A stretch of 64,000 bases of DNA from Rhexocercosporidium sp. MPI-PUGE-AT-0058 (Eukaryota > Ascomycota > Leotiomycetes > Helotiales): NCBI GenBank assembly GCA_020746875.1, contig JAGTJL010000015.1, forward strand, positions 868,001 to 932,000, given 5' to 3'. Shown in pieces: positions 1-64,000 of the stretch. The notes beneath the pieces were generated by a model. The model saw only the letters and a program-made list of their open reading frames with translations, did no database searches and had not been told where the DNA came from. Numbering within the stretch: the first letter of the stretch is position 1; every line of letters begins with the position of its first letter. A program made the position numbers and the translations under genes.

Positions 1-3000
1 AGCTTGAGCAAGGATAATTGAACTGGATACCCTGCGCTGCACAGAGTGATCCGAGGAGGGCTGGCACGAGAAAGATGCCGAGAATCTGCATGGTGGATGT
101 CTATAAAATACAAATAGTTAGCATTTATCATTAATGAAGATAATCTCAGGGAAGGTTTGAATGTTGAGACTACGTACTTTGACTGCAAACTTCTTGAAGT
201 CTGAAAAGGTTGCCCGTGACTTATGGAGGTTGATTGGGGATTAATCGTTCTGTATGAAGTCGTCAGTCACGTAGACTTGAACACGTTTCTGCCGCTCTAT
301 ATAACTTTATCGGATCGGTCTAGTCATATTTTACAGAGACATCGCAGAGATCAAACTCATGCTGTCATACTCTTTGTTAATCAATACCGCCTGCCTAGAA
401 CGGAAAACGGGTATGGCCATGTTAGCATAGGCCCGATAAATGACGGAGATTGTCATTTACCAAAGAAGGTCATGTGTGCCTGTGAGCATAGGCCCGATAG
501 ATGACGGAGATATCGATTTACCAAATAAGGTCATGTGTGCCTGTGAAACGCTCAAAGTGCAGCGCGATGAATTCTCATGTCTAGGATCCGTCTTTGTTTT
601 GAATTCTAGGGTTATATTCGGGTAATGGAGTAACCGATCCATGATGCTCTTCAGAATGCAAAGCGTTGAGAAGTCCGCGCACGCCTCTCCCATCAAGGGA
701 CAGAAGACACAGCCCTGTGCTGTCCAGGGGGTTTGGCTTGCCGTTGCGTTATGCCGATATTGCCTGCTGCATAACTAGATTTCTTAGAGTACTTTAGATG
801 TAAGATAGAAAGGGATGGATTAAGGCAAGGTTTTGATGGTACGGTAAGCGCTGGGCGATATGAGGCCATTCAGCTGAAGCTGTAAATACGCGCCTGAAGT
901 TGCCAAGATCGGCTTCACGTGTCCCGCACTCCACTAGATCAAGGCCGCCAAGATTTAGAATTCAGCTACAGAACTGTTCCACAAGCTGGCACGGCTAGTC
1001 TGGCGGATTAAGTCATTTCCAAGACGTTCGCCAAAGCAGTTAGGAGTTATGCTTTTCACCTACATATCGTGCTAGAAAGATCAAAAGGGAGAAATAAGAG
1101 CGTTTTGTTATTTTACTGAAATCTATAAAGCATTAAATACTATTGCGGCTTGCTTGACAACCCCTCACTTCTACAATGCCAACTCAGGCCAAGGCTCCTC
1201 TTTCATGAAGTCTCAACTTAAGGAAGGCGGATCAGCTATAGCAGAATGTCTAGGACCTCGAAATATGTTCAAATGGATCGACCGTCATGTCGATGAGCGA
1301 AGCGCAGCGGTCTGTCTTACTAATTGGACAACAGGCGTTGATGTGTGGCAGCGCCTCAAGTGGCGTTGAGGGGCAGTGTCGAGCGCTTGCGGGGTGGGTT
1401 ACACGAACCCAAAACTTGTAATTATTCCGCCACTGAGCCAGAACATACTCGACCTTAAGCACGATAGCACCTAAGATATCGAAGGTCTAACAGGCGAGGC
1501 TCTCTGAGAAATGGTAGGTGTGCCTTGATCCGAAAACATCAAGCAGGTATGGCTAACATTGGTGTTAGTGAGTAACAATGAGTGTGAAAGTACTGGCTTG
1601 GACTCTCGTCTAGAGAGACCGGCAGCTTTTTGGGGGGTTTTATCTCGTGTGTTTACAATAAAGTCTCTCGCTAATTGGTATCTAGCTTTGAACTCGCCAA
1701 TAATGGAACTTCTGCAACGGGCATGCCACAGCACATCCAGTCGCGTCAGCTCAAGACAGGTAGAGACCCATTCGTCATACACCGAAATCAAGAGAGAAGA
1801 GGCAATGAAGCAAATACGCCACTCCAATACGGGAAAGGACAGATTTAGCTTCAAGAGCTGCCGAAATACAAACATGCAGCAGAAGTCTTTGTTGACTTGT
1901 GTTTGCTCCACAGAGCCACACTGTTATTAAGCGAGGACCTCGGCGATCACTGACTTCTAGTCATTGTTACCACCATACCCAGTATGATCTTTTTTAATGA
2001 CCCAGAAGAAAGTCTAGGAGTCAAACTTTTATTTTTATTAATGTACAAGATCATGCCAAGAAGAGTAAAAACTTCGGCGTAGTCGGCGGACGAACACGAC
2101 GCGGGGTCATGTGAGTCCAGTTCAGTTCGCAATCCAAAAAGTCCGACGCCCGTTTCTCGCCGAACGTTGGTGAACCCCAGTCTGGTTCGCTCCACCTCTG
2201 CCTTGACCATCTAGGAACAGGAACAGATATAGAGCCGTAAGAAAGGCTACGAAATTTCCCGAATAAATGTCACAAGGACCTCAGTCACGAACACATCCAG
2301 TTTATCCGCTCTGCCGCACCCGCTGACTCCCGGGGGCGGCGGAACGGGACTGGGGAAGAGCTTTATCTCAGCTCAAGCTCGTGAATGATGGAGGAGATGA
2401 GTTTTATGCTCGAAGCATGGAACGGAACGGTCGGCCTGAAGTACATTGTTCATTAAGAAAGTTCAATGGTGATTTGCCCAAATCATGCTGTGACCAGGTA
2501 CTTGTCACCAACAGGGTCCTGGCATACTTTTAGGTTTCGGTCTCAACATTCGGCCGTATGCTTACGTTACACCTTGTTGTATCCAACGACAGAATCGTCA
2601 GAGCTTTCAGAGAGTAGCTTTCAGCCAAGGCTGACAATCTCGAAATTCGGGCATTGACAAGTCCATCCGCCACTAGATTCTCTGCAAGCTTCAGTCTGTC
2701 AGGAAGACAAGCACATGGAACACCCATGATCCGACCAGAGCCAGAAAACAAGACCTAGATAGTACCCAGTAGCGGTCAAGATTTCCTGTTGTCTTCACAA
2801 GATCAGTCAGTGGCTTTGATGTCTACCCATGATGTATGGCTATTTGTACCCAGGTGTCTTGAGCAAGAGACGGATCCTCGACGCAAGCTTATACAAGGCT
2901 GTCCCGTCAGCCTCATGGCAATGCTGGCACTTGTAGAGGTAAGAAAGTCTATCATCCGCAAGCGGAGTTTTGCATCGGCCGAGGAGGCGGATCAACTCCC

Positions 3001-3154
3001 GGCGCTAAAAATCACCCTTGACGTCGAGCATCACTTTGCCAAGCCATGCTTTCTCCAGGCAAGGCAGCCAGCCTCATATACTCAGTGCCACACCACAGCC
3101 TTGCCACTTTCACTTTGTCATCTTTATTATTCTCTTCATTTTGGCTTCATTATC
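1..3154. other. Gene-poor left end, no supported gene
   Basis: I see no open frame here with recognisable protein character. The longest frames (up to 146 codons, on the minus strand at 1471-1911) have no motif that I recognise and no neighbouring exons that extend them. The stretch contains a 61-bp tandem duplication (listed separately). The last few hundred bases are probably the promoter and leader of the dehydrogenase-like gene that follows; its reading frame happens to stay open upstream of the chosen start. Confidence 0.5.
424..545. repeat. 61-bp tandem duplication, two copies
   Basis: Two adjacent copies begin at 424 and 485 with a period of 61 bases. Each starts with agcataggcccgata and ends with catgtgtgcctgtg. 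The copies differ at a handful of positions in the middle (for example tgtcatttac against atcgatttac). It has no obvious coding role. Confidence 0.85.
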
Positions 3155-4310
3155 ATGGCGTTGAATCTCGGCTCGGAGTTCCTGGTATCCATGCCTCCTA
3201 TCGAGACTACACTACCGTTCGACAAGACAGTGGATAACCATGCGACACTCACCAAGCATCGTGACACATATTCTTTCATCGACCCCTATCGCTTCAAGAA
3301 TAAGCTCAGGGGTAAAGTAGTTTTGATCACACAAGCTCATCGTGGGATTGGACGGTCGACTGCAATTGCGTTTGCACGTAGGTCAAAATTCTGATATCCT
3401 TTTATCCTTTTCGCGTCCTTTCTACGACACCCTTTTGGTTTCTACTGGCCTTTAAATCCTAGATTATCTATACTTTCAATTAAGAGAAAATCAAGAAAAT
3501 CGCTGACTCTCCGTCGATATAGAGGCAGGAGCTTCAGTCTGCTGTGTTGGTCCAAATGCCGATTCCCTTGAACCTCTTCTTCGCGTTATCAAGGAGAAAT
3601 ATGGTACTCCAACATTGGCTCTAACAGCGGACCTCGTTGCTCCAAATGCTGCACCTCAGATCGTAAAACTGGTAGAGCAGTACCGTGGACCAGTTGACAT
3701 TCTTATCAACATCACACCAGCTTCTTATGCCCGGCCAATCGACCAAGAACCTAACATCATGAAAGACTGGTGGCCGAGTTTGGAGGCCTGTCTCCGTGTT
3801 CCCCTTGAACTCATACACGCCGTCCTTCCATCGATGATAGAGCGCGGACAGGGTACAATAATCAGCACGACGATGCTAGGTGCCGTCATCCAAGCCCCTT
3901 ATCTATCAGCCCATGGTACCGCGGCCGCCGCACTGCTCAAGTTCCACCACCACCTCCATTCGGAAACATCGTCAAAGGGAATTGTGTCCTTTCCTGTGCA
4001 TCCAGGTCTGGTTCCCAGCCACCTGCACGACCCCAACATGCCTTTCCATGGACAGCCTGAGTATATCGGGCAAGAACCTGAATTCCGAAGCAAATTCGTG
4101 AAAATAGCTGGCGACATGGAGTGGAGTTCTGCAGGGCTCGCAAGTGGAACGTTTCTGGCGCTTTGTGCGGACCCGAGAGCGAAGATTTTGAGTGGGCTTT
4201 ATGTTAATGCTGAGAGGGATTTGGGGGAGGTGATAATGAAGATGGAGGCTGATTGGGGTGAGAAAGTGAGGGAAGATAGACTGTACCTTTTAAAGGTTGA
4301 TGAGTATTGA
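3155..4310 (+). CDS. Short-chain dehydrogenase/reductase-like protein with replaced catalytic residues
   Basis: This is a two-exon gene: exon 1 3155-3377, a 145-nt intron ending at 3522, exon 2 3523-4310, giving 336 residues. The splice joins IAFA to QAGASVCCVG in phase 1. The fold is that of the NAD(P)-dependent SDR family: beta1 and the dinucleotide loop at residues 55-66 (VVLITQAHRGIG) and the beta4 segment at 133-140 (DILINITP). The active-site helix is near 200-215. The three signature sites are all altered. TGxxxGIG reads TQxxxGIG, the NNAG motif reads NITP, and the catalytic YxxxK reads H205-GTA-A209. The family is clear, but the protein is probably not a normal oxidoreductase. A later start at residue 13 (Met, 3191) is also possible. 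No substrate can be assigned. Confidence 0.85.
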
Positions 4311-7300
4311 GGGCATTGGAAATGGGCAGACATTGGCTGTGCTGTTGTGATGTTCACGGATGGAGGAATGGATTATGGTTATGGGGAGTGGATACGGGAA
4401 AGGACTACAGGACTCTATAGACTGTACATAATCAAAATCAAAATCACATCTCAAGGATCATAAGTCTATTATTCTATTCAGAAGTATCAGAACTGGACCT
4501 CGCTAAGACCGACACCCAAGTCAACGATATGAATGACATTTACTTTCCAAGACAAGCTCATCGACCGACCTTGACCGACCTCGGAGATCGTGTCCCCTAA
4601 AAAGTACCAAATGAATTCAACCAAGCTTCTTTTTCAAGGCTAGGGAAAATCAAGCATCCCGCACCCCACCCTCCCAGAATTGAGGGATCACACGCGAGCT
4701 CGCTTGACCCCCACAACAAATCCGGCCACCCCCCAGACGTCTCCCTCCCATCAGAACCAGTCTCTCGGACTGAGATGTCTAATCATGAGCAGCCTCGCAC
4801 CTGAGCAAGTACAAGCTATCTAAATAAGTAGGTCCTGACTGACTTAGACGGATCACCATCAGCATTCACATGTCCCTGTCCTCTCCGAAACAATGAGAAC
4901 ACACCTGGAAAGATCCCTCGGCACTCAGTCACACGGCAAAGCAGCTCACACGGCAAGAAATGATTACTTTTCATCTCCCATTCGTACTTGAGGGACGAAG
5001 TATCGAGGCATCCCCACAAAACACGACCAAGTCGATCACAAACAGACGACATAGCCGCAACACCCGACAACCGAGCCCGGTACCCATCTTGAGTCTCATT
5101 CCCCCAAAAGTTCGGGAGCAACATGATATCCGACTCCCTCGCAGATATCGACCAATGCCTCCTCCTCCATCGTACAGGCCCACTTGTTGAAGTGAGCACT
5201 TCTTCCTTCCAAATCACCCACCGAGTACCAAGCTTTTACGCCTTCCACCTTTTTCTTTCTTCTTTCATAGGTTTATTCTACGACAAGCGCAGAAGCGAAG
5301 CCCGGCTCCTTGGACCCCAACTTTCTCACTCCATGCAATAGAGATGGTACGGTGAAGGTAATCGCTACCGAGCGGGGAGCTGTATGGATTAGGTATCAAG
5401 TCAACCCACGTAAGCAGTGATTCTCTTGCACCACTCACGAGCAAGACCCCACCGCGCTACACAAGGCACATTACCAATCTGGAATTGGAAAGCAGAAAAT
5501 CATTTCAAATGGTGTTTTTAATGTTCTGAGAGCTCAGAGCTGGAGTACAGAGGGGAAGGAAGAGGAGGAGAAAGATGAGGGGTTCTGAGACCCGAGCACT
5601 GATGCTGAGCTGAGGAGAGGATAGGGAGTTGATTTCGTGAGAATCCAGCCCTATGGCGGCACAGTATCCACCCTTCAATGAGACGACACTTTCTTTCACC
5701 GCACCGGATGCATGCATGCAAATAAACACCGGATATGAATCATATTTCTCAGCACACCTCGCCGATCCCAAAAGAGTGAAAAGATGCTGCGATGGTTTGG
5801 GTACCCTAGATTCCTGCAATGCCGAACGGCATCCACTCAACTCTAGCATGTTGTGACACCCCCTTCAACCAACTGTTGGATCACGATCTGATAAAACAAC
5901 CACCACTCAAGTACTAGAACAGCACACTCCTATCTCGGAACTCACCTAAATCATACCAATCCCTCCAAATAATGAAATAATCAAATAATCGATCAGAAAG
6001 TTAGTGCGCCCGCCCCCTTTCCAGCCTTGAAGAAAGTCAGAACACAACTTGCAGCAGCTCAAGTTCAGTAAGCCACATCTCCACGATCGTGGCAACGCAC
6101 TCACCGCATTGCTGGAAACCTCCCTCTCTACCTACCACAAAGAGTAGAATCAGCCTCCCTTCAGGTGGTCTCACCAAGACAAACCCCACCTCCAGGCTTC
6201 AGCTTCCAGCATTCAGGTCCCTCAAGCCCTCAAGCCTCCAGCATATTTCGGCGCTGACCGATGCGATCTCATCTTACACGTTGCAGGGCATTATTATATC
6301 CAATCTCAATGCAAATGCAAATGCACACTGCTGCGGATGACAGCGTCTTAGCTCCAACCATATTATTTTTCTGAACTTCGCCTCACTAATCTCTCCGAGT
6401 CTTGCATCGTGATGAATCATTTCCGCCCTTGTCTTCAATACCCCGTTACTTCGTTAGGATATCGCTATCTTAATAACCCTTATTACCAAACCCTACTGTA
6501 TGCCATCTCAACCCGTCTATCCATCCATCCCTCATGACGCAGACGGAGAAACATCCCTTCCCCCTCTCTCTTTCAAATCCAGATTCTAATCCCAATCAAG
6601 ACAACAAAGAAAGCGACAAAGCAGAACGAACGGAACGGATATTAAATAATCAACAAAGAATGATCCGATATCCACATCATCACCAAAGATCTAGATCTCA
6701 ACTCGCCCGATTCCAGAGCTGAATAATCCCCTCCCCTCCCGACCACACGCCCACAACACAGAAAGAAGTGCACCGTGACACCCCTCCCCTGCCTCACCTA
6801 TCAAATCCCACGTCACACTTACCACATCCAGTAAGACCCCTGACACACATCATCTGCCCAGCGCCCGACGAACCCAACGCATCGGAAACGCACGGCAAGC
6901 GAAAGAATCGTAGCCTAAGCAGCGAATACGCGGAAGGGGAGGGGGGAGCGGGACTACAGACCCCTCGGCATTCCGATGGACGGCTCTCGTAAAATCGTCC
7001 CATACGCGCTGTTGATTGGTTGCTTCGTTCAAGTTGGCGGTGAAGAGGGTTGAAGACATACATGCAGGGGAGGATGGAGGATTTGATGGATTTGGTTATT
7101 TGGCTAGTTGGTCAAGTACCGTTTGTGCGTGACAAGGCAGACGGATGGAAGGGAGGGGGGTCGATGCCGAGTACCGTTGGAGATGCGATGGGTTGGCTAG
7201 GGAAGACTTGGGAAGATTTAGAAAACGGGAGGACGGGGAAAGGGAGAGAGAGGACCTCCGATTATGGAGATCGAGATGGAGTTGGTCGGAGATAGTGTAG

Positions 7301-8347
7301 CTTGGTTATTAAGTGTATCCGTCACTGTAGAGTGTTGCGATTATTGTCCTGTACCGTACTGCTCAACGCAAGAGAATCAACAGAATGGAACTACCAGACC
7401 GCTTTATCAAAACATGTACACTTGCATCTGCGACTTGTGCGTTGTTTCAAATGTTGAGTTGAGTTGTGTTGAGTTGAGTTTCGTTACCGCTGCGTGGCTG
7501 AGGACGTGTGTGCTGGTCGGGCTCGGAAACAAACAACTTGCGTTGCCCAGGTAAGGTACGAGTGCGAGTTCCACTCCACTTCTGTTCTGCGAGTACCGTA
7601 CTGTACTGTCCTGTATGTACTGAGGTGGAGATCCTTTCGGATTCAGGGACCCGCATTAGTGCATACCCACCTGCCACTTACCAGAGCAAAAACTATGAAT
7701 CATCGTGAGGTTTTCCGTTTGATTTTTGAACAGAATTTTCTTTTTCGCCAACTGTGGGGAGTGTAGAAATTAGGATTACAACTTTTAACGGCAATGGATT
7801 GAAGGCGAATTGAAAATTTATTTTGTCCTGGTAGTGCGGTCGGGATTTTCCTTTTAATTGTGGGCTTTTATCAATCACGAGCTAAACGGACGGACTTTCG
7901 TTTGTTTACGCCGAGCGCGAGGAAAGGTGAGGAGAGAGGGGTAGAAAGGAAGAGCGGATTCACAAGCGAATGCAGATTGGAGTCTGAGGAACGTTGAATG
8001 TTTTTGAATATGTTTTTGATATTGTTCATGTGTATGTAACTATTGTAGCTCAACCTCTTTATCGAGGTAGCGAGAAAATATATCCCCATGCATCATCCCT
8101 TTCCATTAGACAGCAGAGAAATCGTTCCTCCCTTTAACTCCGCATGAGTGGTGTGAACCGATTTGTGTCCATCTCTGTCTTTCCTGTACAGTTTCCAAAT
8201 CCCCTAATGACCCATGAACCCGAAAATGAAAAGTGGTATTTGTTTTGTTGCTTCTGAAACGCCGTTTCCCAATGCTTCGCTGAGAAATCGCTCAAAAAAT
8301 CGCTGCAGACTCATCCCGTGAAAACCAATGCTCGATGTTTGGCAAGC
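4311..8347. other. 4-kb stretch without a supported gene
   Basis: Open frames here are short (under 120 codons), low in complexity and unrecognised. Pyrimidine-rich and CATC/CCAT-rich tracts are common on the plus strand around 5.9-6.8 kb. This resembles long fungal untranslated or promoter DNA, but I cannot show a transcript. Confidence 0.45.
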
Positions 8348-9118
8348 TTAATAAACGCTGATGGCGGATATCAAGCCCGGTTGCGTCCTTTGTGGGAGGT
8401 AGAAGCCCTCTTCGAAGAAGGCTTGCTGTTCGGACTGAGGTATCGAGCCGGTTGGTTTGGAGTAGAAGGATGTTGTTGCGATCTTTTGCTTCTCGGAGAA
8501 GGTTGGGAGAGCGTCATTGGGAGGAGATGGTGGCATGGACTCGTCTTCTGAGGAGTCGGAGTCGTGGTCGAGCTCGGGAGGTTGTTGCGAGCGAGAGGGT
8601 GTGAGGTGTAATTGCAGACCCTCGAAGTCCTCCTCGCCATCGTCCTCAAATTCCTCCTCTACTTCCTCGATGATCGAGATGGCGTTATTTGAGCTGACTC
8701 GTTGTAATTGTGCGAAGCCAGTGTCCATCTCCATATCATCATCTGAGTCGTATTCGCTATCTGAGTCGGAGGAGTCGGCGTCCTCTGCTTGCCAGTCCTC
8801 CTCAGGGTCCTCCACGATTGTGTCTGCCCATTGGATGTGCTTTGGCTCTTCTGTCTTGGTGGCCTTCTTAACGGATTGATTGAACCAGCTCTCTTGTTCT
8901 TGCTCAGCTTCAGCAAGCTCGAGCATCAGGGAATCGAGAAGGTTGGCGTGGCCGACGAGGAGGCGGAGGTTGTGATCTGCTCGGGCAGCCTCAGATGAGA
9001 GCTTGCCGCGAGCAGTGTGTGCGAGGTAGTAAGTTTGAGTAACAGACATTGCCTTTCGCTTCAATGGAGATGATGTTGAGGATGAGGAAGAAAGTGGTGA
9101 TCTGGAGAGAGACGACAT
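8348..9118 (-). CDS. Conserved-looking acidic protein of unknown function
   Basis: The single-exon frame starts at the ATG at 9118 (MSSLSRSPL) and encodes 256 residues. The frame stays open upstream to 9256 but without an ATG. The N-terminus is Ser-rich with a basic patch (PLKRKAM). Residues of about 24-75 are hydrophilic-helical and look like a real domain, beginning SVTQTYYLAHTARGKL and ending in a Glu-rich helix. The middle is strongly acidic, with runs of Asp, Glu and Ser (for example DSSDSDSEYDSDDDMEMD). The tail near SEKQKIATTSFYSKP is more ordered. I believe the N-terminal block is shared among Pezizomycotina hypothetical proteins, but I cannot name a family. There are no membrane segments or signal peptide, and it may be nuclear or cytosolic. 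A 5' exon encoding extra residues cannot be excluded. Confidence 0.75.
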   Translation of the reverse strand: MSSLSRSPLSSSSSTSSPLKRKAMSVTQTYYLAHTARGKLSSEAARADHNLRLLVGHANLLDSLMLELAEAEQEQESWFNQSVKKATKTEEPKHIQWADTIVEDPEEDWQAEDADSSDSDSEYDSDDDMEMDTGFAQLQRVSSNNAISIIEEVEEEFEDDGEEDFEGLQLHLTPSRSQQPPELDHDSDSSEDESMPPSPPNDALPTFSEKQKIATTSFYSKPTGSIPQSEQQAFFEEGFYLPQRTQPGLISAISVY

Positions 9119-12100
9119 TTTGTATGGTGGTTGTGCAATTATGTGCTTTGATGAATGACTCAAGGCAACACTTTTTGGCGAGGCCGAGGACCGGTGAACG
9201 GAAGGCAGGCCGGGTGAGTTAGTGTTGAGCAGGGCGTCGAAGATGTAAGAAGCCAACTTGGGATTTCTTTGCTTGATGGTTGCTGTGGCTATTGTTGATT
9301 GACTTTGGAGATGTTGTTGAAGTAGATGTGAATGATGTTTGACTGTTGCTGTTGTTGTTGTGGATGAGATGAGTGTGTTGGAATGGAGGTCATCCTTTGA
9401 GGGTCGGTGGGTTTATTATGTATCCAGCTGATTATTCTCGTACAGCACTACTGACTGTCCAGACACCGTACCCCGAACAAGGCTCAATAAAAGCCGACAG
9501 CTCCGTTTCTCTCGTAAGGCCGCGAGCAGGGGGGAGGAATTAATCCTGGGTGGGCATCGACATCCACAATTCCACATCCACATCTGTATCCCTGCCACGA
9601 GTCATCCAGGGCGCACGCACGCACTTCGCACACTTCGCAACTTAGTCCCCCCGCTGCCTTTCGCTTCTCGCTTTGCTAAGCAGTCGGCTTTCAGACTCAC
9701 CGCGACATTCAAACCTTGCCCAACTGGGTAACTGAGGAGTCCGCTCGGGGACTTCTGTTTCCCATGCCTTGCCTTGCCTTGCCATGCCATGCTCACGCCC
9801 ACCGCTGTTGCTCTTTCTTAAGCCCATGGCATGGCTAACGGACCAACAGCCTTCCATCATCATCACCATCCAGCAAGTCCAAGGAATTAAACTCAAACTC
9901 CGAATGCGAAAGTCACATACTCAGTACTCGGGTTCGGGACCGGAACTTCACTACAGTGGATGAGCCATAGAGTAGAGGATGACTCTCATTTCCCGCGTCC
10001 GAGCCATAGCCTACGATGTATTGATGGATGCATTGCGCTGCCGAGTACACTCCTCTGCTCTCAGCCAGTGCTCTCAGGCAACCAACTCTATACCCCCTAT
10101 TCCGTAAATGCCCTACATGTACGTGCGACAACTGACCGCGTGCGTCTCCTGCCATCTTCCGCCGAGACGGCTGACAAGTTCCACGATGTTTGGCCTTTAG
10201 GAGTTAACAGCCTTAGGACCACGCCCTGGCCAGAGCTGACAAACCCTTGAGACGACCTCATTTGCTGCAGCCAGGCTTTCTTTGTTACAAAGCATTCCAG
10301 TGATTAAAAACACAAATGTTCCAACCCTTTCCAGACTATCTATGATCCAATTGTCAGTGCCGAAACAATCATAATCACTAGAAGCGGGAAATGATGACCC
10401 AAATGCAAGCCGGAGTCACTTTCGATCGTCAAGACTTGACTTCGAGACCTCGCTTCGTCCTCATGATTAGGAATAGAGATTCCATGTTCGGTAACTAGGA
10501 AGTTCCTGCACAGTTTCCAACCATTCCAGATTGAAGGCTTGTGGCCGCGTGGAGTAGATTGAAACCGTCTGCGCAAACTATACGCTTTCATCTCATCTCT
10601 CTACTATACTCTCCGCATTATAATCTGTAAATGATAAGATGAGGTTAATTCCTCCGCATCGTATTGGAAACGATGAGCCACACAGCCTCCACATCCACGA
10701 AACATACGGGGGCCCCGCTGTACTGAACAGATAGATTACCAGATCTGGCTGAACGTTGCGGCGCGAACATCGTTTCGCTGGCAGTGTCGACGACGCTGCG
10801 ACGCCGGCGTGACGAGTGGCCTAGCAATTAATTTGGCTGCCTGCAACCCAATCGAGGATGCCTGAAGCCCTGATGTTGTTGGCCAGCATGCGAATCCGAC
10901 GATGACAAGGAGCGGAGGAATCGTCCAGCGACCGTCCGGTTGGATAGGCTGTGGCTTGCACCAAGCCATCCGCAGCACGTAAGCAACATCTGTAACAGGA
11001 ATCGTCTGTAACGTGTCAATCAACCCTTCAGGCAGCCCAATTATTTCTCAAATCCATGAGTGCACGAGCCTTTTGGTCAAACAATGCGAAAGCCCGCTCT
11101 TCTGCACTTCTTCCACACATTTATGACGACTGGTGATGCACCTGCCGTTTCTCGGATTCGGGTACCGTCCACCATTCGAGGATTAACTCTAAATCTCCCT
11201 CGCTTGGCGTCACCACAGTGCACAGGTCATCAACGTGCATTTCAACCATAGAAAACCACACCTAACCATCTCCGAGGATTATCTATTCGTACTGTGTGAT
11301 AATGCGAGATGCACAGCGTGCATCGGGATATGGAATCATGGCCTTCTAAAACACCTTCTCGAAGGTTACTCAATCCGGGTAGTCCTAACTACTGGCGGCC
11401 TGTGAAGCCTAGCTACAAAGCCGCAACAGTCCCCAAATCCACAATGTGCAATTTTCCCTCAATGACGCAGTCGCGACGCATCTCATCTCGAATCGAGACA
11501 ATGAACCATAATGAGTCCAGAGTCCAGAGTCCAGACTTCTATGCAGCAATGCCTCAAGGTGAGGAGTCACTTCCATCCGCAGCAACCCGCTGTGATGATC
11601 ACTTGCTCTTGAACTTGCGAGAATAATTCGTAGATGTCATCGCTCCTGGACATATTCGTGGTGTCTGGGAAATCTTCAGATCCGAAGTCCGAAGTCCATG
11701 GGCGAACCAGTTCGCGAGCACGAACGGTACGGTCGGTACTACGTACTCCTTACGAAGTACGAGCCCACCAACCAGATGCTAGCCCCAATTCAATAATGAT
11801 GAATGGATTTCGAAGCGAGCGGGATTCTTACGGCCGATGTAAAATCCGCAGATTTGAGCTAAGGCGTGGGGTTTTGTAAGATCCGATGGGTCTTCACTCA
11901 ACTTTAACCTTAAGTTCAAGTAGGGTCGTCTCATTGGTCCCCCCTACGAGGCTTCGGGTTCGTAATTGCTCAGCAATCCGAAGTGGGTGGGCGGTGACTC
12001 GTACATCATGTCCCTCCAATCGACGGCGGATTTAAAGCATGGCCGTTGAATGGAAGGACATTCGAATGCTGACTGTGCCTGTCGTAAAAGCCACCAACGA

Positions 12101-14654
12101 CACCTCGATGATAGGACTTGGAGCAAGGCTGATTAATTCCAGGCTGTTGGCTTAAAACCATCCCATGCCCATCACCACTTTTCCATGGGATCTTGGTGCT
12201 GGGGGTGCCGTAACCGGATGTAGGCTTAATTGTAGGCGGATGTCCACGTGAGGTCAGGAGGTGTGCTTTGCTGTTCGTCCCAGAACGGTCTGTTCTTGCG
12301 ATCGAAATTCTCACATCCTATTTCCGACTTCCCCTTGAGACAGTTGCAGAATGCTTGGTAGTAATCTCGCTGACTTTTCCACAGCTGGAACATTGTCGAT
12401 ACTCGTATTGCCTCAACAGGTAACTCAGGCGGTGATGCTGATCTTTTGACATAAGGATGAGATAAGATTTGAGGCTGGATAGCCTTATAGGTGGCGGCTA
12501 TCCTCCTATTGACCGCTAGCACTTTCTGAGGCTTTGGAGACGGCGCTGACCCGACAATGCTCTTGCATGAGTGCAAGCACTAGTCCAATGTATTTTCGAT
12601 GGTGAGCCAAGCTTATGTCAAGGAGAAGTTGATTGTTACACTGATCCATATTGACGACAGGATCAAGATCGGTCGAGGTTAAAGCAGGGTTGCTTCATTC
12701 GAGTTGCGCTGAACCCCCAAGACAGCCGGGACATCATTCAGATTAGGAAGACACCCTCGACCGCATTCTCCATTTGACCACGTGACCTCGATCATGGAGT
12801 CGGGTCTTCCAAAATCGACGCTACCTTAAGTTGTATATGAATGTCGTCTGGATCATGCAACTCTTGATGCCCTACAAGATCAAATGTGTAGGACGGCGAC
12901 AGGCCCCGGTCAGCCACGAGATATGATCCAAGTCACGTTTACGGGAAGCCAGAACAATACCTAGAGTTACTTCCCAAGGAGTTCTTTGAGCAGGTGCGAT
13001 ACGAAATGGCCTTCGACCCTCAATAATATGAAGAGGCTTGGATGATCTCCAAACCTTCTCCATGTCTCATCTCGGCAATCCATATTTTCAATTGATATCT
13101 TCTTGATGAAACACCTTTAAACATCAGACGCTTTTAAGTTTATTGGCCTTATCTGTGGCATAAGCTCCCGCAGATGAACAACCCGACCGTCCGTCTCGGA
13201 TCAAAGCAAATATCACTGACTTGGTATCTGAGTCCTATCTAGGCTCATCAAACCTGGAGCATGTATTGGTACCCCAGGTGCGAAAGGAATATCCAGGTAC
13301 CGACTAGAGAAACAGATACAAAGGTTGAGTTTGTCTCAAACAGATCGAACAGTCTCAACGCCATATGGAAGACAAATTGCAGACTTTAAGTTGCAAGTGC
13401 GATTGTTCTTTGTGAGGAAGATTTAGAATTCATTTGGCCTCAGACTGGGGAAGTTGGACGACCCGAAATTCTCTTTGTTCTTGAATCAGAGTCCGTGCTT
13501 ACTGGCGTATCAGGAAATATATGGCATGAACTCGATTCGGAGCTCAAGTTTGGAGTTTTGAACTCTCGGACCTCGAAGCTTTAAAACGTGCATTTATCTG
13601 CTCGAATGCCAGGTGCAGACGTTCTAGACAGCGCCCGTTTCTCCATTCGAGTTCTTCCCGAAAACAAATATCTCGAAGCTTTTCGCTTTGCAAGCTCCGA
13701 TTCATGGCTGGGTTGCAGCGTCTCAAACTGGGCAGCTTCTCGGCCAGGTTGATCCCGTTAATCCACGTGACCGCCGGCCGCAGCATCAGAAACATGAACC
13801 TTTGACACACAGTTATAAGCTCTGAGAGCGGGTTTTGGGCGTTTGTCTGATCACATTAACTGTGGCTCAAATCTTATGCGCCAACGCTGCGCCATAAAGT
13901 ACGATCTGCAACAAAGACCGAGGAGTCAAGATCATGACTTGTGCTATTGAAGTTCCAACTTGTACGGCAGGAGCTCCGTACGAGGCTACGATAGTTACAT
14001 GATGGGTACTCAGCCAGGTCAGAACTCAGAATGGCTACCTGTGAGAAGTTGCTGCATTGGAATCGCCTACATGGTGGCTGCAAATTCTCTAGAACCAGGA
14101 GGAGGCAACTCCTACGTAAGTCTGGTCAAGTATAGGTGGCAGTTGCCTGAGTTTATCATTATTTTAAGTCTTAGCGTGTCTCGCATATTGTATCTTTTCG
14201 CTGTTCATTATGTTTGGTTCGTTTCTCATCCGATGTGAAAAGCTCTTGCTGCCTGCTGGGTAATGGAAATGTGATCCCGCAGATTCTACAAGCTAGTTCC
14301 TTGTCACAAATATCTCAATAATTGCAAGAGGTTTTATCTCGAACTATTACGGAATATTTCGATAGGATCGGATAGTCGGTCGTTGAATTTCTGCAGGTCT
14401 CGGTGGTGGCTTCGTCGGAGTGTTTCGGTGACTTTCACCATCGGCAAAGTCATCACCTATCAAATCATGTCAGGTCCGAGAAGGAACAGACAATCCGAAA
14501 AGAAGCCCAAAAACTATCTATTGATAAATAGAAAGGCTTGAATTGTTTTCGCTTTCTATCTCAAACGTTGAGGTTGCACAAACCCCTACTTCACCAAAAC
14601 ACCCGGGCTGGTACCCACGATCAAGCCGTTGCAAGCCAACTTCAACAAAACAAC
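9119..14654. other. 5.5-kb stretch without a supported gene
   Basis: Only short unrecognised frames occur. The first 300 bases upstream of 9118 are the GTT/TTG-rich leader of the acidic-protein gene. Minus-strand frames at 12006-12314 and 12226-12576 overlap in different frames and might be remains of one gene. The 116-codon frame has plausible protein character around residues 60-100, but I recognise no family. I see no tRNA, transposase or terminal repeats. Confidence 0.4.
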
Positions 14655-15389
14655 ATGTCCAACACACCTATCACCTCCCTCCCAGGGTATCCATACTTCT
14701 ATGCAATACCAATTAATGGCTACATCCGCGACGGACCCGACAAGAAACCAAAGCGATTCAGCAAAAGCCGTCTCCAAGACCGCCACTCCCTCCTACCACA
14801 ATACACCCCCGCTCCCGCCTGGTCACCATACATCCTCGAGGGCCTCGCTGAACTCGATGGCCTCAATGAGATCCCAAGGCAGATATATCCAGATCACCAA
14901 AGACCTTGCGAAAAGGAAAATGAAAAATATCCGATAAAGCGCCCGCAGACAACACCACCCGAGATGACCCAGAAGCGAAAATCTCGCTTCCCATCCCTGA
15001 AAACGAAATATTCCTGGACGGCGTATAAACCGCAAGTATCGAGCCCACTCTCTTCATCAAGTAGTGTGGATAGTCTCCAAGACCTCTGCACGATCGACGA
15101 ACAAGAACGAGAGCAAGAGCAAGTTAAAGAGCCGGTGCGAGAGAATGCGAGGAGTTTGGACCCGGGAGGTGCGCAGGAGATGGAGGTTGGTAGAGGGGAT
15201 GGTATGGGTGATGAGGAGAGAGTTCAGGTCGCGTTGATTGAGAGTATCTTCTTGATTCTGCATAACCTTCAACCGACTTATTTGCCTCAAACGGAGAGGC
15301 TTGTGTCGGAGGTTGTTCCGAGGCCGTCGAGGAAACATAGGCTTTCTCGGCAGTCGTCTGTGAGGGTGTCGCCTATGTTTACTATGTGA
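14655..15389 (+). CDS. Hypothetical protein, unknown function
   Basis: The frame starts at the ATG at 14655, in the context caacATG (a typical fungal start), and encodes 244 residues. The open frame begins 39 codons earlier at 14538, with a poor start. The N-terminal 50 residues are rich in Pro, Tyr and basic residues. Residues 130-175 are basic then Ser-rich (SSPLSSSSSVDSL). An acidic Glu/Gln stretch follows, then a hydrophobic helix (VALIESIFLILHNLQ) and a basic Arg/Ser tail ending SVRVSPMFTM. It has no signal peptide and no known domain. It is the left neighbour of the UstYa-like gene, with convergent orientation. Whether it belongs to that cluster is unknown. It could also be a spurious frame, although its length and composition favour a real gene. 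Confidence 0.55.
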   Translation: MSNTPITSLPGYPYFYAIPINGYIRDGPDKKPKRFSKSRLQDRHSLLPQYTPAPAWSPYILEGLAELDGLNEIPRQIYPDHQRPCEKENEKYPIKRPQTTPPEMTQKRKSRFPSLKTKYSWTAYKPQVSSPLSSSSSVDSLQDLCTIDEQEREQEQVKEPVRENARSLDPGGAQEMEVGRGDGMGDEERVQVALIESIFLILHNLQPTYLPQTERLVSEVVPRPSRKHRLSRQSSVRVSPMFTM

Positions 15390-15984
15390 CTGACCGAGTG
15401 ATGGCAAAGAAGCAGTGGACTTGGAGCTCATTTTTCGGCACGGAATTGGTGGCGAAGAGTTCAGGCTGCTCATATGTCTCTCGGAATGCCGACTAATCAG
15501 TTTGGGCAGATCTGGATGGCTATAAATGAAAGCCAGTCCGTGGAATGATGACAGAAATACTCCTTGAATTGAAGCAAAGTAACTGTTGGCTTCGCCTCGA
15601 TAGGTCTCATATCATGAAGAGGGAGGCTTGAGAATATTCGTCCCTCGACATCTTTCATTTTTTCTGTACAACATCCAGGAATTTCTAATGACCTCGATTT
15701 CAGAAAATTTAGTTACCTTTCATCCCTGATCAAAGGTCTTGCGTTCACTTTGATACTCTTTATTAGGTAGCTTCTAATTATATTCCTACATTCGCTAAAC
15801 TCCTAGGACTTTCTGCCTGCTATACAGGTTGTGTCTGCCCACTCTCAAATACAGTAGAGCTGCAAACACAGGATCATCATCCATGTAGCGAGTTGGATCA
15901 CTCTTCATGCCGATTTCCTCCCAGTAAGAATCGCAACGGCATACTCTTCATCACCATTAAGTTATCCCCATCCGTTCGAGATTC
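15390..15984. other. Convergent 3' intergenic gap
   Basis: This 595-base gap lies between the stop of the hypothetical gene and the stop of the UstYa-like gene. It probably holds the two 3' untranslated regions. I see no coding feature. Confidence 0.5.
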
Positions 15985-16937
15985 TCAAGGTATCGATGCA
16001 TAAATAGTATCCCCCACCTGCGGTGGCTTCAAAAAGTCCTCGGGGGTCTTCTCCGGAATCTGCCTCTCCTCTGCCCACCGCCTAATCCCCTCAAAATCCT
16101 TACACTTATGCTCCGTATTAAAATCCACAAACGCCCTCGGAAACTCCCTATCCCACCAAACCTGACCCAGAAGTCCCGTATCAGGAGTACACATCAGCTG
16201 CTGACGGATGATATCCAAACAATGCGATACATGATACTGCACGATGTTGTCTTTGTTGACGAAAGCGCCTTTGCCTTGGGAGCGGTAGTAATCGATGTTG
16301 TAGTAGAGGGATTGCCGCACGAGGTTTAGACAGTGGAGATGGTGTAGGCCTTCGACGTTGGCGGGGAAGCCGCCGCCGTATTTGGGGTTGATCTGTACCT
16401 GGTCAGGTTTGAGGCCGGATTTTGGTGCTTCGCTGACGGGGACGGCGACGCTTCTGTCTGTAGATTTGTTAGAATTTTGACGTTTGGAGAACGGTGAGGA
16501 GGCTTACAGTCGATTCCTAAGGACTCCCAAGCAGCGTCGACTTCAGAATCAGGACCTCCTGGTAGTCTGAAGACATTCTCCTTCATAAATGATCCATTGA
16601 AACGGACCATGTGGTAATCGTTGTCTACCTCCTTCAAAATTGGAGCTTCCCGGTCGTCAGTGGAAGCTTGAGATGTTTAATTTGGTTGGAGGGGGTACTC
16701 ACAGTACTTTTGGACGTGCTCCAAGCAAGATCTATTCGTCCAACGACTTCCAATCCAAGTGCCAAGACCTAGAAATAAAACGGAAAAGAAAATTGGTGAG
16801 ATGATTGCTATCCAGACTGGAACTCCTCGAGCTTGCTTCTTGAATTTTGATCCAGATTGTTGGGAGAGCAGTCCTTCGCAATCATCTGCGGATTGAGAGT
16901 CGCTCTCGCTCTTGTCTTCCACTTGTTGATACTGCAT
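15985..16937 (-). CDS. UstYa-like (DUF3328) oxidase family protein
   Basis: This is a three-exon gene read right to left: exon 1 16937-16703, exon 2 16645-16508, exon 3 16457-15985, giving 281 residues. Introns are 57 nt (CTGAC branch site before the acceptor) and 50 nt (CTAAC branch). A 36-nt version of intron 1 with acceptor at 16667 would add seven residues in frame. The product has a short acidic cytosolic N-terminus and one membrane anchor at about residues 39-63 (VPVWIAIISPIFFSVLFLG). The lumenal domain has FNGSF and EVDAAWESLGI blocks, then HHLHC at 163-167 and HVSHC at 200-204 followed by IIRQQLMC. The two HxxHC motifs define the UstYa family, whose members carry out oxidative cyclisation of ribosomal peptides in ustiloxin-type pathways. 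It faces away from the repeat precursor 1.5 kb to the right, its likely substrate. Confidence 0.93.
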
Positions 16938-18407
16938 CTTGGTTCGGAAACAAGAAAACCTGAAGAAGTTCGTTTTGACAATAAAATTAAGGATCCTTTA
17001 TGAATGGAATCTTTGTCAAGAATTGGCAATGGCTTGCCAAACTGTCGCAAATTGCTCTGAGTACATAAAGAAGACAAAGAGTACAAGAGATATCTCGAAG
17101 AGTCGAAAGTAAGCCTCGCGTACACTATTTACTATTTACAGCCTTGAACTAAAAATCCATGTCCGCATCCCATGACGCAAAATCCTTTCCTTTTGATGTT
17201 CCGATGTTCGTGTCTGCGGAGGGCCTCTGCAGGCGCCATGCTGCATTAGTGTCAACAATCAGCCAGCCAGCCGGCCAGCCAACACGAGCTGTTGGTCTTG
17301 TTTGGCGCACGCATGCAACAGCCTCACTCATCATAGACTTTTTAGATTGACAGAAATATTAAATTCTGGTACTCAGCCAGCAGGATACGAGTAATGCTGA
17401 CTCCCTGCCACTCAATCACCCCGCATCACGTAGTGTTACCCCTCCATACGTAGGGACTGTCAGGGTCCTGCCAAGGCGCCACTCCTCCGCTTACATCTAC
17501 GACGTTTCTCAAAATAGACTTCCGAAGACTTCATGGCATCACTCGTTGACATCAACCAGACTCACATCTTGATGGCTCACTTTGTCTGGGGTAGCTTCAT
17601 GGTCTTGCGAGGTCATTGATAAGTAGTGCATTCTGAAAGCTGCTGATGGCATGAAGTCCGCGAGTGCCGTACAGATGAAGCTCCATGGCCAGAAGGTCGA
17701 ATTGTCTTCAGCTCATACTATGGTACCACACCGTTACATTCCTCGGCTATGCGCAGAACAAGCTTCTCCAGACTCTAAGTACGATATACGGTGTGTTGCG
17801 CACTCGCCAATACCGGTGGCGTTTTGTTATCATGCAAGGCTACGCCTCGATACGAGATTCAAAGTCAACATTGAGCCTAGCTCCCGCACTGCCTTCCCAG
17901 AAGTAGCTTATCGTGAGCATCATCTGACAAGGCATCAAAGCAATCTGCATGTACCTATTGATTGCAAATACGAAAGTCTGCATTAGGCTCCACGAGGAAA
18001 AGTTACTTCCATATCGCCGATTGGGAATTAGGTCATGTTAGTCGCCATCGCGAATCAACGTTGCGTCCTTAGCACGGAATTTGACTAAGGATGCTCGCAA
18101 CGAATGCTTCGAAAGTTCGGCTGTTGCTGTCAATACGGGCTGTGTGTAGACGATGATCTCACGTCGTTCCCATGGATGCGACTTACTGAGGAACTGGGAA
18201 GAGTAACCTCCTCAGGGCAAGGCTACTTTCGTCCACAGCATCCTGCCTCTGCACGTCATCTTCTCTTGGACTTTAGCAAATGAGGAGCTGTGGATATCTC
18301 TATAAATCCCCTCTTCCGCATGCTGAGATGACTTTTCCGTTTCTCATCATCTTCATCGAAACTCACTTCCTCCTTTCCATCTCCATTCATACCCTACATA
18401 CATCAAA
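16938..18407. promoter_or_regulatory. Divergent promoter region between the UstYa-like and precursor genes
   Basis: The 1.47 kb between the two divergent starts contains no supported gene. A GC-rich run near 17260-17285 (agccagccagccggccagcc) includes a small palindrome and could be a regulator site, but this is a guess. A TATA-like element precedes the precursor gene (separate entry). Confidence 0.4.
18301..18307 (+). promoter_or_regulatory. TATA-like box of the precursor gene
   Basis: The sequence tataaat lies 107 bases upstream of the precursor ATG, with a pyrimidine-rich tract (ttcctcctttccatctcc) between it and the start. That layout is typical of strongly expressed fungal genes for secreted proteins. 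Confidence 0.5.
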
Positions 18408-19669
18408 ATGCGTTTCTCCAGCCTTACCATCCTCGCAGCTGCTTCTGCAGTATGTGTCTCTGCTATGCCAGCTCCAGCTCCTGAAGCTGCCCCCGAAGCT
18501 GCGCCAGTTGACTATGGCAAATATGGCGGTATGTGCCCTCGAGCCAGTTTAAAAGCGCTGAACAAGATTGCTAACTTTGCCTTCAGACTACGGTAGTAAG
18601 TGATATTCGGCCCTCAACCTGAGTAGAACATGTTCCTAACATTTCCTTACAGACTATGGCAAATACAACAACTACCCAGCTCCCCCAAAGCCTTCCCCAC
18701 CTCCAAAGGGTACGTTCATCTCTCAAAAAGGATACAGAATATTCCTGTCTTTTCCATCCAGATTGACCAGCAATTCTGACATCGAACCACAGGATATGGA
18801 TCTTACGGAAGCTACGGATCCTACAAGCGTGAGCCAGAAGCCGACGCTGCTCCTGAGCCCGCCGCCGAAGCAGAGATCGTAGAGAAGCGTACCGACTACG
18901 GAAAGTACGGCGGTAAGTTAACCCCAATCTCAGCTTCTAGCACAGTCAACCTAACTTACGACGTTCTCAAATAGACTACGGCAACTATGGAAAGTACAAC
19001 AACTACCCAGCTCCCCCAAAGCCTTCCCCACCTCCAAAAGGTACGTGCATCTCTCAAAACATTAGCTGTTGAGCAACGCTGACCTCAGATTCTTTAGGAT
19101 ACGGCTCTTAGTGCGTACTACCTACTTCCTGCTTTTCTTAGGACACTTCACACTGTCCAACCCATCACTAGTCAATACTGATCTATCTACTGCAGTGGTA
19201 GCTACGGCGCTTACAAGCGCGAGCCAGAAGCCGAAGCTGCTCCTGAGCCCGCTGCCGAGGCAGAGGTAGTCGAGAAGCGTACTGATTACGGCAAGTATGG
19301 CGACTATGGCAGTGAGTACCCCCCAATCAGTCCTGCTCTATATCGTTTCTCATCAAATCACTAACTACCTTTTCAGACTACGGAAAGTACAACAACTACC
19401 CACCCGCTCCCCCCAAGCCTACCCCAACTCCAGCTCCAGGTAAGTCTCGAGTATTTTCCTCGTTTGTCATATGATTCCGGTTGACCAGGATCGTCACTCT
19501 CTTCTTTCCTTCCTTCCTTCTTTCCTTCCTTCCTTCCTTCCTTCTTCCTTCCTTCCTTTCTTTATTTTGAGAACATGCTGACGCAGATCATGCAGGGTAT
19601 GGAACTTACGGCAGCTATGGCTCCTACAAGCGTGTCGAGGCTGAGGTTGAGGCTGAGGCTGAGGCCTAA
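18408..19669 (+). CDS. Secreted three-repeat Kex2-type peptide precursor, tyrosine-rich (candidate RiPP precursor)
   Basis: I built this gene as nine exons: 18408-18528, 18587-18595, 18653-18709, 18793-18912, 18975-19040, 19098-19110, 19196-19311, 19377-19439, 19596-19669. They total 639 nt and 212 residues. All splice sites are GT-AG and all frames agree. Residues 1-19 are a signal peptide (MRFSSLTILAAASAVCVSA). Three repeats follow, at 35-73, 96-135 and 158-199. Each consists of XYG triplets (DYGKYGDYGNYGKYNNYP), a proline spacer such as APPKPSPPPK, and GYGSYGSYGSY. Lys-Arg pairs stand at 74-75, 94-95, 136-137, 156-157 and 200-201. Linkers of Glu-Pro and Glu-Ala pairs separate the repeats. 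The protein contains no cysteine after the signal. Signal, dibasic sites and repeated cores match Kex2-processed repeat proteins and dikaritin precursors. A structural wall protein is the main alternative. Confidence 0.9.
19501..19563 (+). repeat. Polypyrimidine (CCTT)n tract in the last intron
   Basis: About 60 bases of pure C/T made of ccttccttcctt units lie inside intron 8 of the precursor gene (19440-19595), about 30 bases before its acceptor. The tract may serve as an extended polypyrimidine signal and is likely to vary in length between strains. Confidence 0.85.
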
Positions 19670-22210
19670 GCATCAGCTTATGCTGAAAGGATTCCTCGCA
19701 TGCGCATTTGCACTTCAGCTCTTCGGAACAAAAGTGGATGGATTATGGAAGAAAGGAGGAAGCGCGAACAGGAAGAATAAGGAGTAGAATAGTTCATGAT
19801 TAATGTAATGCTGGTCTTGAAAATTGTTGATAACTTGCCCACCACTATCCACCTGAAATATCAATAGATCTACAGTACCCCTCCATTTTAGCGAGCCTCA
19901 CCCTCTCTAAAACCTTTCCCTCCTAAAGTTAGCTTTTCATCCCTATACCGTAGTTGAATAATTCAGATGAGTATTCTAATCGTTTAGTATTTATCAATAT
20001 CGTCATCGTCGTAGTTTAGTATCTTTCTAAAAGTCTTGGTATACATCATGATCGAGATCTTCCCCGTGTCCCACTTTTGTTGATTTTCGGTCCCAAGCAT
20101 CGTCAAAAGCCAACGAGCACTAGGAGTGCGAAGTTGGTTTTAGTAATCCGCAGATACAGGAGTCGCTACTGGTCAACCACAAGATCGGCTGGTTGGCTAA
20201 ATGGCACCTTGTTTGTGTAGCATCCTGTGAAATATTCACGTGCGTTTCTGGCCAGGAGGCTGGTGCTGTAGAGCGAGGTATACTCGTAGCATGGGTGTCG
20301 ACAAGTTCGACATTGCTTGATGGTATCATTATGAGGAAAGTATGAATGTTCTGCAGAAGATTTTTTAAGAAGCCGTAGTTGAAGTGTGTTACTTCACTAC
20401 AGGCAGTCCAAGAGTCGAATATAATCCTCCAGAAATAGAATTCAAGGTTAGACATATAATCCGTGGTCAACACACAAGTTTTTGTAACTATCGATTTGCA
20501 CCAAAGGTTCTAGGAAGCACGATTTGACCCTCGACTTCTTGCAGGGCTTAGGGACTTTCGTTGGGTCCTAGCATGATTGAACTTTTGGACTGATCTAAAA
20601 GCTCTAGGCATTCTCCGAGGAAAATGACGAGCAAGCCAATCCATTCTTTGGGGGTAGAAAAGCTGGTGAGTGGTCTGTTAACCAGAACCCATAGAAATCC
20701 CTACATGCTACACTATTTCGGCCTCCTCACCAACCAGTTTTACTCTAGGTGTCTTTCCGACGCTAGGCTGAGTGCAGATGTCATGTTTGCCGCCTATGCG
20801 ACAATGACAGGCTTTTTAACCCAACAATAAACACAGATATAGCAATTTGCTGGTGTATTTAGAGGCCATGGCAGATATAGCTTATTCCTTCGAGCTGAGT
20901 TTCGGGTCAATGTTCACCTGCTTTTGGAACTGCCAAATGAGTCAACAAGTTCAACTGAAATCATGTTAGAAGTTGATTTTTAGATTGAAATTTCAAGGGA
21001 GAAATGTCTTGACATAGTTGGACGGTAAACTTTTCACCAAGTATAAAGAGGTGGTTTAATCGACGAAGTGGGTTCGTCAAGTTGTCACATCGCCTCACAT
21101 ACAACACAACAGCAGAGTTTCGTTGATTGTAGAAAGAAGGGGGGGGGTTGGCTTTTCTACCATTCTACTAGGGCAGAACCAAAACCCAAGGTAGAAGGGA
21201 GGGCCTAGAACCAGGGTACCTGTCGTAATCTCCCGAAGAAAACCACAAACGCCAACCCTCCATGATCAGAAAACTCCAATGCAAGGCAAATCCACCACAG
21301 ATTTGTATTCAGGAAGGGGCTCTATCTCCAGAAAAATCAATCTTCATCCAACAATAAAGCCTGATGCATCATATCAGCCTTCAGCCATCCCATATGATCA
21401 CTTGTCCAAGTATACAAAGAACAATTCAGTGTGGGGATTGAGTTTGCTGCTGCGTAAGCCCATTCCCAATAATGGAAGTATTCCAGATGACGATGGTATG
21501 TGCTATGAGCTCGACTCTAAAGACACAAGTATAAAGTTGTAAAGCGTTCGTGAAGGCCTGCAGAGTACGCAGAATCCATTGAAACAATAAGAAACACTTT
21601 TAAGGCATGAATATTGTAGAAGCATCTTTTTGCAGAAGAAAAAGGGAAATCTTGGAGCGAACTACCACAAATGATCAAAACTAGACATGAAAGACAGTAC
21701 AGGATAATAGACAAAATTACAGACCCGAATTGAGATATAAGATCCTCATTGCACTCGTTGTGACTGACGTGAGGTTTCTCTCTTTTCTTTCAGGATCAAA
21801 TGCCTGTTTTAAGTCCCGCTTCCCCCATTCCATTCAAATGCAAGGTACGCAATAAATCAAGCAAAATATCATTCAAAATCGGCTCCAAGTCTGTCTCTTA
21901 TAAGTAAAGCTCGTCTAAAGCAGCCACTACCAATGAAGATTATCGTTTACATCAGTCATAAATCCCACTCTCACCCCACCTTTGCACCTGTGGTCAACAA
22001 CTACAGTAGCGCTTACCAAGTTATCCTGACTCACCGCCGAGGGAAATACATCTACACAGGTGCCTTTTCTTTACCTAGCCTGGGTGCGGGGGAAAACGAC
22101 CATCCTTTTAAGACTTCATTTTTTCTTCCCTGGACTTAGCCATAGCCAACACTTACCAATCAAGAATACTATTCTGTCAAACTTCACAACAACACACGAT
22201 CTTTCAATCC
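19670..22210. other. 2.5-kb intergenic stretch
   Basis: I see no supported gene. A G run (about nine Gs) occurs near 21140, and the rest is moderately AT-rich. The right end is the promoter of the MFS gene. Frames up to 117 codons exist but have no recognisable content. Confidence 0.45.
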
Positions 22211-23678
22211 ATGGAGGCTCACAATGCAATCGTTTTAAACGATCTGTCCAGGTACCTGGTTCCCGATCAACCAGGAGAAAGACCAGAGGAAGAACCATCT
22301 CATCAGGAATTCTCACTTCCACGAGCTGATAGTGGAAAAGATGCATGGTTGTTCTTGGCTGCTGGTTTTGTAATTGAAGCTCTTGTGTGGGGTAGGTACA
22401 GTGGACATTCTTAACATGCCGAAGACATGTCTCATGTATTAAGGAAACCTTGTGTAACAATTCATTTAGGCTTTCCATTCTCCTTTGGTGTCTTCCAAGA
22501 GTATTACAGCCACCATGAGCTGTTCTCATCGAACTCCTCTGGCATAGCTATCATAGGCACAACAGCCACAGTACATTTAAAACCTCATCCCGTCTTATCA
22601 CACACCATTCTGACAAACCCAGGGAATAATGTACATGAGCGGCTTGATACTTTTCCCAGCATATAAAAAATTCCCTCACCTAGCAAACAACATTAAATGG
22701 GCCGGCCTCCCCCTCATGGCAGCCGGTCTTTTCGCCGCCTCCTTCGCCCAAAACGTGTCACACCTCGTACTCACCCAAGGGGCTATCTATGCCCTCGGAG
22801 GATGCATCATCTACTACCCTACACTCTTGTATATCGACGAGTGGTTCGTGCAGCGCAAAGGACTCGCTTTTGGGATTATGTGGGCAGGCACTGGAGCAGG
22901 CGGTTTGATTATCCCGTTCGTGCTGAATGGACTTCTTCAAAGATGGGGATTCCGTACCACATTGAGGATCTGGGCTACTGCTCTCATCCTTCTCTCTTCA
23001 CCCCTGATCTACTTCCTGCGTCCTCGAATCCCGGTATCGAGAAATCCGACTTCCCAGCGATATGTTGGACTCGGGTTCTTGAAGTCACCCTCTTTCTGGC
23101 TCTTGCAACTGGGACTTGTGATTGAGTCTTTGGGCTATTTCATACCCAGCTTGTACCTACCGACATTTGCCAGCTCGCTGGGTCTGTCGAGATCGGTTGG
23201 GACGTTGTTAGTTGCGCTGTTGAATGCAGCTGGAGTCGTGGCTACAGTCTTAATGGGGATGCTCTGTGATCGATTTCACGTCACGACAGTGATTCTGCTT
23301 TCTACTGTCGGAGCCACCATTTCTGTGTTCCTGCTCTGGGGTCTCTCCACCGCGTTGCCGCTTCTCATCGTCTTTGCGATCGTATACGGATTCTTTGCTG
23401 GAGGTTTCGTGAGTACCAACGCAGGTGTGCTGAAGATGGTCAAAGGAGAGGATCCAACTGTTGATATGGGACTCTTGATTGGGATCATCAGCGCGGCTAG
23501 AGGTGTTGGTGCTGTTGCTTCTGGGCCGTTAAGCGAGGCATTGTTGAAGGGTGAGACGTGGAAGGGAGAGGCGGGGTTGGGATATGGGAGTGGATATGGA
23601 GGCTTGATTGTCTTTACGGGTGTGACTGCTGGGTTAGGAGGTGTAGGGTTCTTGGGGAAAAGATTGGGGTGGATGTAA
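22211..23678 (+). CDS. MFS transporter, monocarboxylate-transporter-like
   Basis: This is a three-exon gene: 22211-22391, 22470-22570, 22623-23678, giving 445 residues. The introns are 78 and 52 nt. A hydrophilic N-terminus of about 45 residues is followed by TM1 (DAWLFLAAGFVIEALVWGFP) and the fungal MCT-like block FSFGVFQEYY. About eleven further membrane segments follow. The loop GFRTTLRIWA corresponds to the conserved MFS loop between TM4 and TM5. The large central loop (RPRIPVSRNPTSQR) splits the two halves. Relatives are plasma-membrane or vacuolar proton-coupled transporters of monocarboxylates or secondary metabolites. It sits 2.5 kb right of the peptide precursor and could export its product, but this rests on position alone. 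Substrate unknown. Confidence 0.88.
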
Positions 23679-24569
23679 AGAGCAACTGGGGTTGTGGACT
23701 ACGCTCAGGTGAAAGGCAGCCCAGTGTGAGTGCCAATTGAAGCGGAGCAAAAAAAAAGACATCGAATTTGACCATAAGATGGCCTTCAAGAATAGATAAA
23801 GAGAAAATGAGCTAAAGTAAAAGGACAGATACTACGTGAACAACACGGATTTTGAAGGCACTCTTTGAACATACAACCTCGTCATACCCATATTCCTGAC
23901 GGCCACTTATACTTGTCTAGTCTCTTACTCGAACTTTCCCTACTCTTTGAATTCTTCGAATACCCTCTGACAGATTAATCGCCTACCCTCCAACGCCCAA
24001 ACACTTTCTGGGCACTAATCTCGTCAGGATAATGTACGTAGCAAGCAAATCACGCTCTGATTAATCATTAGACCATCAAATTCTACCAAACATCTTGCTC
24101 ATGATCATCTTACCTACTGCAGATACGTTCCCTCCCCATAATCTTCGAGCATTCAGTTCGCAGTGATTGTTTCTTCTCCTTGTAACATGATCTGACAAGA
24201 GGTTCTTGGGTATGGTGTGTGGATATCTTGTTGAAGTGTTTTACTCTTGGTTCTTTCCAAAAGCAATAGATTGCCTGAACAATTGATACAAATCACATAT
24301 ATATAGGCGACGAACAGGAATAGAGCAAACGGACAATGCGAGAGATGCAGGTGTTGTTTTTACAACTGCACGTGATCAGCCAGGCACAAGGGCGGAACGC
24401 GGCCTCGGGATTTCGCTAGACTCTGACTTTGATAATCATGACCTCTTGAACTTTTGCCTCATTGAGCTGCAAATCAACCCACTCCAACCAATTCCCACTC
24501 CGATGCGATACAGATAGGAGGCATCCCAATCACACTTTGTGACTCTCCTCCGATCACTTTTACACAAGC
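23679..24569. other. Intergenic, MFS 3' region and AFG3 promoter
   Basis: The 890 bases contain no gene that I can support. The right end probably holds the promoter of the mitochondrial protease gene. Confidence 0.5.
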
Positions 24570-27314
24570 ATGCACTCCGTTCTGCGACAGTCCAGCAATC
24601 TTGCTCGGATATCGAGGTCCTCTCTCCAGACGGCCGCGAGAACATCACTACGCTCCACGAACCATGCGCCATTATCCGCTTCGATAAGAGCTGTTCAACA
24701 GGCCCGACTTTACTCGAATAGGCAGAAGCCTGCGAAGGACGGAGAAGTGAAAAAGGATGATGCGGAATTAAAGGACAAGAAGGATGTCGAGCCACCTTCC
24801 AAAACAGCTCCTGGAACGGAGAATCTCTATGATGGCCAGACGCCACTCTCGAAGAAGGCAGAGGCGGCAGAATCCAGCGAGTCTGAGCTCAAAGAGGGCA
24901 TGGTGAAGATGAACCCGGAGGATGAGAAAGCTTTGAGGGAGCTATTGGACACATTGAAGCTGGGGTTACCGAAGAGTCAGGTTGAGGTTATCGAGCGGGC
25001 GTTTGAAAATATGCGGAGAGAGGGCTTGCCAAAGGAGTTGAGAGACCTGATGGATGAAGTCAGGGGCAAGCCATTCTCACTTTCAACTGCGGCCAAGTTG
25101 ACGAGGATGGCGTCACAGATGGCGAGGCAGCAGGCCGAGAGGGATATGGGCAAAGACTCCAAGAAGACGGATTTCCAATCGAATGATCCGAAGGGTCCGT
25201 CTGGTGGTTTTGGTGGCTTCGGAAATCCGCCACCAGGGGGAAAGAAGGGAGATAACAAGCAGCAGCCGGAGGGAGGCTTCAAGGTTGGGGAGATCAAGAT
25301 TGATATGGGCACTCTGTTACTGTCGGCATTTGTGTCATATCTACTGTACAGAATGGTCATGCCAGGCGAGAGCAGACGCGACATCACATTCCAGGAGTTC
25401 CGGAGCACTTTCCTCGACAAGGGACTAGTTGAGAAGTTGACTGTCACGAATGGAGGCAAGGTTAGAGTCGATTTACACCGGGAAGCTACACAAGCCATGT
25501 TCCCCGATTCTCCCGCGGTGAACCCCAACTTCCATTACTACTTCTCGATTGGGTCTGTGGAATCTTTTGAACGAAGGCTAGATGAGGCACAAAATGAGCT
25601 CGGTATCCCTACATCTGAGAGAATACCTGTCAATTATGCCTCGGAAGGCGATGCCTGGGGGCTAATCCTTAGCTTCGGTCCAACAATTCTGTTTATTGGA
25701 GCCATCTTCTACATGTCGCGGCGAGCATCTGGGGGTGGAGGAGGTGCCAGTGGCGTATTCGGCATGGGTAAGAGCCGGGCAAAGCAGTTCAACCACGAGA
25801 CAGATGTCAAAGTCAAATTTGCCGATGTTGCCGGTATGGACGAAGCCAAGGCAGAGATCATGGAGTTTGTCGCATTCCTGAAGACTCCTGAGCAATTCCA
25901 GCGTCTGGGTGCTAAGATCCCTCGTGGTGCTATTCTCTCTGGTCCTCCTGGAACTGGTAAAACGCTCTTGGCCAAGGCTACTGCTGGTGAATCTCAAGTA
26001 CCGTTTTTCAGTGTGTCTGGTTCCGAATTCGTGGAGATGTTCGTTGGTGTTGGTGCTTCGAGGGTACGTGATCTCTTTGCTATGGCGAGAAAGAACACTC
26101 CTTGTATCATCTTCATCGATGAAATCGACGCTATTGGAAAGGCTCGTGGGAAAGCTGGATCTTTTGGTGGCGGTAACGACGAGCGAGAAGCCACACTGAA
26201 CCAGATTTTGACTGAGATGGATGGCTTCAACACTGCTGAGCAGGTGGTTGTTCTTGCTGGTACCAACAGACCGGATGTTCTTGACAAGGCCCTTATGCGT
26301 CCTGGTCGTTTTGATAGACACATCGCTATTGATAGACCTACGATGGATGGACGAAGACAGATCTTCCTGGTTCATTTGAAGAAGGTTGTCACTAACGAGG
26401 ATCTGGAATACTTGACTGGACGTCTTTCAGCTCTGACTCCAGGTTTCTCTGGAGCTGATATTGCGAACTGTGTCAACGAGGCTGCTTTGATTGGTATGTT
26501 GTCTCCGCCCATTTTATTTGATGATGTAAGAGGCTAACAATATACAGCTGCTCGAACGAGCGCCAAATCAATCGAAATGATCCACTTCGAACAAGCAATT
26601 GAGCGTGTTATTGGTGGCCTCGAGAAGAAGTCGCTTGTCCTCTCACCAGAGGAGAAGAAGACAGTCGCATATCATGAAGCCGGTCACGCCATTTGTGGAT
26701 GGTACTTCAAGTATGCCGATCCTCTATTGAAGGTCTCTATCATCCCACGTGGACAAGGAGCACTCGGCTACGCCCAATACCTCCCCGCCGGCGACACCTA
26801 CCTCATGAACGTCAATCAACTCATGGACCGCATGGCCATGACCCTCGGCGGTCGTGTATCAGAAGAACTCCACTTTGAGACCGTCACCTCAGGTGCCTCG
26901 GACGACTTTAACAAAGTGACTCGCATGGCCACAGCAATGGTCACCAAGTGGGGTATGAGCAAGAAACTCGGCCCTCTACACTTCGAAGACAACGAGCAAG
27001 CCCTTCACAAGCCTTTCGCCGAATCCACCGCCCAGACCATCGATTCGGAAGTACGACGCATCATTGACGAGGCATACAAGCAATGTAAAGACCTTCTCAC
27101 AGAGAAGAAAGCCGAAGTAGGCATAGTTGCCGAAGAACTTCTCGCCAAGGAAGTCCTCGACAGAAACGATATGGTCAGATTGCTAGGCGCTCGACCTTTC
27201 GACGAGAATAAGGATTTCACAAAGTACTTCGGTGGCGGTGGGGAGAAGAGTGCCCCTCCGCCTTTCCCCACAGAGCAAACCGATAGCCCACCTGAACAGC
27301 CAAACCCCGTATAA
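24570..27314 (+). CDS. AFG3: Mitochondrial m-AAA protease subunit, Afg3/Yta10 type
   Basis: There are two exons, 24570-26493 and 26548-27314, with a 54-nt intron, encoding 896 residues. The N-terminus is a basic, Ser/Arg-rich mitochondrial presequence (about 1-50). A charged linker and a Gly-rich segment follow. Two membrane spans (near 255 and 375) bracket the FtsH extracellular-type domain in the intermembrane space. The AAA domain has Walker A GPPGTGKT at 458-465, Walker B IIFIDEID at 513-520, and the second region of homology with the arginine-finger block MRPGRFDR. The zinc protease motif HEAGH is at 684-688. Length and order match AFG3L2/Yta10. The protein degrades misfolded inner-membrane proteins and matures ribosomal protein MrpL32, forming hexamers with an Yta12-type partner. 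The C-terminus ends in Gly- and Pro-rich residues. Nothing looks broken. Confidence 0.97.
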
Positions 27315-28064
27315 GGTTGAGCGGGAAGGCGTGTAGTATACTAAGAAGATAAAATGAGGACGCGGATAGGATGGGAAGACAAGGGCCTGCTACTCACTTG
27401 TACTGTACTAGCATATTCACAGGCGTTGCGTTGCGTTGGGGGAAACATGCATTTTCGCATTCATCGAGCAGGCAAAAACGTATCTACCAACTCCACTTCA
27501 CCCACCCTGTTCTCTTTTGTTAAGGCACCTTTTTGGATCGCGGCAGGCAGTGGAGTCTGATTGTGGAATGATCAGCGATTGCGAGAGGTGGTAGCGAAAG
27601 AGACGATAGATGTGGTAGCTAGAGAATTCGATTGTATATTTACGAGTGAGATAAACTGTAGTCTTATGGTACTGAGTCGGTTTTGCTGCTTTCTAACTCT
27701 AGCTGTACTTTTAGGTTTTCGTCGGGAAAGGGAGGTAGGAATCTCAAGCGAGACGCTAAAAGTGAGAACAAAACAAAAACATGCTCAACCGGCCCAACAT
27801 TCGTGGGGGAAGTGCCGGGATAAAGTTTGGTACCCGATGTTTGAAGGATCTACCTCCGCTGCTCCATTACATCCTCTGGGGTTTTGAGTATCTCCAGAAT
27901 CGAGTATGCGGCTTGCGTTATTGCGACCCCCAGCCTTCCCATCTGTTAGAATATTCATTGATTGATTACGGATCGGCTTATCTACTGATCTACTGAAAAT
28001 TTTGATTCGGAAAATCTACTTGATAAGGATTTCTTATAGCGAGAAGTGTATGATCGCATTCTAG
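27315..28064. other. Intergenic, no gene seen
   Basis: The 750 bases between the AFG3 stop and the HET relic hold the AFG3 3' region. I see no other feature. Confidence 0.5.
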
Positions 28065-29078
28065 ATGGAAGGAAAGGGACGAGGCTGCAAAGTCATCTTT
28101 TCTCATTGGTTACAGTGGCGTGTGGCTTTCAACGGTCTCCTCAGGTTGTCGTACGAGTCAATTGAGCGCGATGCCGAGCTGAGGGCATTCGAGATCATCA
28201 AGCGCATCTCTCCATTCAACCGAAGGCCAGGGACGAAAGCCCCCGTTGAACCAATATTGAAATACTTCGAGCTGAGCGACATTGCGTATCTTTGCAAGAG
28301 GTAATACTGGACGCGCATCTGGATCATTCAGGAAATCGGACTGGCCAGAAGACCGGTCATTTATTGCAACTATTGTAGGGGAACTGAGTCGGGGCTGAGA
28401 ATTCGGAAATGGAAACATCCGGGTCTCTCTCTATGTGACGACCTTGTTCTTGAGATTCCTGCTCTGCTGACTGGGATAAATCAGAGCGCTCTGCCCGGCT
28501 CCGAAGAAGGCAAGCTCGTGTCTTCGCTCTATCCATTTTTGGAGCAGCATATTGCAGACCGGGTTCACGCACGTCACCTATACAACAGAGTGTTCGGATT
28601 CAACATGCTCGATCTAAAGATCCTGTCACAGACGGCAGAGTGCTCTGAAATACGCATAGGCCGACGTGAAAGTCGTATGCGCGGAGGAGATGAAGATTTA
28701 CGGGTCTCGGAGAAGGGCCATACCACCAGGCTATGGAAATTAGATAGAATAGTGCGTTGTAGATCTATGCAATTCTTCGTTACGGACTCCTGGAAGCTGG
28801 GGATTACTCTGGAGGCTGCACAGGAGGGGGATGCCATTTGCCAGTTTCTAGGCTGCGATGTAGCGCTGTTGATGAGGCGAACCGAGAAGACTTATCGCGT
28901 TCTCGGGAGAGCACTGGTGTGGAGTGTAACAGGGGCGCCGATATCGACGAGGTTGGAAGATGTCTCTAGCAGGTTATCGACTTTCCCGCAACCTCTTGGA
29001 TATGAGATCTGGGGTGGTCCCATGGAGGTTTGGTGCAAAATGGATTTAGAAGCTTTGCGGGGGATTTCGAGTCGATAA
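28065..29078 (+). pseudogene. Relic of a HET-domain (heterokaryon incompatibility) gene
   Basis: Two plus-strand frames (28065-28304 and, after a stop, on to 29078) together read as the second half of a HET protein. The block DIAYLCKR, a TAA stop at 28302-28304, then YWTRIWIIQEIGLARRP, matches the conserved WtRxWiiQEi core. The C-terminal part (FFVTDSWKLGI, GDAICQFLGCDVALLMRR) matches the usual tail of HET proteins. The N-terminal half of the HET domain, including the usual YxALSYxWG block, is absent. Active HET proteins trigger cell death on fusion of unlike strains; this copy cannot do so as it stands. The stop could replace a CAA codon. An intron that removes the stop is a less likely alternative. 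Confidence 0.75.
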
Positions 29079-30042
29079 CTCAAGGATGGCTGTAGGAACA
29101 AATCGCCTCGTTTCTGATAGATCAGGGGAGGACTTGGCTATCGAACTACAAGTCTTTCACAGGATAAGCTAGGCCATATTTGCACCACATTGCCTATGTT
29201 GCAATTCAGAGTCCGGCAAACGCCCAGCATTCATGTGCTCCCAATCAAGAGAAAAGATTCAAGCGAAGCTCGAGAGAAGGACAAAAGACCAAAGCTTACT
29301 TCATGAAAAGCCAAGAAGAAATCTGTAGAAAGTAAGGATATTCAGAGGAAACATATAAGAAAACAAAGTCAGAACAGTATACGCCCCGAGAACAGCATTT
29401 GTGTCATTAACATCACATCTCTACTGTACACCTAGACTCCACACCCGCTCAATACATGAAATCAATATCTTGAAGAGGAAGTAGTGGTAATATGAGAACA
29501 TTGATATAACGACACTTGCCGAAGTAATACGATTGCCAAATCGAACGGAATAGCGGGCATGACACCATGTACTTGACGAACTGGAACCAACTCGAGATAA
29601 GATAACGTCACGAAACAAAATGTAAGGAAGATCCAGAGCAAGGGAAGAAAGAAAATCGGATCAAAAAGCATATATTCTATATCCCAGGCGCCCAAGCAAG
29701 CATCTCAGCAGGCCCATGCCAATCCATTCCTAAGCCTGCTATTGTATGCCCATAAAACCCTAGATATAGCTTAACAAGAAAGGTTTTTGTTTGTGTGGTC
29801 GATCAAATCATTAAAGGGCAATATCGTATCTCTTCTCTTCTCTTTCTTGTCTCTTATTTCCCCCTCACATTGCATGCACGCAACCAAGCAAAGCATGCGC
29901 CAATACCATCTCGAAATTTTTGTACAAATGATGATGATCGTTCCGTCATCAACCTGCCGCAGCTTTCCCGCAGTAACTTACATTCCCCTTCCTGGTTATG
30001 GCGTTGGTAAGGGGGGTTTGGTGTGGATTCTCGGGCAGGTGT
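29079..30042. other. Intergenic between HET relic and RER1
   Basis: The 964 bases hold no recognised gene. The right end is the 3' untranslated region of RER1. Confidence 0.5.
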
Positions 30043-30894
30043 TTAGGAGCTGTTCTTGGTGTATTTCGCCTTGCCGAATGAGAAGGGCACATAGCGGTAT
30101 TTGATCATATGCTGGATTTGTCTCCTCACTATCCACATTATTAGCCATGTTCTCGACTTCCCAATCCTCGTAATATTTTCCCAAAGATGCCGGAATTCGG
30201 GATACGTACTCGTCAAAGTGAACAGAATCAGCCAGTACACCACCAGAACTGGCCAGAACACAGGGATATCAAAGATCGAGAACCATGTGCAGACAAAACC
30301 GATGGTGATAGCCCTTGTGGCGGCATACCAGAACTTGAACTCAGGTAGGCGGCGGATAAAGGGTCGGAACTCCTCGTCTTGCTTGGTGGGGAGTCCACCT
30401 ACTGAACCGTCTTCCATGTCATTATCTATCGCTTCGTTGGAGGGGTCGAATTTGGGTTGCAGGAAGGCGAGGAAGAGGTTGAGGAGGTAGATGCCCAGGG
30501 AGTATGCGACTAAAATATGCATGTTAGTAAGGCTGTGAGAGGATTGGATTGAGGTTGTAGATGGACTTACCGATGTACCATCCTTGCGCGAGGAATATCC
30601 TGAGAAAAAAGAAGGAGAGAAGACCTGCGGTTCCCAGCCATCTGTACGGTGTATAAGGAGTCGACTTGTCGAGCCATGCTTGGTATTGCTAAACCCCCTA
30701 TCAGCCGTTGTCCAGTTCCCATTATCTATTGCCTTCTTGAATCTATGCTCTTTCCCCTCTTGACACCTTCCCCTCAGATGAACCATCCATCAATCAATAG
30801 AAACCCGAATGTAAATCAAACTTACACGCTGCAACCTCGAAGTATGCGCAGTCACAGCCGCAAAAGGGGTCTGTTCAGGCTCCATAGAATCCAT
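30043..30894 (-). CDS. RER1: Rer1 Golgi-to-ER retrieval receptor
   Basis: There are four exons read right to left: 30894-30826, 30688-30571, 30509-30210, 30128-30043, giving 190 residues. Both ends agree in frame. The last intron joins FTLT to MRRQIQHMIKYRYVPF. The protein has the Rer1 pattern of four membrane spans with the conserved blocks YQAWLDKSTPYTPYRWLGT, GIYLLNLFLAFLQPKFDPS and EFRPFIRRLPEFKFWYAATRA. Rer1 sits in the early Golgi and returns escaped ER membrane proteins (for example Sec12) by binding polar residues in their membrane spans. The length (about 190) is normal for the family. The C-terminus ends KYTKNSS, after a basic segment (GKAKYTK) that may bind coatomer. Confidence 0.96.
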
Positions 30895-31408
30895 CCTTGC
30901 AATCTCAATTCCTCACTCTTGGAAAAGCGCAGAACGATCGAATAGTATCAAAGCCGTGAATCGGTAATGCGCAGAGTTGTCCTGAGAGTTGGTTGCGGAG
31001 GGAGGAGGCAGTGGCGCAAGGGGAAATGTTGAAGGTTGAAGGGCTGCGTAATTTCTTAACACCTGTTCGCCTGTTCGCGTCTTTCTTGGTCCAGATTTCC
31101 GTTGGGTGCGGCTGGCGTTGCATCTGAAGATTGGCATGGCAGGGGTGACCGGCCCGACTATTTTCCGTATAAGATCAGGTGACTGGTTGAAGACATGGGG
31201 GAAGATCGACCGAGGTTGCACGAAGGGGGAAGGAGCAGGGGTAGCTCGGTTTGAAGCGGTGCATCGGATGCTGGAGGGTATGCCATTCCTCTATCTTCGA
31301 CTTCAACACCCAACATTCCATTTTTCTGTACACTAAGCTGGGCTTCACACAATAACCAATCTCCAATCAACACACCGAAACAAGAAATCAAAGCTGTAAC
31401 AATTCACG
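30895..31408. promoter_or_regulatory. Divergent promoter of RER1 and enoyl-CoA hydratase
   Basis: The 514 bases separate the two divergent starts. I see no coding feature. The plus strand has CAAT-like and A-rich stretches just before 31409. Confidence 0.5.
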
Positions 31409-32453
31409 ATGAATGCAATGAGAAGCTTGAGGCCAATTGCCTCTCAATTCCGAGCTTCAACCTCTGCTCTCCCCGCCATTACTAGAACATACTCCACATC
31501 ACCAGCAAAGTCCTACGAGTTCATCGAGACGAGTGAACCAAGACCAGGAGTTGGGCAGAGTAAGCTACCATCCTTCATTCCGGTTCTCTTACTACCACAT
31601 ATACAACAAATTCCCTTCATTCTCTTTCCCTTGTCAATTGCCCCTCCTATACCCAACAACTCCCCCCTCTACCTACCAACTCCTCTCAAACTCCAGCTTC
31701 CAACGCACCTAACACAAAACAGTCACACTCAACCGCCCCAAAGCCCTCAACGCCCTCTCCACCCCCCTAATAAACGAACTCAACACCGCCCTCCTCGCCT
31801 TCGACTCCTCCCCCACAATCTCCACCATCCTCCTAACCGGCTCCCAGAAAGCCTTCGCCGCCGGCGCCGACATAAAAGAGATGTCCACCCTGACCTTCTC
31901 AGAAGCCTACACGAACTCCTTCATAGAATCCTGGTCCCTGCTCACGACATCCATCAAGAAGCCCATCATCGCCGCCGTGTCAGGCCACGCGCTCGGCGGC
32001 GGCTGCGAACTCGCTCTGATGTGCGATATTCTGTATTGTACCGAGACGGCGAATTTCGGGCAGCCGGAGATTAAACTCGGGACCATTCCGGGGGCGGGCG
32101 GGAGCCAGAGGCTGACGAGGGCGATTGGGAAGGCGAGGGCCATGGAGCTGATTCTGACGGGGAAGAATTTTAGTGGGAAGGAGGCCGGGGAGTGGGGGGT
32201 TGCGGCGAGGACGTTTGCGAGCTGGGAGGAGCTGATGGAGGGGAGTTTGAAGACGGCGGAGACGATCGCGGGGTATAGTAAGGTGGCGGTTATGGCTGCC
32301 AAGGAGGTCGTGAATAAGAGTCAGGATTTGCCGCTGAGGGATGGGGTGGAATATGAGAGGAGGGTATTCCATAGTCTGTTTGGGAGTGAGGATCAGAAGA
32401 TTGGGATGAAGGCTTTTGCGGAGAAGAAGAAGGCCGAGTGGAGTCACAAGTAG
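31409..32453 (+). CDS. Mitochondrial short-chain enoyl-CoA hydratase (crotonase family)
   Basis: There are two exons, 31409-31559 and 31723-32453, encoding 293 residues. The 163-nt intron has a CTAAC branch site near its 3' end. The N-terminus (MNAMRSLRPIASQFRAS) is a mitochondrial presequence. The splice gives GVGQITLNRPKALNALS, the crotonase start. The oxyanion-hole block AFAAGADIKEM, the GGGCE Glu at 146 and the QPE Glu at 166 are 20 residues apart, matching the two catalytic glutamates of rat ECHS1. The enzyme hydrates 2-trans-enoyl-CoA in mitochondrial beta-oxidation and branched amino-acid breakdown. Length matches the family (about 290). It shares a divergent promoter with RER1 and converges on ATG15. 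Codon use in the second exon is very GC-rich at third positions. Confidence 0.95.
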
Positions 32454-32659
32454 AGTGAGTGAGTGAGATGGGTGTTGTTTTGTAATGTGGTATGTCTTGA
32501 AAATGAATCGTTCCGCTGTGAACTCCTGATGCTAAACCAACCCCGCCTGTTGTCATTTGCCTTGACTGTGCCCACCTTCCAAAATAAACGCCCGTATTGG
32601 CTCATGTAGCCTATTGCATGCTATGTAACTTCCGCTGCCATCTAATTCATAAATACATT

Positions 32660-34766
32660 CTAGATTTCTTCTTTCGAGATGATGGATTGACCATCCCACT
32701 CCTTACAGAATCCAAAGAAACTTCGACGGACGCAGTGGGACTTTCCACCTGGTGTGTTGGTTGGAGTTGGTGTGGACGTTGGTGATGGGTCGACACATAT
32801 CAGTCCAAACCATTCTTTCGACGTACACGAATGAGTGCTCGTGGAACTTGGTGCTGTCGAGGTTGGCATTGGGGGCGGAGAAGTGATGGTGTGTGATCGA
32901 GTTGAAGTCACGTCACCGCATCCCCAGAACAGACCAGGAGTTTCGCAGTTTGTTGAAGTTGGTTTGGTTGAAGCAGGCGATGTGGATGTTGGGTCCTTGC
33001 ATCCAAACCAACCAGGTGTCTCGCAGGTGGTCGTGGACGTGGAGGTTGATGTTTTAGTCGGAGTAGGCGAACTGACACTAGTACTGGTGGTTGTCGTAGT
33101 CGTCTCATCATTGCAGCCAAACCACCCCGGAGTCTTGCATGTCGAAGTGGATGTAGTTGTGGTGCTGGTACTAGTTGTCGTCCCGGTTGTGGTTGTAGTC
33201 TCGTCCAGGCACCCCCACCAACCAGGGGTTTGACATGTTGATGTTCGTGTCCTGGTTTTGGTAGTCGTGGACGAAGGTAAGGTTGAGGTCTTGCTACTGT
33301 TTCCAGTAACTTCCTTCCAAAGCGGGCAATCATAGCACTCGGGTGTAAACTTGCATTCTGGTGCTTTAGTCCACTTCTTGATGACATTTTCGATAACGTA
33401 GATGATCTTGTGGGTGATGATCGAGACCCTCGTGCCATTGAGATTCACAACGTCGAAGACACACTCCCTGCCGGTATGGCATGCACTCTCAAGAGCATAT
33501 CCTGCATATGAGCACGAAGCTGTGGCTCCATTGCAAGTCCCCATATAGATTGGATCCGCATTCTGTCCAAAGTGAAAAGCTCCAGTGTATTCCCGTTGTC
33601 CTGGTCTATCAGGGTCAACTCCTGGTGGAACCGGAAGTCCAAGTCGGTTGGCTGGTAGAGCATCTGGAACTGCTTGAAAGGTCAAGACAGGCTTCCCATA
33701 GGTCAGTCCAATCATAGCACTGACAGAGCCTCCTAGAGAATGGCCAGACATCCAGACTTCCGAGTTGGGATACATTGCAGTGACATTGCTATATAAGCTC
33801 CGAGCTGCGGCGTAGTATCGATTTTCCTTCTTGAGACTTTTCTTCAGGCAAGTCAAGTTGCAAGTGTATGTTCCGGAAGCACAGTCGCATACCTGGCGGT
33901 AGAACGAGCTTCCCTGCTGTCCACAGCAACAGCTGAAGAAGAGGTTATCATTCTCCTTGTCGTTGGTAGTCGTTCCATCTCCATCCCAAATGGCCAAGGT
34001 CGTCCCCTTGAGTCCAATGACTATCGTAGAGTTGTCCTCGTTTCCGTATAGGTATCCTCGCAGCCCATCACTATCCCAGCCAAAGCCCACGTCGTTCGTC
34101 CGGTTGAAGCCTCCATGCACATCCTTCCAGTCCCCGGTATCCGGCGCGTCAACGTAGGCATTTGCTGCCATTTGAGCAAAAGTCAAGATCGTTTCCATGT
34201 CGGTGACATCGGGACCCTGCACATCATCCATCGTCCATGCTTCTGGTGATGAAGCCCATACATCTGAGTACTCTCTCGCTGCCGCCACCATAGGATCTAC
34301 AACCGAGGGGCGGGCATCCTTCAATCGGTGAATCTTCATAGGACTAGTTCGCACCACTAGCGGTCGGTCGACTTTCTCCACATTCCCCTCCTCCGATTCT
34401 ATCCACAAGTGTTGTGCTGTCTTTGGTACATCGTGTCGTCTGTGGACCGTGGGGCGGTTGAGATCCCCATGGTGGAAGACATGCCGTAACGTCTATGAAG
34501 GTCAGCAAATGGCTTTGTGTATAGCAAATGGGATGGCATACAAATACATGTTCGTCATTCCTGGATGTTGGGACATCTGGTTGTGAAAGGGAGGGGGGAA
34601 GTATGGGTATTGGTTCTTGTTGTTGTTGCTGCTGCTGCTGCTGTTGACTCGCGGCATCGGAGGCACCAGCAATCGGGGTTGATAAGGCGAGGAACGAAAG
34701 CAGCAGGCCAGCTGTGACTCTGCCGGCAGAAGTGCATCTCGGATGAGGTTGCCGTTGGAGTTTCAT
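32660..34766 (-). CDS. ATG15: Atg15 vacuolar phospholipase/lipase with long cysteine-repeat tail
   Basis: There are two exons read right to left, 34766-34542 and 34492-32660, encoding 685 residues. The splice gives EHVFTLRHVFHHGD, the conserved Atg15 start. The N-terminus has a hydrophobic anchor (AGLLLSFLALSTPIAG) followed by a run of ten Gln. The class-3 lipase domain carries GHSLGG at 325-330 with Ser327 as nucleophile, and HFGQNADPIYMGTCNG. From about residue 465 the tail is Ser/Thr-rich and carries repeated Cys modules of the form CxTPGWFGC. Atg15 reaches the vacuole as a membrane protein through the multivesicular-body route and breaks down autophagic bodies. The lipase part is complete. 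Long low-complexity tails are usual in filamentous fungi, but the ordered modules deserve notice. Confidence 0.95.
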
Positions 34767-35727
34767 GGTCAAGGAATATGGTGGTGCAGACAATAGAAAA
34801 GGAAAAGGAGAGAGTGTTAAGTTGAGGAGGAGAGAGGGAGTGTGGTGGTGATGATGATGATGAGTTGGAATGAAATGGGGCGGCTTCCCTCTCCGCATGC
34901 ACACACCCTCCACCCAGGCGATCGTCAAAGAGGCGTCAGGTGGGTGCCAGGGGGAGGGAATTGGCTGGGATTGGCTGGGATTGGTTGGGGTTGGGCGAGG
35001 CTGCACGAGTCACTGAGGAGTGGAGTGGAGGGAGGGTTCACTCAGGCCACTCAAGGCTTAGCCACTCAAGGTCACCACCCACTGAGTCAAACGAAACGGG
35101 GGTACGTAAGTACGCAAGGCAACTCTGTACCTGAGGGCAGGTGAGGTACAGTACGGTCGGTGCTGTGCGGTGCAGTGCAGTGCAGTGCAGTATGTACCAA
35201 AGTACTTACGTACCAAAGTACTTTACTACTTCGTACTCTCTGGAGGCTGTCCCGCTGATTGGAAGAGAGACGGTGAGTGCTCACATGTACCCCCAGATCC
35301 ATGCCCCATTATACGCAGCAGGAATCCTCTCACCAAACAGCCTTCCCGCAGCTCCGCGTCATACTAACTACCCACGCTCTGGGTTCTATGCACTGCATCT
35401 CACCTCCCCTCCCCTCCCTCACCTACAGTAAGGTAATAGTAATAACTGCAGCAGCATACTCTCGTGGATTATCCCGGGCTCGAGAGATGTAATACAGTCG
35501 TAGTATATCCGCGTTTCTCGTCTCCGCAATCCTTTGGCCTTTCATTGCCTCACATTCGTTCATCCAACGATCTCATCCCGGCTGTATCTGAGTTTCAGTC
35601 GTAGACACTTCATGCGGCAGCGTTCGCTGGGCAAGACCTGACGGATTTACAAATAGGTAAGTAGAAGTCCCTTCCCCTCGCAGTCCACCTTCCGATATCT
35701 TTGCTTCTTGCTAGAAGACATGCCAAC
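34767..35727. promoter_or_regulatory. Divergent promoter region with short repeats
   Basis: The stretch separates ATG15 from the VPS9 gene. It contains gtgcagtgcagtgcagtgca at 35170-35189 and two copies of gtaccaaagtactt at 35194 and 35210. It also has CACTCAAGG-type repeats near 35040-35070 and three gattggctgg-like units near 34960-34990. No gene is seen. Confidence 0.5.
35194..35223. repeat. Direct repeat with AAGTACTT palindrome
   Basis: Two copies of gtaccaaagtactt are spaced 16 bases apart, and each contains the perfect 8-base palindrome aagtactt. They lie in the shared promoter of ATG15 and the VPS9 gene and could be binding sites for a dimeric regulator. Confidence 0.6.
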
Positions 35728-38111
35728 ATGCAAGCAATTACTGACAAGATGATGTTCACTCTCCCAGAGTTTATGGCATCTCCAGAACGCAAGACCGACC
35801 ACCAACGCCCTCGCCCATTACAGCTATCAAAGTCCTTTATCAAGCCTCCACCGCCGAGTCCGGACCGCAGTACAAGAGTTCAAAGAGCCCACACTATTCA
35901 GAATGGGGTAGCATCAGAAACGATGATGGCCGATAAGTCAACTTCAGCAAAGGGGGATAGGCGGCAGCGGACGCAATCACATCTGTTCGAGAAAGGAGGA
36001 TCAGAGGAGGAGGACAGTGGAAATAACGAAACGACCGGGAAACTGCCAGATGACTTTGATAAACTTCCAATAGAGCTAGTCAGTCTAAGTGATAGGTTTG
36101 TGATTCAAGTTCCGGGAAGAGGGACTCGCTAAGTCTTTGCCAGCTTCATCGATTCGCTCTCTGCCAAAGTCCATTCTACCCCACCATCTGTCGACAAGTT
36201 ATCCGCCTTGTTCCAAGACTTCTATGTTGTCGCTGCCAACCATATCCATACTCATATCTCTGCGCTCTCCTCTCGCCAACATCGAGAGAGCTCCCCAGCA
36301 CCTTCGGTAGCTACCAGGATAAGGGCAAAAGCTGCATCGATTAGCAACAAAGATAGGCCTAAGGTTCCACTTGTAAGAAGGGATTCCGAGCAGCAGATGC
36401 TGACTGTTGAGGAAATTGCGGACCGAAAGCGTGCTAGGAAAGTGCTGGAGCAGAAACGGGTTGCCCTCGAGGAAGCTGTTGAGCGGAGGGTGACTGAAGG
36501 AATCTACAATCGAATATGGAGACATAGGAGTACTCAGGACGAGGCCCAGGATGAAAAACTGCGTTCCAAAACTGCGGCTTTATCAGTAGTCGGGATTGGC
36601 TTAACAGATCTTGGAATAGATCTGGGCCAAGAGTCAAGCGAAAGCCCAGATGCTACTGAAGATAAGGAGAAGGAAGTCAGGGAATGGCTTGAAGGTGCGA
36701 GGGAAGAGCTGATAGCCATGAACGACGAGAAATATCCTCTTGGCAAATTGCAACATTTGAAAGCAGCTCACAAGGCTATTGTCGATACGCTAGCACACTT
36801 TCACCCCTCGTCGTCAGCAGACGAGATCATGCCGATGTTGATATATACTTTGATCACATCTCGACCCGAAGGCATTGATGTTATCAGCAACTTGTACTTC
36901 ATTCAAAGGTTTCGGAATGAAAGCAAGATCGATGGAGAGGCTGCATATTGCTTAACGAATCTGGAAGCAGCCATTACATTCCTTGAAACGGTGGATCTTG
37001 CAAGTCTCAGAGCGGATGAGAATCCTTCTGGACCTTCAAAGTCAAATAGTCGACCGACTACTCCCAGGTTGGAGAAACCTGACCCAATGCTCGCACCCAC
37101 ACCTTCTCCAAAACCATCGACTCCCGAGGTCAACTCGGACAATGCAAGTCCAACAATCACGAAATCTCACAGTTTCCCAGCCGGACTACGTCCAACCCAA
37201 CAGATCCAGAACCGAAGACTTAGCGACATGTTCCAACCACCAGCAGTCCTGGGTGCGGCTGGCGACGCAGTTATGAATACTGCCGATCAAGGTTTCAAGA
37301 CGATAGGCACCAGCCTTGGTGATAGCTACAAGTTCTTGGTTGGGAAGTTGAAGGAGCGGCAAGAAGAGTCGAGTGGAGAGAAGACCGAGATTATCGTTCC
37401 CAAAACACTAGACGATGCGCGTAAACTCGTCAGCACTCCTCCACTCGAAGATGAGGAATCAGCTAGTGGAGCAAGCTCGCTTCACAGCACTGAAGTGTCC
37501 GGAAGGACTAGAGCTGATTCGGGCGCCAGGTTGGATGATAAAGTTCTGAGCATCATCGGTGGCCGGAAGCTCGCTCGTGATAGAAGTACAGACAGCGTGA
37601 GGAGTGCCAGCACGACCGGAAGCGGCAAGAAGGTGGCATTTGCCGAGGAAGGTGCCAGTAAAGTTCCCTCGCCTTTACACACTTCTGCTCCAGTACCGGC
37701 ACCAGCAAACCCAGCCATCGTAGAGTCAATGAGGAATCTTGGAAACTCTTTGAACCCCATGAGCAGGATTGCTGGAATGGGGATGATGCGGGGTTTTGGA
37801 CGTACTACACCAGTAGCTACCACACCGACAACGCCAAATCCCAGCAAACCAATACCAGATGGTGGAATCGCGGATCTGACAACAGTAAGCCCCCTTCTCT
37901 CAACCATGTTGTCCATCTACTAACAAAAGCCCAGGCCTTCCCAGACCTTGCACCTTCACTTCCAGCAAAAGAAGTGCCCAAGATCGCACCACCGATCAAG
38001 AAATTCATGGAGCTGCAGAATCCAGGCGAGTTGAGGATCAACGAAGTATTAGAGCTCCTGCGAGATTACAGGCGGTTAGCCGGAGCATTGAAGGATCTAG
38101 GTGCTGTTTGA
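35728..38111 (+). CDS. VPS9-domain protein, probable Rab5-type GEF
   Basis: There are three exons, 35728-36095, 36144-37884 and 37935-38111, encoding 761 residues. Intron 1 (48 nt) uses a GTTTGT donor and joins LSD to SFIDSLSAKV; its frame agrees with exons 2 and 3. The start is the first ATG of the open frame; ATGs at 35752 or 35773 are alternatives. The VPS9 core lies around residues 290-400, with the block DEIMPMLIYTLITSRPEG and then YCLTNLEAAITFLE. These match the Asp and Tyr/Thr-containing catalytic face of Rab5 exchange factors (Vps9, Muk1). The rest is disordered and rich in Ser, Pro and Thr, and a short helix ends the protein (ELRINEVLELLRDYRRLAG). It likely activates Rab5/Vps21 on endosomes. 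It has no CUE domain, so it is closer to Muk1 than to Vps9. Confidence 0.88.
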
Positions 38112-38820
38112 TTGATTGAGATTGGGCCGTTCTCTAGCTTACTTTAGTTGGTTTGAATTTGCGTTTGGTCAGGCGTGGCGGGTAAGGCATCTTTGGCGTT
38201 CTGGATGGCATGAGAGATACAAGACTTTGTATTTCCTCTGGCGTTACCAATCATTAGGACAGGAACGTGAACTCGAACGAGTGAGTGAGTGATACTCCTC
38301 GAATTTGATTAGATTTAGAAAAGCCATTACTACGAAGTAGTAAACCTATATCTACTTTCTTATTTATACTTCATCGAGGTATCAATCTTTTTGAACAAGC
38401 TGCAACTCTGCAAGGCAAGAGTGCTTAAGTTGAAGGTGTTTATATTGAAATCAGAACATGAATTAAACGATCACTTAGTCGTAGCGGTAAGGCCAATGAT
38501 GCGATCCCAAGGAGATGTAGAACCTATGATTGGCCGATCAACATCAAAAGATCCACTCCAAAAGATCTCTTCTCAACGTCATTTCCATCCCACTTGCAAG
38601 CACCAAAAGCTACCCCACAAACCGCTAGGAGCTATCTCTTTCGGTCCAAAGGCGCCAGCAGGGCATTCTTCCTTCTCCACATCTCCAATCTCACATCAAC
38701 AGGCTCACAACCCTCCCGCCACTCTCATCACGATACTTTCATGTCTCTCAAATGACCCCCACCCTGTAAACCCCCAAACTTCCAAGTCCAAGTCTATCCA
38801 TCTCTTCAAAAGAGAAGAAA
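38112..38820. other. Intergenic before BOR1
   Basis: The 709 bases hold the 3' end of the VPS9 gene and the BOR1 promoter. The last 250 bases are C/A-rich on the plus strand, as is usual for fungal leaders. No gene is seen. Confidence 0.5.
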
Positions 38821-41782
38821 ATGGCCTCTCAACCAGGAACCAACACATTCTCCCTCCCCACCACCCTACAACACGATACACCATCCCACGACCCCAACCC
38901 CAGCTCCTCCCGGAAACCATGGCATCAACGCCTAGCTCTCCCCTTCAACTCCTCCTCATCTCGCGACTCAGCGACTCACAGAGAAACAGAAAGAGAAAGA
39001 GAAAATGGGAATGGGAATGGGAATGGGAATAGGAATAGGAATGATCTGCACCACGCTCAGACGAACACGAACGCCAGCACGCGGAGTAAACACGTCGCTA
39101 AATGGTGGAAAGTCCGGCTCTTCAGAGGCATGATTAACGATGTGAGGAGACGCCTGCCGTTTTACTGGAGTGATTGGGTGGATGCGTGGGATTATAGGGT
39201 GGTGCCTGCGACGGTGTATATGTATTTTGCAAAGTACATCTCCCCTCTTCCTCCTCCTCCTCGGGTTCTAGCTTAAGACTGGGTTTGGAAGAGGGTTGGT
39301 TGATTGGTGACTTGTGCTGTGCTGTGCTGTGCTGTGCTGATTTGTGAGGATAGTATCTTACCGGCTCTGGCGTTCTCGTTGGATATGTAAGGATTCACTC
39401 TCCGCGACCCCCAGTGAGGATCTAGATGGCTGATGCTGTGTAGGTTCACTAAGACAGATATGAGCTATGGCGTGAATGAAGTGCTGCTCGCTTCTGTTCT
39501 TGGCTCGGTGGTTTTTGCGGTTTTTGCTGCTCAGCCGTTGGTGATTGTTGGGGTTACGGGTCCTATCACTGTTTTTAACTAGTAAGTATCTTTGACTGTT
39601 GAGGAGTAATGGTGCTGATGAGATTGTAGCACTGTGTATGATATCATGACGCCGACGGGGACGAATTATTTTGCGTTCATGGCGCTTATTGGCTTGTGAG
39701 TCTTCTTCCATTCTGCCCCTGAGTATGAGGCAGAGAGCTTCTCTCGGTGTTACCGAAAAGCAACTGGTGGCTTCCATTTCGTCAGATGCAGAGAGCCCTC
39801 AAAATCCCCAAGAAATTACCTTGCCGGATCCCCTCTAACGATATTCCAGATGGTCTCTAGTAATGCACTGGATCCTGGCTATAACCAACGCCTGCAACGC
39901 CCTTAAATACGTCACCCGATTCTCCTGTGACATCTTTGGATTCTACGTAGCATTCATCTACCTCCAGAAAGGTATCCAAGTCCTCACACGACAAGGCTCA
40001 ACCGAGCCCTTCTACCTCTCAATCGTAATCTCCCTCCTCGTCCTTGTAGTAGGCTACCTCTGCGGTGTTATTGGATCCAGCCCCCTCTTCCAGCACTACA
40101 TCCGAGTCTTCATCAAGGATTACGGCACCCCGCTCACGGTGGTGTTCTTCACAGGATTCGTGCATATCGGTAGGATGAGGGATGTTAATCTGCAGACGCT
40201 GCCGACTAGCAAAGCGTTCTTCCCTACGATGGACAGGGGATGGTTTATCCATTTCTGGGATATTAGTGTTGGGGATGTTTTTATTGCTATTCCGTTCGCT
40301 ATCTTGCTTACTATCTTGTTTTATTTTGATCATAATGGTATGCCAAGATGGGATATAATCTCGACTTCTGCAAATGTGTATTCCTATCTATTCGAACATG
40401 TACTGACACATTCAGTCTCCTCCCTCATTGCCCAAGGCACAGAATTTCCTCTTCGAAAACCAGCCGGTTTCCACTGGTAAGCGTACCCCTCTTAGTCAGA
40501 CAACCATAAAGTCAAGCCTCTCGAAAAAGATCATAGCATTATTCAGTCTTTATTATTATCAAGACTTAGTACCCAAACAAAATATCGCATACTAACCCTC
40601 CACACAGGGATATCTTCCTCCTCGGCCTAACAACCGGCATAGCAGGCCTCCTCGGCATCCCCTTCCCCAACGGCCTCATCCCCCAAGCCCCCTTCCACAC
40701 CTCCTCCCTCTGCGTAACAAAGGTAATCTCCGACCCCCAAGAAGAGCGCTCCTCAAAAGGTCACGTCACAACCGTGATCTCCCACGTCGTCGAGCAGCGC
40801 TTCTCCAACCTCGCCCAAGGCCTCCTCACGCTCGGCACCATGACCGGTCCCTTGCTAGTCGTGCTGCACCTCATCCCGCAGGGCGTGCTCGCGGGCCTGT
40901 TCTTCGTCATGGGCGTGCAAGCGCTCGAGGGGAATGGAATCACGTTGAAGATTCTCTTTCTGCTGAAGGACAAGTCGATGACGCCGGCGGGGGAGCCGTT
41001 GAAGAGGATACGCAGGAGGAAGGCGATTTGGGGATTTGTGGCTATTCAGCTATTTGGGTTCGGTGCTACGTTTGCTATCACGCAGACGATTGCCGCGGTG
41101 GGGTTTCCGATTATTATTCTGTTGTTGATTCCTGTTAGGACGGTATGTGTGATCCTTTCAATCCTTTTCCTTGTCTGTGGTTGTGGTTGTGGTTGTGTGG
41201 CTGGGCTGGATTTTGTGGAGTGTTTTGAGTGCTGACTTTTTTGATGGGTGAAGTGGTTGCTACCGAGGTATTTCAAGGATAGCGAGTTGAGGATCTTGGA
41301 TGCGCCGACGGCGAGCCCGTTCACGATGGTTAGTGTAGGTGGGAACTATGGCGAGGAAGGGGAGGAAGATGGTGTGGTGGGGAGTGGACAGGAGACTGCG
41401 GTGCAGAGTGGGATGGGGAGTGATGGAGAAGGTGTGTTGGTTGGTAGCAGTGAGTGCTCTTCGTTTCCCTAACCCTTGTTTGCTTTTGTTTTGATATTCT
41501 GATATCCTGATTTTCTGATGTTCCGATTTCTGTTCTCGTGGCGAGTGGAGGGTAGTGAGAACGGCAGTGCTGACAATCACATTTACAGAAGATGCCGATG
41601 CCGACAGTGACGAAGCGAGAGCTGAGCGTGGAGAAGGCGGATCTAGACTTGGTATGAAGAGGAGAGAAAGCTGGAGGGGTGAGGGGAGGAGTGGCAGGTG
41701 GGATGAGAGTGGAGATGGATTCGAGATGCAGGATCATCGGCCGGGTGTCAGTAGGAGGAGCGTGAGTAGGCAGTCGAAGTAG
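38821..41782 (+). CDS. BOR1: Bor1-type borate/anion transporter
   Basis: There are nine exons: 38821-39233, 39354-39386, 39444-39581, 39630-39695, 39850-40337, 40416-40476, 40608-41142, 41254-41449, 41589-41782. They total 2124 nt and 707 residues with consistent phases. After a hydrophilic N-terminus, the SLC4-family core begins RRRLPFYWSDWVDAWDYR. It continues with FAAQPLVIVGVTGPITVFNYTVYDIM and later PFHTSSLCVTKVISDPQEER. The family exports borate across the plasma membrane and, in yeast, also acts at the vacuole. The C-terminus is a long acidic and basic cytosolic tail. Exon 1 encodes a (GN)n stretch from a GGGAAT hexanucleotide repeat. Intron 1 holds a (GCTGT)n tract at about 39315-39340. 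Exon 2 is only 33 nt. The gene appears intact. Confidence 0.94.
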
Positions 41783-43733
41783 AGGGTATTAGGTATGGAA
41801 TTCGACAGAGGAGTGTTGGCCTGCAATACCCTAAAGAAAAAAAACGTATGGCGATTTCTCAGTGATTGTCGTCTGATTTACAGAGGTTTGAATGGCTTTG
41901 GTTGTCGTTTGTTTTGTTTGGCCTTAAAAGGGGTAGACTTCGCTAAGGAGCGTGGGGTTATTTGGCGAGCTTGTGTTTGCTTGCCGTCAAACAGAGTTAT
42001 TCTGAAACGACTTGTTATAAAGACAGCGCGAGGATGCCTGGCCTAGATACCTAATAGACAATGCGATATGATATGCTTTGAGCCAGATGACAGTGTCGAG
42101 GCTGTTTTCTTCTTCTTTTTTCTCGGCTCACCCTAGATGTCTTAATCCTTAAACTCTATGAATCCCTCCTCCCTTACATCTCTCTTAATTGAATAATTTG
42201 AGTTATGCGTGTTCCTATTCGTCTTACTATCGCTTGCCACAGCTTCTTTGTGTCGATTCAAGCCGAGCATGTCCGAGAATTCCGGATGAGATACCTACTA
42301 CAACAACTCCGTACTCTTTCTTGACCGTCCAAACAATTATGCAAGCCACGCACACCCATCGTCTCGTATGCTGTACAGTAAATCCACCCTTGAACCTTAC
42401 CGAACAATCTTTTCCCTCTTCCTCTCTTCCCCATTTACACGTATTCCGTTTAGGACGATTAGGCTTTCGTGGTGTTGTATTATTGGATATGGAAAAAGGT
42501 GTGGCTGCAGGGTGGCGCACAGTATTGATATTTTTCGTTTTTAGAGGTGTGCGCTAGGCTAGGAGCGCTCAGACTTGGACTTGCTTGCGGATTCCGTAGG
42601 GGAAGAAAAGCTTCGTCTGAACTTTCTGATCGGGGTTTCTAGAAGGCGAGATGTGACGGTGGGTCTGTGGGCTTGTTTTGTGAACCCGTCATCGGATTTG
42701 AGATAGACTTGATCAAAAGATCTAGGCTAAGATTTAAAGGCAACAGGCATTTCCTCCTCGCTCTACCTCGTATCTTCTTTTGGGGTTGTGAAGAAATTAT
42801 CAATGTGGCTTTGCGTGCCGGAGCTGGATGGGGTAAAATGGAGCAATGTCCTCCCCTCCATAACACGCGCGGGATATTACAGTGCTGTATGGGAGGTAAT
42901 AGTAGAATCCCCTGGATCTTAATAAAACGTCCAGCGATTCACGCCCTTTGTGGAGAAGGTCACAGCTTTGTTTATTAGTGCCAGCGCGATGGAGCCACGA
43001 CACATCAATTGTCCATTGAATTTGCAGAATCGCCTTCACTTGATAAAGGGGCATTCCGTCATTCAGCTGTTATTCTCGAAGCAAATCTTTCAGGGCTTGG
43101 CTGAATTACTGGATGTTTGTTGAGGACTGGCTGGCTGTCCATGTCCGGAGAGAAAGAGGCGATATTTGATGATTTGACGAGGGGAATCACAGGACGTGAA
43201 GGGACCAGGGGCACACGATGGAACAATCTCCAGCCCTGACCCCACCGGCCCCTGATTCGTCGCCCGGCCCCGTTGAGCCTCGTCTTAGCCTGCACTAGCC
43301 TGCACTAGCCCTCGCTAGCCCGCCAAGGAGCAGGCATTAGGGATAAACTAATGCAGACACGGACATGATAGGCCGAAAGGAGAGTAGCCCCGCAGATTTG
43401 CAGCTGCTGATTGGCGGTGGGGCTTAAGCGAGATGAAACTCACGATTTTCTGCTGTTCTCCGGATGAACTCGAAGGCTTCGTTGCACCGTCTGGTCTCGT
43501 CCCATTTCCCCCTCACCCTCACCACCACCGTCCGACAATAACTCCTCGAGACTCGACTCGAGCCAGCCAGCCTCTGTCTGCACTCCGACGGTGACAGCAC
43601 AGGAGAGCCTCTGGTATGACGGCAATGAGTTGACGACGCATTTCTCAATCATCGCGTCAATCCGCGGCTTTCAATTCTGCAATCCAGCGCTGTCGATACA
43701 GCAGCAGCACGACGCAGTACCCGAACCGCAACG
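41783..43733. other. 2-kb intergenic stretch
   Basis: No supported gene is seen. A short repeat, cctgcactagcctgcactagccctcgctagcc, lies near 43285-43320. The right end is the leader of the membrane-protein gene. Confidence 0.45.
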
Positions 43734-45259
43734 ATGGGCGACCATCACCACTTCGGCAGGTCATCACTCCTTCTGGCCAGCCACGACAGAGCTCATCGCG
43801 AGCATATACATCAACACAATCTTTTACACCGTGCGGGCTGGGGCAATGTAGTAGGCGCAACAGTGACAGAGGTCGTGGCTACCGTGTCCGTCATTCAGCA
43901 AGTCACTGTCGATTCCAATGGCATTACAATCGGCCTTTACACATTCACCGCGGACTCGACTGGCGGCACATCCTTCCCACCCACAACAACGGAGAACGCT
44001 ACTCCTTCTATAACACCAGCGAGTCCAGGGACGAGCGGCTCGGGCTCTACGGCCTCATCGACGGCCGGATCTGGACCAGGAGACCAGCAAGCGAATAATG
44101 CGGCTTCCTCCTCACAGTCTTTACTTTCCATTCAAAACTTACAGTCATCATCTGCTGCAACAACTCCTTCCTCGATACCCACGACTTTTGCTTCAATTCT
44201 TGCTAATTCAACCTCCTGTAAGTCCAAGTCGAAAGCAGTCCGAAGGTAAAGAAGTAGAAGAAGAAGCGACTGACCAGTTGACTAGTAATACCAGTATCAA
44301 GCGCAACCAGCTTGACACCAAGTTTCTCCAACTCATCAACATCTTCCTCAACACTTTCTGGCTCATCTTCTGACTCAGTATCCGTCAATCTTCTATCCTC
44401 GAGCACTATCTCTGACGAATCGTCCACCTCGTCATTCGCATCTACTTCATCTGTTTTCTCGACAAATTCAGCATCACCGACGGCGACTCCCACCGATGGC
44501 ATTGGCGGTGGAGGAACTGGGACAGGATCGGGCGACACATCGACTGGCACTGCAGCTGCTGGTAGTGGCGATGGTTCAGATTCAACACCATCGACTTCGA
44601 CCGTTGTTGGAGGTGTTGTAGGCGGTGTGGCCGGTGCTGCAATCCTAATATTCCTTCTAATGTTTCTGATTCGCTGGAAGAGGCGCAATTCCTCCATGTT
44701 GGCTTTGGGAAGTGGAGAAGGAGATGCAGCAACATCTCGTAGCGTACCCCCGTCTCAGCCACCTGGAGGAATGGCTGAACGATCTTCCTACGGTGCTTTC
44801 GCTGTTCCAGCCGCCTTGGCTTCGCTCACAGGATATAAACGATCTTCACAAAGAACGGAGGACCGAAATACCATCTCGTCAACTGCCGGAAGCGAGAGAG
44901 GCTTCTATCGGGTTTCTGGAAGGAAACTACCATCAGTTCTGCAGAGTGGCGGGGATGGTTATGGTGGCGGTATCATGGAGTCGAATACCCTGAGCGGATC
45001 ATCCTTCTACCGAGACTCTCAAGGCTTCTATGGCGGTCCTGGTGGTCCAGTCTCGCCTCCTCTTGGTCTGTCGATGGCTCGTGACAGTGGCGTTCCAATT
45101 ATGAGAGAAGGTCCGGCCCGAACACCAGTCACAGAACAGGGACCGTTTGCAAACCCTCCAGCACCACTGACACCGCCACCACGCCGGCCCGATGTTGTTG
45201 GGCGGTCACATCCTTCGTTTGATGGGTCTCAGCGGTCCCGGTTTACAGAAGAGGTTTGA
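43734..45259 (+). CDS. Single-pass membrane protein with Ser/Thr-rich ectodomain
   Basis: There are two exons, 43734-44217 and 44286-45259, encoding 485 residues. The 68-nt intron joins STS to LIPVSS in phase 1. The N-terminus is His-rich and charged (GDHHHFGR, HREHIHQHN) with no obvious signal peptide. A short ordered block follows (TEVVATVSVIQQVTVDSNG), then about 160 residues of Ser and Thr that should be heavily O-mannosylated. One membrane span lies at about 268-292 (VVGGVVGGVAGAAILIFLLMF) with a stop-transfer RWKRR. The cytosolic tail is Gly- and Pro-rich. The layout resembles Mid2/Wsc-type wall sensors, but there is no WSC cysteine domain, so the sensor role is only a suggestion. I believe related proteins occur in other Pezizomycotina. 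Confidence 0.82.
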
Positions 45260-48033
45260 AATAAGCCTTTTCGTCTCAAAGCATGTGTCTGTGCCATTTC
45301 CGGTCCAGGCATATTCCGATGATCACGAATTTCTCATCACTTTCTTTGTAAATCTTTGGGGCGGAGTGCTGAGGAGGGAGAGAACACTTGCACTTCTTCC
45401 TTGGCCGAACGATGAGGGGTCGCCTGGATATCTTCTGCGCCTTTTTTTGCATTGGATTGGCGTTTTTGTTCTGATATGTACGGATCAGATCTTTGCTGAG
45501 CGTCTGCTTCTTTTTTTGACAGGATCTGAATTCTCATTTATTGAGAAGTTTGTTTGGTTTGCACGTGAGCGAGAGATGTTCGATGAATGACTGCAAGGAC
45601 CTGCTTTTTAAATGATGGATAGAGAGAGGGATTGTTGTTGTCTATCCTCGATCTGTCACTCAATGGGTCTGTGTCATCTTTGTATACTATCCATCCATCC
45701 ATCGACTCATCGATGAATGTCATGTCGGGTCCTGAGAAGAAGAGATAGGATCGATAGATCGATCACCAATGTATAATGTCTCCGACTTACCTATCTCCTT
45801 CTCCTTCTGTCACCTGTAACAACAAAACAAAAACCTATTTTTGTTTGCGATCAACAAGCCATCCCAGCCCTAGAACCAATAGCCCTGAGTAGCTGTACCA
45901 AGCTTTCTCTCCCGACACATTCGATTAAGCATACTATCCTAGTGCTTACAGCAGTCCACTCCACCGATCCCATCCGTCTGAAGATGAAGAAAAGAAACTA
46001 TATCTGAGTAGTTGAGTGGTTGCGTGGTTCTATCAAAAACTTTACTTGGTCCTACAGTACATACTATGGTACGCGACGAAGGTGGCTGAGCAGGAAGATG
46101 ATACACTTGAGGACTTGAGAGAGTTGTAGCATTTGTCACCTCCAGCTTGAATCAGCTTGGACCAAGGCGAGGGAGGTGAGAGAGTGGGCTCATCAGCAGG
46201 CAGATGGGTCAGTAGTGGAGGGGTGGATGGATGGATGGATGGTTGCGCCATCTGTGTGTGTGTGTGTGTTGTGGGTGCTTGTTCTCGTTTCAGGAGTGTC
46301 GGAGGTGGTGGTGAGGCGAGAGGTGGTGTGGTACTCGAGTGTTATTGGTTGAGTATCCGAGGGAGCAATATCAGAAGCGAAGGTACGGACTTTAGGATAT
46401 GGAGTTCAGAGAGGACTTTCCGAGATAGTGGGTAGATGCGTTGGTAACAATTGCAGGTCGGTTGAACGATACAGAGAAGTAATATCTCTACCTAGACATG
46501 TATTAAGATTGTGTTGTGCTAAATTGGACCGCTCGTCCCATAAGGGTGAGATGAAACACTTGGATGGTGGACACTGTGGACACTGCTCTGGCATGGACAC
46601 CTCACTGCACCGCACCATGTCAGCTAACCTTAAATCGACTTCCCGGAGGCTGGCCAGGTATACCTTGAAGAATACCATAGAAGAAGATATCGTACCTCGA
46701 TACGGTAGCAAGCACCGTGTCGCACTCGCGTGTTTATGATCCGAGCATAAAGAGCACTCGGAAGAGGGATATCGAAGGAGGCGCAGCACCTTGTACATTT
46801 CCTTTTGATACCGTGGAGGGATCCACACAAAACAGCGATGACCTCAACTGATTTGATCGAGATCTGATCTATAATCGAACCTGGCGGTTTTGAGAGGTTG
46901 CAGTGCAGAAGTCGACTCCAGTTTTGAGTCCTAAATCTTTTGTCTCTTGGCGCCAATTCTTGTGGAAGGATCGACGGAGTGCAGCTTACAGTCCAGCCTG
47001 AGGGGATTCAGAACACTACCAGTAGTGCTACTGCAGGTTGCTCCTACCAAGGCTAACTTGATGAGATTTGAGATAATCTGTTCTTTTTTCCCCTTGGCCC
47101 TTCTTCTAGCTTCTGGACATTTGTTAGGGACAGGAGGGTGCAAGTGCTAGTGTCTAATCATGAAATACTTCTAGATAGGCTCATGCAGTTGGCAGTTGGA
47201 TAGGATAGGTCGCTCGCTCGCGCTAGCAACTCTGTAACCCCTCCTTGCTGAGAAATGTGAAATTTAAACCTTGGCTACAATACTACTATTACCTACACGT
47301 GTACTGACTGCACTTCATCCACTTCACTTCACTTCTTTTCTCTTCACTTCTCTTCATTTCCTTCCCTGATTCTGCCCTTCCTTTCTTCCGCTTTCAACAT
47401 CCAGCGGCTACATCATCGAGCAGATACGTAGATCCTCCCCTCACTTGCCTACTCCGTACCACACCACACCAAACCCCCAGCAAGACCCTGGAAAGGACAG
47501 GTACCGATTGGGCACAGAAAGTACCATCTTGGCCCGCATCCACAGCACAGGACGGACCGCACAGCATCGCACCGCCCTGCACAGCGCAGCGCATCGCAGC
47601 GGAGCTTAAAACCCAACAACGGAGTTTGGCCAAATTCCGTCCCAGCGAATCAACAGGGAGCTTGTCCGTACGGAAACGAATAAGAGCAGCCACTGTACGG
47701 ATCGGTGGGATTGCAAAGCAAAAGGCGGGCACCATACCATACCAGGCCATACACCAGACCATACCCAGACCCAGACCTCGAGTGCTCGCCCACACTACAT
47801 TGCACCTGAACCTATCTGTGCGAGGAAGTCCGGAGACCGCGGTGCAACTTTGGCCCATCGCAGAGTCAGAAACGCACCCTGCATTGCGACTCCTGAATCT
47901 ACTGCTCTACCCTCCCGACTTCGACCTGCTGCCTGCCGCCTCTGGTGTTCTTGGCCTGGTCTCCTCCTTCACCTCTTCTCTTCTCTCCTTTCCTTAACCG
48001 GCCTTTTTCTTTCTTTGACTCGACACACTGGTG
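45260..48033. other. 2.8-kb intergenic stretch, long leader of the next gene
   Basis: No supported gene is seen. An ATGG microsatellite lies at about 46226-46244 and a (TG)n tract at 46252-46269. The last 700 bases are C/T-rich, with many gcacagc and cataccat repeats, and look like promoter and untranslated leader of the zinc-cluster regulator. Short open frames in the leader could act as upstream ORFs. Confidence 0.45.
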
Positions 48034-50987
48034 ATGTCACATTCGCAATCGCCCATGATGGATCACAACGGTTATCAGATGGCCCAGCAGATGGCAGCGC
48101 CACCGATGATGAACCCCCCACCACAAATGTACACCGGATACCAGGATGGACTCCCAGCGAATATGAACATGGCGGATATGTCGCAACAATACCTCGGCGA
48201 CGGAGGACTGATGGATGAGAGTATTGAAGCGAAGAGGAGGAGGATAGCTCGGGTAGGCAACTTGCGACTCGCTGGCCCGGCATGCTGTGGAAAGATGCGC
48301 TGACATATCTAGGCCTGTGATATGTGTAGGAAAAAGAAGATCAAGTGCGATGGAAAGATGCCGGCTTGTACGCATTGCATCAATTACAAGACGGAATGTG
48401 TTTTCACGCAGGTGGAGAAGAAGAGAAACCCTCCTAAAGGGTTTGACACACTCTCTACATATTGCGGACATAATTGACTCGGAATTAGTGCGAAATATAT
48501 TGAAGGTCTGGAGAACCGATTGGGACGAATGGAAAGCTTACTGAGACTCTCTGGTATGCCGCCTTTAAAAAATCCGCAGGCGCATTGCAAGCAGCGCACT
48601 GATTGTTGTAGGACTACTCGCGGAAGACGATAATGGACGAACGGATTTGGGTACACTCGAGAAACGACTTGCAGATAAGAGGGAGTCGCAAAGGGCATCG
48701 ACAGCTCCAAGATCGAACCCCGGATCGCCGTCACAAGCTTCCCAGAATGATGGAAATGGATCCACCCTCGAAGTACGATAACATCACCAGAACCCCGACT
48801 ACCAATGGGGACAAAGAGAAGCGTAAGAGTGATACACCAGAAAAGTCAGAGGAGGAGGTTGAAGCGCTTTCGGATATGATGTGCTCACTTGTCACGAACA
48901 ACTGTGGTGAAACTAGATACATTGGTATGATGGGTAGGCTCTGAAGCATTTGACTTGTAACTGACAAGACCAGGGTCTTCCTCTGGATTTTCTATCTTCT
49001 CGCCAAAGGGTATTTCGTGGGTTAACGAAAAGACTGGCGATTCATCTTTCCAGCAAATGATATCCTCAGCATCAGTGGACGAGAATAAGTGGATGTACTG
49101 GAAGCCAGAAGTCTTTGGAGACTTGTTCGAACGACGGATCTTCAAGCGACTACCACCAAAGAATGAATGCCTGTCTCTTCTCAAGGATTTCTTCGAGAAC
49201 TTCAACTGCATGTTTCCGCTTTTCCACCAACCTACGTTCATGCATCTGGTCGACAGACAATACAGCCAAGACCCGTATGAAGGATCAGGATGGTGGGCCA
49301 GTTTAAATGTTGCGCTTGCCATTTCTCACAGACTCCGGGTGATGAGTAATTTGGTACCAAAGGCTGAAGATGAGAAGGCTTGGGGTTACTTGAAAAATGC
49401 TATTGCAGTAGTGACCGAGCTGACAATGCGCAATACGGATTTACTCAGTGTCCAAGCCCTTCTCGGTATGGCACTTTTCTTACAGGGAACGCCAAACCCT
49501 CAACCCTCGTTCTTCCTTGTCGCCGCCGCTATCCGGTCTTCTCACAGCATTGGTCTTCACAAGCGTGGCTCCGGCTTTAACCTCAACCCAATCGAGATTG
49601 AACAGCGGAAACGAGTTTTCTGGATTGGCTACATGCTAGATAAGGACATTTGCTTGCGCTCAGGACGACCGCCGGCGCAAGATGACGACGACATGAATGT
49701 TGAACTACCAAGCGCGGACCCAGATGATGGTATTGGCAACATCCCTCTGGCGGATGGTAAGGGCAAGGTCAACCTTTTCCGCCTCATGTGCGAATTTGCG
49801 ACCATCGAAAGTAAAGTCTACAAACAGCTTTACTCGACCAAAGCCTCGAAACAATCAGATGGAGAGCTTCTCAATACCATCGGAGAACTAGACCATATTC
49901 TAGAAGAGTGGAAAGACAGTATCCCTGTGGATTTCCGTCCGGAACACGAAATCAAAGCCTCGCATACTCCTTTAATTTTGCACGTGGTCGTTCTCCACTT
50001 CGCCTACTATAACTGCTTGACCACAATTCACCGAATGTCGGTTCATCATGGATATTGGACAAGTCGTTTGTCAAACTATGCTATTCAAGGACTCAATGCG
50101 AGACCCCTAAATCCTCGAGTTTTCTCTTCCGCAGCGCTCTGTGTATCTGCTGCGCGAGCTTCGATTCATCTGATCAAATATGTACCACAAGGAGACTTTT
50201 CATGTGTTTGGTAAGTAATGCCGCAGTCTCGACAATGAACAGTACTAATTTTTGTAGGCTGATTCTCTATTTCCCGGTTTCTGCTCTTGTAACATTATTC
50301 GGCAACATCCTTCAAAATCCACAAGACCCACGAGCACGATCCGATGTTCGCTTAATGAATCTGGTAGTCAGCTTTTTGTCAATGCTTGGAACCGAGGAAG
50401 AGAATGGTGGTGTGAAGCGAATGCTGGGAGTCTGCTCGGAGTTTGAGAGAATCGCCAAGGTCGTGCTCGACAAAGCTGAGAAGGATAGCTCTTCAAGAAG
50501 GAAGCGGAAGAATAACGAGGAGCAGACTGGAAAGTCCAGAGCCCCTCCAGTGTCGAGTACGCATCCAAGCGGTCCACCACCACAAACACCAATGGCAGCA
50601 AACGTACAAATACCTGCAGTTTCCGGGGTCTTCTCACCAGGCATGGTCCTAAGAGACGGCTTCAGCCCAGTACCAAACAACGGCTCCCCGAACTCGAACT
50701 GGCAACCGGACTACAACATTGGAGGAGAGTACATGACACCCAAGCAAGGCATGACCCCCTTCTCCGAGATCCAAGGCTATTCCAACAGCAACGAGATGAA
50801 CTCACCACTTAACATCAACAACTTCCAACAACCCTTCGTGCCGCAAGATCTCTGGCAGATGCCCATGACATTGGAATGGGACTGGGCGGACATGACGGGC
50901 GGTGCATACCCCAGTTTCGAGAACGGCATTGTGGGTGATCCGTCACTGCAAAATAATAGTAATCAGCACCTGCAGCACCAGATGTAA
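48034..50987 (+). CDS. Zn2Cys6 transcription factor with fungal-specific middle domain
   Basis: There are seven exons: 48034-48252, 48313-48440, 48489-48553, 48612-48772, 48846-48924, 48974-50210, 50258-50987. They total 2619 nt and 872 residues. The exon 4/5 boundary is the least certain, but it is the choice that keeps the frame. The N-terminus is Met/Gln/Pro-rich. The zinc cluster is C75-x2-C78-x6-C85-x6-C92-x2-C95-x6-C102, followed by a linker and a short coiled coil ([20 protein letters not shown]). The middle homology region spans about residues 230-560, with [14 protein letters not shown] and [23 protein letters not shown] as the conserved core. The C-terminus is Asn/Gln/Pro-rich and probably activating. 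I cannot name the orthologue. There is no neighbouring metabolic gene set, so it looks like a general regulator. Confidence 0.92.
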
Positions 50988-51962
50988 CGAGTCAATTGCC
51001 CTGGTCTAGATGATACCTGTACTGTACACAGACTGGCACCGGGAAATACAGGAAGACTGGGGAGGACAGGTGTTTGGAAGAACAAAAATCGGCCTTTATT
51101 TGGACGAGGAGATGAAGATGAGGACGAAGGTGAAAATCAAAGAAATGGGAGGTTGCATTTCGGGCTGGAGCGGGAGCGAGCAGGATGGCGTTTACGTTTA
51201 TTGATGTTATGATGTTTCACGTGCTTTTTACGGCGGGTTCTGGTGTTCGTTCGTGTTTTTGTGGTTAGCTGGGAAAGGCAAGCAAGCGTTTTACGAAGCT
51301 GGTCAAGGCTGGATTGTCAAGGAAGTTTATTTACTGAATCTCTACTTAGCTCGTGAGTTGTGGGGTTATGGGTTGCATTTTTGGGCCGAGGGTTGGTAGG
51401 GAAGAGCAGAGCAAGCGAGAGGGGAATGATATGATTAATTAATTGATTGATTGATTGATCAAATGATCCCTCCATGACATGCATGCCTATTTTGATGTGA
51501 ACGGCAAATGATTGAAGAAGGGCTGAATGGGTCTAGTTTGTGTGGGTGGGGGGCGATGATAGGCAGGCATACGTGAAAGTCAACACTTGAATATGAAGAG
51601 GCTCGGAGCACTCGTGATATTTTTCCATTGTATAGCTTTCTTTCTTTTATTGAGGAATTGAAATAGCGCCTTCACTATTGTACATCCAAACCGTAGGCCA
51701 TACCACCTGATAGATGAACGAACGCCTTGCTATGCTCCTGATATCGAATCATACTCATCTCCCTTTATTTTCGAGTTTATCTTTCTCCAAGAATCTTCAT
51801 CCGGCGCTTCTTCTTCTGCTGTTGCTGCTGTGATGGTGGAAGATGAAGGCAATTCGTGTGTTGTGGTCGTTCAGATTGGGGGTAACCAGGCTTCCGCGTT
51901 GGTACGTCTCGTCCCTCTGAAATCTCATGTCCATGCGCTGTTTGTTCTCCTTCCTTCCTCGC
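50988..51962. other. Convergent 3' gap between the zinc-cluster gene and PAF1
   Basis: The 975 bases contain an (ATTG)n microsatellite at about 51434-51460 (attaattgattgattgattg). No gene is seen. Both flanking genes end here. Confidence 0.5.
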
Positions 51963-53387
51963 CTAAGCATCGGCATCAGCATCAGCCTCACCCTCCCCGT
52001 CCTCTTCAACCTCCTCAACTTCCTCCTTGCCAAATGGCATCGTCCTAAACACATCCCTCTCCGCCTGCATGGTCTCATCCGGGTCCTCAATCATGATATG
52101 CAGGTAGTCCGTCTGCCTATCCGTATCCTCCTTTGGCGCACCAGGCGTATACCTATTCCTCTTGCTCTGGATATTCTTATTGCGCTGTGGCCGGATGCGG
52201 ATCTTCTGCACGATGGGATAGTAGTACACTGCTCGCTGACGCAGACCATCCGTGCCATCGTGCACCGCAAGGACGATCTCGTCGTCGAATTTGGCCGCGA
52301 TGGATCCGGACGTGCTCTCGCTCTCGTACGGACGGATACGCTTGTAGGCGAAGCAGCCCTCGCCGTGATTCGTCTTCTGGGTATACAGCTCATCGCCGTC
52401 TTTCTCTGGGTCTAAGGCGTCGAACTTGCGCTTGAACCGACGGGCGTCAGACGCCGACTCGGCCATGAAAAACTCGTACTCCAAGGTGTCGTCCGGAGCA
52501 GGGTAGTGTTCTGGGTCCCGCTCGTAGTTCTCTCTGATTATCTGCCTGGCGCGCTCTTCCTCCTCGGGTGCCTCGACGGGCTTCAGGAGGGCGTGCTCGA
52601 GTCGTACATCGTAGGTTGAGCTGGGTGGGACGGGGTTGGTGTTGAATTTAATGGTGCAGTATCCGCCTGCGTCGGGGAACGAGTCGAGATCTGGTAGGAT
52701 GGGATATGCTTCCAACACTCTCACGCTGGTCTTGCCGCTGGGGTGTCGTACTTCGCGGAGGTTGTTAAGCATGTTGGTCGCGATGGTGAAGCTCTTCTCC
52801 GCTTGGCTCTTGATGTACTCGGGAGATTCCTTGTCTGCATTTGCAGGGGCTCTCTTGTTCCTGCTTCCGGTCTTGTCGATCAAAGATCTTGAGGTTGTGG
52901 ATTCGAAGCGGTTGGGCTTGCTGGCGTTGGAAATGTACTCGGTTCGTCGGAGGAAGGACACGCCTGAGTCGGAGAACTTGGGCTTTCCTAGGGATGCTAA
53001 GGGGCGGAGGAGGGCGCGATCGTGTGCGTGGACTGGTGGTGGATGTAACGGAGCTTGGATTGCTGTAGATAAATAATTAGACAATTACGCATATAACATA
53101 CAGGTGTTTATTTTTAAGCTTCACTTACAACTCTCATCACCATCGAAGATTCCTGGCATACCCACCAGATCCAATGGCATTCCAAGCTCGGCATCGGCCT
53201 CGATATTGAGCGGCTGGTCGCGCGCAAGTCGTGATGCGAAGCCAGGCGTTGTGTATTGACCAGAGGCAAGGCCAGTGTTGGGGATGTCGAGGAGCTTAGG
53301 AGGGTTGGGAGGTGGTGGGAGGGTGTTCGAGTATCGTATTCTGGCTATGTAGTCCTGGTGAACCATACGCTGAGATGAGGACGCCAT
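51963..53387 (-). CDS. PAF1: Paf1 subunit of the RNA polymerase II-associated PAF complex
   Basis: There are two exons, 53387-53129 and 53062-51963, separated by a 66-nt intron, encoding 452 residues. The start is the ATG at 53387 (MASSSQRMVHQDYIARIRYS); the frame stays open a little upstream without an ATG. Conserved Paf1 blocks include DYIARIRYSNTLPPPPNPPK, FLRRTEYIS and RHPSGKTSVRVLEAYPILPD. The C-terminus is strongly acidic (EEVEEVEEDGEGEADADADA), as in other Paf1 proteins. The Paf1 complex travels with elongating polymerase II and supports H2B ubiquitination and H3K4/K36 methylation. Length and domain order match the family. Confidence 0.95.
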
Positions 53388-54291
53388 CTTGCTTGCGATC
53401 GAAGTGGTATGGAGTCGTGGAGATCGAGGTGCCGTCGTCAAGAAATATGAAGATGTTTGGAGGTTGAAGTCGCGACTGGCTGGCTGCTAGCGCGGAATTG
53501 ACGAGGCTGAGAAATATTTGTCTTGGAGATTGAGAGTCTGCCGAAACGACTTTATTCTCGAGAGAGTGAATAACGATACTTGACTTTTATTATTCCATTC
53601 AAATGCATCTGCTTAGATGGGTTTTTAGACGTCTACTATTGTACTTGTATAAGGTGCTCTTATTCGGTGCTGTTTTTGACAAGACATAATAGATCGCTAC
53701 AGGATGGATTCTGGATTTTCACTTCCAACTTCACAAGTTCAATATTTTCCACTTGAACATACGTGCTCCTTCTAGAATGCGGCTCGAACAAGAAAGTACA
53801 ATGCTTGTAATACTGACTTGAAGACAGATTGCACTCAAGCCTTTGAAGTTGAGATTCCTGGTTTGCCCTTTTTCAGATGTGCAGGCGCTTTGCTCTGCTT
53901 TCAATGTTCTATCAATTGATTTCATGGCTTCATCTGAGCGGTGTGTTTTCTTTTTTCCTGATGAACGAGCACTGTGATTGAGGGGCAGATTTTGCTACCA
54001 TTAAGCCTGGCATACAATTGTTCCTGTACAAGCGCGTGTTGTCTATTCTTCGATCAATTTTGGGTACTCGCAAAACCAGTTGAGGTGGAATTAATGCCCA
54101 GAGAAGCATACTTGCTGCAGCTCAGCGCTATGAGTAATGTTTTTCCTAGTTTGCTAGTGGCACAACATAATTTGAAAATACACGAAATGCCTAGCAGCCT
54201 AAGACATGGCTATTTCCCAAGCCCACCTTCAATTTATCGCATGTCGTGCTTCTAGTTTCCTGTCTTTAGTGCACAATCAATCCTCCAGCAA
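53388..54291. other. Intergenic between PAF1 and the ankyrin relic
   Basis: The 900 bases contain the PAF1 promoter. I see no gene. AT content seems to rise from here to the right. Confidence 0.45.
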
Positions 54292-55367
54292 AGCCCTGGT
54301 GTGATCCAATCCTGCAAAATCAACAGGTCGCCGCCGTTGGAAGTCTCTCAGCTTAGGATCGGCGGCCTTGTCCAGAAGCAATCTCATAACAAGTCTACTG
54401 TCCTAGGAACATGCCAGGTGGAGTGGGAAATTTCCAGAATTGTCCTGCGCATTGATCTCCGCACTGCTCTTGAGAAGTATGTTCAGTTTCGACCTGTGAC
54501 TATGCTGAACTTCTGCCGCTTGAATTCGCTCCCTTGAGGGCCGAAGAAGGGACCATTTACCCAATGGAAAACGTTGTGGAGAGCCGTGAATCCTGAGTCG
54601 TTCTTGGAATGGTCAGATTGAGAATGAGCAATAAGCGACTTATTAATCCTGTCAGCAGTGTCGCAGTGGAGGGCTGTTCAGCCTTCTGAATCCAAAGCTT
54701 TGACATCAGCACCCGTTACGAGTAGCCACTGGACGTCAAACAATTTTCCATAACGAGCTGCAATGTGCAATGTTGAGTAGTCACAAGCTTTGGCATCGAC
54801 CCTCCGTCCATTATCAAGTAGTGCTTCATAATTGGCTTCGTCGGTGAGCTTGCGGTTGCTCATTGCATAATGAATTGACAGAAAACCCCTGAAGTTAGGC
54901 TCAGCAACCTTGGTGCCGTCGAATAGCTCAAAATGGAGTCTGGAGGCGAAGTATCCCACGATCGCAGCCAATTGCTCCGAAAATCAAGTTAGATGGCACC
55001 AAAGCCGTCGCCAAAAAAGCCTGGCCGCAGTTTGGCTACGAGTAGACTACGGAAAGGTCTTTAATTTCCCACCAGTATACTATCTGCCTAAGTTTGGATA
55101 TCGTGTCTTAGCGAAGTTGCACCAGTATCTATTCATCTTGGGGTCTATCTCAAATTCCTTTACCTCCCACGAGGCTTCGGTATCATACGAATTTTCCAGC
55201 ACATAGTTGGTCTCAGACTCGTGGTATGCGCCTTGGTTCTCTCCAGCCAATGCGTACTCCAAATATTAGGTATACATATGGCTAGCAGCTATCTTCTGCC
55301 AGAAATTCGCATACTTGCAACTGGAGACCAGCGATTGATCACGCCAGTGGACGTTGTAGAACATGCT
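54292..55367 (-). pseudogene. Relic of an ankyrin-repeat protein gene
   Basis: Reading right to left, protein-like segments appear in shifting frames. First comes FYNVHWRDQSLVSSCKYANF and then ASHMYT, a TAA stop at 55266-55268 and YLEYALAGENQGAYHESE. Next is LAAIVGYFASRLHF and, further on, YSTLHIAARYGKLFDVQWLL, an ankyrin unit that ends in a TGA at 54678-54680 where SEG-W-TALH is expected. Another unit reads LLKSSAEINAQDNSGNFPLH. A TAG stop at 54403-54405 interrupts it before RLVMRLLLDKAADP. Ankyrin units have the TALHxAA pattern, so the identity is firm. At least three stops and two frame changes show it is not functional. Many fungal ankyrin proteins of this shape carry a NACHT domain, but that part is not visible here. 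Confidence 0.8.
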
Positions 55368-55741
55368 AGCTTAGGTAGAGCTCAAAGAACTTGTTAGCCA
55401 AAGTCCCGTTACCATATTGCGACTTCATCTCCGCGATATGTTCGGAAACCGTAAAGTTAGTAGATACACCAGCTCCACTTTCATTTTTAGTGTTCCCGGT
55501 AATAAGCCCGTAGAAATGAAGTGATCGGGTAGAGATTTATTCAACTAGTCTCAGTTTACTGTATTTATTGTCCAAGTTGTGTAGTGATAGAAAAGGTAAC
55601 TGCTCAGCACTTGCAGCATCACAGGCTCTACTCTAGTCAATGCCACGAGCAACCATGGTACGTTTCACCTCAAATTTCTTTATTCTGGAAACGCACCTGC
55701 TCAATTCCTATCGCTGAGGAATGAAGGCACACCCGTACCCA

Positions 55742-57425
55742 CTACTCCTGTCCCGTCCAAATCATCCCAGGGACATCTTCATAGTCGAAAACTTCCTCCA
55801 ATGCTTCCCCTATAATTCCAAAGCCCTCCTCCAGCACCTCATGTGTAATAACCAGTGGGGGGCTCATCCTGACCCTGTTTGTGAAACTCGTAACGAGAAG
55901 CCCTTTCAGATTACACTGTGCAGCAATCTTCCTACCCGTTATCTTTGGAACGCTTTCGTCGATATACAGGCACATGTCTGTTCCGCAATTGACAGCATCT
56001 AAGATAAATGGGAACCCTTCCATCTATTTATTGGCTCGGTCTTGAAATTTCTTGCCCAGAATCGGACCGCGCTCCATGTAGCCAGGCTCGTCAATCAAGT
56101 CGAGGGTTGCGCTTGTAGCGGCACAGCCTAGAGGTGTGTGGCCAAAAGTAGAGGCTATTTCGCCAGTGCCGACCAGAGACATACATTCATCGGTTCCAAC
56201 TATGTAGGAACAAAGATAGAAGCCTCCCTAAAGAACGTTAGCATGATTTTCATACTCTGGATTGGCATGGAATAAGAGAATGATTCATACAGCTATAGAT
56301 TTGCCCATTGCTACTAGGTCTGGCTTGACATCGTCACCAAGATTTTGGTAACCGCAAAACTTGCCCGTTTTGCCTGCTCCTTGTCGAACTTCGTCTGCAA
56401 TGAAAGAACGTTATATTTCTTGCAGAGATCGTACACAGCTGCGCAATAACAGTTAGCAGCGTTCCCCTACTGTAGATGCGGGGTCTATTCTTATTTTACC
56501 TCGCGAATAGGCGATTTCTCTCGAAGTTCTGCCACCGAGTCAGTAAATGATCAAAGATGTGGATCGAAACAAATATAATCCAGTACTTGGAGGCGCCGTG
56601 TAAACACTCCATTATCACAGCTGAAACCTTTTCGTGGTGCTCGGCCAGACATTCTTCCATGTCTTGAATTTGACAATATCTCATCACTTTCCCCGTGCCA
56701 CGGTTCACGTTTGTCTGCAGACTACTGTCTAGCCCATATGCTACTGCAATTACTCCAATAAAAACAAAAACAATCCATCAATGACTCACCAGCTCTCTTC
56801 TTCGACGAATCCTGCAAATTCCATACTCCAGAAGTCAACCCATGAAAGCTATCGCCTACGCCAAGAATCAACATCTCGCTTGCTGAAATCCCCTTCTTCA
56901 TGATGCCCCATTTTCTCGCGATCTTTACAGCGGTATCTGTAGCTTCGGAACCGGATGTAGCAGAAATGATCTTGTCATAGCCGAAGCGTTTGCACAAACG
57001 CTCAGCAAGAGGACCCCAGAGGGCATTGTGTGTAGCGAGATTGACGAGTTGAATTTTACGTTAGATCCGTCAGTGGTGCTACCAATAGCAAATTGACACT
57101 AGTTGAGAGCGGTACTTACTCTTGCTCATCTGCTCTGAAACTGCTGCAATAATCTTGGGGTTACTATGGCCAGTGTTTACAGCACTGAACATCGCAATGA
57201 AGTCAATGTATTCCTTGCCGTCAACAACCTGAAGAGATCTCAAATCAGTATCAATAAGCTAATTTGTCAAGGCTAGATATCAAAGGACTTGATATATACC
57301 TAGAGTCTTGCTCCTTTTCCCTCGACGAAGAAAGCTGGCATTGGCTTGAAGCCACCTGCACAATATTTATGCTCCAGCTCGATAAGTTCCTGAGTTTTGT
57401 CTCAGAGGACCAGCTTTTGCAACTG
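55742..57425 (-). pseudogene. Relic of a class-III (PLP) aminotransferase gene
   Basis: Exon-like blocks run right to left: ELIELEHKYCAGGFKPMPAF, then DGKEYIDFIAMFSAVNTGHS, then RFGYDKIISATSGSEATDTA with FHGLTSGVW. Then come VYDLCKKYNV, DEVRQGAGKTGKFCGY and MGKSIAGG (PLP lysine in its place), then FGHTPLGCAATSATLD and the C-terminal NRVRMSPPLVITHEVLEEGF. Usual intron borders connect them. The breaks are a disrupted frame at about 57402, and a TAG at 57300-57302 where GARL-W is expected. There is also a one-base loss near 56405 (NVLFIADE), and a TAG at 56024-56026 before MEGFPFILDA. The family includes ornithine and omega-amino-acid aminotransferases; the best match in my judgement is ornithine-aminotransferase-like. 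It cannot make an enzyme as it stands. Confidence 0.85.
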
Positions 57426-58000
57426 CTTCTGCCTATGATGCAATATTGTCAGAGAGGGGGATGTGTTGTGAGCTTGTGAGTGAAATTGGTATTTGTGGGA
57501 CAGCCGCTCCAGATTAATGGGCAGAACAAATATATGGCAATGTTTAAAACTTGACAGGAATGAAAGCGGGGAAAGGCGTCGACTACCTTTCGTTGCCTTC
57601 TGTGTCCCCCGCACATAAACACTGTTTTTGAGCAAAACAGTTATGCATGGGGACATGGTGGCTGTTGAGCCTCTGGATTGGTCGTCGGCGCCGAGGGAAT
57701 CAAGATAGCGACGGCCGTGTTCCCGCTCATGCAGGGGAGATAGCCAATGAAGATGGACAAACCACAGAACATTTCGGCGAGTATCAGCAACTTATCATTG
57801 TTACCCCTCAAAGTGGTCGCATAAAGCTATTTGGCAAAGTGCTGGAACAGTTGAGAGCATAGCTTAGAGGGTTCTATAATGCTGTTACGAATTCATGAAC
57901 ATGATGTTTGAAGGATGAAGGTTATTTGTTTGATATTATGTACATGTCCTCATAGAAAATTCATCCCATTGAATTCTCCATCGAAAAGGATAGATGGGTT
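57426..58000. other. Gap between two relic genes
   Basis: The 575 bases between the aminotransferase relic and the regulator relic hold a 71-codon plus-strand frame with no recognised content. It was probably the promoter of the aminotransferase gene. Confidence 0.4.
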
Positions 58001-60267
58001 CTACGTTCTAAGAAGTGTACTCCAATCATCATCTGACAGGCCAATCTGGTTTTGCAAGCACACGTCTTGAGATTCTGCGGCAACAAGATGATCACTTCTC
58101 TGTATTGGAGTCCCCTGGTCCCGCATTGTCATTAAATCTGCAGCGGCTAAGTTTTTCTCCATTTCGACTTTCATGTTTGTCAAGATATCACGGAAGATGC
58201 GATATATTGCCTCAGCACTAGGCCAGTACGAGGCGATTTCGGTCATGATGGGAAACAGGTTCTCAAGACGAGACTGTGCTTGGAGTGCAGCCATATGAGA
58301 GTTGTTTGAACTAGCGATTCTAGCTTCCAGGCTAATCTGTATGGCAGCGGCGAGTAGTATAGTCACGACAGTGAAGCAACATCGGTCGACGTCGAAGGTC
58401 AGAACAAGAGAGCTGCACAGCTGTGAGATAGTAGACGCTGTATTGTGGCAGATCTCGATCGATTTCGTACACGGATCGATAGATATCGAACGTGCTCCGG
58501 GTTGTGTTGGCAAATGTGAAGTGCGATATAGTTGGAGAAGAGTGAGGTTGTAATGCAGATGAAGTTAGGCACACCAGAAATCGCCAAGATTTTGAAAAGG
58601 GTTTGCGAGTTCCTTTGGAAGACGCAAAAACCAAGATTGAAGTTCAGTATCAAGGACTGAACGCTTCGTATCTAGCGTCTGATGGCTCGCATGATGTCTT
58701 CGGAGTGATCCAGGAGAGAAAAGTTTCATAATCGACACAATAATGTAGCAGAGCTTGATGCTCTGCTCGCAGTATACAACATGAATGCTTGTATTCATTT
58801 TACCATCGATCTCAATAAAGTCTTCAGCTGCCAACAGTGGTTGATCATAGTCGTCCTCGGATATCATCATAGGTCTTCCATGATGAAGACTTGCCAAAAC
58901 ATCGCACTGAAAAAGAACCAGAATCGCCGTTGTATTCGACGATCCTGTACAGGAACAACACTTCTACCTGACGAGGAGAGATCTCGATGGATACCAAGAC
59001 CAAAGGCGAGACGACATGCCACACCGATCCAATAATATGCATTTGCTCCAATGTCATCAGCACCCCCAAAGTGCCATGTAAAGAGGAGTGCAGCCTGTAT
59101 CAGGTGTTCGCGATTGTTTTCATACCGCAAGTCAAAAAGTGCTTTGGCTCGGCGGGAAAGTGTCACCTTGACCAAAGACCGCGATTGAGCAACTCTTGGG
59201 TGCTTGCAAACATGCGCACCGGCAAGCAGGACTGCTTGAAGCAAGATTAATGGTACGGTATTGTTATGATCGGCATATTGCAAATGAAACTCAGCTTCGT
59301 CGATCACCGGAAATCCGGGATCTATCTTTGTGAAGAAGGCCTCTATTATCTGGTCACATACTTCCTTCTCTGGCAACATACTGATATCTTGTGCCATATT
59401 CTGGTACCACTTGGCCAAGGATAGATCATTGGTCGGTTTCCATGGCAAAGCCTTTCGAATACTTGGAAAGGCAAAGTGAAGTGAAGCATCCCCTTGGTAT
59501 GGGGATTCTTGGCTAACACGATACGCCAAGTTTGACGTCAGGGTGCCAATGTATGCGATTCGGATTGGATCTCTTTCATGGAAAACGGAGAATGTAGGCG
59601 ACAAGAAGCCTCGATGGAGAAATTCAGACAAGGCAGTTCTTGCTAACCCCTCTTCCTCAATGTCCTTCTCGCCAAGCACTAGTCTATGTCGTGGTGGCCG
59701 CTTAACATATCTAGAGCTTGTCAAGCTTGACTCTTGTTGCATGCTTTGGTCAATCACATGGTCAGGTGTTGGAGGAACCCGTGGTCGGAGTGGTTGTGGC
59801 TGTATCCCTGACGACGAATATTAATCTCGCCGTCGGTTCTTTCTCAGCTTCTTCATTCGCTGCTGGAATATCACGAATCTACAAGTCAAGTTAGTTAAAT
59901 TTCTTGCATGATATCAAACACACAACGACCCCCCGGAAACTAACGTGCAGTCTTGCTTTGTAGCTCGACAATTTGTGCAAGTTATCTGATCCTGTGCATC
60001 ACATTTTACTTTCCGACGATGGCAGTAGTCACAAGCCTGCTGTGTGCTTCTACTCCGGATCTGTATCACCTCCTCTGGCGATGATCTCGACGCCGAAAAG
60101 CTAGAAGTTGACATGCTGGGCAAAGTGAGATTTGGAAACATTCGAAGGGTTTTTCGGCTCGTTAGGGAGAAGCAACCAGACGCGTGTGCCAGTCTCCCAA
60201 ATAAATCACTGAAGAAGTAAAACAATGGATCGGACGAGGAAGAAACGATCCCTCCATCAGTGACCAT
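58001..60267 (-). pseudogene. Relic of a Zn2Cys6 transcription factor gene
   Basis: Right to left, exon 1 ends in the zinc cluster ACDYCHRRKVKCDAQDQ, followed by CTNCRATKQDC (six cysteines present). The next exon would read MKKLRKNRRRD, then a TAA stop at 59821-59823, then YSSSGIQPQPLRPR. It runs on into the fungal regulator middle domain (FPVIDEAEFHLQYADHN, ACRLAFGLGIHRDL). One base is missing in the T/A run at about 58910-58914. The conserved RRFWFFF is on one side and CDVLASLHHGRPMM, in another frame, on the other. A further TAA at 58565-58567 follows DFWCA, and the frame continues as LHLHYNLTLLQLYRT. The C-terminus ends at 58001. Related regulators control amino-acid or carbon use. It lies between the aminotransferase and permease relics. 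Confidence 0.82.
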
Positions 60268-60758
60268 CTCTTATCGCTGTGATCTTGAGTGGGGTAGGAA
60301 TTGCTATGCTTAGACTACGAGGTCATCGGCACCGAACACTAATCAAAACACCTCGGCTAATCTGGCATCTACTCGCTAAATCCCCCTATCTTCAGATCCC
60401 TTGCCAGATGTACCCTCCCCGATTTGGAACATTGCAAGGACGGCAATATCTCGCTCTTTGGGATAAGATTATCACACAAGTATTAATCATTTCCTTAAGA
60501 ATACTATGAACCGAACTTCTGTACCACAACCTTTTCTCCATTATTGTGTTCCGCGATTGCCACTCCAGCAGCTCTCGCCCTCGATGGTGGTGACCCTCGT
60601 CTTGATAGAGGCCTTGGAGTTGCAAACTATTCACCACAAATGATACAAAAACTAGCAGAGCCTTTGAAGAGCATCTTCATTACGCCACGGAGTCTCGCGA
60701 ATGGGAAGCCACCGAAGCCAATGCTCCTTCAAGCTCCAGCAGAGGCTCCAGAGTTGCG
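60268..60758. promoter_or_regulatory. Former divergent promoter of regulator and permease relics
   Basis: The 491 bases separate the two divergent starts. A shared control region between a pathway regulator and a permease is typical of fungal catabolic clusters. I see no specific binding site with confidence. Confidence 0.4.
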
Positions 60759-62158
60759 ATGATGAGACACTTCGGCAGACACAAGAAGAACACTGAGCTA
60801 GTACATGGACGGGCACCAGGAAGTGATACTACGGAGTCAGGAGACGAAAAGCTGTCCGGCAAGGAGAATGCCTTTTTGACGAAAGAATTGCCAGTCGATG
60901 GAATGGCTACTTCCAAAGCAACATCAGCTGGAGTGATAGATGAAGAGTGGGCAACAGCTGCTCGAGCTGCTAGAACTGCGACCTGGGGTTCTGTGTTCTT
61001 TCTTCTTACCACAGACATCCTCGGGCCCTTCTATGCACCGTTCGTGTTCCTCCACATCCCACTCATGAAGATCGCTGACAGGCTTCCAGATGGGCAATCT
61101 CTCAAACCGGATATGGACCTGGATGGGCTTTGTATACTGTTTTTGGAGCCTTTGCTGGCTAGTAAGTCTCCTAGTTCATAAGCAATGCAAGGAAAAACCC
61201 CAACATTGGACTTCAGTACAGGCTGGCAACTATGGGTCATGTTTTGCCACCTTGATTCCGACAGATATCCCTTGAAATCCTATGGAGACGTTGCTTATCG
61301 TGTCTTCGGACCATGGACTAGACACTGCGTCAACGTTCTCCAATCTGTCCAACTCCTCTTTATTGTCTCAGGCGTGGTTCTTTCTTCGGGGCAGTCAACT
61401 GCCCAGATTTCCAAGAACTCCATCTGTTATATCCTCTGCATCTTCATCTACACCATTGCCGGGATGTTCGTTGGGCAGGTGAGAACACTCATATGTGAGC
61501 AAGCCGTTATATATACCTGCTATGTCACGTTCGGCATGGTGGTCTACACTTTCCAAGGTCAGTTCACATTCAATCTCGCCATGCCGGGTTTGTCGTCCTA
61601 TGATTGGCAAACAGCTGTCAACATCATGTTCTTATTTTCTGGTCTCATTGCTGCGTGCTTGTACAGCAATATCAGTATCAAGGTGCTCTAGGTTAATGTG
61701 CTGCAGGAGTTGTTCCATGCACCTCCTCTCACTACGAAGAAAGGCAAGGTGATGTGGATTGACTTAGTGCCTTTGTACTGGGCTGTGGCTTTCGTCATCT
61801 GCTCTGCGATCCTTAATTCAGCTACATCTCTGGGCTTGCAGGGGCCCTTTGCATCTTACAATTCACGTACACGTTTCCTCCGATACTCATGCTAGGTTTT
61901 GAGATCAAGAGAGGTACCATACTTCCTTCTGAGGTCTTCAACACGGTCACGAAGACCTTCACAAGGAGCGGTAGTGGCATGAAGAGATGGGTCAGGGGGT
62001 TCAAAAATAAGCTGTTGATCAACTGCTTCAATGTTGTGTTTGCGCTGGGCGCCGCTACTACGGCAGTTCTAGGGATTTATTCGAGCATTGTTTCACTTAT
62101 TGCTGGGTTCCAAGGAACAACGGTGGCAACAAGTTTCGGGTGTACGTCGCTGGTCTGA
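60759..62158 (+). pseudogene. Relic of an amino-acid permease (AAAP family) gene
   Basis: The start at 60759 opens with a hydrophilic N-terminus, then RTATWGSVFFLLTTDILGPF. A probable intron follows, and then WAISQTGYGPGWALYTVFGA continues in another frame. After the next intron the frame at 61185-61691 gives HLDSDRYPLKSYGDVAYRVF, typical of the neutral amino-acid permeases related to Neurospora Mtr. Around 61485 the text jumps from GMFVGQVRTL to YTCYVTFGMVVYTFQGQFTF, so roughly a hundred residues are missing. A TAG at 61689-61691 follows IKVL. At 61811-61817 a one-base loss and a TAA hit the block expected to read PQFSYISGL. The rest (FTYTFPPILMLGFEIKRGT) continues to 62158. The gene is dead. 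Confidence 0.85.
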
Positions 62159-64000
62159 TACCAGGTAGAATCACGATTTGTAGACATTGAAGCTTGGGAG
62201 ATTGTCACCCTTCGCTTTCAAGTGCAATTATGAGATGTTTATTACCATTATGAAATCAGATAATTCTCACGAGCCGAAGAGGCTTGTGTCTCATTTGTTC
62301 TTGACTACACACCTCCCGTCGCTACCAATTTCCCTTATTCCAGTGGATGACCTGTCATGTAACAATCTCAACTAATCCCTCCAGATTGATGGACTTCAAC
62401 ACGTAATTTTTATTATGTCGGCTCCAATATTTTGAAGTATTCATCACGGCTCCTCAGTTATCGACTCAATTTCGCTGACCAACGATATATACATCAAAGT
62501 AGCGGCAAAAGTCTCATCCTAAAACACGCACGAATAAAAGCTCAGAAGATCACTGAAACAAAGATTGTGTTTACCATAACACCACCGAAGTCTTATGTCC
62601 GGTTTCGGTTCATTCGATCACAAAGAGATACCCAGCCAGTTCAGAATCGGCATTTGGAGATTCGCATTGTGAAGAATAGAGCCTACTAATGTGGTCGCTT
62701 TCATGTGGTGGTGCACAAGCCCAACGTTGCATGCTGTTTCTATCGTCCCGATATGGAGGTTGGGACAGGCGAAAGTCTTACTGTAGAGGTTTCGCTAGTC
62801 GCCAGGATGTAGACCCTTTTGAATAATCAAAGAGGTTTCTAATGATCACTACTTCCCCTTAGGGAGGATATGTGGGTGTGGTATCGACTGCGTCCATGAT
62901 GGCTAGGCAATCTGGAGAGAAGCGGGATGTGATTTGCTTACTTGGGTCTATATATTAGGAGGCAGAACGTCGAGTCTTGGACAAGGGGGGAGAGAATTGA
63001 GGTGAATGGATGAAGAGGAAGGAGGAACATAGTGGGGAGCGACCGCAAGCTGAAGCCCGAAAAACCTGGTAAATATCATATTGAAAGGAAAATAACGAAG
63101 GTTTCTCTTTAATATCCACTACGTTCGTTTTTAGTGATATGCCATCGTCTTTTTCATACACGTCTATTAGCCCGACTTGCACGATTCGCATCTCAACCAA
63201 GCAAGTAGACTTTCGCTATCAATCACACGTTAAAGATATTTGACTAACACTACTCCAATCCAATCTAGCGACATCTAATCTCTATCAAGCACCCTTCCTT
63301 CCAGAATAACGTCCAGACATTTCAACGAACCACAAAACAGAATTCAGCAACAAAAGAATCCGTCCGCTATCTCGCCACTTCCAACCGAGCCACACCAACT
63401 ATCGATCCCTCGATCCAAAAATCATGGGCCGGCAATCTCGTACTGCAGACAACACAACCAGCCTTCCCCGATGCGTTTACAACTTATCGGTCGTCCACAT
63501 ACAGGAAACGAAAAACGCCACGTACCCTTCCGCGCCTCAAAATAAAGCAAGTCAGCTACAGTAAGTCAACAAGCGAAGGATGCGCGTGAATTATCAGGTT
63601 CGCGCCTCTGTGGCGCTTCTGGAAAATACTCGAAAAGCTCGTAAATCACCTCAATGGGATCACTCAATTACAGCGGATACTGGCACAAGCCATCAAGTTA
63701 GAAAGAACTTCTCAACTCCGGGAATCACCAAGGTGGCCATTCGTGCTAGTAAAGAGGCCGAGCGGACCGACTAGCGGACCGACTGACTAACTGACTTCAG
63801 CCACCGCCTCGAAAGAAAACATGTTCGGTCATACTATATCCTCTCGAGTTCAATAGGATACGAGAGCGGATATCCAGTCCGCATAGCCGCTGTTCAACAC
63901 AGTAAGTTCTTAAAAAAGCAAGTACTATTCGCCCGCGCCTGAGCACGGAAGTAGGTCAGCACAAGCAGGATACGGCCGAAAGAGGCATCGAGGAGCGATT
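62159..64000. other. Right end, no supported gene
   Basis: The last 1.8 kb contains only short frames without recognisable content. Near 63760-63790 there is a small repeat (gcggaccgactagcggaccgactgactaactgact). I see no tRNA. Confidence 0.45.

Follow-up and report, generated by a model that had tools for sequence, protein, structure and literature searches.

A tyrosine-ladder repeat precursor divergent from a UstYa-family gene in Rhexocercosporidium: a candidate fungal peptide system

The window is the whole stretch of 64,000 nucleotides analyzed from Rhexocercosporidium sp. MPI-PUGE-AT-0058 (contig JAGTJL010000015.1, positions 868,001 to 932,000). It carries a UstYa/DUF3328 gene and a repeat precursor gene in divergent orientation, with 1,470 bp separating the start codons (Table 1). 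An earlier sequence-only reading had placed a UstYa-family gene beside a repeat precursor at 15985..19669. The splice models, the PF11807 match, the motifs and the repeats bear out this pair, and both ends of the interval are exact: the stop codon of UstYa, on the minus strand, ends at 15985 and that of the precursor at 19669. The three-exon structure of the UstYa gene and the divergent orientation are additions to that reading. A repeat scan of the region shared by the two starts detected nothing beyond short chance-like pairs.

Table 1. Positions of the features of the gene pair in the window
Feature	Position	Strand	Remarks
UstYa/DUF3328 gene	15985..16937	-	exons 16937-16703, 16666-16508, 16457-15985; 288 aa
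First HxxHC motif, HHLHC	16330..16344	-	residues 170-174; likely copper ligands (role by analogy with CctR)
Second HxxHC motif, HVSHC	16219..16233	-	residues 207-211; from sequence
Shared upstream region	16938..18407	.	1,470 bp, between divergent starts; second pair, L026: 1,392 bp
Precursor gene	18408..19669	+	predicted exons 18408-18528, 18587-18595, 18653-18709, 18793-18912, 18975-19040, 19098-19110, 19196-19311, 19377-19439, 19596-19669; 212 aa
Core 1	18507..18824	+	40 residues, ten Tyr, introns inside
First Lys-Arg + spacer + Lys-Arg	18825..18890	+	seven in-phase x-Ala/x-Pro dipeptides; likely Kex2 and Ste13-type processing
Core 2	18891..19214	+	40 residues, ten Tyr, introns inside
Second Lys-Arg + spacer + Lys-Arg	19215..19280	+	same make; seven in-phase dipeptides
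Core 3	19281..19627	+	42 residues, ten Tyr, introns inside
Fifth Lys-Arg site	19628..19633	+	closes core 3

The UstYa protein matches PF11807 with 181.5 bits (cut-off 25), and the two HxxHC motifs of the family recognized earlier are indeed present; both are intact in 52 of the 54 aligned rows. One membrane helix is likely near the N-terminus: a helix spans residues 41-75 in the structure model of P0029, which is 88% identical to the window UstYa. Homologues number 583 at E <= 1e-10; the best 120 of them were listed, and absence of the partner from that list is uninformative. Identity over the conserved part is 59-92% in 53 relatives, which come from several fungal classes and include powdery mildews. 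The UstYa tree was not used as a basis for separating a UstYa clade because two of the seven outgroup pieces had been read on the wrong strand and all seven had very long branches. CctR, a member of the UstYa family, is copper- and O2-dependent and hydroxylates, and other members halogenate or isomerise (PMC12435403); by analogy with CctR, copper-dependent oxidation is predicted for the window UstYa.

The precursor of 212 residues is encoded by nine predicted exons, spliced at consensus sites only. In this model every one of the eight introns has GT-AG ends, with seven in phase 1 and one in phase 2, and two exons are tiny (9 nt and 13 nt). The N-terminus is hydrophobic and, judged by eye, likely a signal peptide. 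The translated model contains the three repeats and five Lys-Arg sites that had been noticed from the letters, and the repeat length of about 40 residues given there agrees with cores of 40, 40 and 42 residues, each with ten Tyr. The cores are rich in Tyr-Gly-x and devoid of Cys, and each carries two Tyr blocks, one of six and one of four, in which every third residue is Tyr, with a proline-rich linker between them. Calculated masses of the three cores without modification are 4386.98, 4372.97 and 4558.03 Da; a cross-link would subtract 2.016 Da and a hydroxylation add 15.995 Da. Over the precursor, 24 of 29 Tyr-Tyr intervals are exactly 3, against a maximum of 11 in 20,000 shuffles of residues 20-212. 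Between repeats 1 and 2, 41 of 62 codons are identical and the differences are 17 synonymous and 4 non-synonymous. Following 117 [KR]R sites from 63 sequences, Ala or Pro occupies 411 of 746 even versus 164 of 791 odd positions. Precursor homologues number 28 at E <= 0.001, and ladder counts among them are partly circular because the query itself had the ladder. A match to DUF2500 stayed below its cut-off (17.3 vs 33.5 bits).

The precursor and UstYa genes are linked beyond chance. Adjacency by chance was ruled out by a second pair, by 24 ladder-free UstYa regions and by contigs of equal length in other genomes. The second pair, in the same genome (L026, contig C5), comprises a UstYa gene divergent from a tyrosine-ladder precursor with 1,392 bp between them; among the UstYa regions that were fetched, its UstYa is the one close paralogue, 57% identical over 231 residues. 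The Tyr-Gly ladder was absent from the 24 other UstYa regions of the genome (for the tail regions L034-L038, the reading covered about 2.5-3 kb to the left and right of the match), and several ladder DNA matches, outside a short satellite, occurred genome-wide only at the two precursors. A repeat-precursor script found clusters in 7 of 21 UstYa regions (20 fetched plus that of the window); L018 was dropped since its contexts hold stop codons, and Kex2-type repeats are present in 6 of the 21, window included. In a small control, none of five UstYa-free window stretches was positive. Pairing elsewhere could be tested at contig level in three other genomes, and in all three named genomes both partners were, among the matches listed, on contigs of equal length; relatives of both genes apparently share a contig in these fungi. 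Saprotrophic relatives in which both partners occur include Amylocarpus encephaloides and Aspergillus californicus, the precursor match in the latter being weak (E 5.6e-5, one core). Combined, the second paralogous pair and the equal-length contigs in 3/3 testable named genomes support the linked pair first proposed. The expectation that precursor homologues stand beside DUF3328 genes is not contradicted in these three genomes, at contig level. From the second pair and the apparently shared contigs in three fungi we therefore infer that the tyrosine-ladder peptide and its oxidase are probably an old, unexplored peptide system.

Pairs of a precursor and a DUF3328 gene are already known as a kind. 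With three repeats separated by Kex2 sites (at least three define the kind), five Lys-Arg sites and a likely signal peptide, the ladder precursor probably fits the definition of Kex2-processed repeat proteins (KEPs; Umemura 2020; Le Marquer 2019). A DUF3328 gene lies near it, as is the case for 22% of 7,878 KEPs (PMC7329392). The dikaritins (ustiloxin, phomopsin, asperipin-2a; victorin) share a repeat precursor (with a signal peptide, likely present here too), Kex2 sites, Tyr-containing cores and an adjoining UstYa/DUF3328 gene, as found here at 1,470 bp and again in the second pair. Known dikaritin cores are short, whereas the ladder cores are 40-42 residues long and hold ten Tyr at even intervals, and the enzyme of the ladder pair is conserved over several fungal classes. 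The sequence-only reading regarded just these two gene types as enough for defining such clusters, which is too strong: ustiloxin and phomopsin pathways also need a tyrosinase, and asperipin-2a has one DUF3328 gene (PMC7329392). Of the 23 exon-level tyrosinase matches genome-wide, none lies on the window's contig C7 or on C5; S41-peptidase gave no match on C7 and two weak matches on C5, more than 350 kb from the second pair. A full ustiloxin-type cluster was ruled out on the absence of tyrosinase and S41-peptidase matches from C7 and of tyrosinase matches from C5.

Other systems are partly alike. Epichloecyclins (GigA) have a repeat precursor, likely Kex2 processing and a tyrosine cross-link (PMC9233826), but are nonapeptides without a ladder. 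Cin3 of Venturia inaequalis, a putative dikaritin precursor, is a repeat precursor likened here by description; once taken for an effector, it is now assigned to a DUF3328 cluster (PMC9632046). No relatives were found in scans of viral and prokaryote contigs, the best PDB sequence match had E 0.23, none of 30 PDB fold matches reached E <= 0.001, and a literature search with the peptide strings gave no related report.

The motifs, the spacing, the phase of the spacers, the divergent layout and the second pair are read from the sequence itself; secretion, processing, copper, cross-linking, helix type and the role of the peptide system are predicted. The best explanation of the whole, to which we give somewhat better than even credence, is that UstYa is a copper oxidase that would cross-link tyrosines within the ladder repeats. 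The precursor would enter the secretory pathway, where its tyrosines would be oxidised by membrane-anchored, lumenal UstYa, cross-linking being the most likely reaction. Kex2 would cleave behind each Lys-Arg pair, the pair would be trimmed off by a Kex1-type carboxypeptidase, and a Ste13-type dipeptidyl aminopeptidase would strip the x-Ala/x-Pro spacers, giving three nearly identical peptides; Kex2-type and DPP4-type matches are present in the genome. In a helix of the polyproline-II kind, with its three residues per turn, the tyrosines of each block would line up as a stripe, and the linker would allow both stripes to face each other, an arrangement suited to staple-like cross-links across. 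Asperipin is cross-linked at Tyr (PMC9233826), and precursors near DUF3328 genes show an enrichment of Tyr (65.6% vs 38.2%; PMC7329392). Against this explanation stand splicing by consensus alone, the varied reactions of the family (hydroxylation, halogenation, isomerisation), the much shorter cores of known dikaritins, the small number of genomes (three, at contig level) behind the pairing elsewhere, the weak precursor match of Aspergillus californicus and the partly circular ladder counts.

Alternatively, UstYa may act on the cores by hydroxylation (DOPA-like), desaturation or halogenation, leaving linear peptides that may adhere to the cell surface or make it harder. Evenly spaced, exposed tyrosines would also fit surface attachment. 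The hydroxylation by CctR and the halogenation or isomerisation by other members (PMC12435403) agree with this reading, but it leaves two blocks and a proline-rich linker without clear purpose, and known UstYa products of ribosomal repeat precursors are macrocycles (PMC7329392; PMC9233826); we regard it as rather unlikely. A lineage-specific toxin cluster of the classic dikaritin type, its cores unusually long, would account for the two gene types and for the Kex2-type repeats in 6 of 21 UstYa regions. It is made improbable by the lack of tyrosinase and S41-peptidase matches on C7, by an enzyme 59-92% identical in 53 relatives from several classes, and by the keeping of UstYa in powdery mildews, whose secondary metabolism is reportedly much reduced (PMC12550465).

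A linear secreted peptide with a structural or signalling function, next to a UstYa that has another substrate, is a very improbable reading of the precursor: although 78% of Kex2-processed repeat proteins are without DUF3328 within 15 genes (PMC7329392), two pairs of like divergent layout occur in one genome and equal-length contigs in three others. Least credible of all is an alpha-type mating pheromone precursor, which was ruled out on core sequence. The signal-peptide-like start, the repeats and the Kex2 sites followed by in-phase Ste13-type x-Ala/x-Pro dipeptides are shared with alpha-factor type precursors. However, alpha pheromones belong to a 9-24-residue class, with two conserved Cys in Leotiomycetes (PMC6339444), whereas the ladder cores have 40-42 residues, no Cys, no pheromone core and a UstYa partner; almost no pheromone gene has a DUF3328 neighbour (PMC7329392).

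What sets the ladder system apart from the known systems compared here are the long ladder cores, the two paralogous pairs and the deeply conserved enzyme; the ladder family may nevertheless be among the 838 published KEP types. A new peptide class is possible for the ladder cores, their chemistry being predicted. The conservation of the enzyme would fit a basic function in the fungus itself, at the cell surface or in signalling, better than a strain-specific toxin. More tentatively, and with less than even expectation, the pair may represent an ancient, largely vertically inherited RiPP class of filamentous ascomycetes apart from the toxin dikaritins, with ladders of about 40 residues whose two stripes would be zipped by a dedicated UstYa clade kept in powdery mildews, and with a surface or signalling role.

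To our knowledge, UstYa-made fungal RiPPs are known mainly as toxins of few lineages. If the proposal is true, the enzyme, with about 60-70% identity from one fungal class to another and retained in powdery mildews, would extend UstYa chemistry to a basic fungal function, and the two pairs of enzyme and precursor in this genome, paralogues of each other, would be a module diversifying as a unit. The ladder family is perhaps larger than annotation shows because its tiny exons (9, 13 nt) may hide precursors from gene predictors. The ladder pair, its tyrosines repeated and at even spacing, would offer a clear enzyme-substrate pair for studying site choice in a recently recognised copper family.

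The window lies at C7:868001-932000 of the genome analysed (62.7 Mb, 60 contigs). After removal of eight predicted canonical introns, the precursor gene reads in one frame as a protein of 212 residues with a hydrophobic, signal-peptide-like start followed by three repeats. The three exons of the adjoining gene encode 288 residues that match PF11807 (UstYa/DUF3328) with 181.5 bits and carry both HxxHC motifs. The two genes are divergent, with 1,470 bp between start codons, and the sequence-only observation of a repeat precursor beside a UstYa gene was confirmed. Successive tyrosines of the precursor lie exactly three residues apart in 24 of 29 intervals, compared to a maximum of 11 in 20,000 shuffles of residues 20-212. 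As predicted from the sequence, processing would likely yield three peptides, each 40-42 residues long and containing ten Tyr; within each core a block of six Tyr and a block of four are separated by a proline-rich linker. Repeats 1 and 2 differ by 17 synonymous and 4 non-synonymous codon changes.

Two predicted precursor exons are very small, and precursors with such exons may be missed or broken by gene predictors. A microsatellite occupies part of the last intron. The MFS transporter frame beyond the precursor gene (PF07690, 72 bits) is probably outside the unit because the membrane-protein frame beside the UstYa gene of a second pair, described below, looks different. The next gene-like frame past UstYa has no Pfam match.

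Coordinates of the two gene pairs and of neighbouring features
Feature	Location	Strand	Remark
Precursor gene	window 18408-19669	+	212 residues
UstYa gene	window 16937-15985	-	288 residues
Small precursor exon	window 18587-18595		9 nt
Small precursor exon	window 19098-19110		13 nt
Last precursor intron	window 19440-19595		contains a CCTT-type microsatellite
MFS transporter frame	window 22614-23675		PF07690
Open frame	window 14655-15386		244 aa
Second locus (L026)	G000:C5:799500-809400		
L026 UstYa gene	L026 3938-4997	+	286 residues
L026 precursor gene	L026 2545-1917	-	124 residues

A PF11807 search of the genome gave 57 exon-level matches, and all those outside the window were fetched as 25 regions (20 of 9.9 kb and 5 of 5.5-6 kb). 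The window UstYa matched at 54-64% per exon at one locus only, L026; identities in the remaining regions were 21-48%, for the most part over shorter stretches, and region L038 gave no match. The L026 UstYa protein is 57% identical to that of the window over 231 residues, and a precursor gene is divergent from it at a distance of 1,392 bp. In this precursor, 13 of 17 Tyr intervals equal three, with one run of seven, which was equalled in none of 20,000 shuffles. As the L026 precursor was located via its UstYa neighbour, its ladder is independent evidence. A short tail, KRAIGDFVKRVFG, follows its last Lys-Arg. Six-frame reading revealed no Tyr-Gly ladder in the 24 other UstYa regions; one of them, L036, contains a single Tyr run without Gly. 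Genome-wide, the DNA pattern for Y-G-x-Y-G-x-Y-G had 59 matches versus 63 for the reversed control, the majority from one 9-bp satellite. Several non-satellite-like matches at one place were found in the window and L026 precursors only, with a few single matches elsewhere. The satellite, TATGGTAGG (C7, C16, C37, C56 and other contigs), imitates the ladder in such searches.

In other fungi, the window precursor retrieved 28 homologues (E <= 0.001; best 7,999 word-sharing candidates scored). An 18-row alignment used as query gave 43 matches at E <= 0.01 and thereby added 33, for a total of 61, of which at least one (P0168) appears unrelated. Four or more Tyr follow each other at spacing three in 52 of the 61, a [KR]R site is present in 58, and both features occur in 50; these counts are partly circular because the query itself had the ladder. 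The named taxa among the homologues are Amylocarpus, Acephala, Rachicladosporium, Exophiala sideris, two Ascochyta, Xylographa, Aureobasidium, Zymoseptoria, Dendryphion and Aspergillus californicus; none found was from a powdery mildew. A short hydrophobic/basic tail similar to that of the L026 precursor follows the last Lys-Arg in 10 of the 61 (P0009, P0010, P0016, P0019, P0021, P0022, P0150, P0170, P0177, P0181) and is lacking in the window precursor; it might represent an amphipathic peptide of its own.

At E <= 1e-10 the window UstYa has 583 homologues. Among the best 120, the closest are from Leptodontidium (88% identity), Cadophora (84%) and Rhynchosporium (81%), which makes a source within Helotiales very likely. 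Its residues 91-288 are 59-92% identical to 53 other alignment rows, which we take to include Leotiomycetes, Eurotiomycetes, Dothideomycetes, Lecanoromycetes and Geoglossum. Read without its unsound outgroup part, the tree unites 24 rows, all of them from Leotiomycetes, in one clade (100/99) within which four powdery mildews group together; Pseudogymnoascus and two rows from Xylogone are not part of this clade, and the L026 UstYa groups with Xylographa, Ptychographa, Geoglossum, Cryomyces and further rows (95/95). Much secondary metabolism has reportedly disappeared from powdery mildews, and just eight candidate genes are counted in Blumeria hordei (PMC12550465).

In all three named species with both partners among the matches listed, precursor and UstYa have equally long longest contigs: Amylocarpus (72,057; P0001, P0053), Acephala (848,192; P0005, P0042) and A. 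californicus (141,816; P0175, P0147), the precursor match of the last being weak (E 5.6e-5, one core). From these equal lengths within species we infer that both partners share a contig. The comparison covers three species, UstYa of the eight other named precursor species being absent from the best 120 of 583. Combined with the second divergent pair, these results strongly support the proposed association of precursor and UstYa beyond chance.

Processing was assessed from 117 [KR]R sites, each followed by a spacer of four or more residues, across 63 sequences (the 61 homologues and the window and L026 precursors). Ala or Pro occupies 411 of 746 even spacer positions and 164 of 791 odd ones, and 61 of the 117 spacers start with at least two in-phase dipeptides. 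At the sequence level, this phase is that expected for a Ste13-type dipeptidyl aminopeptidase. The two internal spacers of the window precursor have seven in-phase dipeptides each; by eye, the stretch from the likely signal peptide to core 1 has the same phase and the tail past the fifth KR lacks it. A Kex2-type P domain was matched once in the genome, and two loci gave DPP4-type matches.

CctR, of the UstYa family, is membrane-anchored and proposed to face the lumen, and its activity depends on copper, O2 and the HxxHC motifs (PMC12435403). The AlphaFold2 model of P0029, 88% identical to the window UstYa (mean pLDDT 76.6, pTM 0.64), predicts a membrane-length N-terminal helix, then both HxxHC motifs within helices. 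By analogy with known family members, the window UstYa would oxidise tyrosines of the cores, most likely resulting in cross-linking, since asperipin is Tyr-cross-linked (PMC9233826) and Tyr is enriched in precursors having DUF3328 neighbours (65.6% vs 38.2%; PMC7329392). Given the spacing of three, the tyrosines may form a stripe along a polyproline-II helix.

Other Kex2-type tandem repeats, without a tyrosine ladder, share 10-kb regions with UstYa genes at L016, L017, L021, L023 and L028 (C34, C56, C2, C58 and C7, respectively), and L018 holds a doubtful repeat cluster containing stop codons. At C1:3547408, C58:798805 and C15:68576, tyrosinase matches lie about 15 kb or less from other UstYa loci; these look like fuller ustiloxin-type clusters and differ from the window pair.

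The sequence-only reading had called the system dikaritin-like. This reading is partly supported: the system would work like a dikaritin one; however, because the core size differs and no tyrosinase match lies on C7, we do not file it as a dikaritin. Kex2-processed repeat proteins, some with DUF3328 neighbours, are already well established: one survey counts 7,878 of them, 22% with such a neighbour (PMC7329392), and another includes a motif class of 25-50 residues (PMC6339444). The tyrosine-ladder family may be one of 838 repeat-protein types listed. It was described by no title or abstract found in the openly available literature, where the exact peptide strings occurred in one unrelated paper only. 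The family is possibly a new peptide class.
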